The notes below the pieces were generated by a model. That model saw only the letters and a list, made by a program, of their open reading frames with translations, made no database searches and had not been told where the DNA came from. A stretch of DNA of 64,000 nucleotides from Mortierella sp. BCC40632 (taxonomy: Eukaryota > Mortierellomycota > Mortierellomycetes > Mortierellales > Mortierellaceae), in contig WAEK01000005.1 in the NCBI GenBank assembly GCA_011634665.1, positions 2,675,001-2,739,000 of the forward strand, written 5' to 3'. Position numbers and translations under genes: made by a program. Positions 1-64,000 of this stretch are shown piece after piece. Every line of letters starts with the position of its first letter. Position 1 is the first letter of the stretch.

Positions 1-572
1 GTTAAGGACGAGACAGATGCAAACTCACTGGCAGATCCTGTTCGCATTGGGGACGTGGTTGCTCTCGGTGTCCCCTTTCCCGATCCTGTTCCTGAGGCTA
101 TCAAAGTGATGGACTGGTACGTATTACTACACTTGTCTTGATCGCCATCAGCGCTTTCTCTGCCGAGCTGAGGACTGGAAATGGATTGACAGCTGTTGTT
201 GGCCAAACTGCAACTCATCAGCTCGCATTCCTCCATTTCGCCGTTCCCACGCCCACTTGACCCTCTCGTGCCACTCTGACGGCTTCTTCCACGGCTGCTT
301 GAATTTCTGGAACCGGAACGAATACGGGGCTCATGCGGTGTGCCGTCTATTGAAGAGACGGCTGAGATGAAAGAGCATGGCGAGGATGCCTGAGATGAGA
401 ACCCGAAACGAGAAAGATTTTCTTGGAGCAGTAGAGGTGAAGGCGGCACCAGGGAAATAGAAGGCACTATTGGACTAGGGGCAACAAAGTGCGAGTCGCG
501 CGTTTGGATACAGGAATCCGGTTGAGCCTGTGCAGTGGCCTGGGAGGTGGCGTCTGAGCCTGTGGTATCCAT
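1..572 (-). CDS. 5' part of an unrecognised Ser-rich protein, cut by the window edge
   Basis: On the minus strand an ATG at 572 opens a frame that stays free of stops for 190 codons to base 1, so the gene continues outside the window. The protein begins MDTTGSDATSQAT and is rich in Ser, Thr, Pro and Gly, with an SRNSSSRGRSRQSG-like basic/serine stretch around residues 92-110. No folded domain or membrane segment is visible; it reads as a disordered N-terminus. The DNA upstream of the ATG (about 725-860) is strongly pyrimidine-rich on the gene's strand, as for most genes here, which supports the direction and the start. An intron within the visible part cannot be excluded. Function unknown. 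Confidence 0.55.
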   Translation of the reverse strand, partial: MDTTGSDATSQATAQAQPDSCIQTRDSHFVAPSPIVPSISLVPPSPLLLQENLSRFGFSSQASSPCSFISAVSSIDGTPHEPRIRSGSRNSSSRGRSRQSGTRGSSGRGNGEMEECELMSCSLANNSCQSISSPQLGRESADGDQDKCSNTYQSITLIASGTGSGKGTPRATTSPMRTGSASEFASVSSL

Positions 573-955
573 GACTGACGAGTATCGGAGGCACGATCTG
601 CGAATTGAGCAGACGGGACAAGGCGGGATGAGCGTTAGATAAAGAATGTTGGTGGTAGTACAACAATAGCTCGAAATAATGCAGGCGCTGACCTTTGGTG
701 GATCCTTTAGGCTGTAGACAGCACGGCCGTGGAGGGGGGGGAGGAGGAGGAGGAGGAAGAAGAGAGAAAGAAAGAGGAGTGGAAGAGAAGAAGACCAGCG
801 GAAAGAGAGGTGGCGGAGGATCGAGAGAAGGAGAGAGAGAAAGAGAGAAAGAAGGAAAGCCCCATTGTCTCTCTGTCCCCTTGACAAAATGGAGGAGGAG
901 GCGATGCAGCACCCTGCGGGGGCACTGGTCGGGCACATACCGCATGGCCCATGCG

Positions 956-956
<1 letters not shown>

Positions 957-986
<30 letters not shown>
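957..986. repeat. T30 homopolymer
   Basis: Thirty uninterrupted T residues, one of roughly twenty A/T homopolymers of 20 or more bases in the window. It lies in the promoter-side region of the left-edge gene. Confidence 0.95.
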
Positions 987-987
<1 letters not shown>

Positions 988-2264
988 AACCACTCGGGAA
1001 ACACCAAAGGCAGTCACGTTTTTTTTTCGCTTTGCCCGAAGGTTCATTCCAATCCAACAATCTGAGTGATCAAAGGCTGGCCGAGCTTGTTGCTCTAGCT
1101 CTTTGGCTATTCTCTCCCTCCTCCTCCTCCTCCTCCTCCCAACAGAGCTGGAAAAGCATGCTACAGAATCTGTAAGGGGTAGTTCTTAGGGTCCACACTG
1201 CACAATGAAAATGGGGAAGAAACAGACACCGGGGTCAAAGACAGGAGAGAGGGAAAAAAAAAAAAAAGAGAGAGACAAAAAGAGACGACAGACACTCAAT
1301 TGGATAGGACAGAGATGGCTGCTATCCAGGGTCCATTTCAAAAAAAGCGCGCCGATCCACAATCCATACCAATCGCCTGCTATCTCTTTCTCATTACACC
1401 ATTGTCTCTCTTTCTGTCGTTTCATACTTCATTCCTTCATCCTCTGCTCGAACCGTCTCTTCGCGTGGTCCAGTGGAGGAGGACCGTTTCTATCCTCACC
1501 TCCCACTATGTGGGCGATTTCCTCTGCAGTCATTTTGGGGCAAGGCAGAGATATCCCGTAGTGATTTATTCCCAATGGGACAAAAAGGGGCATGGGAGAG
1601 AGAGACAAAGACCCATACAGGGGTGCACAGACTCTCCAGTCCATTCAACCCATGAGTCCATGTCAGAGAAAAAAAGTAAAAGTAGGCACTTGCTGAACAA
1701 AACAATTCCGATGATTTGATTGGCCGACTGGTCACTATCACTAGCAGGTTGCCGATGTAACGCGTCGCACCCCAAGGAGTCGGGCTCCTACGACTCTTTT
1801 GTCCCTGCCAAGCATTTCTTCATATCCCTGCCAAGAAAAAAAAATAATAGCAACAACAACAGTAACAACCTAATGGCTCCAAGAGCAAAGCTCCCCTTGC
1901 AAGCGCACGACACATTGATCTCCTTTTTCGATGCTTCATTTTACACATCAAATCGGTCCCATGCTACAGCTCCTGGCGCCTGGCGAATCGAAATCTACTG
2001 CAGCGTGTAACGAGTCATTTCAGGAGGCGGGACCTGCAGTTTGTCCAAACTGGGCTGTAGCAAGGAGCTTTTTTTTTTCTTGGCAGGAGGCCTCCACTAG
2101 TTGATCAAACCATGGCGATTTATTTGCAGCCTGAGGCACTGGCGTCTAGGGAGCCAGGTGGGTAACCTGAAGCTTTGGAGCGGACACGGGTAGCCCAAAG
2201 GCTACACAGCACTCTCCGCTCCATCTTTCACTCGGCCTCTCGTCTCGGATCCCAACCTGGCGCG

Positions 2265-2272
2265 TATAAATA
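2265..2272 (+). promoter_or_regulatory. TATA box of the secreted repeat-protein gene
   Basis: TATAAATA lies 149 bases before the ATG at 2421, followed by a C/A-rich leader without upstream ATGs close to the start. Such a clear TATA box fits a strongly regulated or highly expressed gene. Inferred from sequence only. Confidence 0.6.
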
Positions 2273-2420
2273 GGATCTCTCCAGGCACCATCCAGAACCT
2301 CATCCTCCTCAACCATCCTCCAAGCGCCTCACTTGCAATCTCAAAAACTTCCAAGAAGATATATATCTCGAACAGTACACCACCCTCCAAACAACCTCTT
2401 TGATCACTCACCACTCCATA

Positions 2421-3992
2421 ATGAAGTACCAATTCATCTCCCTTGTCCTTGTTGCAACTGCTGCACTTGCTCGTCAAGCAACTGCAGCTCCTCTGCGCAA
2501 TGTCGAGAGTCTTGACCAGCTTCCGCACTACATGGCTGAGCAGCAAAAACCCAAACCGGAGCAAGAACAGCACACTGTTCAACGCCGCACTCTTATCGGA
2601 GACGAGACAACCGTCAAGAACCAGGTCGATAACTCGCGTGGCAAGCACACAGTCCACATTGACCACGTTGGCGACGACAACCGATCCTCAGTCCACCGGG
2701 GCATGCTTTCTGACATTGCGATTGGACAGCAGCGCGATTCCCGTTCTGGAATGGATGATTTTGACTCCCCCTTCGAGCGCCGAGGGCTACTGGATAGCCT
2801 CTTTGGAGGCGATAGCACGAGCATCGAGAATGTGAACGACAACTCTCAACATAAGCAAACCTGGAACGAGCATGGAAACAAGCACACGACTGTGAAAAAG
2901 ACCTACACTAAGAAAGGATCAGGAGGTCACAGGGGTACTCCAACTCCAGAAGAGTTTTTCGATCGTCGTAGTCTTGATATTGAAAGCAAGGACAAGGCTC
3001 AAGTCGAGGATGAGGAGGTCGCATTGGACCGCCGGAGCCTCTTTGGGGACTTGTTTGGAAGTAAAAGTACCAGTATCGAAAACGTCAATGACAATTCTCA
3101 GCATAGTCAGACTATGAACCAGCGAGGGAACCGCCATGCGACGATCACCAAGATCCACAAGGAAGCCAGCCTTGACCGCGGAGATAACAACCATGGTCGA
3201 CGCGCAAAGTATGAAGCGATGAGCACAACTGAGTATTTTGGACGCAATCATCGCCGAAACGATGTCGAGTCAACGGTCGAAGCAACACCCAATAAGTTTG
3301 ACCGCCGAGGATTGCTTTGGGGTGGCTCCAGCACGAGTATCAGCAATGTGAATGACAATTCTCGCACGACAAAGACGTACAACTCGCATGACAATACCGA
3401 TATCACGGTTTCCAAGACCGAAAAGTACTTGGAGACACGCCGACGTGAGAGTAAACAGAAGAAAAGAGGAAGTAAGGGTATTGGCCAAAGCAGATACCTG
3501 ATGGAGAAACGTGGGCTGCTCCTTGGCGGCGACTCAATGTCGATCAGCAACCAGAACATCAACAGCAAAGAGACAAAGACGTACAACTCTCACGATAACC
3601 AGTACAAAAAGTACACCAAGACCTATGTCAAGGACAAGCGACCAAGCCGATCCTGGTTCGATAAGCGCAAGGAGGAGAAGAAAGAGGGCATGACCATGGA
3701 ATCGACCATGATGGACAAGCGAGCGTTGAGCGCGCACAGCAAGCAAGGCCGTCGAGGTCAAGACTCAAAGGTACTACAGGCATATCCAAACTCGAAAAGT
3801 CTTGTCACCATCCAGATCGTGAATCAAAATCAGAGTATTGACAATCGCCATCACTCTTCCACAGTTGTGAACAAAACCAGCTCGACGCGAAAAAAGGTCA
3901 AGACGACGACAAGACAGGGCAAGAAGAGGCGTGAGAACAAGAAGCAGAGTCAGGGCCAGCGACCCCATAGATCAAGCAGGCTCAAGTCCTAA
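2421..3992 (+). CDS. Secreted repeat protein with Kex2-like cleavage sites (KEP-like precursor)
   Basis: Single-exon protein of 523 residues. The start is the ATG at 2421 (MKYQFISLVLVATAALA), because it opens a typical signal peptide with likely cleavage near residue 23; an in-frame extension to 2400 lacks an ATG. The mature part holds four clear repeats, each starting after a dibasic site preceded by an acidic residue: ERR-GLL (120-121), DRR-SLF (204-205), DRR-GLL (295-296) and EKR-GLL (363-364). Each is followed by the motif S-x-S-I-x-N-x-N-x-N-S and a Lys/Thr-rich tail. Degenerate copies begin at RR 55-56, RR 182-183 and KR 433-434. The C-terminal 40 residues are very basic. The layout is that of fungal Kexin-processed repeat precursors, whose peptides are released in the Golgi. 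I recognise no named family; role (signal, wall or antimicrobial peptide) unknown. A TATA box lies upstream and a poly(A) signal downstream. Confidence 0.85.
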   Translation: MKYQFISLVLVATAALARQATAAPLRNVESLDQLPHYMAEQQKPKPEQEQHTVQRRTLIGDETTVKNQVDNSRGKHTVHIDHVGDDNRSSVHRGMLSDIAIGQQRDSRSGMDDFDSPFERRGLLDSLFGGDSTSIENVNDNSQHKQTWNEHGNKHTTVKKTYTKKGSGGHRGTPTPEEFFDRRSLDIESKDKAQVEDEEVALDRRSLFGDLFGSKSTSIENVNDNSQHSQTMNQRGNRHATITKIHKEASLDRGDNNHGRRAKYEAMSTTEYFGRNHRRNDVESTVEATPNKFDRRGLLWGGSSTSISNVNDNSRTTKTYNSHDNTDITVSKTEKYLETRRRESKQKKRGSKGIGQSRYLMEKRGLLLGGDSMSISNQNINSKETKTYNSHDNQYKKYTKTYVKDKRPSRSWFDKRKEEKKEGMTMESTMMDKRALSAHSKQGRRGQDSKVLQAYPNSKSLVTIQIVNQNQSIDNRHHSSTVVNKTSSTRKKVKTTTRQGKKRRENKKQSQGQRPHRSSRLKS

Positions 3993-4175
3993 GACGCATT
4001 TTTTTTTTTTTTTTTTATTTATTTATCTATCTCTTGTGGTGGAACAAAAGGGTCCCCAGGAACACAGAGCAAAACATCAAAGACAAAGAAGAGTAGGTGG
4101 CGCCATGGATGGGCCATCCTTGCAATTTAACACTCACAAAAAACTGTACCATACACCGGTTGTATGAACAGCAAC

Positions 4176-4181
4176 AATAAA
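4176..4181 (+). terminator. Poly(A) signal of the secreted repeat-protein gene
   Basis: AATAAA about 185 bases after the stop codon of the repeat-protein gene, in A-rich DNA. Plausible polyadenylation signal; the cleavage site cannot be placed. Confidence 0.35.
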
Positions 4182-4440
4182 AGAAGAGAAAAAAGAAAAA
4201 AAAAGAAAAAAAGAGAAAATGGATACCAGAGGGTCATCTCGGACAGAGATGGTACTTATAAAGACGTGGTGCTCCGAGAGAAACAAACCACTGAGATCGG
4301 TGCCACGTACATCGGGGAGTGGTGGGGGAGGGGGACAAACCTCGGAGCTCGTGCGAGCCCGGGCCCAAGTCCGAGGCCGAGCGTCTTAAAGTAAAAAAAG
4401 AAGGCGGGGGTGGGAGAGAATGAGAGGATGAGAAGAGTAT

Positions 4441-4494
4441 ACAAGAGAGAGAGAAGAGAGAAGAGAGAAAGAGAGAGAGAGAGAACGAGAGAGA
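4441..4494. repeat. GA-rich microsatellite
   Basis: Imperfect (GA)n with AAG interruptions on the plus strand, upstream of the catalase gene. Confidence 0.85.
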
Positions 4495-4828
4495 TGGTTA
4501 GCTCGACATGTGACCTTGCGGCACAAGCAGGGCTCGGCCTTTTTTGCCCGCACTTGTTGGATGGACCAGCCAGCGTACGAGCCGAAGAGAGAGGGAGAGA
4601 GGGAACGGAAGTGGGGCAAACCTCAGCTGCAAGGACGACCTCGGGGGAATTGGTCCGAAGGTCTCCAGTTTTTTCCTGCTCAACCTTGTTTTCCGTGCCA
4701 CAGGTTCCGTGGGCGACCTTTTCGTGCACGATATATTTTTGCCTGTTCTCGCCGGGGCGGGCGATTCTTTTCTTTCTTTTCTTCTTTTTCTCTTTACGAT
4801 TGACATCCCATCCCATCAGCAACTCATC

Positions 4829-7241
4829 ATGGCCCCCATCCTTACCACATCCAACGGCAACCCCGTCGAGGACAACCAGAACTCCATCACTGCTGGACAG
4901 TTTGGACCAATGTAAGTGCATTCCTCCTTCTCTAAACCTTCTTCTCATCTTCTCCAACTCTCCGAGCCGAGGGAACCGCGCAGCAGCGCGCTGCAGATCT
5001 TGTCCGGCGCCAAAGATTATCGTCCTCCGTGCCAATTCACACGCTCTGCAAGCGGATACTGCTGCCGCGCGGTCAAGGGCGATTTTTTTTTCTTTCTTCC
5101 TCTCTTTCCCCTCCCCTCATTCCTTTCACCAAATACTCCCTGCACGCGGCCCGAACACGCTGTTCACCTTGAGACGGAGGTCACACACACATTCTAATGT
5201 AGAGACTCTTTTTTTCCCACCCGGCTGGTGTCCTTTTTGCAAATAGCCTCCTCCAGGACTTCCATCTCATTGACAAGCTCTCTCACTTTGACCGCGAGCG
5301 TATCCCTGAGCGTGTTGTCCACGCCAAGGGTGCTGGTGCCCACGGTTACTTTGAGGTCACTCATGACATCTCCAAGTTCACCAAGGCCAAGTTCTTGAAC
5401 CGCATTGGCAAGCGCACCCCTCTCTTCACTCGCTTCTCGACTGTCGGAGGTGAGAAGGGTTCCGCTGACACTGCTCGCGACCCCCGTGGTTTCGCTGTCA
5501 AGTTCTACACCGAGGAGGGCAACTGGGATATGGTCGGCAACAACACCCCCATTTTCTTCATGTAAGTATTGATTCCATTGTATGGATGTGTGGATGGATA
5601 GAAGGATAGTAAGAAAGGTGCGAGCAATGGGTAGGGATAGACAAGGAAAAAGCAAGCCGGTTTGACCATGGATCAGTCACCAAAGCCTGGCGACTCAGGG
5701 ACAAGGCGTGGGCATGCTTTATTTTATTTCATTTTTTTTTCTCTTTCAATCATCTGGACTGCGCTGTCAGATCAGCAACGGTGAAGAGTAGTGGCAAGAC
5801 AATGCCCGGATCAGGAAGCGGGGGAACGAGCACATGCACCTTGAGCCTTGTTTATTCTCACTTGCCCACATGGCACGAGAGGAAGAGAAGAAGGCAAAAA
5901 ACCGTGAGGAGAGAAAGAGAGACCGAGAGATCGATCGAGGAATTGGCTTTTTTTTCTCTTTCTTTTCTGGTAGTCGTAGAGCCATACGGAAATAGAGCGA
6001 AAGAAAAAGATTTGGAAGCACAAATCACATGTCACTCCGTGGGCTGGCAACTCTAAGTACCGGAGCACAAGGAGAGGGGGGAGGGGGAAGGGATCGGATC
6101 AGGACCTGGGACGGTGCATCTCCTCTTCCATAAAGAGTCGTCGACTAACCCAAAAGGAATCCTCTCACTTCATCTCGTTCGGAATAGTCGTGATCCCATC
6201 AAGTTCCCCGACTTCATCCACACCCAGAAGCGTAACCCCCAGACCAACTGCGGCGATCCCGATGCCTTCTGGGACTTTATCTCGCTCGTCCCCGAGACCC
6301 TTCACCAGGTCACCATCCTCTTCTCTAACCGTGGTACTCCTGATGGTTACCGCCACATGCACGGCTTCTCCTCGCACACCCTCAAGCTCGTGAACGAGCA
6401 GGGTGAGACCCAGTTTGTCAAGTGGCACTTTATTTGCGACCAGGGCATCAAGAACCTCAAGGCTCATGAGGCTGCCCAGCTCGCTTCGCAGGATCCCGAC
6501 TATGCTACCCGTGATCTCTTCAACGCGATCGCCAAGGGTGATTTCCCCTCGTGGTCCGTCAAGATCCAGGTCATGACTCCCCAGCAGGCCACCACCTACC
6601 GCTGGAACCCCTTTGACGTCACCAAGATCTGGCCCCACAAGGACTTCCCTCTCCATGATGTCGGCAAGATGGTCCTCAACCGCAACCCCGACAACTACTT
6701 TGCCGAGGTTGAGCAGGCCGCTTTCTCGCCTTCGCACATGGTTCCCGGTATCGAGGCCTCGACCGACCGTATGTTGCAGGGTCGTCTCTTCTCGTACCCC
6801 GATACCCACCGTCACCGTCTCGGCACCAACTACCAGCAGATCCCTGTCAACGTCCCCTACAACGCCCGCACTGCCAACCAGCAGCGCGATGGTTTCATGG
6901 CCGTCAATGGCAACGGTGGTGCTGCCCCCAACTACGAGCCCAACTCGTTCGGTGCCCCCTCTCAGTCTGGTGTCGCCAACACCTACTCGAGCTTTGATGT
7001 CAATGCCCTTGCTGCTCGCCACATCATTACTCTCTCAGATGAGGACTTTGTCCAGCCCGGTAACTTGTACCGTCTTTTGAGCGCTGAGGAGAAGACTGAT
7101 TTGGTCGACAACATGGCTGGTCACCTTAAGAATGCCAAGGCTTTCATTCAGGAGCGCCAGGTTGGCCACATCAAGCGTGCTGACAAGGAGTGGGGTGCTC
7201 GCGTCGAGGCCAAGCTCAAGGCTTTCCAGTCCAAGGCTTAA
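4829..7241 (+). CDS. Catalase, small-subunit haem type
   Basis: Breaks down hydrogen peroxide to water and oxygen. Three exons: 4829-4911, 5247-5561 and 6188-7241, joined GT-AG in frame (GPI-LLQDF and FFI-RDPIKF), giving 483 residues, the usual length of small-subunit catalases. The catalytic His lies in [14 protein letters not shown], the active-site Asn in [11 protein letters not shown], and the proximal haem-ligand Tyr in [12 protein letters not shown]. The protein ends QSKA, only a weak match to a peroxisomal PTS1 signal, so location is open. Codon use is strongly C-ending (CTC, AAG, GCC, CGT), as in highly expressed genes, and this also produces a long false antisense ORF. Both introns (335 and 626 bases) are long for a fungus and low-complexity. 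The stop lies in front of a T-rich 3' region. Confidence 0.97.
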
Positions 7242-7430
7242 ATGCTTTGATTCCTCCCCGTCTTTTTCTTTCTTTCTTTCATATCCCTATTCATGTGTAC
7301 CTTCCACCTGTCCTTTAGTCAACGCTATCTATTTTTTCTTTTTTCTTTTTTCTTTGTCTCTTGTAAAAAAATAACCCATCTCATCCCCAACCCTATAAAG
7401 GAGATGCCCCGTGCATCAAAGAATTGACAA

Positions 7431-7433
<3 letters not shown>

Positions 7434-7466
<33 letters not shown>
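7434..7466. repeat. T33 homopolymer downstream of catalase
   Basis: Thirty-three T residues about 195 bases after the catalase stop codon. Confidence 0.95.
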
Positions 7467-7470
<4 letters not shown>

Positions 7471-8849
7471 AATTATTTTTGTATGATGGTTGAGGTTTTT
7501 TCCCCGATCATCAGAGTTTGAAAGGGTGTCTCACGTCTTTTGTTCTCTCTCCACAATCCCGAGACTGTGGCGATAGGAAGAGCAACAACAACAACAACAA
7601 CAACAGCAACAACCATCTCAGCTAAAAGAATCTCTCTAGATTTCTTCCGTTCACTCAGGCACGCCATACACACACACACACACACATCTACCACCTGTCC
7701 TACACAACCCTAGGATTGGTCCGGAATGTAAGGCCAGAGTGGGACTCGCAAAAGAAAAAATAGCGGGCGAACACCAATAAGCATAAACAAGAGGCTTTCA
7801 AGTTGGTTTGCTCTCTACTGAACCTCACTCTCCAAGCTTGCCCTCCTGTTAAGCCAACTGTTCGACCTGTTACTTGGGTCTCCTGCTTGCTCGGCCTCCT
7901 GCTCCTCCTCTTTCTCTTCCTCCTCCTCCTCCTCCTCCTCCTCCTTCTCCTCTTGGCCTCTGTGTGTGATTCGTTGGGATTAAATCACAACGCCGAGAGA
8001 GGCGGAACTGCCCCATTGGTGGCTGTACTCTCGACCTGGACACAGCCAAAACGATGACGCCCAAGCCCTGCGGGAATGAACAAGAGTGAGAGAGCAGGAG
8101 AGACCTTCGCCCGCGCCCCCACATGTTTGTATCCTCTCTCTCTCAGTCTCTCTCCTGGCAGCTGCCCCGGATTTGTTCTGGGGAATTCGGGATTGTGCCA
8201 GTGGAGATCTTGGGCTGAACCACACAAACGCACCCGCACCCGTACATCCACCCATCTCACTCTTGCCCTGTTCAGCAAACAGAGGTCATCCGGTCTCTCT
8301 GTCTCTTTCTCTCTTTCTTCTAGGTCTTGGCTAACCTTCACACCATTTCTCTTTATGACCCTCTTTTTTTTTGGTCTGCCATCTTCTCCTCTCCCTATCC
8401 ACAAGCTCATGCTTATGTCACACAGTCGCTCTGGGCGCAGGCAAGCTACGCCGCGACGTCTTTTCCTTGACTCTGCCCATCTTGTCTGTCTGGCTGCCTG
8501 GCTGTCTATCTGTTTGGGAGTCATATTGTGTCTCTCTCTCGTTTTTTTTTTTTTTTTTTTTTTTTTTTAGTCGACCAGGATCATTCTTGGGATAGGTCAG
8601 TGCTCTACGGTAGTTTGTTGCCGCAGTCTGGTGGCGGATGAGCTGCTGGCTCTGCTCAGAATTCACCAGGACTCTGTTCAACACAGGGTTTCTTTTTCGT
8701 GTTGCTGTGCCTCCTCTTCCTCTCTTTGGTGCCCTAATCTATGTAGTGTATGTATGAAGTGGGACTAGGGGTAAGAGAGAAAAGAGAGAAAATGATGTCC
8801 ACTGCATGGGTTCGTCTGGTCCCCGGCTGGGCCATCTGGCCCAAGCCAC

Positions 8850-8881
<32 letters not shown>

Positions 8882-9751
8882 GGAGAAGAAAGAGATAGAG
8901 AGAGAGAGAGAGTGAGTGAGTGAGAGGCGGAGAAGCCTACAGCAGCAGCCCAGCTGCGGCGGGGAGAGAAGAGAGACCTAGTCCCACATTCTGTCATATA
9001 TAAAAATTTTTCGACCTCCTCTTTTTTTTTCTTTCTTCTCCTTGTCCCATCGACAAACACATTCATCGACATCCCCATCGACTCCCATCGCTCACCCACT
9101 CTCGCCCCACTCTCCTCGCCATTCCATTTCATTGAATAGGATCGATTCAGCCTTGTTTCTTGATCACCTGTTCAATTACCCCGCCCTTCCGACCCCTTCC
9201 GCCTCTGTGCGATTTTATGCCTCCGTTGATATCCAATGAAAAAATCTGATCCTTCGAGTAGTAACCATAATAACATACTCTTCACCTCTCGACGAGCGGC
9301 TGCCGGCAACAACGCATCCTTCCTCGTCGCATTCCTCACCAGCGTATTCTACTCTACCTCCTGCCTGGATGATCCCTAACTTGACTCACACCCAGTCGCC
9401 ATCTTCATCCTTGCCTTGCAGCCCTTAGACCCTTCCTCCTCACTTTCATTTCTATTCATCATCAGTCTTTGCTCTTTCCAGCAAGCACTCTATTTTTTTT
9501 TTTTCAAAGCAAAAGCTCCTTTTGCTCTCCTCTTATTATTATTTCATTGCCACTCTCACTCTCTCTCCATCTCTCCACTCCACTCCGCCCCATCCTCCTC
9601 CTCCTCCTCCACTGCCGTTGTCTCCGATAGTTTGACTGTCGGAATCATCTCCCATCGGCCTTTTTTTTCTCTTCACTTCCCTCCAGTGAGTAAACGAGGT
9701 CGCTGCCCGCATCTCTGTTCCCGGACCGTAGAAGGCAAGTGCAAAAGAAAT

Positions 9752-9755
<4 letters not shown>

Positions 9756-9785
<30 letters not shown>
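9756..9785. repeat. CT microsatellite
   Basis: Perfect CT dinucleotide run upstream of the PRL-type phosphatase gene, on the pyrimidine-rich strand typical of leaders in this window. Confidence 0.9.
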
Positions 9786-9788
<3 letters not shown>

Positions 9789-10241
9789 TGGTTGTTTACG
9801 AACACAGTGCCACCTTTGGGGTGTGCTCAGCTCTTTCTCCTTTTGGCCGTCTTGGTTATCTGGTTATCTGTATGGTCCACTCGAAAAAAAAAATCGCTCA
9901 GTAGAGTTGAGGCTATTTTGCGTCTCTCTCTCTCTTTTCCATCCCCCAAACCAAACTAGAGAGAGAGATAGAAAAGACCGACAGCTCTCTCCCTTCCCCC
10001 TACACCACATCCAACCGCACGACCCAGGACAACCTCGATGCAGCAAACTCAAAAAGAGGAAAAAAAAAAAAACTTGCTGTGTCTCTCTCGCACCCAATGC
10101 ACCGACCCCGACGTCCGACACGCCCAAACGCCCACACACCCCGACACCGATCTTCTCTCTCTTTGCTATCTTTCTCTCTTCATAATTCATCTCAGCCGGA
10201 CACCCCACCCCGTCTCTACTCTCGAGTCTTGCCTTGCCTCC

Positions 10242-10277
<36 letters not shown>

Positions 10278-10667
10278 TTCACTTTATCTCTCTTTTGCTC
10301 TCCTTCTCTCCTCATATACAGACACGCTTTCCCTCGATGCATTGTGTGATGCAAGGCCCCGATGTAGCCCAATGGTCAGCGATACAGTACGATGCAGGAT
10401 GATTAACCTGGCTCCTTGCTTCTCTCTTTCTCTCTTTCTTTTCTTCTCTTCTTTCTGGCTCGATATAGTGTGCTGCATTCGGCATTTTATTTTTACATTT
10501 CATTTTCATATATCCCGTCGAACATATTTCTCAGCGCTCACCAGGCTCGAGACGCAGCTCAACCATTCGACCCGAGTCAACTAGCCAACCAGCCCCTTTG
10601 GAGTCGACTCTCCCAGCAGGCAACAGCACCCTTTCTTCAGCACTCATCTAGACAAAACTCAAAACTC

Positions 10668-10696
<29 letters not shown>
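10668..10696. repeat. A29 tract in the phosphatase leader
   Basis: Twenty-nine A residues followed by more A-rich sequence up to the ATG at 10757. The transcript leader would therefore be extremely A-rich immediately before the start codon. Confidence 0.9.
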
Positions 10697-10698
<2 letters not shown>

Positions 10699-10756
10699 AG
10701 AACAACTACCAAAAAAAACAAAAAAAAGAAAAAGAAAACAGCCCTAAGAAGAAAAA

Positions 10757-11744
10757 ATGAGCGCCATCTCCTCCAACAACACTCATCACGCTCCTATCTC
10801 AATGTTCCGCTCCGTCTCCGAGTCATCGGCCTCGTCCGTCGCAGCCATCAACCCTTCGACGACTGCACGGCTTCAGCGATTGCCGACTCCTCCCCGCTCA
10901 CCCGGATTGGCTCCCCTCGGAAGACAGCTGACATTGATTGAGCCACCCATGACCAAGGGCATCCGGTTCCTGATCCTCGACTGCCCTACGGACTCGACCT
11001 TGCCATTCTATCTGGCAGAACTCAAGCGCAACAACGTGACGGATGTTGTCCGCTGCTGCGAGCCCACCTATCGCGCCGAGACACTTCAGGCCGAGGGAAT
11101 CACTGTCCACGACTGGCCCTTCCGTGATGGAGCCGTGGTAAGTTCTAACTCTACACCATCGTGTACCTTCCCCTCATTTTTTTTTTTTATTTTTTTATTT
11201 TCGAGATGGAGATGGCGGAGAAGATGTGGACACAAGGGGCGTAGAAGAAGGGGAGGAGGAGGAGGGAGTGAAGGAGAGAAGGGTGAGAGGTGGATAGGGC
11301 CATACACTCTTCCCATGCGATACTTTCTACCCCCTTTGTCTGCTGCTGACTCGATCAAATTGTCTGGAGTGGGAGAAAAGAGAGAGAGAGAGAGAGAGCC
11401 TTGTCAGCCATGCAGTGCAGAGAGAAAGAGAGAAAGAGATACGGAAGTGCATTGCATTGGTACCGACGGATATTGGTCTGCGACAGGAAGTAGCCCCCTT
11501 GTGTTCATTTCCCCGAATGCAATATTTTGTTGCCAAAAAAAAAAAAAAAAAAAAAGTGGTATCTATTCTGTCCCAAAATCCCCTGCTCTCGCTTCCCTTC
11601 GCCCTCCATCTTCGCCCTTTCTCTCTCGCTCTCTCTCTCGCTCCCCCCTCTCTTCTCCTGCATACCTTGTGCCCATGCATGTTTGATTACCTTTGTTGTC
11701 GTCGTTGTTTCCGTCCCATCATCAGCACACACACACACACACAC

Positions 11745-11797
<53 letters not shown>

Positions 11798-12621
11798 CAA
11801 CAGAATTCCGCTATGATCACAGACCACGGGGAAGATAGGGGGAGGCGGATCGGCCGTGCAAATGTGATTCCTATGGATAGACAGGACAAGACAGGACAGG
11901 ACAGGATACAGGACAGTGGCAACCCTAAAAATTGATATCAACATTCATGCACTCGCACCCTCTGTTTTCTCTCTCTCTCTCTCTCTCCCTTGATGATCAG
12001 CGAAAAAAAAAAGTGGAGAGAAAGGGGGGCTCGTGTCTCTTGTTCCTGGAGTGTGTGACTAAAAAAAAAAAAAAACTCAGCAACTGATACTGATGGAATT
12101 CATGTCTCGTTTTTCATGTCTTTGCCACTGAATCTCTCTTGTCTCTCGCTCTTTTTTTTTTTGTCTCGTGACCTTCCCCCCCTTCTCTTCGCCATCCACA
12201 GCCTCCGATCAACATCATCAAGAACTGGCTTCAGTTGGTCGATGCGCGTCTTGTTCGTCGCGCACGCAGCTCCTCTCCCTCCGCCAGCGAGGAGGACGAG
12301 GAGACCGCTCCCGCCCCACCTACCGTTGCTGTTCACTGCGTCGCCGGCCTCGGTCGTGCTCCCATCCTGGTCGCCATTGCCATGATTGAGCTTGGCATGG
12401 CCAACCTGGACACGGTCGAGTTTATCCGTCGTCGTCGTCGTGGCTGCTTCAACAGCAATCAGATCCAGTACATTGATGGTTACAAGCGTGGCAAGATCCT
12501 GAAGCATGCCCTTGGCAGTGGTTCAGGTCCCAATGGAGCCCATGGTTCTGGATCCAGCGTTGCCTCGACCACAAGCGGTCTGAAGAGTGGATTGAGCAAG
12601 ATGTTCCGGCTCAAGGGTTGA
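10757..12621 (+). CDS. PRL-type (PTP4A) protein tyrosine phosphatase
   Basis: Two exons, 10757-11137 and 12202-12621, joined in phase 0 (FRDGAV-PPINIIK), give 266 residues. The core matches the PTP4A/PRL family: KGIRFLILDCPT at the domain start, the WPFRDG loop with the general-acid Asp at about 124, and the P-loop HCVAGLGRAP with catalytic Cys about 173 and Arg about 179. PRLs act at membranes in growth signalling and, in animals, bind CNNM magnesium transporters. Unusual points: a 65-residue Ser/Pro-rich N-terminal extension, an acidic insert before the P-loop, a Gly/Ser tail, and a C-terminus MFRLKG with no CAAX prenylation box, so membrane attachment would have to differ. The 1064-base intron is full of microsatellites. 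The start codon follows an A-rich leader. Confidence 0.93.
11749..11790. repeat. GA microsatellite inside the phosphatase intron
   Basis: Perfect (AG)n run directly preceded by an (AC)n run (about 11726-11744) in the intron of the PRL-type phosphatase gene. Confidence 0.9.
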
Positions 12622-14541
12622 CTCTCTGTAGTTGGAATGGATACTCTTAAGGGTGTTGAAGAAGGAAGAGAAGAAGAGATCCTAGTTGAAGAAGAAGAAG
12701 AAGAAGACGAAGAATGTGTTGAAACCAAGGAAGAGAAACGATTCGAATCAATGCTGATGACCAGGACGATGTGGATGAAGGAACAAGATGAAAATGAACA
12801 AGCAGGAAAAAAGAAAAAAGTGGAGATGCAAGACTGGAAATCATGGAGAGCGAGGCGAGTACAGGAATCAGACGAATATGAAGAAGATGAAAAAGAAGAA
12901 AAAGAAAAAGAAAAAGAAGATGGAGCGACCAAGAAGCAGTGGGGTCGAATGAACGACGATTTGAAGAAGGAGCACAGCATTTCTCAGGAGGGTCATTTAA
13001 GGAATAAGAAGCAAAGTAGAAGCCATGACAATACTTGTTTTGGAGCGACAACAAAGATCTCTCGGGACAAGCACTCGACAGTATGGTTGTTGCAACCATG
13101 GCGTGACTCTACATTTTTGAACAGCCAGTGGATGACAGTGGATAGACATTTTGAGACGCGATTAAAGAGATTGCTGCATGGACGAATATGAAAAAGAAAA
13201 AAAAAAAGAAAGAAAGAAAAAAGTGCGACAGTTTCATTATTGTTCCCAAAGAGGAAGGTTGTTTTATTTCCGTTTGTCTTGTGGAGAATGTCGTGTGTCC
13301 CACTCTGAGTGTGGAAGAAAAAAAGAGAAAAACTGAGGAAAGAGGTTCGATTCCTGGTGCATAGCGAGCGAGGAGGTGAGCAAAGAAAAGAACAAGAGAG
13401 GTGCAAAAAATGAAAGAGAAAGGAACACATGGGTGTGCGTGGCATCTACGTAAGCGTGAGGAGTACAATGTACATCTGGGGAGAGAGAGAGAGAGAAAAC
13501 AGCGGCGAGTGAACAAAAAGAGACAGACAAAGTGAGGATGCATGAAAATGGCACGAGATGGCGCCTTTTCGAGTGGATGACAATGGTTCGTTGAAGAATA
13601 TGGTACATGAACACAAGTCGGTGCTCTGTGCATGGCTACAGGGTGGAGTCTTAGCCTGGAAACTCCGTCTCGGGCGCTTATCGCCCTTTAGGTGTCTTCC
13701 AAAGGAAACTCGCTCCATTTCCCAAGCTTTCAACATCTCTAATGGGATGTTTAGGCCTTAGTCCGAGGAGCTATTGACAGCTGACAAATACAACGAGAGA
13801 ACAGGCTGGGTCCGAGCATGGGAGAGGTTCTTCTCACAGGGCAAGAAAGGGATAGGCGTACGCATGAGAAAGTGACAGAGAGGGAAAGAGAGATGGAGAA
13901 TCGGGATGGTAATGCGTGGGGTGGGATTCGTGCTTGCGCACTTTTTTTTTTCTTTCCAAAAAGGTGAGTACAACGGCACAGAGACAGTCTAAATAAGGTT
14001 GGCCAAGTACCCCGAAGAAGGAAAGGAGCGATGCACCTGCCCAAAAGCGTAGCCCAAAGCGGACGGAAAACAGGGTATCTTGAGGTTGGATAGACAAATC
14101 CTTGCCCAGGGGCTCGCCATCATCATCCCGCTGAGACTGACCCAGCTTGATCCTGTCCAGCTTTGGACTGTCTGCCCAGCGGCGCTGCTGTGTCGCTAGA
14201 AAGTGCAACCGCGCCGCATGTTCTGCCCTGTAGTATATAAACCGCGTTCTGTCCGTCCACCACCGCTGTCTCCTCTTTTTCTTTTTTTTTTATTTTTCGC
14301 TTGTGTTCACCATCCTTGCCTTGTTTTCTCTCTCTCACTTGCTCTTCTCTCCTCTCCTTGCCCGACTAGCACTCTTTCTCTAGCCGTTAGTCGCCCTCTC
14401 CTTCGTGCTTTCAGTCCCCCTTTCCTTTCCTCTCTGCATTCACACTCTCCCTCCCACCCCTTCCTCCTCCCTCCCACGCCAGAAGGGTTTCGCCTTCAGG
14501 CGCAGTGCTCTTTCGAACCACATCCTCGCCACACTCATCCA
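12622..14541. other. Intergenic region between phosphatase and OPT transporter genes
   Basis: The first 580 bases are purine-rich (GAA/AAG), probably the phosphatase 3' UTR; the 184-codon Glu/Lys-rich ORF there (12637-13191) starts 15 bases after the stop and looks like composition, not a gene. The rest is GA-rich up to 13540, then unique sequence, then a TATA box (14234) and a pyrimidine-rich leader to 14541. Confidence 0.5.
14234..14241 (+). promoter_or_regulatory. TATA box of the OPT transporter gene
   Basis: TATATAAA about 300 bases before the OPT start codon, followed by a CT-rich stretch of about 200 bases that would form the leader. Sequence-based inference. Confidence 0.5.
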
Positions 14542-16970
14542 ATGTCGACTCTACAAGATTCAAAAGAGTTCGAGTATGCTCTACCACAGCAGCCGCTGCC
14601 AGCAGACAGGCCTACTCAAGTCCAAGAGGACTATCCATACCAGGACCTGCCACACTTTACGGTAATTTTCCCCTCCTCCCTGAGTGTCGTTGTCTCTAGA
14701 AGGCGAGTTAGACAGTTGGTCTCTGAAACTCTTGTTAATAAAAGATATGGAACTAACACGCCGACTCTTTTGCTTCATGCTAGTGGCGAGCCGTGATTGT
14801 CGGTATCTTGATCGGAACACTTCTGTGTTTCACCAACATGTACTTTGGACTCCAGACAGGATGGATCTCCATGATGTCACTCCAGTCTTCCCTTCTCGGC
14901 TTTGCTCTCTTCAAAGCTGCAAAGCACTATCTCAAAGTTCCCTTTGGCCCTGCAGAAAATATTGTCCTCCAGTCTGTCGCCGTTGCCACGGGTACCATGC
15001 CGCTTGCTGCAGGATTCGTCGGTATCATTCCTGCCCTTCAAATGATGACTGTGGAGGACAACCCTGCGGGAGGTCCCTTTTTCCTCTCCACAGGAAATAT
15101 GATCCTATGGAGTCTTGCAATCGCTTTCTTTGGTGTCTTTATCGCGGTCCCATTACGGAAACAGGTCATTGTCAAGGAAAAGCTTCCTTTCCCCTCCGGA
15201 ACAGCGACGGCACAGATGATCGGTGTTTTGCATAACACTCCATTAGTCACCCGGACACCACTCCGGACCGTGGCTGGAGCCTCCACAGCGACCAACGGAC
15301 GATCCTCGACTGGTGGAGATGGACTCGAAAACGACCTTCGTCAACGACGGCCTGGACGCCCATCCTCCAAGCATGAGCTTGACGACCTCGATGAGAATGA
15401 AGGGAAAATTGAAATCAAGGGTGAGAATGGTGAACATTTTACTCTTGACCATTCGTTTTTGAGTGATGACAGTTGGCGCCTCAACATGACCGCCCTTGGC
15501 ATCGCATTTGCGGTATCGGCTCTGTATACTCTTCTCTCGTACTTTTTCCCGGTCGTGGCCGCGGTTCCGATCTTTGACTGGCTCTCGGGAATGACGGTAT
15601 CGATTGGAGGCACCTGGCAGTGGTACTTGACTCCGTCTCTCAGTTATGTCGGTCAGGGTATCATCATGGGTTTCCCCACGACCGCTTCCATGTTATTGGG
15701 TTGTATTGTTGGTTGGGGAATCCTTTCACCCGTGGTCACCAAGAAAGGTTGGGTCAAGGGTCCAGTAGGTAGTTCGACATCAGGCGCTCGAGGTTGGATT
15801 CTTTGGATTTCTTTGGGTGTCATGATCGCCGAGGCTCTGGTCTCACTTCTGGGTGTCATTGTCCTCTCCATCGTCGTCCATGTCCGTCGTCGTTTCCGTG
15901 CCAAGCGTCGAGAGGAACGAAGGGCGGCCTTGGCTGCAGCAGCAGAGACTGGTACTGCCTCTCAGGATGCGGCAAGTCTTTTGGATGAAGACGATGAAGA
16001 CGATGAGGATGCACCTGAGGACCAATTGGTCCCACTCTCTGTTTGGGCCATCGGCTTGATCCTCTCGAGCGCACTTTGTCTGCTCTTGATCTGGGTTGTG
16101 TTCCGGGACCAGCATATGCCCGTCTATGCAACTTTGTTGGCTGTCGTCCTTGGCTGTTTGTTGTCTGTACTGGGTGTTCGAGCGCTAGGTTCGACAGATT
16201 TGAACCCAGTCAGTGGTATTGGCAAAGTCTCGCAGTTCATCTTTGCAGGCGTCGTTCCAGGAGGCATTGTCGCCAACTTGATCGCAGGAGGCATTGCTGA
16301 GGCTGGAGCTCAACAGGCAGGTGATTTGATGCAGGATCTCAAGACAGGGCATCTCCTGGCAGCATCACCCAAGGCTCAATTCTATGCTCAATTGATCGGG
16401 TCACTTGCCTCGGTCTTTATCTCGACGGGTGTGTACAAGTTGTACTCGAGTGCATACGAATTGCCAGGACCTCAGTTTGCAGTACCGACAGCCAAGGTGT
16501 GGTTGGATTTGGCTCGGTTGGTGAATGGACATTCGTTGCCCTACAACACGGCGCCGTTTATCTGGGGATTTGCAGCCTTTTTCGCCGTGCTTACGTTGAT
16601 CACGGTCATCTTTTCGGACGCAGCTTTTCTCCGATCCAGATCTGGACGAGGAGCAAGTCGACCACGATGGGTTGGATGGATCCCCTCGGGAATTGCGTTT
16701 GCAATCGGAATGTACAACCTACCCAACTTTACGCTAGCGCGGTTTGTTGGAGGTGTGGTTTCGATGTGGTGGGATTGGCATTATCGTCGATATGGTCAGG
16801 ATCCCAACGCGAGGTTTGCACGATTGGGACGAGTTTTCCTGATTATTATCGCATCTGGCTTTGTGTTGGGTGAAGGCACATTCTCAATTGTGAACTTGAT
16901 TCTCAAGACAGCGGGAGTTCACTCGACTTCGTGTGTTGGGTGCTATGTGAGCATGTGCAGCTGCAACTAA
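14542..16970 (+). CDS. OPT-family oligopeptide / metal-chelate transporter
   Basis: Integral membrane transporter of the oligopeptide transporter (OPT) superfamily, which imports small peptides or metal-siderophore complexes with protons. Exons 14542-14661 and 14784-16970 join in phase 0 (PHFT-WRAVIVG) to give 768 residues. The first helix region with TNMYFGLQTGWISMMS, the GTATAQMIGVLHNTP loop and the C-terminal LGEGTFSIVNLILK motif are typical. Many hydrophobic segments of membrane-span length are present. A charged loop near residues 185-230 and an acidic run (DEDDEDDEDAPED) near residue 410 are cytosolic-type inserts. It ends CVGCYVSMCSCN; a Cys-rich end is normal in this branch. Substrate cannot be told from sequence. 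Confidence 0.93.
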
Positions 16971-17354
16971 AGAGGGAAGAGAGAGAGAGAAAAAGAGAGA
17001 GAGACAGGGGTGAAAGGAATGAGCATGACAGAGACACAACATAGAATGGCAGATACCAATTATTCAACGCTTGCTTGACTACCATAGCCTATAGCCTCGC
17101 CCTCTTTGTAGAGTACCTAGTCTTTTTTTTTTGTATCATTCCTTTCTCGAGATGGTCTTGGTCTTAATACAGAGTTTTTAATTTTTTTAATGGCCAACCT
17201 GTCTTCTTGTGATTCTGGGACTACGGGTGGCTTTGAGCAAGGAGCACAATAGGCTTTTTTTTTTTTTTTTTTTTTTTTGTGCTTCACTTCTTAATCGCCT
17301 TCTGGGACTTTGACAATCACTTCTACATCTCTACCTTGGAGCAAAGCATCAGAA
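16971..17354. other. Short intergenic region OPT to TRM6
   Basis: A purine-rich 3' UTR for the transporter is followed by T-rich DNA with a T24 tract (17255-17278) 77 bases before the TRM6 start. No gene seen. Confidence 0.6.
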
Positions 17355-19500
17355 ATGGAGTCGACCATCGCGAATAATCCAGACATCATCAATGCGGGCG
17401 AAAATGTCTTTATCAGGATGCCCAGTGACAATGTCAAATGTGTCTTGCTAAAGCCAAACACGTAAGGGAATAAAAAAAAAAAAAGAAAGAAAGAAAGAAA
17501 AGAAAGGGATCTCGGATCGACATCTCTTTTACACACCATCTCGAGAGGGAGTCAACGATGGTCAACTCTTTGACTCAGCATGAGAGGGGAGGGAGGTACT
17601 AACAGCTAGAGTGCAGAGACAGCAGGAAAGAGGAACAAATCGACAGCAGATCAAGAGTGGGGAGTGCTGGACAGAAGGAACACACTACGGAGATCAGATG
17701 CTGGGATCCATTACGGAGAGAAGCAATAGTCGTGTCCTACTATGGATCTAGTAACGTCAGCGCCTATTCACTCACCCACTCATTCTCTATTTTACAGGAC
17801 AATCTCACTCGGAAAGTTTGGTAGTTTCAAGGTGAACGATATTATTGGCAAGGCCTGGGGAAACACATACGAAATTTATGATCGGGACAACAAGATCCGA
17901 ACCTATATGCCAGACGAGATGAACGAAGTTGAGGAGACGGAAAACAACAACCGAGAGACTATCGACGATTCATCTTCACAAAAGCTGTCTGTTGCAGAGA
18001 TCAAGGCCTTGAAGAGCGAAGGTCTCCGAGGAGAATTGACTGGAGAGGTAAAGGATCACTCGGACTCCGGAAAAAAAAAAAAGAAAAAAGAAAAGATGAA
18101 TAGTCCACAAAAGCCTGGTCTAGTTTTTAACTCATTCTTCTTTTTCATTTCTTTTCCTTAAAACATTCTTTTCTCAGGAAATTATCAACAAGCTCAAGGA
18201 GAGCCACGCAGCCTTTGACAAAAAGACAGCCTACTCCCAAGCAAAGTACTTGCAAAAGAAGGGCAAAAAGTTTCACAGGATTTTTACACCTATCAAACCA
18301 ACGACCTATACCGTCAATGAATATTTCTACACCAAGAACCCAGCCAAAATTCGCGATATTCGTATGGACACACTTTCGCAGTTGCTTTCTTTCGCCAATA
18401 TTCACCCAGGATGCAATGTACTTGTTGTTGATGATACCCAAGGCATGGTTGTCTCGGCAATTGCGGAGCGCATGGGAGGTAAGAGCTATTTGATACGCAA
18501 AGGGGGAAAAGGAAATACGGCCTGGGGTATTTCTCAACATAAACTAACTTTTAGTTCACGGGATTGAAATCATTAGGCAAGGGAACAATCTTGGGACTGT
18601 ATGATGGAGATAACCCACATTACGATATTGTCAAGTACATGAACTTTAGTCAGGAAATCCAGGATACTATCAAGGTGTTGTCCTGGCTCCGTATTCATCG
18701 GTCCCCCGATGAGAGTAAGTCTCAATTGAAGATTGCTAGAGAAAGCAGCTTAGGAGCTCTCTTTCTCTCTTTTGCCCTTTCGGAACAGTAGGCCAAGCAT
18801 CTCTAACATTGAGACTTATCCAACCCTCTACAACTACTCACACTTCACTTTGCTGTTTAAAATAATAGAATCACCAGATGAGCTTCAGGATGTGACTCAG
18901 TTGACAGGAAAGGACTTGGAGGGCTACCACCGCCGACTCAAAGCATACACAATCGTGGAAGCATCGCGCAAGATCTTGTTCGAAGCTAAATTTGACGCGT
19001 TGGTGATCGCATCTCAGTACCAGCCCGAGTCGATTCTGGAGAAATTACTTCAATATGTGCAGGGTTCCCGTCCTGTAGTAGTCTATCATCCATCCAAGGA
19101 GGCCCTACTGGAGACTTCGACCTGGATGCGGAAATCAAATGATTTGTTGAACCCACAATTGACAGAGAGCTGGTTGAGAAAATCCCAGGTGTTGCCTGGT
19201 CGGACTCATCCAGAGATGTCCACTTGGGGAGGCGGAGGAGCACTTTTGTCAGCAACACGAGTCATTGATTTCCCAGTCCAGGCTGCATTGACCAAGCGGG
19301 AGCGATTGGCGATCGAGCGTCAGAATACAGAGGCCAAGAAGGCGAAACGGACACGGGAAGAGAGTGAGAGGGCAAGTGGTGATGCAGAGGCCAGTGGATC
19401 CACAACGACTCTGACCACCACTGGAGAGGAAATCACAACTACAGGAGAGAGTGTGGATGATGGAGATGAACGGGAGAGCAAGCGCTCCAAGCAAGAGTAG
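17355..19500 (+). CDS. TRM6: tRNA (adenine58-N1)-methyltransferase non-catalytic subunit TRM6
   Basis: TRM6 (GCD10 in yeast) pairs with catalytic TRM61 and is needed for tRNA binding; the complex makes m1A58, required for initiator tRNA stability, in the nucleus. Five exons, 17355-17461, 17798-18047, 18178-18478, 18577-18714 and 18869-19500, sum to 476 codons (475 residues, close to yeast GCD10). Diagnostic segments are ISLGKFGSFKVNDIIGKAWG, KYLQKKGKKFHRIFT, NVLVVDDTQGMVVSAIAERM and AKFDALVIASQY. The start was chosen because exon 1 supplies the N-terminal strand VFIRMPSDNVKCVLLKP. In exon 4 the acceptor at 18574-18576 was preferred over 18552-18554 because only it keeps frame (GGK-GTILGLYDG). 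The exon 4/5 joint repeats SPDE on both sides and is the least certain junction. The C-terminus is charged and basic. Confidence 0.93.
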
Positions 19501-20068
19501 TTCGGTGCTTTTTTAATATATATATATATTTTTTTTTTGCCGTTTTTTTTTTTCCCTATAAAGCCATTAAATCTAGAAAGCATCTGTCCCCTTCCCCAGT
19601 AACACTGTTCTCTCTCTCTCTCTCTCTTTTTTTTTTTTTTTTTTTTTTTAAAAAAAAGCCTACTGCATGAGAATTCAAGCGGTCTCAGCAGTTCAGGAGG
19701 TTAGGGAACAAGGTAAAGACCCATACAAGAGAATTGAAAGGAGAGAGGAGAGACACTGCGCCTCTTCCTTCTCCTGGCGGAAATGGATTCAAGTGAATCA
19801 AATCTTTCAGGGGGGGAAGGAGTGGAGGGCAGAGATATGTTTCTCAAGAGTGTTCAGCACTGACAAGGATGGCTCCCAGTGATCACTACAGAATAATCGT
19901 TCGGGGATTGATCAATGTCTGTCTGGTGTTCATTTGGGAAGGAGCGGAGGGTGGAAAGGAAGGGAATAGGCAAAGAGTGCCAAGAGCAATTTGAGGTGTA
20001 AGAGAGTGTAAGAGAGAATCTCTTTAATGGCTGAGCAGGGAAAGCTACAGACCCTTTTCTTCTTCTTT
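19501..20068. other. Intergenic region TRM6 to cysteine-rich protein 1
   Basis: It contains an AT repeat (about 19517-19528), a CT run and a T tract (about 19611-19649). The right part is the 3' end of the minus-strand secreted protein gene. No gene seen. Confidence 0.6.
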
Positions 20069-20326
20069 TTATGCCGGGAAGCAGTTACGGCCAATATGAT
20101 GAGTCGTGAAAGGAATAATTTCCTTGCAACGAGCTCGAACTTGCTTAGTGACTGAGCAACTTTCACCTCCCCATGTGCAACCAAGACCAACGGCTTCTCC
20201 ACTAAAGTCCTTGAAAAGGACCTCACAACAGGCTGGCTGACCTTGAGCACTGGTAGTCATCAAACAACCAACTGCTGCAAATGTGAATAGGAGGATCGCC
20301 TTGAATGACTTTTGGGCACAAATCAT
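20069..20326 (-). CDS. Small secreted cysteine-rich protein, copy 1
   Basis: An 85-residue protein that starts MICAQKSFKAILLFTFAAVG, a signal peptide with probable cleavage near SAQ-GQ. The mature part of about 58 residues has six Cys: an adjacent CC pair, then single Cys in GLGC, ESC, ARC and RNC, a pattern that could make three disulfides. It is a paralogue of the gene at 21108-21365: same length, same Cys positions, and shared QKSF, CC, GC, GG, QV-AR and C-terminal C blocks. I do not recognise the family; it is not a hydrophobin, which has eight Cys and two CC pairs. Such proteins are often secreted effectors or antimicrobials, but that is only analogy. A minus-strand TATA box (20621) and a possible 5' UTR intron donor (GTAAGC, 20554-20559) lie upstream. 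Confidence 0.75.
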   Translation of the reverse strand: MICAQKSFKAILLFTFAAVGCLMTTSAQGQPACCEVLFKDFSGEAVGLGCTWGGESCSVTKQVRARCKEIIPFTTHHIGRNCFPA

Positions 20327-21107
20327 GGTTGCAAGAGTGAGACTTGGGAGGATGGAATGAATTGGTCGAGTCTTGTAGAGTCGCTGGTAGGATGGAAATC
20401 CCGAAATATGGATTCTAATTTGATTTTACCAGAAACATGGCAATGAATGTAGAAACGAGTCAGGATGGAGAAGTAAAGCTTTGGAAAGGGGAAAGAGGAA
20501 TCGTCCCTGACTTTTGAGTGGGAGGGAAAACAGACTTGTTGGAGGGGAAAGTAGCTTACTTGTAGGTGTGTGAGAGAAGACGTTTTCTTGAAAAAAGAAA
20601 GAGTTTGAGAGTGTCCTTCTTATTTATATCTCTCTCCTTTCTTCTTCTTCAAAGCGAAAAGGACAAAAGGAATGCAGTTACCAATGAACTTGAACCCGAT
20701 CTTGGACCCCTTCCGAATCGAAACCCCTCAATAGACGGCTCAACTCGCCAAGGATATGGAGATGAACTAAAGATAGAAAATGCATGCCTTGGGACGTTTT
20801 TTTTTTTTTTTTTTTTTACAAAGGTTCTTGATTTGCCAGCCTCCTTCGATATTCGTTTTCTTTCCCCCTGTCTGCAGGGTGAATCCCAATTCACCAGCAC
20901 CCAGTGAAAGGTAGAGGCTACGAAAAAAAGAAAAAAGAAAAAAAAAAAAAGAACTCGGCTATTGCGTTCATGAAGAAACGCTAGTACTGGCATCGCAATC
21001 ACCGTTGTCGCGGCTAGATCGGTGTAGGAGGTGGTAGGGAGATCGAATACCTCATTGACAAGACGATCTCTTCTCCGTGGTTCTATATTAATCTCATACA
21101 TCTGGCC
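20327..21107. other. Promoter and spacer between the two cysteine-rich genes
   Basis: It holds the upstream region of copy 1 (TATA box 20621-20628, possible 5' UTR intron), a T tract near 20800-20818, an A-rich stretch near 20930-20950 and the 3' end of copy 2. No further gene seen. Confidence 0.55.
20621..20628 (-). promoter_or_regulatory. TATA box of cysteine-rich protein 1
   Basis: TATAAATA on the minus strand about 295 bases upstream of the ATG at 20326. The paralogue has a matching TATAAAT at 21610-21616. Between box and ATG a GTAAGC and a CTACCAG could bound a leader intron. Confidence 0.5.
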
Positions 21108-21365
21108 CTACTCTGCCTCACAGTCATGACCAACATTGAGAGGAGTAAGGATGTCGATATACCTGCATCGGGCTGCAACCTGCCCACTCATCTCGCAATC
21201 TATGCCACCTGGGATACATCCATGACCCTCTACAGTTCCGTCAGCTCCTTGGACAAGAATGGTACAACAGACAAATTGACGGTCTTGAGTACTTGAGATC
21301 ACCAAACAGTCGAATGCTGCAAGAATGAAAAGGACCACCCTGAATGACTTTTGGAGGCAACACAT
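21108..21365 (-). CDS. Small secreted cysteine-rich protein, copy 2
   Basis: The ATG at 21365 is chosen, not the longer frame from 21461, because it opens a signal peptide (MCCLQKSFRVVLFILAAFDC) and gives exactly 85 residues, equal to the neighbouring paralogue. The mature part keeps the six Cys of copy 1 (CC pair, HGC, DC, RC, DC) and the blocks G-x-GC, GG and QV-ARC, while other positions differ widely, so the duplication is not recent or is evolving fast. The sequence just before the ATG also resembles that of copy 1 (CCAAGTC blocks). A possible leader-intron donor GTAAGTC sits at 21541-21547 and a TATA box at 21610-21616. Function unknown. Confidence 0.75.
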   Translation of the reverse strand: MCCLQKSFRVVLFILAAFDCLVISSTQDRQFVCCTILVQGADGTVEGHGCIPGGIDCEMSGQVAARCRYIDILTPLNVGHDCEAE

Positions 21366-21765
21366 GATATGTGGAAGGGGGGACTTGGAAGGTTGGTCAG
21401 TGTCAGTGGTGCCTCGGAGGATGAGGTAGTCTGCTGAAGGATTTTGGTCTGCTTGATCCAAATTGGTAGGAGAAGAGTGACTACCGGATCAGAGAGGGGT
21501 TCATCATTGAGTGGAGAGAACAGACAAGTATGTGAGATATGACTTACTAGACAGAGTCTAGGGACTGGGAGAAAAAAAAGCCGTGGAAAAAGTTGAAGGT
21601 GTTCTGTGGATTTATATTTCTTTTCGTAGAAAAGAAAAGAAAAGCGGCAAGGGAATGGAATGCAGTGGCATTCAGGGGTGTCTTATGGATGGAGAGGAGG
21701 GTACTCGGAGAGTTTTCTGGACAGCAAATCTCAAGAAAGAAAGGCTAGTGCGGGATATTTTGCGA

Positions 21766-21799
<34 letters not shown>

Positions 21800-21939
21800 G
21801 TTTCGAGGCAGCTGAGGATCGAAAACAGCGCTTTGATAAAGTTTTCCATCCATCCTTATTGTCGGTTCATTATCCTCTTACCATTAGAGAAAAATTTCCA
21901 AGTGTACTAGCGCCCCCCGAAAGGCTCCAAGGAGATGAC

Positions 21940-21971
<32 letters not shown>

Positions 21972-22916
21972 AGAGAAAAGGGGGCATCAAAACGAGTTGG
22001 CATAGCATCCCTTGAGGCGCGCTCCAGTCAATTCTAGGAGAATTTAGGAAACCCTACTTACAGTGAACTGTATGTGAGATGGTAGAGAGGTAAAATTGAT
22101 CAGTAGCACAATGTTAGCAATTTGTCTTGTGAGTAGAGGAATGACTTCAGCAATCGCAAACATTCTGAACCACATCATAGGCGATCTCAACGTAGCACAC
22201 TCATATGACCTATCAGAATATTTACAACAGTCAGTTTATGCTTGCACCAGTGCCAAGATTCAAATTCTTTGGTGATCTCCTTGACTGCCATTTAGAGGAG
22301 TTAAATGGCCTAGCGTGACTAGAAAAAGAGCGGATTAAGAAGGCGTAGCTTTTTGTGCTCCTTTGGCTGGTGCGGAGAGAAATAAACGAAGGAAGGCAGG
22401 GTTGTAACAATGATTTCCACAATAGGCTTGTGTGCGGTTTTGGGATCATCTGCATAGCTGTTTAGATAAATAGATTTCGATAGTCCAGAACAATGTACAC
22501 TATGGGAGAATGGAGGCAATAAGAGGTGTTTGAGTCCTACAGAGTGGATGGCCCCAAATGATCGACAAGACTTTGGTCTTTTTCTTTGACAAATTCCAAC
22601 TTTATTTTAGTGAGTTGGGCCGGCGAAATGAAAAAGGAACCAGTTAACCATTGGTACACTGAGAAGCGCTGATAAGGGTTGGCGACTATGGTAAATTGGT
22701 TAATGACCAGTTAGGTCAAATTCGGCTATTCAAGAGTTTTTAATCCTTCCTCATCTCATATTTTGGCACACAAGTCTCCTGTCAGCACTCATTCACCAAA
22801 ATTTGACCCAACCGATCAATAAGAATATTCTTGACTTAGTTGCCTACAATGTTTTAGGAATACATGACGGCCTCCTATAAGTTTGAACATGTCCTACTAC
22901 AGTCTATCTCTCTTGT
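21366..22916. other. Intergenic region before the degenerate LRR copy
   Basis: It contains the promoter of cysteine-rich protein 2, two A tracts (21768-21794 and 21940-21968), then about 900 bases of AT-richer unique DNA without credible ORFs. Its last part (about 22828-22905) resembles the 3' flank of the intact LRR gene (about 29093-29190), so it appears to be the tail of a lost repeat unit. Confidence 0.55.
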
Positions 22917-25050
22917 CGAATCACGTCAGGTAATAGAAGATCGTGCAAGCGTTGACTCATTTCATAGAGTTAGGTAGAGAGGCAACCAGACTATTCGACA
23001 TTATTTAATCTTACAGAGTAGAGCCTCACCGTATCAAGTACTACCCAGGTGTAGTCTTGGATGTTGTTATGCCCTCTGCTATCAATCATGTCAACGCCAA
23101 CCTTCTGGCAGTTTCAGGGGCTCCAATCGATCCTTGTTGTCATAGCTCTGATGAGCTTAATCCCAGCATTTCACTGTTCTCTGCCACAATACTAGATGAG
23201 CCTTCTCTCGTCACGTTAGCCCCACAGGACTGTCTGCATCTACCGAGCCGCGTCAAAGAACCCTGGTTAGAAGAAACACAGTTCTGACCCAAATTCAGCT
23301 CATTTCCGCTGCAACCACAATCAAAGAGGCTCGCAATTCTGGAGTGTCAATGACCCGTGAGGCACCTTCGTTACCGATTTTTTAAAGTTGGCTCTGGAAT
23401 TGAACATTACCCCTGATTTTGAGAGAGCAGTCATCGAAGTGTTACGAGGACTCCGCAACCAAAGCGTCTCGACGTAGCAGAGTGTCCAGGAGCTAGCCGG
23501 GAAGGTAAGACAGGTTAATAACCGATTGAATCTGGTCCAGAGCAAGCTAGTGGCCGTCTTGACACAGCAGCTGGAACTAGCAGAGCATCCAATCCCTCGA
23601 CTGTTTGTTGTAATGCCTGATCCAGAAGAGTCGACACAGCTCAATCCTGCCAACTAGTTCAGAACAAAGTTCCGACTGTATTTCATTTGTGAGTGCGGCA
23701 AGCATACCGAAGCCGACAACAGCGAGACGAGGATTTCACACAGCCCCATCTCTCCAAACACGATGGACATGTTCTCCGTGAGCCCACCAAGTTTCTCGCA
23801 AAATATGGTCCGTCCTTATTGTTGGTGCTGGAGGCGGTCAAAATTGCTAGAAGTACCGCTGACTATACTGTACTGACCTTGGCTAGTCTTAAGATCGCTG
23901 ATTTAGTTGAAAATATCAAATAATCTGTCGAGACAGTTGCAGTAGGGATCAACTACTCAGTCGAGTGCATCAAAACTCAAGTCACTAAGCTTCAATCATC
24001 GCCTTCAGAAGAACTCATCTGTACTCTATCACAAGCAACGTTAACACGCCAGGACTTGACTAACTATCTAAAAGATGCCAAAGGTCTGGAAGGAGTCGAG
24101 CTAAGCCAGCTAGGATCATTTTTGAGAACCTCGGAAGACAAAAAGCTTCTTGGGAACCTCTATCGAGCGACAGCTTCTGAGGGCCATGTCAAATGGGTGT
24201 GTCGCGACCACCACAAATCCGGCTATCAAGAGACGTGCATGAGGGGTCTCCGTGATGTGATCGATATTGCTGAAGGGAAATTTGGCGAGCAAATCGGACG
24301 GATCGAGATTGTTCTGGGATCCGGGAAATTCTCCAAGGAGTTTTACCAGGCCCTCCGCAACGCCGTAGGAGTCTTCGAACTTGTGGTGAAATCCGACCCC
24401 GAGTGCACGAAACGCGATCTAGATGATTCAGAGGAGGCACTTCGGAACTCAACAGTGTGGAATCTTCGACTTGATATCCGTGAGTTTCGAACTGACGTTG
24501 CCGATGAACAATTTTCGACATTCACACCAAATGACACTCTCTCCCGTATTAGATCTCTCTCCTGTATGAACGGAGCTTCATTTTTCACTGACAGAGAAAT
24601 GCATCAATTTCCTCCGGCTTCTGATGGGAGGCACAGCTAATGGTTGCAAGATGTATTGTGATTTGAAACCTATTAGGATGATTTGGAAGGGATATGGACC
24701 ACTACCAGAGGTGCTCAAGTCCAGCCCGATCTTGATCACTTTGCAGTTGAGGAACAACATCATCGGTGACAACGGAGCTCAGGCGCTGTCTGAAGCACTC
24801 AAATCCAACTCGACTCTGATCTTTTTGGACTTGCAGAAAAATAAGACCAAATATAAAGGAGTCCAGGCACTGTCTGAGGCACTCAAATCCAACTCAACCC
24901 TGACCACTTTGCGGTTGGAGGGGAACTCAGTCAGCGTCAACGGAGCCCAGGTGTTATCGGAGGCACTCAAGTCTACCTCTACTCACTTTGGACTTGCGGG
25001 AAAACTCAATCGGTGACGAAGAAGCTCAGGTGCTGTCTATCAGTGTAAAA
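22917..25050 (+). pseudogene. Degenerate copy of the LRR gene
   Basis: It is homologous to the intact gene at 26109-28911. Only the last dozen bases of exon 1 remain (22917-22929), followed by a recognisable intron (22930-23016) and exon 2 from 23017. The reading frame is broken by stops where the intact copy has sense codons (TAG 23475, TAG 23655 replacing a Trp codon, TAA 23921) and by frameshifts near 23220-23290, 24600-24640 and 24990. The longest surviving block (24056-24640) still encodes the conserved middle region. Only three LRR units remain against ten in the intact copy. The upstream end of the homology marks a breakpoint. Confidence 0.88.
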
Positions 25051-25085
25051 TGACTATCTGAAGAGGCCTATTATTATTACGCCTT

Positions 25086-25087
<2 letters not shown>

Positions 25088-25133
<46 letters not shown>
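25088..25133. repeat. A46 homopolymer in the LRR repeat unit
   Basis: Forty-six A residues preceded by CTTGC and followed by GGCCTCGATCTGAA. The matching site after the intact copy (28948-28968) has only 21 A with almost the same flanks. Confidence 0.95.
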
Positions 25134-25136
<3 letters not shown>

Positions 25137-25439
25137 CTCGATCTGAAAGAGTGATTTGAACATGAGTCCCCTGTTAAGGCAGGTTTCCTTATGGGAATGA
25201 TCTAATTAAGCACAGTTCTATTATCGAAGATTATGAACTATAGTCAAGAGGGGTGGAGAAATGTTAACCTGTGCTTAGATTCGGGAATTAGGCGAAGCCG
25301 GCAGGCTCACTTCAGGGATAGAACCATATTATCCATGCATTTTGGGTTGGAAAGAAATCTTGTTTACTTGGCCGACCGCGGCGGACGATGGCCCAGGAAC
25401 TACATTCGTCGTCTCTCTCATGATATTCGTTTACTACAC

Positions 25440-25750
25440 ACACACATGGCGTTAAGCCGCCTCAAGACCAACCAAAGCAGACCGTTCCATTTTTGACAGA
25501 AAGGAATCCAAACGAACAGAAGGGGTCCATCCGGAGTGGTTTTGCTTGTCAGAGTAATTTTGGATGAGATCCTCTGGAAGGGCTTCTTGCGTAATATCTT
25601 ATCAATGAGATTGGTACCTAAGGACGCAGCAAGCGGACCAAACAGTCAAATACAATCAGGGAGTAAGGCTGTTCGAAGAGACCAGGTACTTTATTTTGTA
25701 GAGGAGGGTGGCCCTTCAGATCCCATCCCTGTTTACTACGCCACAGTAGA
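25440..25750 (+). repeat. 3' flanking segment duplicated with the LRR gene (unit 1)
   Basis: It matches about 29240-29545. Shared landmarks are CGAACAGAAGGGGTCCATCC, ATGAGATTGGTACCT, AGCGGACCAAACA and TTACTACGCCACAGTA. It marks the right end of the duplicated unit. Confidence 0.8.
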
Positions 25751-26108
25751 AGAAGCAAGAAACGCGAAAGTTCAAATGAAGATAGGATTGAATGTGTCAA
25801 GTCGAGCTGCATACTGGCAAGCCCATTATTCATACATGGCACATTGACACCAGAGCCGATAAGGTCACGAAATAACAGAAAAATCAACAAGCTCCCTTCT
25901 TCAGTTCCCTTGAAATTTTTCTCTGTGCACGGACGGAAGCATGAACACATGACGGGGTGCATCGCCAAAGACTCAAAATATCAATTTCTACCTTTTCTCT
26001 TTTACCGTTGCTCCTCATCTCTCATATTCACTCCTCTTCTCTTTCACTCACACAATTTCTTTCTCTACACCCTTTCATCTACATACAAACAGCCATCTGG
26101 AGCGAGTG

Positions 26109-28911
26109 ATGGGAGAGTCTCAGTCGTTTCGCAATGTTAGAACAGGCCACATCAAGGCCATCGAAGTCGATATCGTCAATGGACAAAAGGTTATTTTTTG
26201 GAATGACATCAAGCTAGCTTTCCCAGGAGTCCAGAGCCTCCAAAGTAACGGCCACCTCATTAAACCGCTCAGAGACTCGAACCACATCAGGTATTAGAAA
26301 ATCGTGTGAATTTTGACTCAATTCATGGGTGGAGTTAGATATAGAGGGGGTAACCAGGCTGATCAATATGAACTCTTCTTATAGAGTCAAGCCTCGCCAA
26401 ATCAAATACTACCCAGGTGTAGTCTTGGATGTTGTTATACCCTCTGCTATTGACCATGTCAACGTCGACCTTCTGGCAGTTTCAAGAGTTCCAACCAACT
26501 CTTGTCATCATAGCTCTAGTGAGTTTAATCCCAGCACTCCACTGGTCCCTGCTGCCCACACCACAGAACTGTCTGCATCTACTGAACCACGTCTAAGAGT
26601 CCAGATCAGAGGAGACACTAATCATATCCAGAATCAACTCATTCCTGCTGCAACCATCATTGAGGGGACTCACAATTCTGGAGAGTCATTAAATCTTGAG
26701 GCATTCCTATCACTGATCTCTTCAAAGTTGGCTCTGGAATTGAACATTACCCCTGATTTTCAGGGAAAAGTCATCGAAATGTTACAGGGACTCCACGCTC
26801 AAGGTGCCTCGACTCAACAGAGCGCTCAGGAGATTGCCGAGATGCTGAAACGGATGAACGACAGATTAATCCTGATCCAGAGCAAGACTGAGGCCATCTT
26901 GACACAGCAACTGGAGCTAGCCGAGTATCCGATTCCTCGATTATTTATAGTGTTGCCTGATCCAGAAGAGTCAACACAATTCAATCCTGCCAACTGGTTC
27001 AGAACAAAGTTCCGACTGTATTTCATTTGTGAGTGTGGTAAGCACACCGAAGCCAACAATAGCAAGATGAAGACGCCGCATCACCCCCATCTATCAAAAC
27101 ACAATGGATATGTTCTCCGTGAACCCTCCAAGTTTTTCGCAAAATATGGTCCGTTCCTTTTGTTGATGCTGGAGGCTGTCAAGTTTACTACAAGTACCGC
27201 TAGCTATATTGTACCCGCCTTGACTAGGCTAAAGGTCGCTGATTTGGCAGAAAATATCAAACAATCTATCAAGACGGTTACAGCAGGGATCAACTATTCA
27301 CTCAAGTGCATCAACACTCAAGTCATCAAACTTCAACCATCGCCTTCAGAGCAACCCATTGGTACTCCATCGCAGGTAGAGTCCATGCACCAGGACTTGA
27401 CCAACTATCTGAGAGATGCCAAAGGTCTGGAAGGAGTCGAGCTACGCCAACTGGGGTCATTCTTGAGAACTTCTGAGAAAGAGAATCTACTTGGGAACCT
27501 TTATCGAATGACAACCTCAGAGGGCCATGTCAAATGGGTGTGTCGCGACCACCTCCAATCCGGCTATCAAGAGACGTGCATGAGGGGTCTCCGTTATGTG
27601 ATCGAGATGGCTCGTGGAAATTTTGATGAACAGCTTGGACGGATCGAGATTGTTCTAGGATCCAGAATCTCCTCTGAGGAGTTTTACAAGGCCCTCCGCA
27701 AAGTTACAGGGGTCTTCGAACTTATGGTGACATTCGACTGGGAGTGCACGAGACGCGATCTAGATGAATTAGAGAAGGCACTTCAGAACTCAACAGTGTG
27801 TAATCTTCAACTCGATATTCGGGAGTTTCGAACTGGCGCCGCCGATAACCTATTTTCGGCATTTACACCAGATGGCACACTCTCCCGTATTAGATCCCTT
27901 CCTTGCATGAGAAAACTTCATACTTCAGTGTCAGAAAAGAGCATTGATTTCCTCCGGATTCCAGAAGGCGACGCAACTGATGTTTGCAAGATGTCCTGTG
28001 AGTTGAAAATTACCACAATGATATGGAATAAGTTTAGGCTACTAGTAGAAGCACTCAAATCCAGCTCCTTTCTGACTACTTTGGATTTGAGGGGGAACTC
28101 GATCGGTGGCAACGATGCTCAGGCGCTATTTGAAGCACTCAAGTCCAACTCGACTCTGACCACTTTGAATTTGAGAGACAACTTGATCGGCGACAACGGA
28201 GCTCAGGTACTGTCTGAGGCACTCAAATCCAATTCGACTCTGACCACATTGGACCTGGAGTGGAACTCGATCGGATCCAACGGAGCTCGCGAGCTGTCTG
28301 TGGCGCTCGAGTCTAACTCAACTCTGACTTCTTTGCAGTTGGGGGAGAACTCTATCGGATCCAATGGGGCTCTGACGCTGTCTGAGGCACTTAGGTCCAA
28401 TTCGACTCTGACCACCTTGGACTTGTGGGACAACTCAATCGGATCCAACGGAGCTCAGGCACTGGCTGAAGCGCTCAAATCCAACTCGACTCTGACCTCT
28501 TTGGGCTTGAAGTCGAACCAGATCGGACTCAGGGGAGCTCAGGCGCTATCTAAGGTACTCAAGTCCAACTCGACTCTGATCACTTTGGACTTGGAGAGAA
28601 ACTCGATCGGTGACAACGGAACACAGGCGTTGTCTGAAGCACTCAAGTCCAACTCAACTCTGAACTTTTTAATCTTGAGAGACAACTCGATCGGTGACAA
28701 CGGAGTCCGTGCGCTGTCTGAGGCACTCAAGTCCAATTCGGCTCTGACTACTTTAGACTTGGGGAACAACTCGATCGAATCCAATGGAGCTCAGGCGCTA
28801 TCTGAAGCACTTATGTCCAACTCGACTTTAATCACTTTGGACTTGAGGAACTCTATCGGTTGCAAGGAAGCTCAAGTCCTGTTGAATCTTCAATGTCAAC
28901 TAATTATTTAA
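26109..28911 (+). CDS. LRR (RNI-type) protein with Mortierella-type N-terminal module
   Basis: Two exons, 26109-26290 and 26385-28911, joined HI-R-VKPRQIKYYPG, give 902 residues. The ATG at 26109 (MGESQSF) is used; a GTG just before it is not a start. Order: a conserved N-terminal module (residues 1-100) that I associate with a large Mortierella gene family; a helical region with Gln-rich heptads (about 170-230); a segment RLFIVLPDPEES followed by FRLYFICECGKHT and HPHLSKHNGYVLREP; a long conserved region of unknown fold; then ten tandem 28-residue LRRs (28042-28890) of the RNI/NLRC3 kind with consensus GAQALSEALKSNSTLTTLDL. The last repeat lacks residues. I see no NACHT/NB-ARC P-loop and no signal peptide or membrane segment, so it is probably intracellular. 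It may be a recognition protein, by analogy only. Confidence 0.88.
28042..28890 (+). repeat. Ten tandem 84-base LRR units
   Basis: In-frame 84-base repeats, each coding one 28-residue LRR. They are very similar at DNA level (GGAGCTCAGGCGCTGTCTGA is repeated with few changes), a substrate for unequal exchange; the neighbouring dead copy has three units. Confidence 0.92.
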
Positions 28912-29911
28912 TCTAACAGCGCTAAAAGGCCTATTATTAAGTCTTGCAAAAAAAAAAAAAAAAAAAAAGCCTTTGATCTGAAGGAGCAATTTGCGTATGG
29001 GTCGCATAAAATGGCAGGTTTCCCTTTGGAAAGATGTTCAATTAAGCGCAAATCTATTATCGAAGATTACAATTCGAACCAGGTGAGATGGACAATATGA
29101 GTTTCTTGACTAAATTGCCTACTATGCAGATTTAAGAATACAAGATGGTCTCCTTTAAGTCTGAACATAGTCCTAATACAATCCATCTTAGGTTTGGGAT
29201 AGGACCACAAAATCCCAGGAGTTCCATTCATCGCCTCTCTCGCGATGTTCGTTTGCACGCATACTTGAATTTTAGCCGCTTTTTGACTAAACAAAGCATA
29301 TCGTTCCTTCCTTGAGAGTAAGAAATCCAAAAGAACAGAAGGGGTCTATCCGGGATGGGTTGTGCTTGTGAGAACGAAATTCTCTGGAGGGACTAATTGT
29401 GTAACGTCTCGATAATGAGATTGGTACCTGAGGACATGGCAAGCGGACCAAACAAGCAAATACAATCAGAGGGGTAAGGCCGTTCGAGTCCATTATTTAA
29501 TAGGGGAGGATGGCCTTTCAGATCCCATTCCCAGTTACTACGCCACAGTATGTCGGCTTGTGAGGTCTAGATCCAAATCGCGAAGTTCTTCCGTGAGTAG
29601 GGTTGAGGACTGCTTATATCGGAGAAGCGCGTTCCTTGGCGAGAAAAAAAAAAGGGCGCAGTGTGGTCAGTGGGACTGGGCTCCCAGAATCAAGACAACA
29701 GAGGCCCCTCCGCAAAAAAAAAAAAAAAAAAAAAGCCGCATCCTCATGCATGTCCGGACATTCATCCGTTCATTCCTCGTGAGAAATCTCAATTCAGCTT
29801 TCCTCCCTTCAAGAAGGTGATCTTTTTCTTTCTTTCTTTCAACCACACTTTTCTCTCTTCTCCTCTCCCCCTCCCTGTCCTCACTCAAGAACCCTCTTTC
29901 GTCGACATATC
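28912..29911. other. 3' flank of the intact LRR gene and upstream region of the PSD gene
   Basis: It includes an A21 tract (28948-28968), the duplicated flank (about 29093-29545), an A21 tract (29714-29734) and a pyrimidine-rich leader (29820-29905) before the PSD start. No gene seen. Confidence 0.55.
29240..29545 (+). repeat. 3' flanking segment duplicated with the LRR gene (unit 2)
   Basis: Counterpart of 25440-25750, with several small indels. The offset between flanks (about 3.8 kb) exceeds that between the gene starts (3.37 kb), consistent with the larger LRR number in this unit and other indels. Confidence 0.8.
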
Positions 29912-31669
29912 ATGGCCAACGAACCCTCCACTCAACACGAAGCAATTTGTGGAAGCGAAAAGCCTCTGGACGAGCATGTCCAAGACCTCACCCATGCTCT
30001 CAAGTCCTCTGTTTCGCAATCTTCACCCTCGGCCGACAAAGGACAGCTTTGCAAGTCGAAAAAAGAACCCAAGGATGATTTGGATCAACAGTATTCGGAC
30101 GTTCAAGCTCGATAAATAGAGTTTGCTAACGATTTTCAAGTCTTTTCTTGAAAACTTTAGTTCATGGCGGAGTACTGACAAGCAACTATGAAAGCTTCCT
30201 CGGAGCACTGTATCGTGCCGTCGTGCCCTCAAACTGGATCCACAAGGAGTATAACGAGTATCGCTTTGGAAACTATGTTGTGAACCGAAAGGTATGCAAG
30301 GGGGATCAAATGCAGATGGCCACGAGAACTACAGCACAGTCCAGAATGTCGAATGAACAAAAAAGAGTCTATTACTGTCTTTAGACCTCGGAGACTGAAT
30401 GGGAAGATATGCCTCTTTACGCAAGGATTGGAATGCATCTCTTATTTGCCTGCATGGTAGACCGCCAACGTAAGGACTAAGCCGACTAGTGGATCAGACG
30501 CAGAGATGTTTTGTTTTGTTTGTTTATTTACTAGCGGCCTAATGTGTAACTGGCATGAACTCACTATACCGTTTTTTTTTATGATTGGCTAGTGCTATAT
30601 ACATATCGACTCCAACATCTTTTTTCTGAGGAATCGATCCGTCAGGGACTTCACTTTGACGCGCCAGAGTCGATATCCCAGATCCCACACTTTATCAAGA
30701 CTTATAGCCTGGACACCTCCGAGTTGCTCGAGCAAGACCTTTCCAAGTACCGATCGTTTAACGAGTTCTTTTACAGGAAACTGAAGGCCAACGCTCGACC
30801 AATTCATGAAAAGGACAACCCGGTAAAGAAGAGAGCAAAGACTAGAATGAGGCAATAGCAGTCCATTCGGTCTACCTTTTTTTTTTTTTTCCTCCACAAG
30901 TTTATTGGGTCTGTATTCATCCTGTTTTCCTTTGGTGGACCTACTTAGAATGTCATCGTATCTGCGGCAGATTGTCGATTGACAGTGTTTGAAACGATTA
31001 CAGCGGCTACGGAGATCTGGATCAAAGGCAAATCCTTTACGTTGGACCGACTTCTCCAGGACGATGAACTCGTGCAAGCATTCGAGGGCGGAGCGATTGC
31101 CATCTTTCGACTCGCACCTCAGGACTATCATCGATTCCATAGTCCAGTTCGAGGCAAGGTAGCGCGGGACCCCAAAAAGATTGATGGAACTTATTTCACC
31201 GTGAACCCAATGGCGGTCAATGAGGACCTAGACGTGTTTACGGAGAATGTGAGAATGGTTTCAGTCCTGGACTTGGATCGACAGAAAGAAGGGGATGATC
31301 AAGAGGGCTCTGGGCAACAGTGCGTCTTTGTTTCGATCGGAGCTTTACTTGGTAATGTGTAGAGTGTTGGGCTCTTTGATATCTCAAGGAACGCGTCTTT
31401 GAAATGAATAGTTTCTAATCTGTAATTATTATTTTTTCTTCGTCCCCTTTTCCTTCCAAGTCGGGTCGATCGAGCTGACTGGTGCTAAGGAGAAGGATAA
31501 CCGAGTTGAGAAAGGCGATGAATTAGGATATTTTGCCTATGGAGGCTCGACCTGTGTTCTCCTCTTCCGTAAAGATACAGTCCAATTTGACGAAGACTTG
31601 GTCCGGAACTCCAAAGCCAAGCTAGAAACGCTTGTCCATGTGGGTGAACAGATTGGCGTGCTTTTGTAA
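29912..31669 (+). CDS. Phosphatidylserine decarboxylase (soluble PSD type)
   Basis: Makes phosphatidylethanolamine from phosphatidylserine. Six exons: 29912-30090, 30141-30291, 30385-30469, 30593-30822, 30949-31351 and 31461-31669; they sum to 419 codons (418 residues) and every junction keeps frame. The autocatalytic site YGGST lies near residue 379; self-cleavage there gives the pyruvoyl cofactor on the small subunit. Asp in SAADCRL and His in QDYHRFHSPV belong to the catalytic set. Other typical blocks are LVHGGVLTSNYESFLGALYR, IPHFIKTYSLDTSELLEQDL, FEGGAIAIFRLAPQDYHRFH and YFTVNPMAVN. No transmembrane segment or C2 domain is visible, so it resembles the cytosolic/organelle-associated PSD group rather than mitochondrial PSD1. 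The first intron (30091-30140) is only 50 bases with a GCTAAC branch point; its donor GTATTC is weak, so this junction is less sure than the rest. Confidence 0.93.
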
Positions 31670-31939
31670 GGGCCATGGAACCCGATGACCGTACTGTTGC
31701 CTCTACAACCATCAACCATCAGCTGCATAAAGTAATCCGATGGTTAGTAATCGGCTAGACATTCGTAGGCACCAGTTGTTGTTGTTGGCATTGCGGAACC
31801 AAGCAGCCAGTTGAGTTTATGGTTTACATTATTGTTTTTCTTGCATGGCATCATTGGATGAGACGATGCTTCCGCAGCATAAATATTTTGTCCGCGAGGC
31901 GTAGACAAAAGTATAAAGTACGTACTTGTACTTGTGGGT

Positions 31940-31977
<38 letters not shown>

Positions 31978-32153
31978 CCAAATAGTCAATTTTCCGTTGA
32001 TTCCCTTTTTGAGACCAATTGGATTTACTCAGCAAAATACGCTCCGATCACCTCTGCTGCTGCGGCTCAGGAGTTTACCCAGCTGCATAGTCCCTTCCAT
32101 TTTCAGGAAGCAAAGCTGTATTGACGAAAACAGTAATAGAGAGATAGAGGGTT
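31670..32153. other. Convergent intergenic region PSD / cyclodeaminase
   Basis: 3' ends of a plus-strand and a minus-strand gene face each other here. It contains an A36 tract (31941-31976) followed by GCC. No gene seen. Confidence 0.6.
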
Positions 32154-33573
32154 TTAAAAGTCTACGAGAGAACCAACATTCATTGCCTCGGCCTTGTCGA
32201 GAACCAGGGCTGTGATGGCTACATCCTGAGCTGCAATACCAACACTCTTAAAGATAGTCACATCTTTGGCCAAATTCTGTGGGTCAGTTGAAGTCGAATC
32301 CGAGGGAGTGCTCAATGGCAAGCTCTTGAATGAAGTTGGGATCGCCTCTGGTAGAAGGTTTCCCTTCGGATCAAAGAGACGACCAAGCTCATCCAAAATT
32401 CCGTCTGACCCTGTCTCCTTTATGGCCAGTATCAACTCTCCAGCCTCCTCTCGACATTCCTTGGCGGCATCGACGAGGATCATTGCACGACGAATAAGGG
32501 TCTGATCAACCTCATGCATCTCGGGTTTATAAGATCCGACCATATTTAAGTGTGTTCCAGGTTTGACCCACTCGCCCTGGAACAGGGGCTCTCGACTATT
32601 GGTGCAAGTGCAAATGATATCGGCTGAAGCAACAATGTCCTTGAGTTGCAACTTTGGGTTGGTCGAATGAACAACTTCTGCTGACGACAGCTGCTCTTTC
32701 GTCTCGGTCGAGTTGGCTGGGAGCACAAACGAATCCCCATCGCTGGTGCTAAAGACCTCAAAGTCGATCCGTTCGTATCGGGGATCGGGACGCAGGTCCT
32801 GAATCAAGTCTTTGGCTCGAGGGAGCGTTCTATTGCAGACAATAATTTTTTGGATTTGATCTGGCAACACATGGACCAAGAGCTGGATATGAGCCTTTGC
32901 TTGTGCGCCCGACCCAAAGATGACCAGTGTCAGTGGTCCCTTCTTGGAATAGTCATGTGAGTCACTTTCGGCATTTGTCTGGCCACGGCTTTGGGAAAGG
33001 TGTCGAGTGAGAAAAGCTATTCTTGTAGCGAGCGCGGATCCGGCGGCTGTTCGGATGGCTGTGAGAAGGCGGGCATTGACAAGGCCTTTTGGTTCAGCCG
33101 ATTCGTTGTCCATCACTATTGTTACGCCTGGAAGACCGTTCTTGGAATCCGTTAGGGGGACAGAGACTATTTTGATAGCGGAGGTCAATGTGTCGATCCG
33201 AGAAGGCATGACCAAGGTTGTATGGGCGCTGGTCTGGAGTGTAGTTCTGTGAGGGGTCTGTGTCTGCTTTGCACTGCTCTCGCGCGCCCACCCGTTCGAT
33301 CGCGATTGTTTAATTTGTCATTCGGATGTTAGGAAAGAGAGAGAACGCGCAGCGTCAGAGAGAGAGCAACACGAACGGGTGTCACCACCCAACATTATGA
33401 CAATATGCTTTGAGAGAGGAGAGAGGAAGATTGGGAGAGAGAGATGCAGCTTGCGCATTCACGGACCTGTAGGCATGGAAGGCAGCAGCCTGGGATACGA
33501 GAATATCCTCGGCATCGACTCTTTTGAGGACAGTGGCGACCTGGTCGAGAGAGAGTACACGGACGGGTGGCAT
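32154..33573 (-). CDS. Ornithine cyclodeaminase / mu-crystallin family protein
   Basis: NAD(P)-dependent family that includes ornithine cyclodeaminase, ketimine reductase (mu-crystallin) and alanine dehydrogenase; the substrate here is unknown. Two exons on the minus strand, 33573-33467 and 33273-32154, give 408 residues (HAYS-AKQTQTPHRTTL at the joint). Seen motifs: the substrate/Arg-Lys region TPHRTTLQTSAHTTLVMPSR, GLVNARLLTAIRTAAGSALA, the Rossmann loop IFGSGAQAKAHI, and ADIICTCTNSREPLF with GTHLNMVGSYKPEMHEVD. The start MPPVRVLSLDQV is used because homologous proteins begin at about this point and the longer frame adds an unlikely hydrophobic leader. It shares a 371-base promoter with the divergent GST-like gene. 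A Ser/Thr-rich insert lies near residue 370. Confidence 0.92.
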
Positions 33574-33944
33574 GGCGATGGGTGTAGAAGGTGCAAAAGG
33601 GAGGAAGAGAAGGGAGAGGTAAAGGACAAAGAGAAACAGGCTGCTTTCCAACTCTCCACCATCCCTTTTAAAAGAAGTCGCAGTCCCTCATCTGTTCTGA
33701 TCCAGTTCATCAACAACACTCTGCTACTGGCTGCCATTTCGGATCAGTCTGATCTAATCTTTTTCTTTCTCTTTCCCTTTCTCTCACTCTCTGTTGGCTG
33801 CTTGCTCATCATCCTCACTTCCAGTCTCGCATCTGCATCATCCTTCCACCCGATCCCTTTCTCGCTCACTTACTCTCTCTCTCACTCTCTCGCTCTTTTC
33901 CTCCTACTCTCTCCTGTACCAAACTCTCCCACGCCACATCCACT
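33574..33944. promoter_or_regulatory. Bidirectional promoter of the cyclodeaminase and GST-like genes
   Basis: 371 bases between two divergent start codons. The left part is purine-rich on plus (pyrimidine-rich for the minus gene) and the right part is pyrimidine-rich on plus, so each gene has a CT-rich leader. No clear TATA box. Confidence 0.55.
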
Positions 33945-34919
33945 ATGACGCAAGAGTTGCAAGCCAATCCTCAAGGCAGACTCCGCTACAGGCTTCGAAC
34001 CATCGCCTTTTCGCACTTTAACGAAAAGGCTCGCTGGGCCCTTGATTACTATGGCGTTCCCTATGTCGAGCATCGGACACTGCCGCTCCTCCACGTTGCT
34101 GGCATGATCAACCACCGAGTAAAACCCCGGCCCAAGTCTGGCTCCATGTTTGTGACGCCCTTCCTGATGGCTACTCCCGAGAATGCCTCGGATTCCAAGG
34201 ACGTGGAACCAATTACGCTCAACGACTCGACCGATATTCTCGAGTTTATTTCGAACGAGCACTCGGTGTCGTCCAGTCACCTCAAGGATCCAAAGAACAA
34301 CAACAACGATGCAACCTCCACTCCTTTGCGAAAGAGTCTTTACACCGACGACGAAGCGACAAAGGCCAAAATCCAGGCGCTCGAGGAGCGGTTCGACACA
34401 ATCCTCGGACCTCATGTCCGCCGCTACGTCTTCCACCAAATCTTCTCGTCGCCCCCGTCCATGGGCCGTTCGTTAGGACAAAATGGGAATGTCGGCACCT
34501 TCCAGTCTTGGATCTGGGTTATTCTCTATCCCATTATTCGCTGGGTCCTGAGTAAGCACTTGGGGATCACAAAAGAATCGGCCGAAAGGTCCAAGGATAT
34601 CATTGTGCGTGAGTTTGAACAAATCTCTCGAGTGCTCGATAGTCAGGAATCAGATAAGCCCTACCTTGTTGGAAACGAGTTTACGGCTGCAGACTTGACG
34701 CTGGCGAGTCTTGCGTCGCTGGCCATTGGAATTAATGAGAATGATGGATATGGTGCATGGGTTCCAAAGATGGATCAGTTCCCAGAGGAGGCGCAGAAGC
34801 TTAATGAGGAGCTGAGGCAGACGTCAGCAGGCAAGCATATTGTAGAGTGCTATAGACTGCACCGAGGCACCAAGGCCAAGGGATCAAGCTATGGTTTTGG
34901 TTTATTTGGTACTTGGTAG
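33945..34919 (+). CDS. Glutathione S-transferase-like protein
   Basis: Single-exon protein of 324 residues. The N-terminal thioredoxin-like half contains RTIAFSHFNEKARWALDYYG, the usual GST start where a Ser binds glutathione's thiol, and VTPFLMA followed by DSTDILEFIS, the cis-Pro and gamma-glutamyl-binding region. The C-terminal helical half has KPYLVGNEFTAADLTLASLA, the typical GST N-capping/hydrophobic staple region. A hydrophobic stretch SWIWVILYPIIRWVL near residues 187-201 could contact membranes. Length exceeds classical GSTs (about 220) owing to inserts near residues 105-135. The exact class and substrate are not clear. Divergent from the cyclodeaminase-family gene. Confidence 0.88.
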   Translation: MTQELQANPQGRLRYRLRTIAFSHFNEKARWALDYYGVPYVEHRTLPLLHVAGMINHRVKPRPKSGSMFVTPFLMATPENASDSKDVEPITLNDSTDILEFISNEHSVSSSHLKDPKNNNNDATSTPLRKSLYTDDEATKAKIQALEERFDTILGPHVRRYVFHQIFSSPPSMGRSLGQNGNVGTFQSWIWVILYPIIRWVLSKHLGITKESAERSKDIIVREFEQISRVLDSQESDKPYLVGNEFTAADLTLASLASLAIGINENDGYGAWVPKMDQFPEEAQKLNEELRQTSAGKHIVECYRLHRGTKAKGSSYGFGLFGTW

Positions 34920-36583
34920 GCGAGATAGGATAGTAGAGGTGGATGTTGGTGGTAATACGGTGCTATAAATACTTGTAGATACCTATGATGGAGTCTGGAT
35001 GGGCCCTGTTGGAGCTATTTGTTTGTTCGTTGTTTCCGTTTGCGCGGGAAGCCTCAAAAGAGAAATATGAGTTTTGATCACTGGACAATCACCACTTTGA
35101 TTTTTTATTTCTTTCGTGCATGAGCCCTCTCTCTCTCTCTCTCTCGAGAAAAAAAATGGCACCAAAAGCGGCACCAAAAGCAGCACCAAAAGCGACATTG
35201 GCTCTGTTTGTCTGCCTGTCTGCTTCTTTCTCTCTTCCTCTCTCTCTCACACACACACACACTTCTCTCTCTTGTCCACAAACTGCATCGCTCATCCACG
35301 CACTCTTTTGTCTTGTTTTTTCTTCTTTCTCTTCTCTCTCTCTATTTCACTCGTGCTCACTTTTTCGCCTGACCTCCCTCACCCTTACCTCGATGCACCT
35401 GAATCCTTCACATTCACTCCATTCGCTCTCTCATTATTGTTCTCTTCTACCCCACTTCGTCCGAACAACACGCCACTTGTCTGTCTCTTTTCACCATTAG
35501 ATCCTTTTTTCCACACAAACACACCCTTCATTGTATCCGAATCACCCTCTCACAAACCTTCGTCTCACCATCCGAGTCCTCGTAACCCTCACTGTTCCCT
35601 TTTCTCCTCCATCTAGTCCAACTCGTGCTTGAGTCCTTGACCTTTTCTCTTTTGCCGCCCCGCCAGTCAACAGGTATGGTCAATTGAGCGCCAAGCTTTT
35701 ACTCCCGCCAATCCTCTCTTTTACTGAACCACCAGTAGGCTTGAGCGTGTCCCAGAATGCCGGGAGTCCTTCGCCAAAACACCCTTTGTCTGACACCTCC
35801 AGACCGGCAATAGTATGGACAGGATAGTCCGAGCGAGCCAATCGCCAAATTGACGCTGCTACTCGCCTTCCTTTCGCCCTAGTCCGCCTTGTCGAATCCA
35901 GCAACGACGACCGTTACAGGAGGTCTCTATGCCAGTCATGAATTCATAAAAGAATGGCTGTGAGGAGGGAAGGCGCAGGGCAGCAAGGCCGTGCATTGGG
36001 CCTGTCTGCCTAGTTGGACCTGCAGCCTTTGCCAGAGGGTGCCTCTTCTCTTTCTATCTCTCTCTTTCTTTCTCTCTCCGGCGCAGAGAAAAAGAAGGAC
36101 GAGAAGAAAGGACAATGTTCGACCGCGGCAACAGACGACGGCGTCAACAGGCAGCCTGACTCCGATCTTGGCGTCATTGCACAGCGTGGACACGGGGCGA
36201 TGGAGAAGAGAGGGCTGTTACACCATTGGGACATGGCGCACAGTGTGCAACGCATTACATTTCTGGAATGCCAAGCAAGTTCGCATCCTCTCTGGCTTCA
36301 TGAAGATGCAGCAGCCCATGCACTACGTGGCCTGATCACGGACTCGATCCGTTGCGACAGCCTTCGCACTCCAGCCTCTACTTTATTCTTTTGGTGAAAT
36401 GTAGCCATGCATGCTTGCATGCATGCATTTCTCATATGAACACATACACACACGAGTATTTATATACTCTCTCTCTCTCCGTCCATTGGGCCAACCGTTT
36501 TTCTGTGTCTTGCGTTTCACCATCAGACTGACTCCTTTTTTTTTTTTTTTTTTTTTTTCTTTTTTTTCCTTTCTCCTCTCTTT

Positions 36584-36614
<31 letters not shown>

Positions 36615-36615
36615 C

Positions 36616-36646
<31 letters not shown>

Positions 36647-36653
36647 ATATATA

Positions 36654-36712
<59 letters not shown>

Positions 36713-36765
36713 CTTTTTCCCAATATCTTTTTAATTTCTCTCTCTCTTCTCTTTTTCTCATTAAG
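34920..36765. other. Upstream region and probable 5' intron of the PH-domain gene
   Basis: CT-rich leader-like DNA (about 35120-35670) ends in CAACAG followed by GTATGG (35672), a possible donor of a non-coding first exon. The region to 36765 then has no credible coding exon and ends in a T tract (36536-36559), a long TA repeat and an AAG acceptor at 36763-36765. Confidence 0.45.
36607..36708. repeat. TA/TATC microsatellite
   Basis: About 100 bases of (TA)n with CT interruptions, self-complementary, ending about 57 bases before the 3' splice site of the PH-domain gene. Confidence 0.93.
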
Positions 36766-37480
36766 CCCTTCTCTGGACCATGCATTGGATCCCCGGAAGG
36801 CGCCGTGGCCACTGTCCCTGGCATTCATCGGTCCTCCCTGCTGCAGCCCATTCACGGTCAACAGGAACAACAGCATCGGGCGCAGCAACAACAGCAACAA
36901 CAACAGCAGCAACCACCGCCACCACTACCATATCGGCAGGAGCTCTCGCATTCATTACCGGCTGCCATTCCAACAGCCACACCCATTCTCTCCATCTCTC
37001 CGATGCAGATGCAACCCATGCATGCTGAGCACTCTGTGTCAGTCTCTGTACCCGCTACCACCACAACACAGATGCATACAACGGGCCAGGGCAACACCAC
37101 ATCGCCTGGCAACACGTTTGCGGACGACCAATATGATTCCGACGCAGAGGCGGAGCTGGATCTAGCCTCGCGCGAGACGCTACACGAAGGTCAGATCCTG
37201 AAGGCAGGGTACTTGATGAAGAAAGGTGGTCTTAAGGTAAAGTGAGAGAAAGAAAGGAAGGAGAGGAAAAAAAAAAAAAAAAAAGGGCTCCTCCGAGGGA
37301 GGTTTAGGGCCTACTCATTGGGTTCATTGGGTTCATTTCTCTCTTTATTTATTTGAGTTTGGGCAATGCGTCCCTCGCTTCTGAGCGCGTGGGGAGGGGT
37401 CATGTCGCAGGTACAGGGACATGGTAACGCGGGAACAAACGGAGCACGGGCATAGAGATATCCGGTCTATCCTAGCTAAG

Positions 37481-37530
<50 letters not shown>

Positions 37531-40291
37531 GAGACAGACAGACAAGCAGACAGACAGAGACATTGTGAAAAGCAAGAGAAAAGAGAGAGAGAATGCAAGG
37601 AGAGACTCTCAGAATGAGCAACTCTCTTCCTCCTGCGTCCTGCTTGCTCACTCACTCGGCACAACTGCTTTGGCTGTGGGCATAAAGTCGGTCAACAGCA
37701 GCAGCAAGTCGACTGTCGGCGAGACTTTTTTTTTTTTTTTCTCTGCAAACATGAAAACATGAAAACATGAAAAAAGTGCTCTGAAGGACATTCGAGGATG
37801 CTCAGTTAAAAATATACCCGCACACTCGTTCGCTGCCCAGGCCAAGCTCAACCCAGCAACGGACAGTGCAACGGAATGATCTCAGGACGAGATTGAGAGC
37901 ACGCGCATGTGTCTCAATGCGCCTCTTCTGCCCCACCCGCTTACGCATCCCGGCCTGCCTTCGGTCGAAGGCGTCTGTCCTGTCTGCTCTGACAGACATT
38001 CGGCTCTGGAGAGGATAGGCACCACAGAATGCCTTCTCCCAAATCTTGAGATTCTATCGCCTACTAAATGAAAAAAAGATCATGCCTACTCACAGAGCAA
38101 GTGCTCTCCTGTCCTGGTTATCCTTTTTTTCGTCTCGCTCCGCCCCGTTTGTGTTATCATGTGCTTAGATCTGGAAAAAGAAGTGGTTTGTCCTCAGGAC
38201 ATCCAAGCTAGCATATTACAAGGATAGTAAGGCAAGTCTAAACAGCATACTCTCTCCCTCTCTCTCTCTCTATCCTGTGGATAGGGCTGTCACCCCTTCA
38301 CTTTGCTGCTCTACTAGCTGGGCTTTGGTCGATTCTTTGCAAAGAAGAAGAGGGTGAACGCTCTATACGCTACCAAAATTGCAATTTACAATTTGAAAAT
38401 CACCAAGAGGTGCTGACCCTGACCAACCTTATTTCCAATAGGAGTACGAGCTACTTCGGATCATTGATGTCAGAGACATTCACCGCGCGGCTGAGGCAGG
38501 GTCCAAGAGCAAAACAGGAGTCTTCATGGTCTTGACTCCACGAAGGACTTTTACGGTCCAAGCAGACAGCGTGGCCGACATGCATGTGTGGATTCAGGCC
38601 ATCAACCAAGCCAAGGTCCAATGCGACCTCTCCTCTAGTTCCGACATTGATTCCAACTCTGGCTCCACTCCACAACTGGACTCGCATCAAACACAGGGAC
38701 AGGGACAGGGACAGGGACAACTTCCACCTGGAGCGTCTCCCAAGCAAGAGCTAGTAAAACAGGGATCAGGAACTTTGCTAGTTCCTCCACGTCGACCACC
38801 TAACCAGCTCTCACTCTCGGACCCAGGTCTGATGCTGTCAACTAATATCGGAGGTGGAGAAGGAAGTGGTGTTGGAGATCTACATGGGAGTGGACCCAAA
38901 AGTTTATCACCCTCAGCTTTGTCACCGCCAGCTCGCCTTCCCGAACCTGCCAAGGTATCGGGCCTGTCCATTGGATTGGCAAGTCCATCTGCAGGCCCTG
39001 CACGAGGTCCGGGGCGTTCACACCAGCCTGGGGACAATGGACTCTCACTAATCACAGCCGGAACGCAGGCAGTCCGAATCGGAGGCTGTGCCACACCAAC
39101 TTCACCACCACGCGATGGGAATACATTCCAGCAACTACCTCAGACACCGAACCAGCATGGACCAGCAGAGCTCCCTCCCAACTCGTACTCTTCCAACTAT
39201 TCACACAACAGCAATCATCTGATGCATGCCACACCGGGAACACCATCCTCCCCTGGATATGGATCAGGTGGAGAGCAGTATTGTTATCCCGGAGGAGATC
39301 ATATGGGTTCGTCTGAGGAGGAGGAGATTGTGGATGATCCTCATTCTGTCCTGGAGGCGGGTCGGGTCGCCGTGGCGGCAAATGCACCTGGATCAGGATT
39401 GGTGACTGATGAGCAAATCGGAAGCAAGGTTGTTCGACAGGGCTATCTACTCAAACTTGGAAACACGTACAAGGTAATTAAGGATGGATGAGTGGAATGT
39501 ATTTTGGCTTTATTGCTGGAAACGAACAAAAAAAAAGTAAGGGGATCGTGTCGAACTAACCTGTGCAATGGTGTTTTCCCTTTCTTTTGTAGACTTGGCG
39601 AAAGAAGTGGTTCGTCCTCCGTGGTGACAAACTGACATATTACAAAAATTCCAAGGTACAGAAACAGGATTTTGACAGTGGACACGAGCAAGGAGTAGGA
39701 AAGGGAGCATTACATCCACTCTTACTTACTGGACTCTATCTATCTATCTATCTAACCTATCCAATCTAGGAGTACCAACCTTTGGGAATTCTCCCCTTGT
39801 CTTCCATTATCGATTGCCTCCAGATCGACCCTGTATCCAAATCAAAGTTGTATTGTATGAGGATCGTGACGTTGAAGCGGAACTTTGTCTGTTGTGCACC
39901 AGACGAGGACACCCTGCTCCAATGGCTAGATGCACTCCATGTCGAATGTGCTCGTGCCAAGAGAGAAGCCAAGCGACAAGAAGAGGACGATGAGAATGAG
40001 TATGCAGGAGACGAAGAAGATATCTTGTCCAGCCCAAAGGCAATAGGTCGTACAGCCCATTTGAAACAAAAGCAACAGCAACAACAGCCATTTGGAGCAT
40101 CAACAAGGACTACCACAACAGCATCGGTCATGGGTGTCCCCCAGGCTTCAGCCATGGCCACTGGGCTTTCAATACCTCAAGCCTCCCCAGCTGCAGCTGT
40201 CGCTACAGGTCCTCCACACACGTCCATGCCCACGGTCCGATTCCTAGATCAACCAAGGCCGACAGTAGCTGCAGCCACAACAATTGCATAA
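36766..40291 (+). CDS. Tandem PH-domain protein
   Basis: Likely a phosphoinositide-binding membrane adaptor. Exons: 36766-37236, 38169-38231, 38442-39473, 39593-39655 and 39770-40291, all in phase 0. The first PH domain starts ILKAGYLMKKGGLK and the second VVRQGYLLKLGNTYK; each is followed by a separate 63-base exon coding W-[KR]-K-K-W-F-V-L-R. Each PH domain ends in a helix with an invariant-type Trp (ADMHVWIQAINQA and EDTLLQWLDALHVE). A Pro/Ser/Gly-rich linker of about 250 residues separates them. The N-terminus is Gln/Pro/His-rich. The second intron uses a GC donor (AAG-GCAAGT at 38232). The 5' end is unresolved: the frame is open from 36766 without ATG; either an upstream exon exists or translation starts at the first in-frame ATG, 37003. 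Confidence 0.85.
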
Positions 40292-40937
40292 TTTACTCTT
40301 CCTCCTCAACTCTGAAAAAAAAAAAATTCTTCCTTTGATAACATACCTTCTTCCATCGCCCTTTTCCTCATGCCTCTCCTCTTTTAAATCGATAGTATAA
40401 TGTCCCCCTATGTTACATGTTTTCCCTTTTTTTTTTATCTTTGTTTGCTTTCAACTTGTAATGATAATGCTTTTCTTTTCTTTTCTTTCCTCTTTTGCTT
40501 CCTTCATCCCTCTTGCCGACTCCCCATCACTGCCACGCCCTCTCTCTATGATATCCTCTAGTCCTTTCTTCGAACTCTTATATTCCTGGTTGGGTGTACC
40601 ATTGGAGGGGTCATCTTTTCCTTTCCCCCCTTTCTTATTTCTTATCCCCCTTCCACCCCTCCCTTTCCTTGGTCCTCTTTCACTTCTAATAGCCAATAGA
40701 AGGAATAGAAGAAAAAAAACGTTGCGATAAAAAAAAAATTATCTTTTTGCAAATCTGAATAATTTAGTCCGCAACTCGGATCACTCTTCTCTTCTTCTTT
40801 TTTTTTCTCTCCTCGGTTGCAAAAAAAAAAAAAAAAAAACTGTATGAGAATGAGAATGAGAATTGGTACTGTGATTTTATAGCATAGCCAAGTACAGGCA
40901 ACTTTTTTTGTATATGTATTTACAAATATTTAAATAA
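40292..40937. other. Convergent intergenic region PH gene / antiporter
   Basis: Two 3' ends meet. CT-rich and T-rich, with A tracts near 40319 and 40820. ORFs are low-complexity. No gene seen. Confidence 0.6.
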
Positions 40938-43900
40938 CTAGGACCTCTTTTCGTTCAGGTGCTCGTTATTGGTATTTCTTGGAAGACTCGAAGGTAGTTG
41001 AAGGCCTCCTTCCAAACTATTTCGACTCACTCCTCGCGGAGGTTGATACGCTCCCATAGTCACCGATGGATATGAACTTGTATGACGTTGCGCATCCGAG
41101 GTTTGAGTCGCTGTGGACCTTGCCATGGTCGGGATCACAGAAGAAGCCACTCGTTGACAATCAATCCCACTTGATAACTTGGTACCCGATTGAACTACCA
41201 TCAGGCAAGAAGCCAACTCGGAATAGAGGAACATTTGAGCAATCAACCCCAAAGTGTTGGCAACAGTCATATTGGAATGATACAAATCTCTTGAAGAGGC
41301 TTGGTGTCGGAGCTGTTGTCGACGATGGCGAGTATCTGCATTCACTGGAAGGATATGAGTGTCACTGACACCTGCCCCAAAGTGGTTCTCGATCTGCTGA
41401 GTTGAGATGTTGACAGAAGAGACGGAGGTGCTGGTAGAGAAGGCATGGAGAGGAAGTCCTGAGGAATTCAATTGTTGTGCCGAAGAAGGATGCAATGATC
41501 CTGTGGTCTCTGCACCCCCCGAAAGAGAGAGTTCAGGTGTATGTCTCCCCGATTTGTTGGTAGGTCCTCGTCCCAAGACAAGAAGATCCCTTGGTCCAAG
41601 AACAATCTTGGCAAGATTCATTGCATCCTGGATTGTAGGGACGGTACGGATATAGACTTGTTGACCTGCCTCGATCCCTTCTCCATGGGCCATCGTCGGT
41701 TGCTTCTCGGTACTGGTCGTATTGTTGGTTCGTTTTTGGTGTCGCTTCTCTTCTTGAGTAAACACTCGGTGTGGGAAATACCACTGAACGAAAACCTGAT
41801 TGTCTTCGGGAATATTTGGGCCTCCATCCAAAACCGACATGGTGGATTGTCGATCCGTATCGATCTCTCGGTCTCTTTGTCCATTCTTGGTATAAAACTT
41901 TTTGGAGGTCTCGATTCGGACAATCATGATGTTACAATGGTTATGGCTCAAGGCAGAAGCAAACTTGAGCGCCTCTTCGTCATCGTATGAACCATAGAGT
42001 GGAACCATGATATTGGAAAAGTGACCCGATGCACCCATTTCTCTGTCGACATAGATGGCTGTCGTCAATCCTGTGTTGATGGTATTGGACAACAATTGAG
42101 TGACTATCTCTGTGTTTGAGGTGACGTGTGGACGTGAAAAAACCTGAGTCGTAGTTCCATCCTCCTGGACCACACTCGGTGGATCCGGAAGGGATGAGGA
42201 GATCCAAGGAATGACAACCACGCTCGATCCAGTATCCGCTGCTTCCTCACAAATACTCTTTGCAAAATCCGTCGGGTCCATGGACAGGGTCAAGCGTGAT
42301 TGGAAGAGAATGTTGTTGAGCCTGGCAAATGCCGAAAAGACTGTCATCAACGTATCACGGCGTAAAACCTCGGCATTCTCTGTTCCTGCAAGAAGGACCG
42401 AAGAACTTCGATCTGTGAGATGCAAAAGTCGCAGCGCTGTCAGTTTCGGAATGTTCGAGCTCTCGCTCATGCTGGAAACCGTCGATGGAAGAGGCGATGA
42501 TACACTTGGAGTCTCCAGTCCTCCTCGTTTAGTCGGTTCCACAGATGTTAGCTTACTCAATGATTGCAATAAAGTCATCATTGATGGCAAGTTGCGGATG
42601 TTGTCAAGACAAAGCAGAAAACCCTTGTTGGCGGATTTGAGAGGCTCCTCTTGTCCTTGAGACTCGAGATCTCCTGAAAGCTTTTTCTGCTTGGCAAGGG
42701 CACGCAAGGCTGAGGCTCTCTGGTAGGATGGAGGGTAGATAAAGGCAACCAATGGCGTTGTCATGCAGGTCGTGATAAGACACATGGCAACCATGATTAC
42801 AAAGACTTTGTCGTTCAGAATACCCGCGTCGTATCCGATATTGAGCACAATCAATTCGATCAGACCCTTGCAGTTCATCAGTACACCGACTGCCCAGGCT
42901 TCTCTCCATTCCATCCCCTGAATACGAGCAGCGACTCCGCATCCGACAATCTTTCCAAAGCAGGCCACAAAGGTCACCAAGATGACGAGTCCCCAAATGT
43001 GTGCATTGTTTAGCAGACCAAGCTGAGTCTTGAGCCCCGACAGAGCAAAATAGATTGGCAGGAAAACAACAGTGACAAGATCTTCAATCCTCTTGGTGAG
43101 CTCATCGGCGAATCGAGTGTCGTTGGGGATGATAAGTCCAACGAGAAAAGAGCCAAAGATTGCATGGACACCAATAATGTCGGTGACAAAGGCGCTGATC
43201 ATCACGACCGAGAGTGTAAAGGCTACCATCGTCTGGGAAGGCTCGTCCTCCGACTTTGTGAATCGAATCATGAACATAAATATGGGTCGGACCACAAACA
43301 CCAGGATCAAATTCCAAGCAATGGACAGAAGAACCACATAAAGCGGGACGATTTTGCTGGCACTGTTGACGACGGAGATGACCAAGGCAAGTAAGACCCA
43401 GGCAACAATGTCACCCACAGCACCTGCACACACGGTCAAGAAACCGACTTTGGTCGTCAATAATTTCCTTTCCGCAAGAATACGTGCCAACACAGCAAAG
43501 GCAGTAATGGACATGGCAACACCCGTAAAGAGCATGAATTTGCCAAAGCCGACCGACGAACCGGGGTCAAGCTCCTCATAGAGTACATAACTGACAGCGG
43601 CACCGACGCCAAAAGGAAAGATCATGCCTGCAAACGAGATTCCGAGAGCAAACCGAGCACGCTTGACAACCAATGCAGGATCGAGTTCCAAACCAACCAA
43701 GAATAGGAAGAGGACCAAGCCGATGTTGGATACCATGTTCAGATAGGCCAGAGATGCGGGGTTGAAGATGGTCGAAGCAAATCCGGGTATACGGCCTAGG
43801 CAAGAAGGGCCAAGGATGATGCCTGCAATGACTTCAGAAATGACTCGAGGCTGCTTGAGCCTTTGTAGTCCAAGATGGAGAATGTAGCATAGGGCAATGA

Positions 43901-44215
43901 TAAAGATTGTCTATAGGAGATAGAAGAGGGGTCATGAGTTGGATATTGTTCTACCTAAATGACTGTAGTGTGTCCATTTAGAGGATAAAGATCAAGAGAT
44001 GGTTGACTTTACCTGAATGACAAAGAGTGGGTATGGATTGGCCGGATTCACTTCCGTTGGATTGAGGCCTGTGAAAACACTGCCTGTGAAGACAAGGTGA
44101 GAAAGTGACAAGGAAAGGTTCAGAGACGATGAGTTGGCCACTTCAGGAGTTAATGAAAAAAAAATGTTCCCAAGGATCATCCTGCTTGAGTATACATACC
44201 TGCGCTTGAACCCAT
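40938..44215 (-). CDS. K+/H+ antiporter, CPA2 family (KHA1-like)
   Basis: Cation/proton exchanger of endomembranes that controls lumen pH and K+. Three exons on minus: 44215-44200, 44083-44013 and 43910-40938, giving 1019 residues. Exon 1 codes only MGSSA plus one base. The N-terminal half (about residues 20-430) has the Na+/H+ exchanger fold: PYPLFVIQTIFIIALCYILH, QPRVISEVIAGIILGPS, GLVLFLFLVGLELDP, FAVLARILAERKL, VCAGAVGDIVAWVLLALV, VHAIFGSFLVGLIIP and GMEWREAWAVGVLMNCKGLI. The C-terminal half is cytosolic, with two regions resembling universal-stress-like folds (LLHLTDRSSSVLLAG and SNIMVPLYGSYDDEEALKFA). The spacing and motifs match yeast Kha1 and plant CHX proteins. The last 200 residues are Ser-rich and poorly conserved in appearance. 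Confidence 0.94.
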
Positions 44216-45529
44216 GGTTGCAAAACTCTCTCTGGAGTAATATGAGAATGGTTTTGTTGTTGTCGCGAGACCTCTGGATGGTTAACGTCTGGAGATTGTA
44301 TTGGTGGAGATTCAACAACAAAGAACTGTCAGCAGGATGCGTGGTGGGAAATGAGTGCTCGACCACCCTTTGTAGGCACAACCCCGCTCGTGGCACGCTC
44401 CTCTAGTCCTCCAAACATTCATCTCTGACCAACTGGTTGGCACAAGGGTAAACAAAGGTGGTTGCGCTGCATGGCTGCAAATCTCGGGAGAGAAAACAGT
44501 TTGTGCGTTGGGACGTGTCTGAGGAGTGGAGATGCACGGCTCAAAGAGTCATACCTCACGGCAGTTGACGGTTCGTGTGATCAAATGTCCAGAAGGTGGA
44601 CAAGGGACAGGAAAAGGACAAGTGAGAGAATAGGTGTGTGAATATTTGAAATTAACAAGTGGAAACAAGTGCTGGAAGGGACAAGGGTGTCAGGGGCCGA
44701 GAAGAGAATTCAGCACACTTTTTTTTTTCTGAAAGAACGAGGGAGGTGTGATGCCTTTTTATCTCACGACCTGAAAACGCGACCCGCATCCCACGACCAG
44801 GTCCCGCACGCACCGACTAGAGGCAGCAATAATGATGACAACCATGCCATAAGCAGGACGGCTAGGCTTGACTCGGCAACCCACATGCGCGAGGTTGAGC
44901 TTGGATTGGTTGGACCGTCTTGGAGAAAGGGCAGGAGCTATTCGAGCAGGAGTGGGCAATCGACCGTAGTACAACCCAGGGCCACGTTATTGTTGTCCGA
45001 AAGTCTCTCGCCATGCTCCTGCTACTGCCCCTTTCTTTGCCCTCGAGGTTTTTTTTTTTTTTTTTTGTTCCTTGCGCCTTGCTCTTGTCTTGTTACTTCC
45101 CCCTATTCGAGTCAATGAAGTCTTGTGCAGGGTTGCACCCCTACCATGCTAAGGACACAAAGAGTTATCTTCCCTGGTAAGATGTGAGAGACGGGGCATG
45201 TCATCGTTCTATACTAGTTCAGGCTAGATCAAGGAACGAATGACAAGGGCTGGACCATCCATCTCATGGCTTTCATTTCCGTTGATCCTTTTTTTTTTTT
45301 TTTTTCTCTCTCTCTCTCTCTCTCCACGTCCCCATGCTCTACTTCGCCATTTTAGGACTGAAAAAAGAAACTTGTTCCTGGAAACTATGATCTCAGGGGA
45401 GGCAGGAAAGAAGGGGATGGTTACACTGTTTACAACTTTGTGCGTCTCCCGCCATCCTTCTCTCTGTTCATGTAATGCGTCATTGTCCAACCTCTGGGTC
45501 TAGAACTGGTCAACACCATGTTATTCTCC

Positions 45530-45562
<33 letters not shown>

Positions 45563-45647
45563 GGCAGTAGCGCTAGATTCTCGAGATACTTCTTTTTCAG
45601 GGACAAAAACGTAGCTCACCTCTTATTCCCTATTGCGCCCCTGTCGT

Positions 45648-45724
<77 letters not shown>

Positions 45725-46059
45725 AGTGTGTGCGAGTTCTGGTTGGGATTAAAAGTGACGACACGAGGGAAACAAGGGCCATAATGTGGGCGGGTACCCT
45801 CTATGCAAGTTGTGAAATGAACGACGCGACGCATATCGCCGAGGTTGCATGGATATCTCATACTTGTACTACCCAAAGAGATGTTGATGTAACGCACAGG
45901 AGACAGCCACGCATCTGGCTTAGAGGTCCTCCTCCCTTGTCTTCTATCTTTATTTTTCTTTTTTTTCCATCTGTTCCTTAACAAAAGAAAAGTAAGGGGG
46001 TGGGGCATGGAGCGTGGGGCGTGGGGCGTGGGGATGGATGTGTATATATGAGCCCTAAA
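44216..46059. other. Intergenic region antiporter / sterol reductase
   Basis: Upstream DNA of the antiporter and 3' region of the sterol reductase, both minus. It contains T tracts (about 45050, 45289 and 45532-45561) and the long TG repeat. No credible gene. Confidence 0.55.
45646..45722. repeat. TG dinucleotide repeat
   Basis: Almost perfect (TG)n of about 77 bases, the longest dinucleotide run in the window. Alternating purine-pyrimidine DNA of this kind can adopt Z-form. Confidence 0.95.
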
Positions 46060-47985
46060 CTAGTAGATGTAGGGAATAATACGCCAGCGGACAATCTCGC
46101 AGTACCGGTCCCAGTCCTTTCCGTATTTCTTGTGGCACTTTTCTTCATCGCGAAGTTCGCGGTGGATCAACAATACGGCAAAATAGATGGGATAAAAGTA
46201 TGGAAGAGGGCTTGACAGGCCTAGTTCATATGAATAGTGCCAAAAAAAAAAAAAAAGTTAACGCATGTCGTCAAGAAGAGAAACCGTTTAGAAAACCTCC
46301 TTAGCAGTAACGCGAGAAAGAAAAAGATCCCCCGCGTGAACGGCACGCGGTTTGGACCCTTCTCGACCCGACCATTGACCGCATTGCTCCGTCGATGCAG
46401 ACAGCCCTGTCTTTGGCTTACCACATGGGAGCGACCAGGCAAGTGCCATGAGCCAATCTCCAAAGTAGTTGATGTGGCGAGCAGTGCCCCACCAACCGCT
46501 AATCAGGAGCTTGGATCCCGACTGAGTCTCCATATACTTTAGGCCTATATTCCAAGCAAAACACAATGAGAGGAACGAGTTAGGGACACTTGGCTGCAGC
46601 TAAAGCAACGTCCTTTTCTTTTCTTTTTTTTTTCTCACCCTTTTTACCCCTCCTCCTCCCCCTCCCCTCTTTCCCACTAGTTTTCACATCCTTCACCATT
46701 TCACATACCTTTGTTCTGAGGAGCATTCGCTCCGTAGCGTCGGAATTTATCCTTCTGGCCATTAGCACTCCTAAAGATATAGTAACCAATGCACTGCGTC
46801 GCAATGACAGCAAAGCAATGAGCAAAATCCATATCCACAGGGAAGGCAGCCAGGTATCTTGCTTGAAGACTATAGTTCATTGGCAACCAAGTCAACAAAC
46901 CATTGGCCAACATGAATCCAAAGCCATCAGTGGTGATGTCCATGGTCGTCAACACGGCCGACTCGTTCCAAAGCGAGTCAACGACGTAGAACGTCTCAAA
47001 GGCAAGAACGGCCACCATGGAGTTGGTGATTCGACCGAGTGTATGCCATTGTTGACAAGCCATGCCAAAGTTGAGAATCACCCAACCAATCAAGCCTGGA
47101 CGAAGCTCGATAAAGTACTTGATATCAAAAGTCGAGTCAGCCGAGGCACTGAAGCGAGGATTCAGTTCTCTGCCCAACACAAACTAGTAGATATTTGGAG
47201 GAGGGGGGATTGATGGGATTCAAAGGGGGATACAGATCTGGTTAGTTGAAAAAAAAAAAAAAAAAAAAAAAAAAAACTAGAAAAGAACCATCACGTTGGG
47301 CTCTGACCGGGTTTCTTTTTCATAAACTTACGTCGTAGATCATGTTGCCGGTGTTGCCTCCAACTGCAAGAATCTTCTCTTGTCCGTTGTTGTCAGGCAA
47401 GAAGGACCAGACATAAACAAAGATCGACACACCAAATGTCCACACCAACGAGGCGGTGATCAGACCCAAAAAGTGTGAATGCAAAAACAAGAAAGGTGTC
47501 ACGCCTTTGGTCCACAACGTGGCCGCAAACATCACACCAAGAAGAATCATGGTTCGGAGAGCATTGACCTTGTACTTGAGCTTGTATTGGGATCGATCTT
47601 TAGTCAACGGTGTTCCCCCAACTCCACCGACCACCGTGCCCTCCACCACATGGCCAGGGATCACAAAGTAGGCAACAAACAGGAAGACCATAAAAGCAGA
47701 ATAGACAAGGAAGGCATCCGTATCCCAAGTCGAGAGCAAGAACTTGGAAAGATCGGACAGGAGATTCTGTGGCTTCGAGAGATCCACTGATGGCCAGATA
47801 CCATCCTTGGCATCCCAAAAGGCAGGTACACAGCCAAAACCTTCTCTGCAGTTGAAGTAGAGACCGTAGGTGATCAGAGGCAAGACCGTGAGCATTGCTA
47901 CGGCGCCTGGAGGACCCAAGAACTCGTATTCAGGCTTGGGGTTTGGAGGCGTTCGCCTCCTAGTCGATTGTGATTTCTTTGACAT
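46060..47985 (-). CDS. ERG24: Delta(14)-sterol reductase
   Basis: Reduces the C14-C15 double bond made by lanosterol demethylation, in the ER, in ergosterol synthesis; it needs NADPH. Four exons on minus: 47985-47332, 47183-46709, 46544-46422 and 46220-46060, giving 470 residues. Typical blocks: [13 protein letters not shown] near the start, ELNPRF followed by [37 protein letters not shown], and the C-terminal [19 protein letters not shown] with RWRIIPYIY. The [14 protein letters not shown] block separates ERG24 from ERG4. Eight or more membrane spans are visible. The start [11 protein letters not shown] follows a pyrimidine-rich leader. It is divergent from the C8orf76-like gene with a 440-base shared promoter. 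Confidence 0.94.
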
Positions 47986-48425
47986 TTCTTTGTGGTCAGG
48001 AGGAGGAAGAGATGGAAGAATGTACAAGGAGAGATGTGTGGGGAGGAGGAGGAAGAGGAGAGGGAAAAAAAGAACTCGCGTCTGTGTGTCGGATGAACAG
48101 ACAGGTATTATATTCGGAGAAATGGAAACAAAGAGAATGGGCTGATGGGGCAATGGTGTTGGCTCCAGATCTCGTCCGAGGGATGAAAGGACCAATATCT
48201 GTCCTTGGACTCGAGTGGCCTGATTTTTCTCTCTCTTTGGACTGTGCGGGCACTGCGGGGAGAGGGCGGGGAGGTTTGAGGGTCGCCACCAAAGTGATCA
48301 AACCGGTTCTTAAGGGGGGAGTTTTTCTTTCTTTTTTTTTTTTTTTTTTTTCTTCCCAATTCAGTAGGCTCTTTTTGGAGACCAGACACGGATTCAAGCC
48401 AAGTTTGTATTTCTTGCTGAATGTC
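47986..48425. promoter_or_regulatory. Bidirectional promoter ERG24 / C8orf76-like gene
   Basis: 440 bases between divergent starts. The ERG24 side is strongly pyrimidine-rich on the minus strand (47990-48070). A T-rich block (about 48329-48350) precedes the plus-strand gene. No certain sterol-response element was identified. Confidence 0.5.
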
Positions 48426-50098
48426 ATGGACGAAGAAGACTTTCCATTCACCTTTGGTGCGACATCTGATGGCGAAGAAGAAGGAGACGACGGGCTCTTT
48501 TGTACACCCAAACCAAAAGCAGACCCACACAAGGCAGTTGTTGACAAGGAGCCATATATTGCTCAAGTAGACACCGATGGGGTAAAGTTGAGCGTCTCTC
48601 TTTTTTTTAATCAATCCTAAACTGGATAGGATTCGGAGGGCAGATGGACGAATATTCAAGTCTCTTTTTATCACCAAGTGCTCTGACCTATTCATTCACC
48701 AATCGTCTCATATGAAATACACAGTGGTTCCATCAGACTGGAAAGACTGTGGAAGAACAAATGTTACAAGACAAGAATGGTGCCACCAAAGTCAAGATGC
48801 GTGCCGATCACTACTACATGCTTCACCAATATCAGGAGGCATATGATATAGCTCGCGAATACATTAGAGTCGTCAGCGCCAATGGCGCGAGTATGCCTCT
48901 GAACAATGCCAGTGCAGATGGTGGCCTGAGGAGTTCAGATCCCGGAGTTCTCAAGGTGACCGACTCGAGAGAAATGCAAGAGATGGCCCTTCGTTGTGCA
49001 TTGAAGCTAAACAAGCTGGACCAACTCTCGGATTTAGTGGAGGCATTAGTATGTTCTGGAATACTGAAAACGACAATATTGTCTCGATTGTAGCTGCTGA
49101 TGTGATTTTCTTTTCTTTGCTTCATAACTAACAACCCTCCTCCCTTCGCGATATAGACATCGCAAGAGACTGGCGTCGTGTTCCTGAAAGTCAAGGCCTA
49201 TTTAACTCTTCAGAGATTTGATGGTAATCCTCCTCTTTTCCTAGCTCTCATCAACTTTCCAATCAAGGACCAAGGATGGTATCCCGAGTCAGTAGTAACC
49301 AGGACAGCAACTCGTTTTCATATTCTTTTCTTTTCTTTTCTTTTCTTTTTCAAACTGATAGCGGCTGCAACGGCGTTGGTTCATTATCAAAAATCAAGAA
49401 GCAGTAATTATTCCGTCTGGAGACTACTGAGTGATTGCTTCGCTCAATACCGCACTCATCTTTTATCCAATGGTGATGTCGAATCATTCAAAGTATCCTC
49501 TGAAATGGATCTCTCCCAGTGGTCAACAAATCTGAAATCCCCAGGACTTTTGCATCACTTTACCTCCAGTCTGGCCCTAATGTGTATTCTTCGTGCGCGA
49601 CATCTTATGAAAGCTTCAACCTGGTCTCAAGTAGACTATGCCAGGACTCGTTACAACCGCGAGATGTTGATCATTGAAAGGACAGGCATGGCTTTGGAAC
49701 AGGATTGTCAATTGAAAACAAGGATCGAACACTCGGTCCTAGAACCAGACTCGACAACAGCTCCACCTTCTGTACCAACTACTGCCAAAGTAGTTTCAGA
49801 GGACGAGACGTCAACATTTGTTGATGAGCAATACAAGTTACGATTACAGGAATATGAACACAATGTCCTTGAACCAACACAGAAAATGGTCGAGGCATTG
49901 AAAAGATCTTTAAAAGATCCTGAGATAGTCTCGTCCAGTGATTCTGGATATGAAATCTCGTTAGAGGTGATTGAATATATTTTGTCCGCATGGGATTCAC
50001 AAGTCATTGAACCAGAAATGCTTAGGCATCATGGATCTCATTGTCCAGCAGAGGATTCAAATGCGGATTCAGAGCATACTAGTGTTAGACTCAAGTAG
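48426..50098 (+). CDS. C8orf76-like, TPR-type protein of unknown function
   Basis: Four exons, 48426-48581, 48725-49048, 49157-49223 and 49362-50098, sum to 428 codons (427 residues). An acidic N-terminus (MDEEDFPFTFGATSDGEEE) is followed by WFHQTGKTVEEQM, then paired helices reminiscent of TPR units: MRADHYYMLHQYQEAYDIAR, EMALRCALKLNKLDQLSDLV, KVKAYLTLQRFDAAATALVH and NYSVWRLLSDCFAQY. The order of a W-[FY] motif, repeated Y/A helices and a SVW-RLL unit resembles the animal C8orf76 family, which is poorly characterised; this assignment is tentative. A C-terminal helical domain (about 245-400) has no recognised relative. The second ATG (48426) is used because the first, 48421, is in another frame. 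Confidence 0.85.
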
Positions 50099-50151
50099 AG
50101 ATACCAGAGTGAGTAAGTGTAGACAATCAATCAATCAATACACCAACCTGA

Positions 50152-50152
<1 letters not shown>

Positions 50153-50191
<39 letters not shown>
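50153..50191. repeat. A39 homopolymer
   Basis: Thirty-nine A residues, 55 bases after the stop of the C8orf76-like gene, followed by GGCTGT. Confidence 0.95.
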
Positions 50192-50194
<3 letters not shown>

Positions 50195-50324
50195 TGTTGG
50201 TGGGCATTTGTTTTTCTTTAATAATCTCGTGCACTGAGCTGTAATCAGGTCCAGGTGTCCAAGACTCCCTCAGACAAAAGGGGAAATAAATTGTCTACCA
50301 AAAAAAGAAAAAAGAAGAAAAAAG

Positions 50325-50365
<41 letters not shown>
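50325..50365. repeat. A41 homopolymer
   Basis: Forty-one A residues flanked by interrupted A/G runs (50300-50380), just beyond the stop of the SANT-domain gene. Confidence 0.93.
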
Positions 50366-50378
<13 letters not shown>

Positions 50379-50419
50379 AAATGGAGGGGGGGGGAGGAGG
50401 AAATAAAAAATACAATAAT

Positions 50420-53407
50420 TTACAGGCGCATAGGGATCTCTTCAAGAGAGAACCGTCTATCAACTAGAATCTCCTTCTTGACAGTCGCAAGAGGCTCATC
50501 ATTCAAAGTCGTCATGGTCATTTCTTCATCATCCATAGGCCGTGAATGGATCCTATGGTGTTGGTTTCGGTTAAATCTGTCGTCATGGATACTTGCGTGT
50601 CCAGTATGGGGTCCAAAATGTCGATTAGAGGCAGAGCGATAACGATGATTACGTTGACGACCATGCGAACGCGTCGATTGTCCATGACGTTGTGGAGTCC
50701 GGTGATGATGGTGGCGAGAATGGATTCTGGAGGTAAACATAGAGCCAGTTCCTCGAGGATGAGTGACCATCGAAGGAATGTCTAAGAGGGTAGTCTCACT
50801 TCCACTCTCTCCTTGCTTTTGCAACTGTTGTGCAAGAGGAATGGAAGAATGGGACCATGGGACCGTTGTTCCAAAGTCAGAGGCGGTGCTCGTACTCTCA
50901 ACATACTGCAAATCACCAAACTGACGACACGCAGATGGCTCTGCCTCGTCATCCGCATCACCATCCTCTGCACTATGCTCTGTTGTCGAGTCCGCCATCT
51001 TCAAGTCCCTGTCGGTGCCGTTCTTTGCGCCTATGAGATAACTCGGACCTTTCTTGGCATTATGTCTCCCTTCTGGCCCATCCGAGTCAACATCGTCCAC
51101 ATGATCTCCATAAAGTCGTTCAAACTCCATCTCAATTTCCTCGTCAGAGCGATGAAGGTTCATGGTCTCTCGGATTTTGGACCATTGTCCATGAAGTTTA
51201 AGTCGCGTTGCTGCAAGGAACAAAGCCTCTCGCTCGGCTGCCGTCCATGATCCAGTCGCCCTCCAGACACCAATCTCTTCTGGCTCAATCTTAACTGCCA
51301 CCAGGGATGACCGTCGGCTTTGAGGGCTACCATTGGGAACAGAGTTGCCCCCTTGAATGCTGCCTTTTCCGGCGGAGCCTTGAAAATGCTCTACATCAGT
51401 CTTACTCTCATCACCAGAGGTGATTGCCGAGATGGGAGAGGTTGGAGAAGAGTTGTTGGGAGAAGTTGGCTTGGAGACGGGCGGCGATGGATAAGAGAAA
51501 ACACAGACAATAGGCGCAACCAAAGAAGGAATAAACGATGGAAGGGCTGCATTCAAAACTTGAGTCGCTGCACTCGAATAGTTGTGCTGAGTCGATGCCG
51601 CCAAAAACTCGGAAGCTCCTGCGCTAGAGATCAATACAGGCCCCTTTCCTTTGGCATCTGGACTGCGGAGAGGACCATGGCCCTCACTACCACTCATGGC
51701 TGTATCATAATCATGACCTGCATTGGGTACTTCCCAATTACGACCATGGTTCAAGAACCGCCTTGAGGACGATCCTTGGTCGGACGATCCACCACCGGGA
51801 GCCAAGGCAATAGTTCCAAACTCGCTTGAAAGCTGGTGCGTTATTCCTGAATCGGTCTCATGTTCTGTATCGGTTAAATGATATTGCTGGTGGAGTCGTT
51901 GCCGATAGTCTGATGGACCACCCCGATGATATTCAATATCATCTTCATCCTCCATATAACTGTACTCATCTTCATCTAGCTCGTCCTCTTCCTCATCCTC
52001 TTCAAAATCATCGTCTCCAGCAGCACCTCGTAGATGGGTCATCGAACTTGTTGTCCTAGAAGCAACCGTATCTGCGACAGCCGAGATGGCCGAGGGCAGA
52101 ATGGTGTTGGACAATGCTTGAGGAATTTGTGTCAGGAATGTATGGGTCAGCGCAAAGGCATACTTGGAGCCAGGGGTATCTTTGAGTCGACTAAGGACCA
52201 TATCCACCTGTTTCTGCACCTGGGCTTCCACAGACTTGACTCCTTGATGAAGATCATAGAGGATCGTCTCTCGAGTTCGCGTACGCCTTTGATGGAGTCG
52301 CTGTGCAAGGCGTCGAAGGTTATCTTGAGCATCTTGAGTAGAGGGCACCGCAGGCAGGGTTTCTCGTGCACGGGCCACATTGGACAATAGCCGGGCACGC
52401 TCTCGCTCCTTGACTGTCGTCCATTCAGAAAACTGTCGTGGTCGTTGAAGTTGTTGCTGAAGCTGGGCTGCAAATGGGTATTGGTGATGATGGTGGTGAC
52501 GTTGGAGAAGGGTTGGAATGGTTGCAAGTGACGGCGAAGATAGGGAGGATGATGGCGATGGCGATGGCGACGACGTTGATGGCGATGTTGCCATTGGAGA
52601 TATCGAAAGCAAAGTTGACTGAGAAGCATTTGAGGGTTCGCCAGAAGTACTGGTACTTGTAAAAGTAACTGATTGCTGTTGTTCACTAGACGGGGATATC
52701 GAAAACCGGAGCCGTGAAGAATTGGGGCCACCCTCAGCTGGATGGACATGGTAATGGTAGTGGTGGTGATGATGATGGTGATGATGCTGATGCACCGCAG
52801 CCTGTGCGTTCCTGGCTTCAGGGAGTACAGGAACCTGTGTCAAGCTGTAAGAGGGATCAGGCCCTGGAGACTGAGTGTGTCTTTGCGGCTGCTGTTGTTG
52901 CTGCAACTGCTGGTGTTGATGTTGCATTCGTTGTCGGTGGAATTCCTGGTGGGCCTGTTGAAGCTGCTGTTGATGCTGTTGCTGTTGCTGTTGTTGCTGT
53001 TGCTGACTCCGCTTTGGGAGCGATGGGGATATGTGTGGTTGATTGTGAGACTCTGGTTGCAAGGCTTGTCGCCGTCCTACTTCTTTATGGAAGAGGGTCT
53101 CTTTTCCCTGTTTATTCACAGAAATGGTTGAGTGTCCTGCGAGAAAGGGTCGACTCGCTGATGCATAAAGGGCGCTTGGGATCTTGGAGCTATTCGCATG
53201 AAGTCCAACAGATGATGTTGAGACTCCAAGAGAGCCGAACTTGGTGGCCTCGGTCGGCGTCTGACGTGCACCAGACTGTGATGGATTCAGCGCTGGATAG
53301 TGCGGAAATGCTGTCGAATTGATTGGGAGAAGCCCAGTCATCTTTTCTGGCGGCATTGTTCTTGGGCGTTTGGTAGAGTGTGTGCCCAGCTCTGGGCGTC
53401 CTGCCAT
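50420..53407 (-). CDS. Myb/SANT-domain protein with Gln- and His-rich regions
   Basis: Single-exon protein of 995 residues starting MAGRPELGTHSTKRPRTMPP. Near residues 712-765 a SANT/Myb-like three-helix unit is visible: WTAAEREALFLAATRLKLHG, WSKIRETM and EIEMEFERLYG, with tryptophans at the expected spacing for helices 1 and 3. Elsewhere it is low-complexity: Gln runs (about 135-175), a run of nine His (about 210-220), Ser/Pro stretches, and a strongly acidic segment (EEDEEEDELDED, about 460-490). A helical stretch near 330-400 contains ERERARLLSNVARARETLP. It is probably a nuclear chromatin or transcription factor; one SANT unit alone does not say which. The C-terminal 100 residues are His/Arg-rich. 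Confidence 0.85.
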   Translation of the reverse strand: MAGRPELGTHSTKRPRTMPPEKMTGLLPINSTAFPHYPALNPSQSGARQTPTEATKFGSLGVSTSSVGLHANSSKIPSALYASASRPFLAGHSTISVNKQGKETLFHKEVGRRQALQPESHNQPHISPSLPKRSQQQQQQQQQQHQQQLQQAHQEFHRQRMQHQHQQLQQQQQPQRHTQSPGPDPSYSLTQVPVLPEARNAQAAVHQHHHHHHHHHYHYHVHPAEGGPNSSRLRFSISPSSEQQQSVTFTSTSTSGEPSNASQSTLLSISPMATSPSTSSPSPSPSSSLSSPSLATIPTLLQRHHHHHQYPFAAQLQQQLQRPRQFSEWTTVKERERARLLSNVARARETLPAVPSTQDAQDNLRRLAQRLHQRRTRTRETILYDLHQGVKSVEAQVQKQVDMVLSRLKDTPGSKYAFALTHTFLTQIPQALSNTILPSAISAVADTVASRTTSSMTHLRGAAGDDDFEEDEEEDELDEDEYSYMEDEDDIEYHRGGPSDYRQRLHQQYHLTDTEHETDSGITHQLSSEFGTIALAPGGGSSDQGSSSRRFLNHGRNWEVPNAGHDYDTAMSGSEGHGPLRSPDAKGKGPVLISSAGASEFLAASTQHNYSSAATQVLNAALPSFIPSLVAPIVCVFSYPSPPVSKPTSPNNSSPTSPISAITSGDESKTDVEHFQGSAGKGSIQGGNSVPNGSPQSRRSSLVAVKIEPEEIGVWRATGSWTAAEREALFLAATRLKLHGQWSKIRETMNLHRSDEEIEMEFERLYGDHVDDVDSDGPEGRHNAKKGPSYLIGAKNGTDRDLKMADSTTEHSAEDGDADDEAEPSACRQFGDLQYVESTSTASDFGTTVPWSHSSIPLAQQLQKQGESGSETTLLDIPSMVTHPRGTGSMFTSRIHSRHHHHRTPQRHGQSTRSHGRQRNHRYRSASNRHFGPHTGHASIHDDRFNRNQHHRIHSRPMDDEEMTMTTLNDEPLATVKKEILVDRRFSLEEIPMRL

Positions 53408-53675
53408 GTTAGGAAAGGCGAAAATAGGAGGGGAGGAGAGAAGAAAGGATGATTTGACTATTTGCAGATGGCAAAGACGAATAGAGATAAATAAGAGTAA
53501 GAGTTCACATCCTCGGTATCCAAATTGGCTACATGGTCGTCGGTCTTTGTGGGCATCAGCCCCGACAGGCAGAGTATATCGAAGATAGAAGACAGCCCCG
53601 ATCTCCCAGTCGCAGTACTCTCCGCGATCGCGATCATATTGCTCACACCCGAGGCTCAGCCCTTTGTGGGTTTCA

Positions 53676-53719
53676 AGTCAGTCAGTCAGTCGGTTGGTCG
53701 GTCGGTCGGTCGGCCGGTC
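53676..53719. repeat. Tetranucleotide repeat GTCA then GGTC
   Basis: About four GTCA units pass into about six GGTC units, suggesting a point change spread by slippage. Confidence 0.85.
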
Positions 53720-53884
53720 CAAGATAGACGAGAGACAAGTACAAGCACGGGCACATTTCAAAGTACACAGGGGCAGGTCCATATGAAGGAAGGACAAGCA
53801 CATGAATATCAGAGGCTCTTCTTGGACCAGCCTTTTTCTTCATGGGGAAGAGGGTCTCCACACGTCGAGGTTGCTCTTGAAAAG

Positions 53885-53923
<39 letters not shown>

Positions 53924-54469
53924 CAGCGCAGGGTACATGGATTGGGGCACACGGACGGGAGGAGAGTCTGCCCAAAAAATGACACTCTACCCAAAGAACG
54001 CCTCCAGGCAGAGGCGATATCTGGCGGAGTAATGGACGTCAACAGACTCGACGTTTGCCTACTGACCGACAAAATGGGTTCTTACCTGTTGGCTGCTGTA
54101 GATACTACTTTGCTTTGCTTTTACTGGAAGAGAGGAATCGAGCTGAAGTGAAATACTGCTGACGGGCAGAATGAAGAAGACGAAGGGGTGCAGAGTGGGG
54201 AGGGGAAAGAGGGTCTAGAAAAACAGGGTTGAGGTTTGTTGGGTCGAAACGTTAATCTGTTTCGGGATGCAAAAAAAAAAAAAAAAAAAAAAAAAAAAGA
54301 CACGGTTGCCGAGAGGTGAAGGCACAGGTTCGGGATGGCAGAGGATGGGCGTGATGATGTTGAGAATGGTGCAAGTCAAGAGAGGGAAGGGAGGCTTCAA
54401 GGATCGAGAAAAGGGTGTGGGAGAAGGGGAGTGAATGAGCGAGAGGAGATAGTCGAGTCAGTAGTTCGG

Positions 54470-54530
54470 TGGACGGATGGATGGGTGGATGGATGGAAAA
54501 ATGAATGAATGGATGGATGGACAGAATGAA
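54470..54530. repeat. GATG/GAAT tetranucleotide repeat
   Basis: Imperfect (GGAT)n with AATG interruptions, upstream of the SANT gene and downstream of the W2 gene. Confidence 0.75.
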
Positions 54531-55072
54531 GAATGGGATGGTAGAAAAGGCTTTGCATGCCAAAGCTTGATTTGGATCGTTGGGCTGGAGGACACAGCAG
54601 TCAAAAAAAAAAAAAAAAAAAAAAGGCTCGCCCAGTCGCCTCAAAGAACCGAGCCGGCGTCATAGACCCTGAAGCATGCCTTAGAGGAGTGGCTGTCATG
54701 CGGGCGCATGTTCTCCCTCGTGTCCGGGGCCCCGGCTGTCTCCCTCTCTCCCTCTTTATCTCTATCGGCCTCGCCTCTTCCATGCGCGGCTCGTAGTCTG
54801 AAATCCCCCCTTCTTCTTTCCCCACCACGCTGTCTACTTTAAGAGCCGGCTCGCTTCGGAGCACCAAATCTTGTTCACTGTCTGAAGTGCACGAGGGGGG
54901 GGACAATAACCCAATCCATTCAATCTACTGATCCACTACAAAAAAAAAATTAAATGGTCCTGGGAAGTCCAAGGCAAACAGCTTTAATTGTGGGGGGGTA
55001 TTCAACAGAGTTGTACACACAAAAAAAAAATAGGTGGCGGTGGTGTTACAATGGACAAAGGATGTTTGTCTT

Positions 55073-58000
55073 CTACTCGCTGTTGCCTTCTTCTTCGTCC
55101 AAATCATCTTGCTCGTCTGTCAGCTGCTCCTTCTCTCTTTCCTCAGCACATCGGTCAAGCTCCGCTGCACTCGCGGCTTGGTCCCGAGAGATGATCACAT
55201 TGTTCGTAGAAAAGCTGATTCGGCGCTCGCGATCTGTCTCCTCGATCCGCTCCAAAAGACAAGTCGTTGATGCCTGCTCATCGGCCTCGTCATCAATTCC
55301 ATCGTCAGACCGGATCACCATCAGCTCCTCCTCCTCTCTCAGATCGTCGTCCAACAGGCGAAGAGTATCCAGTTCATTGCGATTGTTACCGAGCACAAAC
55401 TCTCCAGCGCGCTGACTCTTGATCGAATCGAGTCCAACAATTACATTTCCCTTGGCGTTTCCTCGTCCAGTTTCCTCCTCCTCTTCGTCGTCCTCTGAGT
55501 CGACATCGTCATCGGACTCGTCAGAGTCATCCTCGTCATCCTCATCATCCTCATCCTCCAGCCAGGCGACAAACTTAGAGCTCAAACTGCGAAGACCATG
55601 TCCATGTCCAAAAATTCCTGTCGGCTCCTTGAGCTGCTGCCACCATTCGATGATGGCCTCTGCCTCCAGCACATCAAACTTGTAGAGTGCCATCAACTGA
55701 GCCACATGGTTCCGTGTCCATCGATCGCTAGTCAATGCGCTGTGCTCCAGCTTGCTGAGGAGGAGCAATTGCTCCGCATGAGATGGTACGTAGTTTAGCA
55801 ACAACGGTACAAAGATGCCCTTGAATCTCGTCTCAATCAAAACCTTGGCTGTCACAGCTTCGCCAGTCTCTGGAAGTGTTGCTGTTCGTGTGCCCCACCC
55901 TCCAGCCGAGGGTCCTCCGGCCTCAAGTCTCTCGCATTCCCACCACTTCACTGCCTCTGCAGATAAAACAGCCACCAGTCTGTCCACAGTGGCATCATAC
56001 TTGAGCAAAAGATCATCCAGCTGAAGAATGGTGCGAGCGGGAGTAAACTTGGCACACAGTGCTTGGTGGAGAAATTTCTCGGCCATCGACTCAAATGTCT
56101 CATTGGCATCTGCAGGTGTGTCCTGGATGTCGTCCTCAGGCGATCGTGAACGATCCTTCTTTAGCATGAGCTCCATCATTGTACAAGGTGCTTCGTCATT
56201 GTCGTCATCAGAACCATCACTATCAGAGTCGTCTTCAGCCTGAGTGGCAGCCTTGATTAGATTGGACGAGATGGGGGCAGTAGTCTCAACCGGTGAAAGG
56301 AATGTGACCTTCTTCTCCTTTTCTTCATCATGCCTTTCGTTCTTGAGTACTGGCTCGTCTTCAATTGAATCCAAAGAGGAAATCCTTGCCTCATGAGCTT
56401 TCTCTGCAGTATCCTCCTCCAGAGTCTTAGTGTCAAACAAAATAGGTGGATCCTGCTCATCCATCGAGTTCTGACTAAGGGCCGAATCATGGTCCACAGA
56501 GGACACAGGCCACTCACACTTGTCACCAAAATAAAACTCGTCGTAATCATCTTGGCTTTCGCCCAGGCTTGAATGGTGAAGCATCAGACCGCCCATGTTG
56601 GTGAGTGAATAAGGAGAGCTGTTGTAGCCAATCTTGTAAGAAGAAGTCGACGCACTCTTCTGTCGAAGCTCCTCAACCTCCTGATTCTTTAACTCAAGCT
56701 CCATCCGGAGGGTATCGATTTTGTTGCTCAAGTCCTTACGGATCTTGAGATAAATTTGATCGATCACAGCACGGTTGTGTCTCTCTGAGGCAAGGTCCGC
56801 CTTGGCCTGTGCTAACGAAGACTTGAGAGTTCTGTTCTTGGCGAGAAGTCTCTGCATCGATTGCTTCCGCTTGGATCGTCGGTCCATCCCTGTCGGGTTA
56901 TCATCAACATCGGCATCGACGTCGGCATCCGCATCCAGGGCAGAGTCTGTGTCATTCGAGTCGCTCCCAAACAAGCCCTTGTCGTCATCCTCAGCATCAG
57001 CAGTGTCGTAATCACTGCTCTCCTTGAGACCAAACTCGGTCATGTCCAGGTCGGGGACTCCACCAGAAGTCCGCAAAGAGGAAAGAGACATTTCATTATT
57101 CATTCTATGCAATCCCACAACCCATGACAGAATGATTCGCAGCGGCAAAAGAAAAAAGAAAAAATAAGAAAGAAAGATGTATCCAAGAATACAAAAGGCA
57201 TGAAGGGGTATATCGAGGAGGCAAAGGGGTGCACGGTCAGTGTCGGATATCAAGATTAGCTCGAGTAATTCCAGGGACCAGCAATCAACTGCGTCGCTCA
57301 AAATAGACCAGGACAATGGATGCAATGGATGAGCACATACCTCGGCGAGTCCGTCTCTGGATGAAAAGACTGGGCTTCACGACCTAAAAGCAGCAATTCT
57401 TGCTGATTGGGCTGCTGCTGCTGCATGCAGTGGTCTGCGGGTGATGGTTCAGGGTCACTATTATGTGCGTCCGAGACCCTGGCTGCAGCGCCAAGGGCCA
57501 CTGCCGAGGCGTATGATACGGATGACGAGGATAATGGGCGAGGTACAGAGAGTTTGCTCCCTGATGGCGAAGTAGAATTGGATGTGGAGGCATTGGCTGT
57601 GGGCAAAGAGGAGACCAGGACCTGGTCTTCTGGTGACGAAACGACGACGGCTGAGGCAATCGATCCTGTTGCTGCTGCTGCTGTCTCTGTCGTCTCTGTT
57701 GTTACTGCTTTTGTAACCGAGCCCACAGCACGCCCAGTGACTGTGGCGGGGTTGGAGGTGTGATACGAGCGACGGACAGTCGACTGTGTGGAGTTGCTAA
57801 AAGAAGAATGCTGCTGTCTGTGGGGCCGATAATGACGATCAAACTGCTGCTGTTGCTGTTGTTGGTGATAGTATTGGTGTTTGGTGTCATTGGTGCGATG
57901 GCTGTTATAGCTGTTGCTGGCAGGACTCCGCCTCTGTATTGGCCGCTGCTGTTGCTGCTGCCCCGAATACTGTGTGGGCAAGACTTGGGTATAGGACTGA

Positions 58001-58155
58001 TAGGAACAGTACGGGGACGACGATGGGAGGAGCGGATGTTGTGAATGTGAGAGTTGATGTGGATGCTGAAGTCGGTGCTGGAACTGTTGTTGCTGTTGCT
58101 GCTGTTGTTGCTGTGTCAGGACCAGCAGAGGGGCTTTGGCATTGCTGTTGCTCAT
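55073..58155 (-). CDS. Coiled-coil and W2-domain protein
   Basis: Two exons on minus, 58155-57341 and 57104-55073, join SPR-MNNEMSL and give 948 residues. Exon 1 codes a disordered Gln/Ser/His-rich region with several Gln runs. A coiled coil follows (about 345-418; RLLAKNRTLKSSLAQAKADL to NQEVEELRQ). Residues about 606-785 look like a W2 (MIF4G-related) domain as in eIF2B-epsilon, eIF5 and BZW proteins: FLHQALCAKF, FKGIFVPLLLNYV, NHVAQLMALYKFDVLEAEAI and IEWWQQL, then FVAWLEDEDDED, the aromatic/acidic tail typical of these domains. The nucleotidyltransferase and hexapeptide repeats of eIF2B-epsilon are absent. It may regulate translation initiation through eIF2 or CK2, by analogy only. Start ATG 58155 has an AGAAAATGAGC context; longer open frame to 59037 makes the start uncertain. 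Confidence 0.78.
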
Positions 58156-60179
58156 TTTCTTTGTTCTGGCGACTGGAGCAGGAGAGGAAGGAATGCTTCT
58201 GCGGGTGCTGCGGTCGGAACCCTTGGCACAGATTACGACCTGGAATGCGGTGGCGGTGGCGAACTTGTTGTTCCCGGAGTGAATGCTGTTGTTGTAGAGT
58301 GAGCACATGCAGTAAGAGTTGGAGGAGGAAGAGAAGGAAGACCGGGATGTAATGTGGGTAGGAGGAGGGCTAGATCTCTTTGGGTCGCTCCTGCGATGAT
58401 GGCTGTAAAGCAGAGTGTTGTCGAGGAACGTATTGTGGAATGTGCGAGCAGAAGAGTGATCGATCATGTAGCAGGGTCTCTGTGTGAATATGGAGAGGAT
58501 GGGAGTGCTCGGTTGGAGTGCAGAGCAAGAGTGAAGAATGGGAACAGTGTGGAATGTGGAGTGTCGGGGCAGGTAGGAGAGTGAGCGAGTGGGTGTGAGA
58601 GAGTGAGTGAGTGGGTGAGTGAGTTGAGCGAGAGTGAGTGAATGAGTAAGTGAAGTGAGTTGAGTGAGTGAGTTGAGTGAGCGAATGATGGTTGAGGGTA
58701 GGTAGAGGGGAAGTAGAGTGGAGAGGGGAGTGGGAGTGAGTGAGAGTGAGAGAGTGAAGAGAGAGAGAGTGAAGAGAGAGAGATGGATGTGGATGAGGAA
58801 TGAATAATGGATTACAAGAGAAATCAGGACGTCGTTGCTGTAGGAAGTGAGGATGACTGAAAAAAGATGCTTAGTGATTCGGATGATTGCAAAACTGTGG
58901 CGCTGGGATCGAATGCAAAGCGGAAAGCGGAGAGGAAAGGGCTGCCCGCAACAGGTAGAGTCAGAGAGTGTCTCGCGGGTGTTCCTTACCAGAAGAAGAG
59001 GAGGAAGAGGAGAAAGACTAGTTCGGTGCCCGCCCATCCTTCTCGCACCAGGCAGGCCCCGTCTTGCCGCCAGACCAAAACTGGGCCAAAGCCGAGACTC
59101 ACCATCGCTTTACATTTGGCTGTTGTGGCCGCACTCAGTGTCCCCCCACGGCACTGCCATACGCTTTGCTGCCCAGCCTCCGGTGGCCTAGCGATGACTC
59201 AGAGGGTGCGGGGTCGGGGTGTGGCCCAGTCCAGGATAGAGCGAATGTCGCTGTTCCCCCGTCCGTACAACACACACACACACATTCACACCCCTCCCCC
59301 ACCCACCCTTCCCACACCTCTAGAGCTAAAAGTGCGAGTGGCAGTCGAGCCAGGCACACACGCCGTATCGCTGCAGTTGCCACCAAGCCGCGGACTGGTG
59401 ACTCAGAGCAGACGGTTCAACCCTTGCCGCATCTTGCATGGCCGCCTCTCTCTTCCTTAAGCCACGGTCCCAGTCGCGGCATTTCTGCTGCAAGGAACAC
59501 TCTTTTGTTCAAGGAAATACTTCATGAACCTCCTCCTCCTCCTGTCCTGGCTCACTCCCCTGCAGAGCTGAGGACCGTGCCTCCTGGCATTGTCTTTGTT
59601 GGCCTGTGCAACCGGCAAATACGCATCGAAAAGTGCACCAAGTGGTCGACTAGTTGACGGTCAGACTGCAATACCACAGCGAGTGATCAACTATGCAAGC
59701 ATGCAATTCCCAGCAGCAGCAGCAGCAGTAGAGCAGAGGTGCATTGCCGTCAACCTATTCTCCGCGACCTTGTAACTTTTGGTCCCCACCAGTCTGTGGT
59801 CTGTCTGCCAATGTTCACACAGTAATATGTTCTTAAAAGAGACAAAAAAAGGATCGGCGGGTTTGATATCAGCACATGCTGGTGCGAGTCATCCTCCCCC
59901 TGTGACAGCCGCGTGAGTGATCCCTCCATGCTGGCGCCGTGACTGCCGAGGCGGGGAGACGGACGGCCGAAAACACGAGTCCTAGCAGACATGGGTGGGG
60001 TGCGCCTTTCCTCAGCCCTTGCTCTTCTCCACTTGCTCTTGTCCCACTTCCTACTCCCTGACCCTTGCCTTGTTCCTATCTCTCAAACACCGTGTCCAGT
60101 CTTTGTACTCTGGGTTGTAGCTTTTCCAGGCAATAAACAGCCCACACACATACACTCACTTTTCAACTCACTTTGTCAG
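58156..60179. other. Divergent intergenic region W2 gene / Gti1-Pac2 gene
   Basis: The left part has GAGT/GTGA repeats (about 58570-58765) and GA-rich DNA. The middle is unique and GC-richer (58900-59450), with an AC run near 59270. An upstream exon bearing the start codon of the Gti1/Pac2 gene should lie in the right part but was not identified. Confidence 0.5.
58570..58765. repeat. GAGT/GTGA tetranucleotide repeat region
   Basis: Nearly 200 bases of imperfect GTGA units (GAGTGAGTGAGTTGAGTGAG type) in the upstream region of the W2 gene; on that gene's strand it reads as CACT/ACTC. Confidence 0.85.
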
Positions 60180-63100
60180 CGTTGTTCGTACCTTCCACCG
60201 CTGTTCGAGAAGAAAGTCAAACAAGGCGGCAACTTGGTCTCTTCGCCCACCAGCACTACCAAGGTATGTGCACAGGTGTCACTTTCAAAGGGCTCACTGC
60301 CTCATGTATATGACTCTTATGAATTACCAATACCAGAGATGCTGCTCTCCTTCCAGCGAACGGGCATTGCCCGCAGCCCCCCTTCCCCTTTTTTTTCCAC
60401 ACCTCGACCAATCGGTAACTGACCGTGACACTCTCGCGAATCAAGTCTTCTGCGCAAAATAGACATTGCCAAGTCGCGCTCTGCGCTGTTGCTGAAAAAA
60501 GATTGATAAGCTTCCAAAGCCCCTCGGACCATGTCAAAGACTTTTCATGGTAGAGTCTGAAAAGGCAGCGATGGGCTACACTTTTGTCTTCTCCCAAGAA
60601 AGTCGCTAGGTTTAATGAACATCTTTCTTGTTCCTTTTCTTTTGTTCCTCTTTCTTTTCTTTATGTGTGCACTGCCCAAAAGGTCGTGTAGAGGACACAA
60701 TGGATGCTCTTATTCTTATCGAAGCCTGTCGACAGAATATACTGCCGAAAATTAGCCGAAGACTTCTTCCATCTGAAAGAGGCGAGCCAAACCTGCCACG
60801 ATGTCCAGACCCTAGCTCCTCTTCTTCTTTTTCTTCTGAAGCCAACTCTCGCTTGCTCGCCAGTTCATTGCACTCTGCATCGACAGAAACGACTGCCCCA
60901 CCAAGGCGCTTGTCGTCGAGTCAAGGAACCTCTCAAACCATTCCGTTGATCATTCCTGGGTCTGTGTTTGTGTATGATGAGGATGAGTCTGGTATCAGTC
61001 GGTGGACGGACGGAAAGGTATGGTCTCCGTCAAGGATTTGTGGCAACTTTTTGGTTTACAACGAGCTCTATCGAAAACTACCCAACCAAAGGTCTTGGAC
61101 CTCCAAGGACAAGGCCGAAGCGAAGACTGGTGCTGCTCTGAGAGACCAGGCACTGAAACAAAAGGTGGAGCAAGATGGCCTCATGGTCTTGAGTGGTGGC
61201 AAAGGGACATTTGTCCTCAAGAAGGATGGTTTAATTAAAAAGACGATATCTGTCAGGGGGTTCAGCTCCAGGTTAGATGATCCTGTGCGGCAACACCACT
61301 ACAACATGCGCTCAAAGGAGAGTCGCTCTGTAGTTTCAGAAACGACCATTCATCGCCTTATCTGCTACGAACAACCAGGTGGTAAGTACTGCTAAAAGTA
61401 TTTGTTGTTGTTTTTCATTCATCGAGAAAGGGAGGACACAAATGTACACTCGGTAGAATGAAGTATCAGGTTAAGATTGTCATATGTGAGTCATCATTAA
61501 CTTGGCATGATGCGTCTTAATGCATTTGATAGCGATGCAGAATCTCAACCGTCCACGCGACTATCTCGAGCTACGAAATCTCTTGCTCAGTAAGAGCTTT
61601 ATCGTCATGCAGAGCTTCCGGAATCCGCTCAGAATTCTCCCGCTTCGATCAGGAGAGCTACCATTGGATCCGGAGGATGAGTTGGTATCCAGTGAACGGA
61701 TAGTAGAGTCTCAGCCGACAAGCAAATTGTACGAGAGGCGTAGAGATAGTAGAAAGACTACCAGCGCCAAGCTAGATTCCCCCGACCAAGGTGACCATGC
61801 CGATGACAAAAGATCATCGCACAGACAAATCAAGGCAGGAGATGATGTGAGCCAGCCAGCACGTTTGTCAAGACCAAAGATCCGCGGTCCAGGCTCGGAA
61901 AGCGTACAGAGGCTGGAGAGTCGCCACTATTCAGTAAAGCTGTCTAGGAAACGGAGACGTGAGTCTTCTACATCTGACACTCAGACAAGCGTAACAAAGC
62001 CACTAAAGAGGATCTTTGAAGGGAGTAGCTGCACTACTAGACCCACCCCCGAGGACACAGTCGCCATCACAGCGGGTAAGGATTCTATTAGAGTTGCTTT
62101 GTCTATCCATCCTATAGCTTGACAAAAATCTCACTTTTTGTGAATACTCTACTCGATGGGTTAATTGTCTAAAGTAGAAGGGCCCAGCATATCTCCGAGT
62201 ACTGGCAGCGTACAGCTCTTTTCACCCAGGCTGGCTCCAGTCCGGTCGAGGTCCGAATTTGACTGGCTTGCTTTACATCCCACGGGTGATGCTGTCGGTG
62301 GGCTCTCCTCTTGTTCTACTCCATCACCATTACTGGTGGGATCGAGACTAGACGAAACAACCCATGCGACGCGGTGGCATTTCGAGTCTAGCTCGTGTAA
62401 CCCTGCTGATTGGCAAACCAATTGCGTGTTGGGTGGACAAGTCTGTCAGTGTCACACAGAGTCCATTTCTAGACCAATCACGGATGGACGGCCCACTCAC
62501 CTTGGGAAGATGATAGTCGATCCAAAATGGGAAAAGGCTCGTCAGGATGTTTGCTCATTATCCCAAAGTCATAACTTCTCGAACGAAGAAAAGAGTGATT
62601 CGGAGATCCTTGGGAACGTTGTTTCGACTTCAAGTCCTGAAACTGTACAAGAGACTACACACTTGAGGGTGATGACGGATTACCAACAAGGTAGGCTACC
62701 AGTGCAGAGCAGTCTACGATTAGGCTTCCGAAAGATCAGGGATGTCAACTCGCCACTTTCCCCAGAGGTCATTTCACATGACCTTTGGAGACGCTCTGCT
62801 GACCTGGGAGCCTCCATGAGGGCTCCTAGTATGAGCCGATACCAGACTGAGGCTGGGTATTCTCTGCAGAATACAAGAGCCACCGATGACACTGAAGGCT
62901 CTTTCTCGCATTCTTTCTCATCACCGGAACCATTCCTTCAGTACCAAGGGCAGAAACAGGCAAGTAATTGCTCAAGTTTGTGACGCTTCAGTGTCTTTCC
63001 CTTGCACCTTCTCTTACATCATCCAACGGTCCTTAAAAAAAAGTTTACACCATGGAAATCCGAGGAAAGTCCTGGTTCGAACAAGCCTTTGCCATCTGCA

Positions 63101-63664
63101 GACCATATTACTTTCCACAGTCCAACGATTCAGCACCATCTTACCGAAGAACACCTCATACTTAACAGTATGTTTGCATCCGCCGAGTCTTCTGGGGGCC
63201 TTGGCACAGGGTTTACTATCCAGAATGATTTTGAATCACCTACCTCTCAGATAAGTCTTGGAAGTCAAGAGTATCTTCTTCATCCAGACCGGCCCTCATC
63301 GTCACAACTCTCTTCGCCTACTTTGCTTCGTCCCTGGAGCGAAACTGGAGGTTCTATCGAGAGTAGACCCTCCGAACATGAGACACCTTCGACTAGGATC
63401 CCGTCTGCGGAAGAGCAGAGTGAACCATACCTATTTACAGAAGAAGATGGATCCATGTTGTCGTCCACAGAATTTGAAGGATACCTCAAGGACAAAGGAA
63501 AGACGAGATTGGATGAAGACATTGGATCAAGCCAGGGAGAAGGAGTCGAGGGAACACATAGGCGAAGAGAAAGTCAAAGAGCCAGTCGACCCCTCACAAT
63601 CTTTCCTTTGCTTAGCTCTCCTCTTGCGCCAGAGTTGTCCGAGTTGGATCGCGAGCTTTTTTAA
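60180..63664 (+). CDS. Gti1/Pac2 (WOPR-domain) transcription factor, 5' end unresolved
   Basis: Family of fungal master regulators of morphology and nutrient response (WOR1, RYP1, SGE1). Exons: end at 60263 (start uncertain), 60683-61381, 61533-62075, 62175-62959 and 63044-63664. The WOPR domain begins QHYQGRVEDTMDALILIEAC across the first joint, continues with LPKISRRLLPSERGE, and after an insert has IPGSVFVYDEDESGISRWTD followed by GKVWSPSRICGNFLVYNEL and the second half DGLIKKTISV. The insert of about 60 Ser-rich residues between the ER and GSVF blocks is unusual. The C-terminal 600 residues are Ser-rich and disordered, with a basic patch KLSRKRRRESS that could be a nuclear signal. The intron at 62960 uses a GC donor (CAG-GCAAGT). 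No in-frame ATG precedes the first recognised exon, so a further 5' exon must exist; 60180 is only the boundary of a possible acceptor (TTGTCAG). Confidence 0.85.
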
Positions 63665-64000
63665 GAAGAAAAAGGCTTGGTGATGAACAAAGACTGATTA
63701 CTCTAGTATTTTTCGACTCTTCCCCGAGTCTTACCAATCGAATGCGCTCTAGTTCCTCCCCTTGACTCGGGTCTGTATTGACAACGAAGAGAAGCTTCTA
63801 AACTCTGCTCCCACGGCTCATGAAATGAAAAGAAAATAAAGGCCAGAGGCAATCTTTTTCCTTGTACCACAACATGCAAGCGTATTATCCCCTATTGCTA
63901 TCTGGAGATGGAGTTTTTGTAGTGTTGACTGTGTCCTGGTTGTCATCAGAGTAGCAAAACTCCCTTCCCCTCAGTACCAAGTGTAAAATGAACAATTTTT
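63665..64000. other. 3' region of the Gti1/Pac2 gene
   Basis: It contains AATAAA at 63835-63840 in an A-rich context, about 170 bases after the stop codon. No other gene is seen before the window ends. Confidence 0.6.
63835..63840 (+). terminator. Poly(A) signal of the Gti1/Pac2 gene
   Basis: AATAAA 171 bases downstream of the stop codon. Plausible polyadenylation signal. Confidence 0.45.

Follow-up and report, generated by a model that had tools for sequence, protein, structure and literature searches.

A candidate family of kexin-processed repeat precursors in the Mortierellaceae

The precursors of ascomycete alpha-pheromones carry sites of the hydrophobic-acidic-K/R-R type together with spacers. 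Secreted multi-peptide precursors cleaved by kexin (KEPs) are already a known kind of fungal protein; one survey describes their function in early-diverging fungi as unknown (PMC6339444). According to that survey, Chytridiomycota and Mucoromycota also display larger peptides, and its pipeline includes a FIMO step (PMC6339444). In Rep1 of U. maydis, imperfect repeats of 34–55 aa lie between kexin sites, the units have hydrophobic and polar parts, and there is a longer C-terminal remainder; the released peptides, of 35–53 aa, form amyloid-like, surface-active fibrils (PMC4617103).

We analysed a 64,000-nucleotide stretch of DNA from Mortierella sp. BCC40632 (the window) and found a gene at 2421–3992 (+) that probably encodes a precursor of the KEP kind, as judged from its own sequence and those of its relatives. 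It is an intronless ORF of 523 aa (ATG at 2421, stop at 3990–3992) with no internal stop and no cysteine. The precursor had this sole match in the source genome (49.9 Mb, 62 contigs), and the diverged homologues P0038 and P0009, used as queries, led to the same single locus; the gene is thus apparently single-copy. A candidate promoter-like box, TATAAATA, can be read at 2265–2272 (+), ∼150 bp before the ATG. We infer that the chain would enter the secretory pathway and that kexin would cut after [hydrophobic]-[often D/E]-[K/R]-R and before G/S/T-L-L or -L-I. Several related Cys-free peptides, of about 45–60 aa, would very probably be freed in this way from short spacers and then secreted.

The N-terminus (residues 1–17; 2421–2471, +) resembles a signal peptide, with ALA before the presumed cut. 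This region is the most hydrophobic 15-aa stretch scanned, follows the consensus MKxQxxSLLLVASxALA in the family and forms a helix (residues 3–17) in the structural model. Hydropathy gave no membrane segment after the N-terminus (maximum 15-aa mean of 0.34 from residue 31 on). Cutting the protein in silico at every KR and RR pair produced 16 fragments. Four of these, termed canonical here, start with GLL or SLF, carry S-x-S-I-x-N-x-N-x-N-S and follow ERR (ending at 2783), DRR (3035), DRR (3308) and EKR (3512), with G, S, G and G as the next residue. All lie on the forward strand. Unit 1 (62 aa, GLLDSLFGG...FFDRR; 2784–2969) is followed by an acidic spacer of 22 aa with a net charge of −4, ending in DRR (2970–3035); unit 2 (56 aa, SLFGDLFG...; 3036–3203) by two short spacers, one of 18 aa and then one of 17 aa that ends in DRR (3204–3308); unit 3 (45 aa, GLLWGG...; 3309–3443) by basic spacers of 8 and 15 aa that close with EKR (3444–3512); and unit 4 (43 aa, GLLLGG...) occupies 3513–3641. 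The spacers are mixed, from acidic to basic. The C-terminal part (3756–3989, +) holds the motif SLVTIQIVNQNQSIDN and a K/R-rich tail.

A sequence-only reading made beforehand had picked out the four repeats at these same sites, with Gly or Ser next and the N-rich motif in each, and both the in silico cutting and a core HMM confirm this. It had also suggested degenerate repeats besides the four. We located a fifth unit on the same strand after an RR site (QRR, 2583–2588), running from TLIGDE... to ERR (2589–2783); its core (residues 63–85) is conserved in the family alignment. With the HMM built without the window protein, the five cores score 24.3, 48.5, 42.0, 41.1 and 31.9 bits in order, and shuffling the window protein 500 times gave a top score of 6.9 bits. 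The same reading had put the peptides at 60–90 residues. This did not hold, since full KR/RR cutting gives 62, 56, 45 and 43 aa, and most of the proposed range would need spacers still joined to the units. The units share 10–20 of 28 identical residues pairwise, with pS values between units of 0.64–1.01 and pN values of 0.20–0.56. The units are old copies, and these values argue for purifying selection on the peptide and against a recent tandem expansion.

In several respects the protein is like the surveyed KEPs, with an N-terminus resembling a signal peptide, three or more similar fragments separated by KR/RR pairs and a kexin in the genome (PMC6339444, PMC7329392). The 16 fragments compare with a minimum of four for a KEP, and the canonical units, counted as 4 × 43 / 523, cover 33% of the length where at least three similar fragments over at least 15% are called for. 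As judged from domain matches, the organism has two kexin-type genes. They are adjacent, ∼4 kb apart (L007, G000:C10:1588500-1598000), each with Peptidase_S8 and P-domain matches; one of the P-domain matches crosses a TGA, perhaps an intron border. Unlike the surveyed KEPs, the window repeats are long and diverged, and the family has so far been found in Mortierellaceae only and is unnamed in the main-text passages of PMC6339444 and PMC7329392 consulted.

Searching 5.8 billion proteins first brought up 49 homologues, a number that rose to 54 with a 28-member profile; when an Actinomortierella member served as the query, at E ≤ 1, all 43 rows returned fell within the 54. Each search scored the ∼8000 candidates of similar length that were richest in shared words, and distant or short relatives may be missed. 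An organism name is attached to 51 of the 54 (three have none), and every one belongs to the Mortierellaceae, from six genera: Podila, Linnemannia, Mortierella, Entomortierella, Haplosporangium and Actinomortierella. No smut fungus is among the named homologues. Within the proteins searched, the family thus appears limited to Mortierellaceae. Two or more members occur in some species (e.g. P0012 and P0041, both from Linnemannia exigua).

A strict pattern for the LVTIQI-type motif at the C-terminus matched the window protein and 24 of the 54 homologues, usually ahead of a basic tail. The motif is carried by Actinomortierella, M. alpina, Entomortierella parvispora and a second group of shorter proteins that have one to three cores each (P0038–P0049, with P0042 falling outside the strict pattern); the Podila members, the many-repeat Linnemannia members and several others lack it. 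The tail may plausibly have been lost in some lineages and repeats in others. In a tree of the N-terminal region, built from 42 of 55 proteins (two more were dropped for a missing anchor motif), the window protein sits on a long, unplaced branch with weak support. A Pho88 gene lies ∼9 kb upstream of the precursor on the same strand (L008:511-1077), and the relatives P0004 and P0008 have Pho88 fused ahead of the precursor, probably through a gene-model or annotation error across the same neighbourhood. The gene neighbourhood therefore agrees with the relationship to the Mortierellaceae homologues.

The source names of the homologues are 'hypothetical protein' or similar and give no function. 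The one exception is a 'Pal1-domain-containing protein' (P0045), although a Pfam scan of its alignment returned no Pal1 family. Pfam gave nothing for the window protein at E ≤ 10 and, in individual scans of 26 of the 27 homologues in the alignment (all but P0045), no hit above the curated cut-off. A search of the PDB by sequence gave nothing at E ≤ 10 with either the window protein or the repeat profile. No name or description of the family was found among the listed titles and abstract openings of papers on Mortierella and Mortierellaceae, and the main texts of the KEP surveys PMC6339444 and PMC7329392 contain no word beginning 'mortierell', although their supplementary tables may list members anonymously. 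The sequence-only reading had likewise recognised no named family. This is a real family, apparently unnamed and restricted to one lineage, and probably of the KEP kind.

When 28 members of one alignment were scanned at E ≤ 1, 21 Pfam families were returned, LysM1_NFP_LYK (12 members) and PIK3CG_ABD (three) among them. A LysM or chitin-binding reading finds no support, the best LysM1 match having 22.7 bits against a cut-off of 36 (P0001), with none above the cut-off among the homologues scanned individually. The weak LysM1_NFP_LYK match recurs over the repeat regions (P0001:435-464 and similar places in other homologues) and is most likely a chance signal in N/S/T-rich repeats.

The sites at the unit borders were then compared across the family. 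An iterated 26-residue core model found 250 cores, one to nine each, in 50 proteins (the 49 homologues of the first search plus the window protein; the later-added P0050–P0054 lie outside these counts). A dibasic pair lay within 18 residues upstream of 239 of the 250 cores, the nearest being RR in 180 cases and KR in 59, never KK or RK. Loss of these sites from orthologues had been proposed beforehand as evidence against processing; what we see is retention in 239 of 250 cores, always with Arg at P1, and this conservation across Mortierellaceae supports the proposed Kex2-processed layout. The 50 proteins hold 913 dibasic pairs in all (390 RR, 267 KK, 186 KR and 70 RK); by subtraction, 337 of the 674 pairs away from these sites are KK or RK. 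Around the 239 sites, P4 is L/F/M/V/I in 218, P3 is D/E in 131 and P1′ is G/S/T in 227. A [KR]R pair was present 8–14 residues upstream of 191 of the 250 cores, compared with a mean of 39 and a maximum of 59 in 2000 random placements, with the qualification that the sequences share ancestry and site counts are therefore not independent events. Every core is preceded by [KR]R in 40 of the 50 proteins, and columns 121, 205 and 296 of a 28-protein alignment (mean column identity 29%) hold the P1 Arg without exception.

The distribution of pairs within the cores is different. Compared with shuffled expectation, [KR]R occurred 4 times against ∼19, RK 7 times against 13.6 and KK 79 times against 30. 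KK is the pair that kexin cuts poorly. Therefore, a poorly cut pair appears to be tolerated inside the units while the well-cut pairs RR and KR are kept at their borders, although RK too is below expectation and the depletion is thus not purely of kexin-type pairs. The 11 cores with no dibasic pair upstream come from 10 of the 50 proteins, and all but one of them retain a single Arg at that position. Seven are N-terminal units (in P0013, P0014, P0031, P0032, P0035, P0036 and P0037); of the others, two are in P0034 and one each in P0040 and P0043. At reported kexin cut sites, P1′, P2′ and P4′ tend to be acidic or small, and accessibility is found to decide cleavage (PMC2515848). The family follows this trend at P1′ but runs contrary to it at P2′, which is mostly Leu.

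Family units have a median length of 54 aa (quartiles 45–59; n = 222 of the 250 cores), with FFD before the downstream border pair in 61 of 222. When the two end fragments of each protein and all fragments below 8 aa were omitted, core-bearing fragments (n = 221) were nearly neutral in net charge, with a median length of 56 aa, and core-less fragments (n = 230) were acidic on average, with a median of 17 aa. Each unit combines a head of GLLFGG or SLLGDLFGG type with an N/S/T-rich, polar core containing 20% Asn; across 231 units, the mean hydropathy was 0.54 for the head (site to core) versus −1.42 for the core. The AlphaFold2 model of the window protein is mostly unstructured (mean pLDDT 44.6, pTM 0.27), with hairpins predicted at low confidence in three of the four units (residues 145–164, 229–248 and 319–336) and a single strand in the fourth. 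A strand-like, period-2 pattern of conservation was not significant (p = 0.065; 203 of 250 cores fitting an ungapped anchor). The usual cut-off for prion-like composition is 30 N+Q in 80 residues. The window protein reaches 16 of 80 and the highest of five proteins checked 21 of 80, which lends no support to a prion-like N/Q-rich composition.

The protein might instead stay uncut and serve whole in the wall or matrix, as a disordered, repetitive chain whose dibasic pairs are charged linkers. The low-confidence, mostly unstructured model would suit such a protein, as would its basic C-terminal tail, and one study found a third of its selected candidate substrates uncleaved in vitro (PMC2515848). 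However, Arg occupies P1 at all 239 sites compared with 337 of the other 674 pairs, and [KR]R is depleted and KK enriched within the cores, so more than charge is needed to explain the choice of pairs; we regard an uncut protein as improbable. For a kexin-processed precursor, the question becomes what the released peptides may do. Tentatively, they could act at the hyphal surface or wall in the manner of the Rep1 repellents, rather than as signals. This guess draws on what the units share with Rep1, namely length, border sites and the design of a head plus a polar core: the window units are 43–62 aa long and the family median is 54, roughly in the ∼34–55 aa range of Rep1-type repeats. Unlike Rep1, the cores here are polar and N/S/T-rich, and the likeness described here is one of layout. 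The amyloid part of the comparison has no support, given the N+Q contents above and conservation that is not significantly strand-like.

With the same processing, the freed peptides could equally be signals, in mating, in self-communication or as messages to plants, algae or bacteria, and we rate this role level with a surface role. A core conserved within the gene and across genera is what a receptor ligand could show. Against this, the units are 43–62 aa long, and pheromones are shorter. All 239 sites have L, S, F or I at P2′, so that the Ste13 mark of alpha-type pheromones (XA or XP, i.e. A or P as the second residue after the cut) occurs at none; the family therefore recalls ascomycete alpha-pheromone precursors in its sites and spacers and differs from them in this mark and in its much longer units. 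Nor is any compact fold predicted. In favour of signalling, pheromone precursors are among the known KEPs (PMC6339444). The peptides might also be matured into a cyclised RiPP of ustiloxin type (dikaritin), whose precursors commonly combine a signal peptide, repeats and kexin sites (PMC7329392); we consider this very improbable. The units are far longer than known cyclic cores of this type. The genome gave no UstYa/DUF3328 match, a weak argument as the search matched in no control genome either, and none of 357 Mucoromycota KEPs is reported as DUF3328-linked (PMC7329392). Coprinopsis KEPs have been studied by expression in Pichia combined with mass spectrometry, and kep knockouts in that fungus had no detectable phenotype (PMC9769878); a single deletion may therefore not settle function.

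Hydrophobins bear on the surface role. Elsewhere in the genome, a 102-aa ORF (G000:C13:98372-98590, −; locus L006) has eight cysteines in hydrophobin order and matches Pfam Hydrophobin at 26.3 bits against a cut-off of 23. It agrees with the report of a hydrophobin in M. elongata, one of the earliest described beyond the Dikarya (PMC6784888). The window protein, with no cysteine, lacks the eight-cysteine pattern and was rejected as a hydrophobin itself. The idea that the peptides stand in for missing hydrophobins was dropped, as a hydrophobin-like gene is present; that gene could itself serve the surface, which argues against a surface role for the peptides. It would be a speculative, rather unlikely extension of the Rep1 comparison that Mortierellomycota evolved kexin-released, Cys-free, N-rich peptides that coat hyphae or their aerial surface, independently of the smut repellents and beside hydrophobins. 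If true, no earlier case would, to our knowledge, be on record from an early-diverging fungal phylum. With kexin sites under clear selection in six genera, the family provides a concrete gene and peptides for the study of KEP function. M. alpina, in the same group, is a commercial source of arachidonic acid (PMC3234268).

Other ORFs lie near the precursor gene. Just downstream is a catalase gene at 4829–7241 (+; start placed by eye), whose long ORF (6114–7241) matches Catalase and Catalase-rel. Upstream, ORFs on the opposite strand (L008:1854-8508, −) extend into the window below ∼1010. One encodes leucine-rich repeats, and a second has an F-box-like match just below the cut-off.
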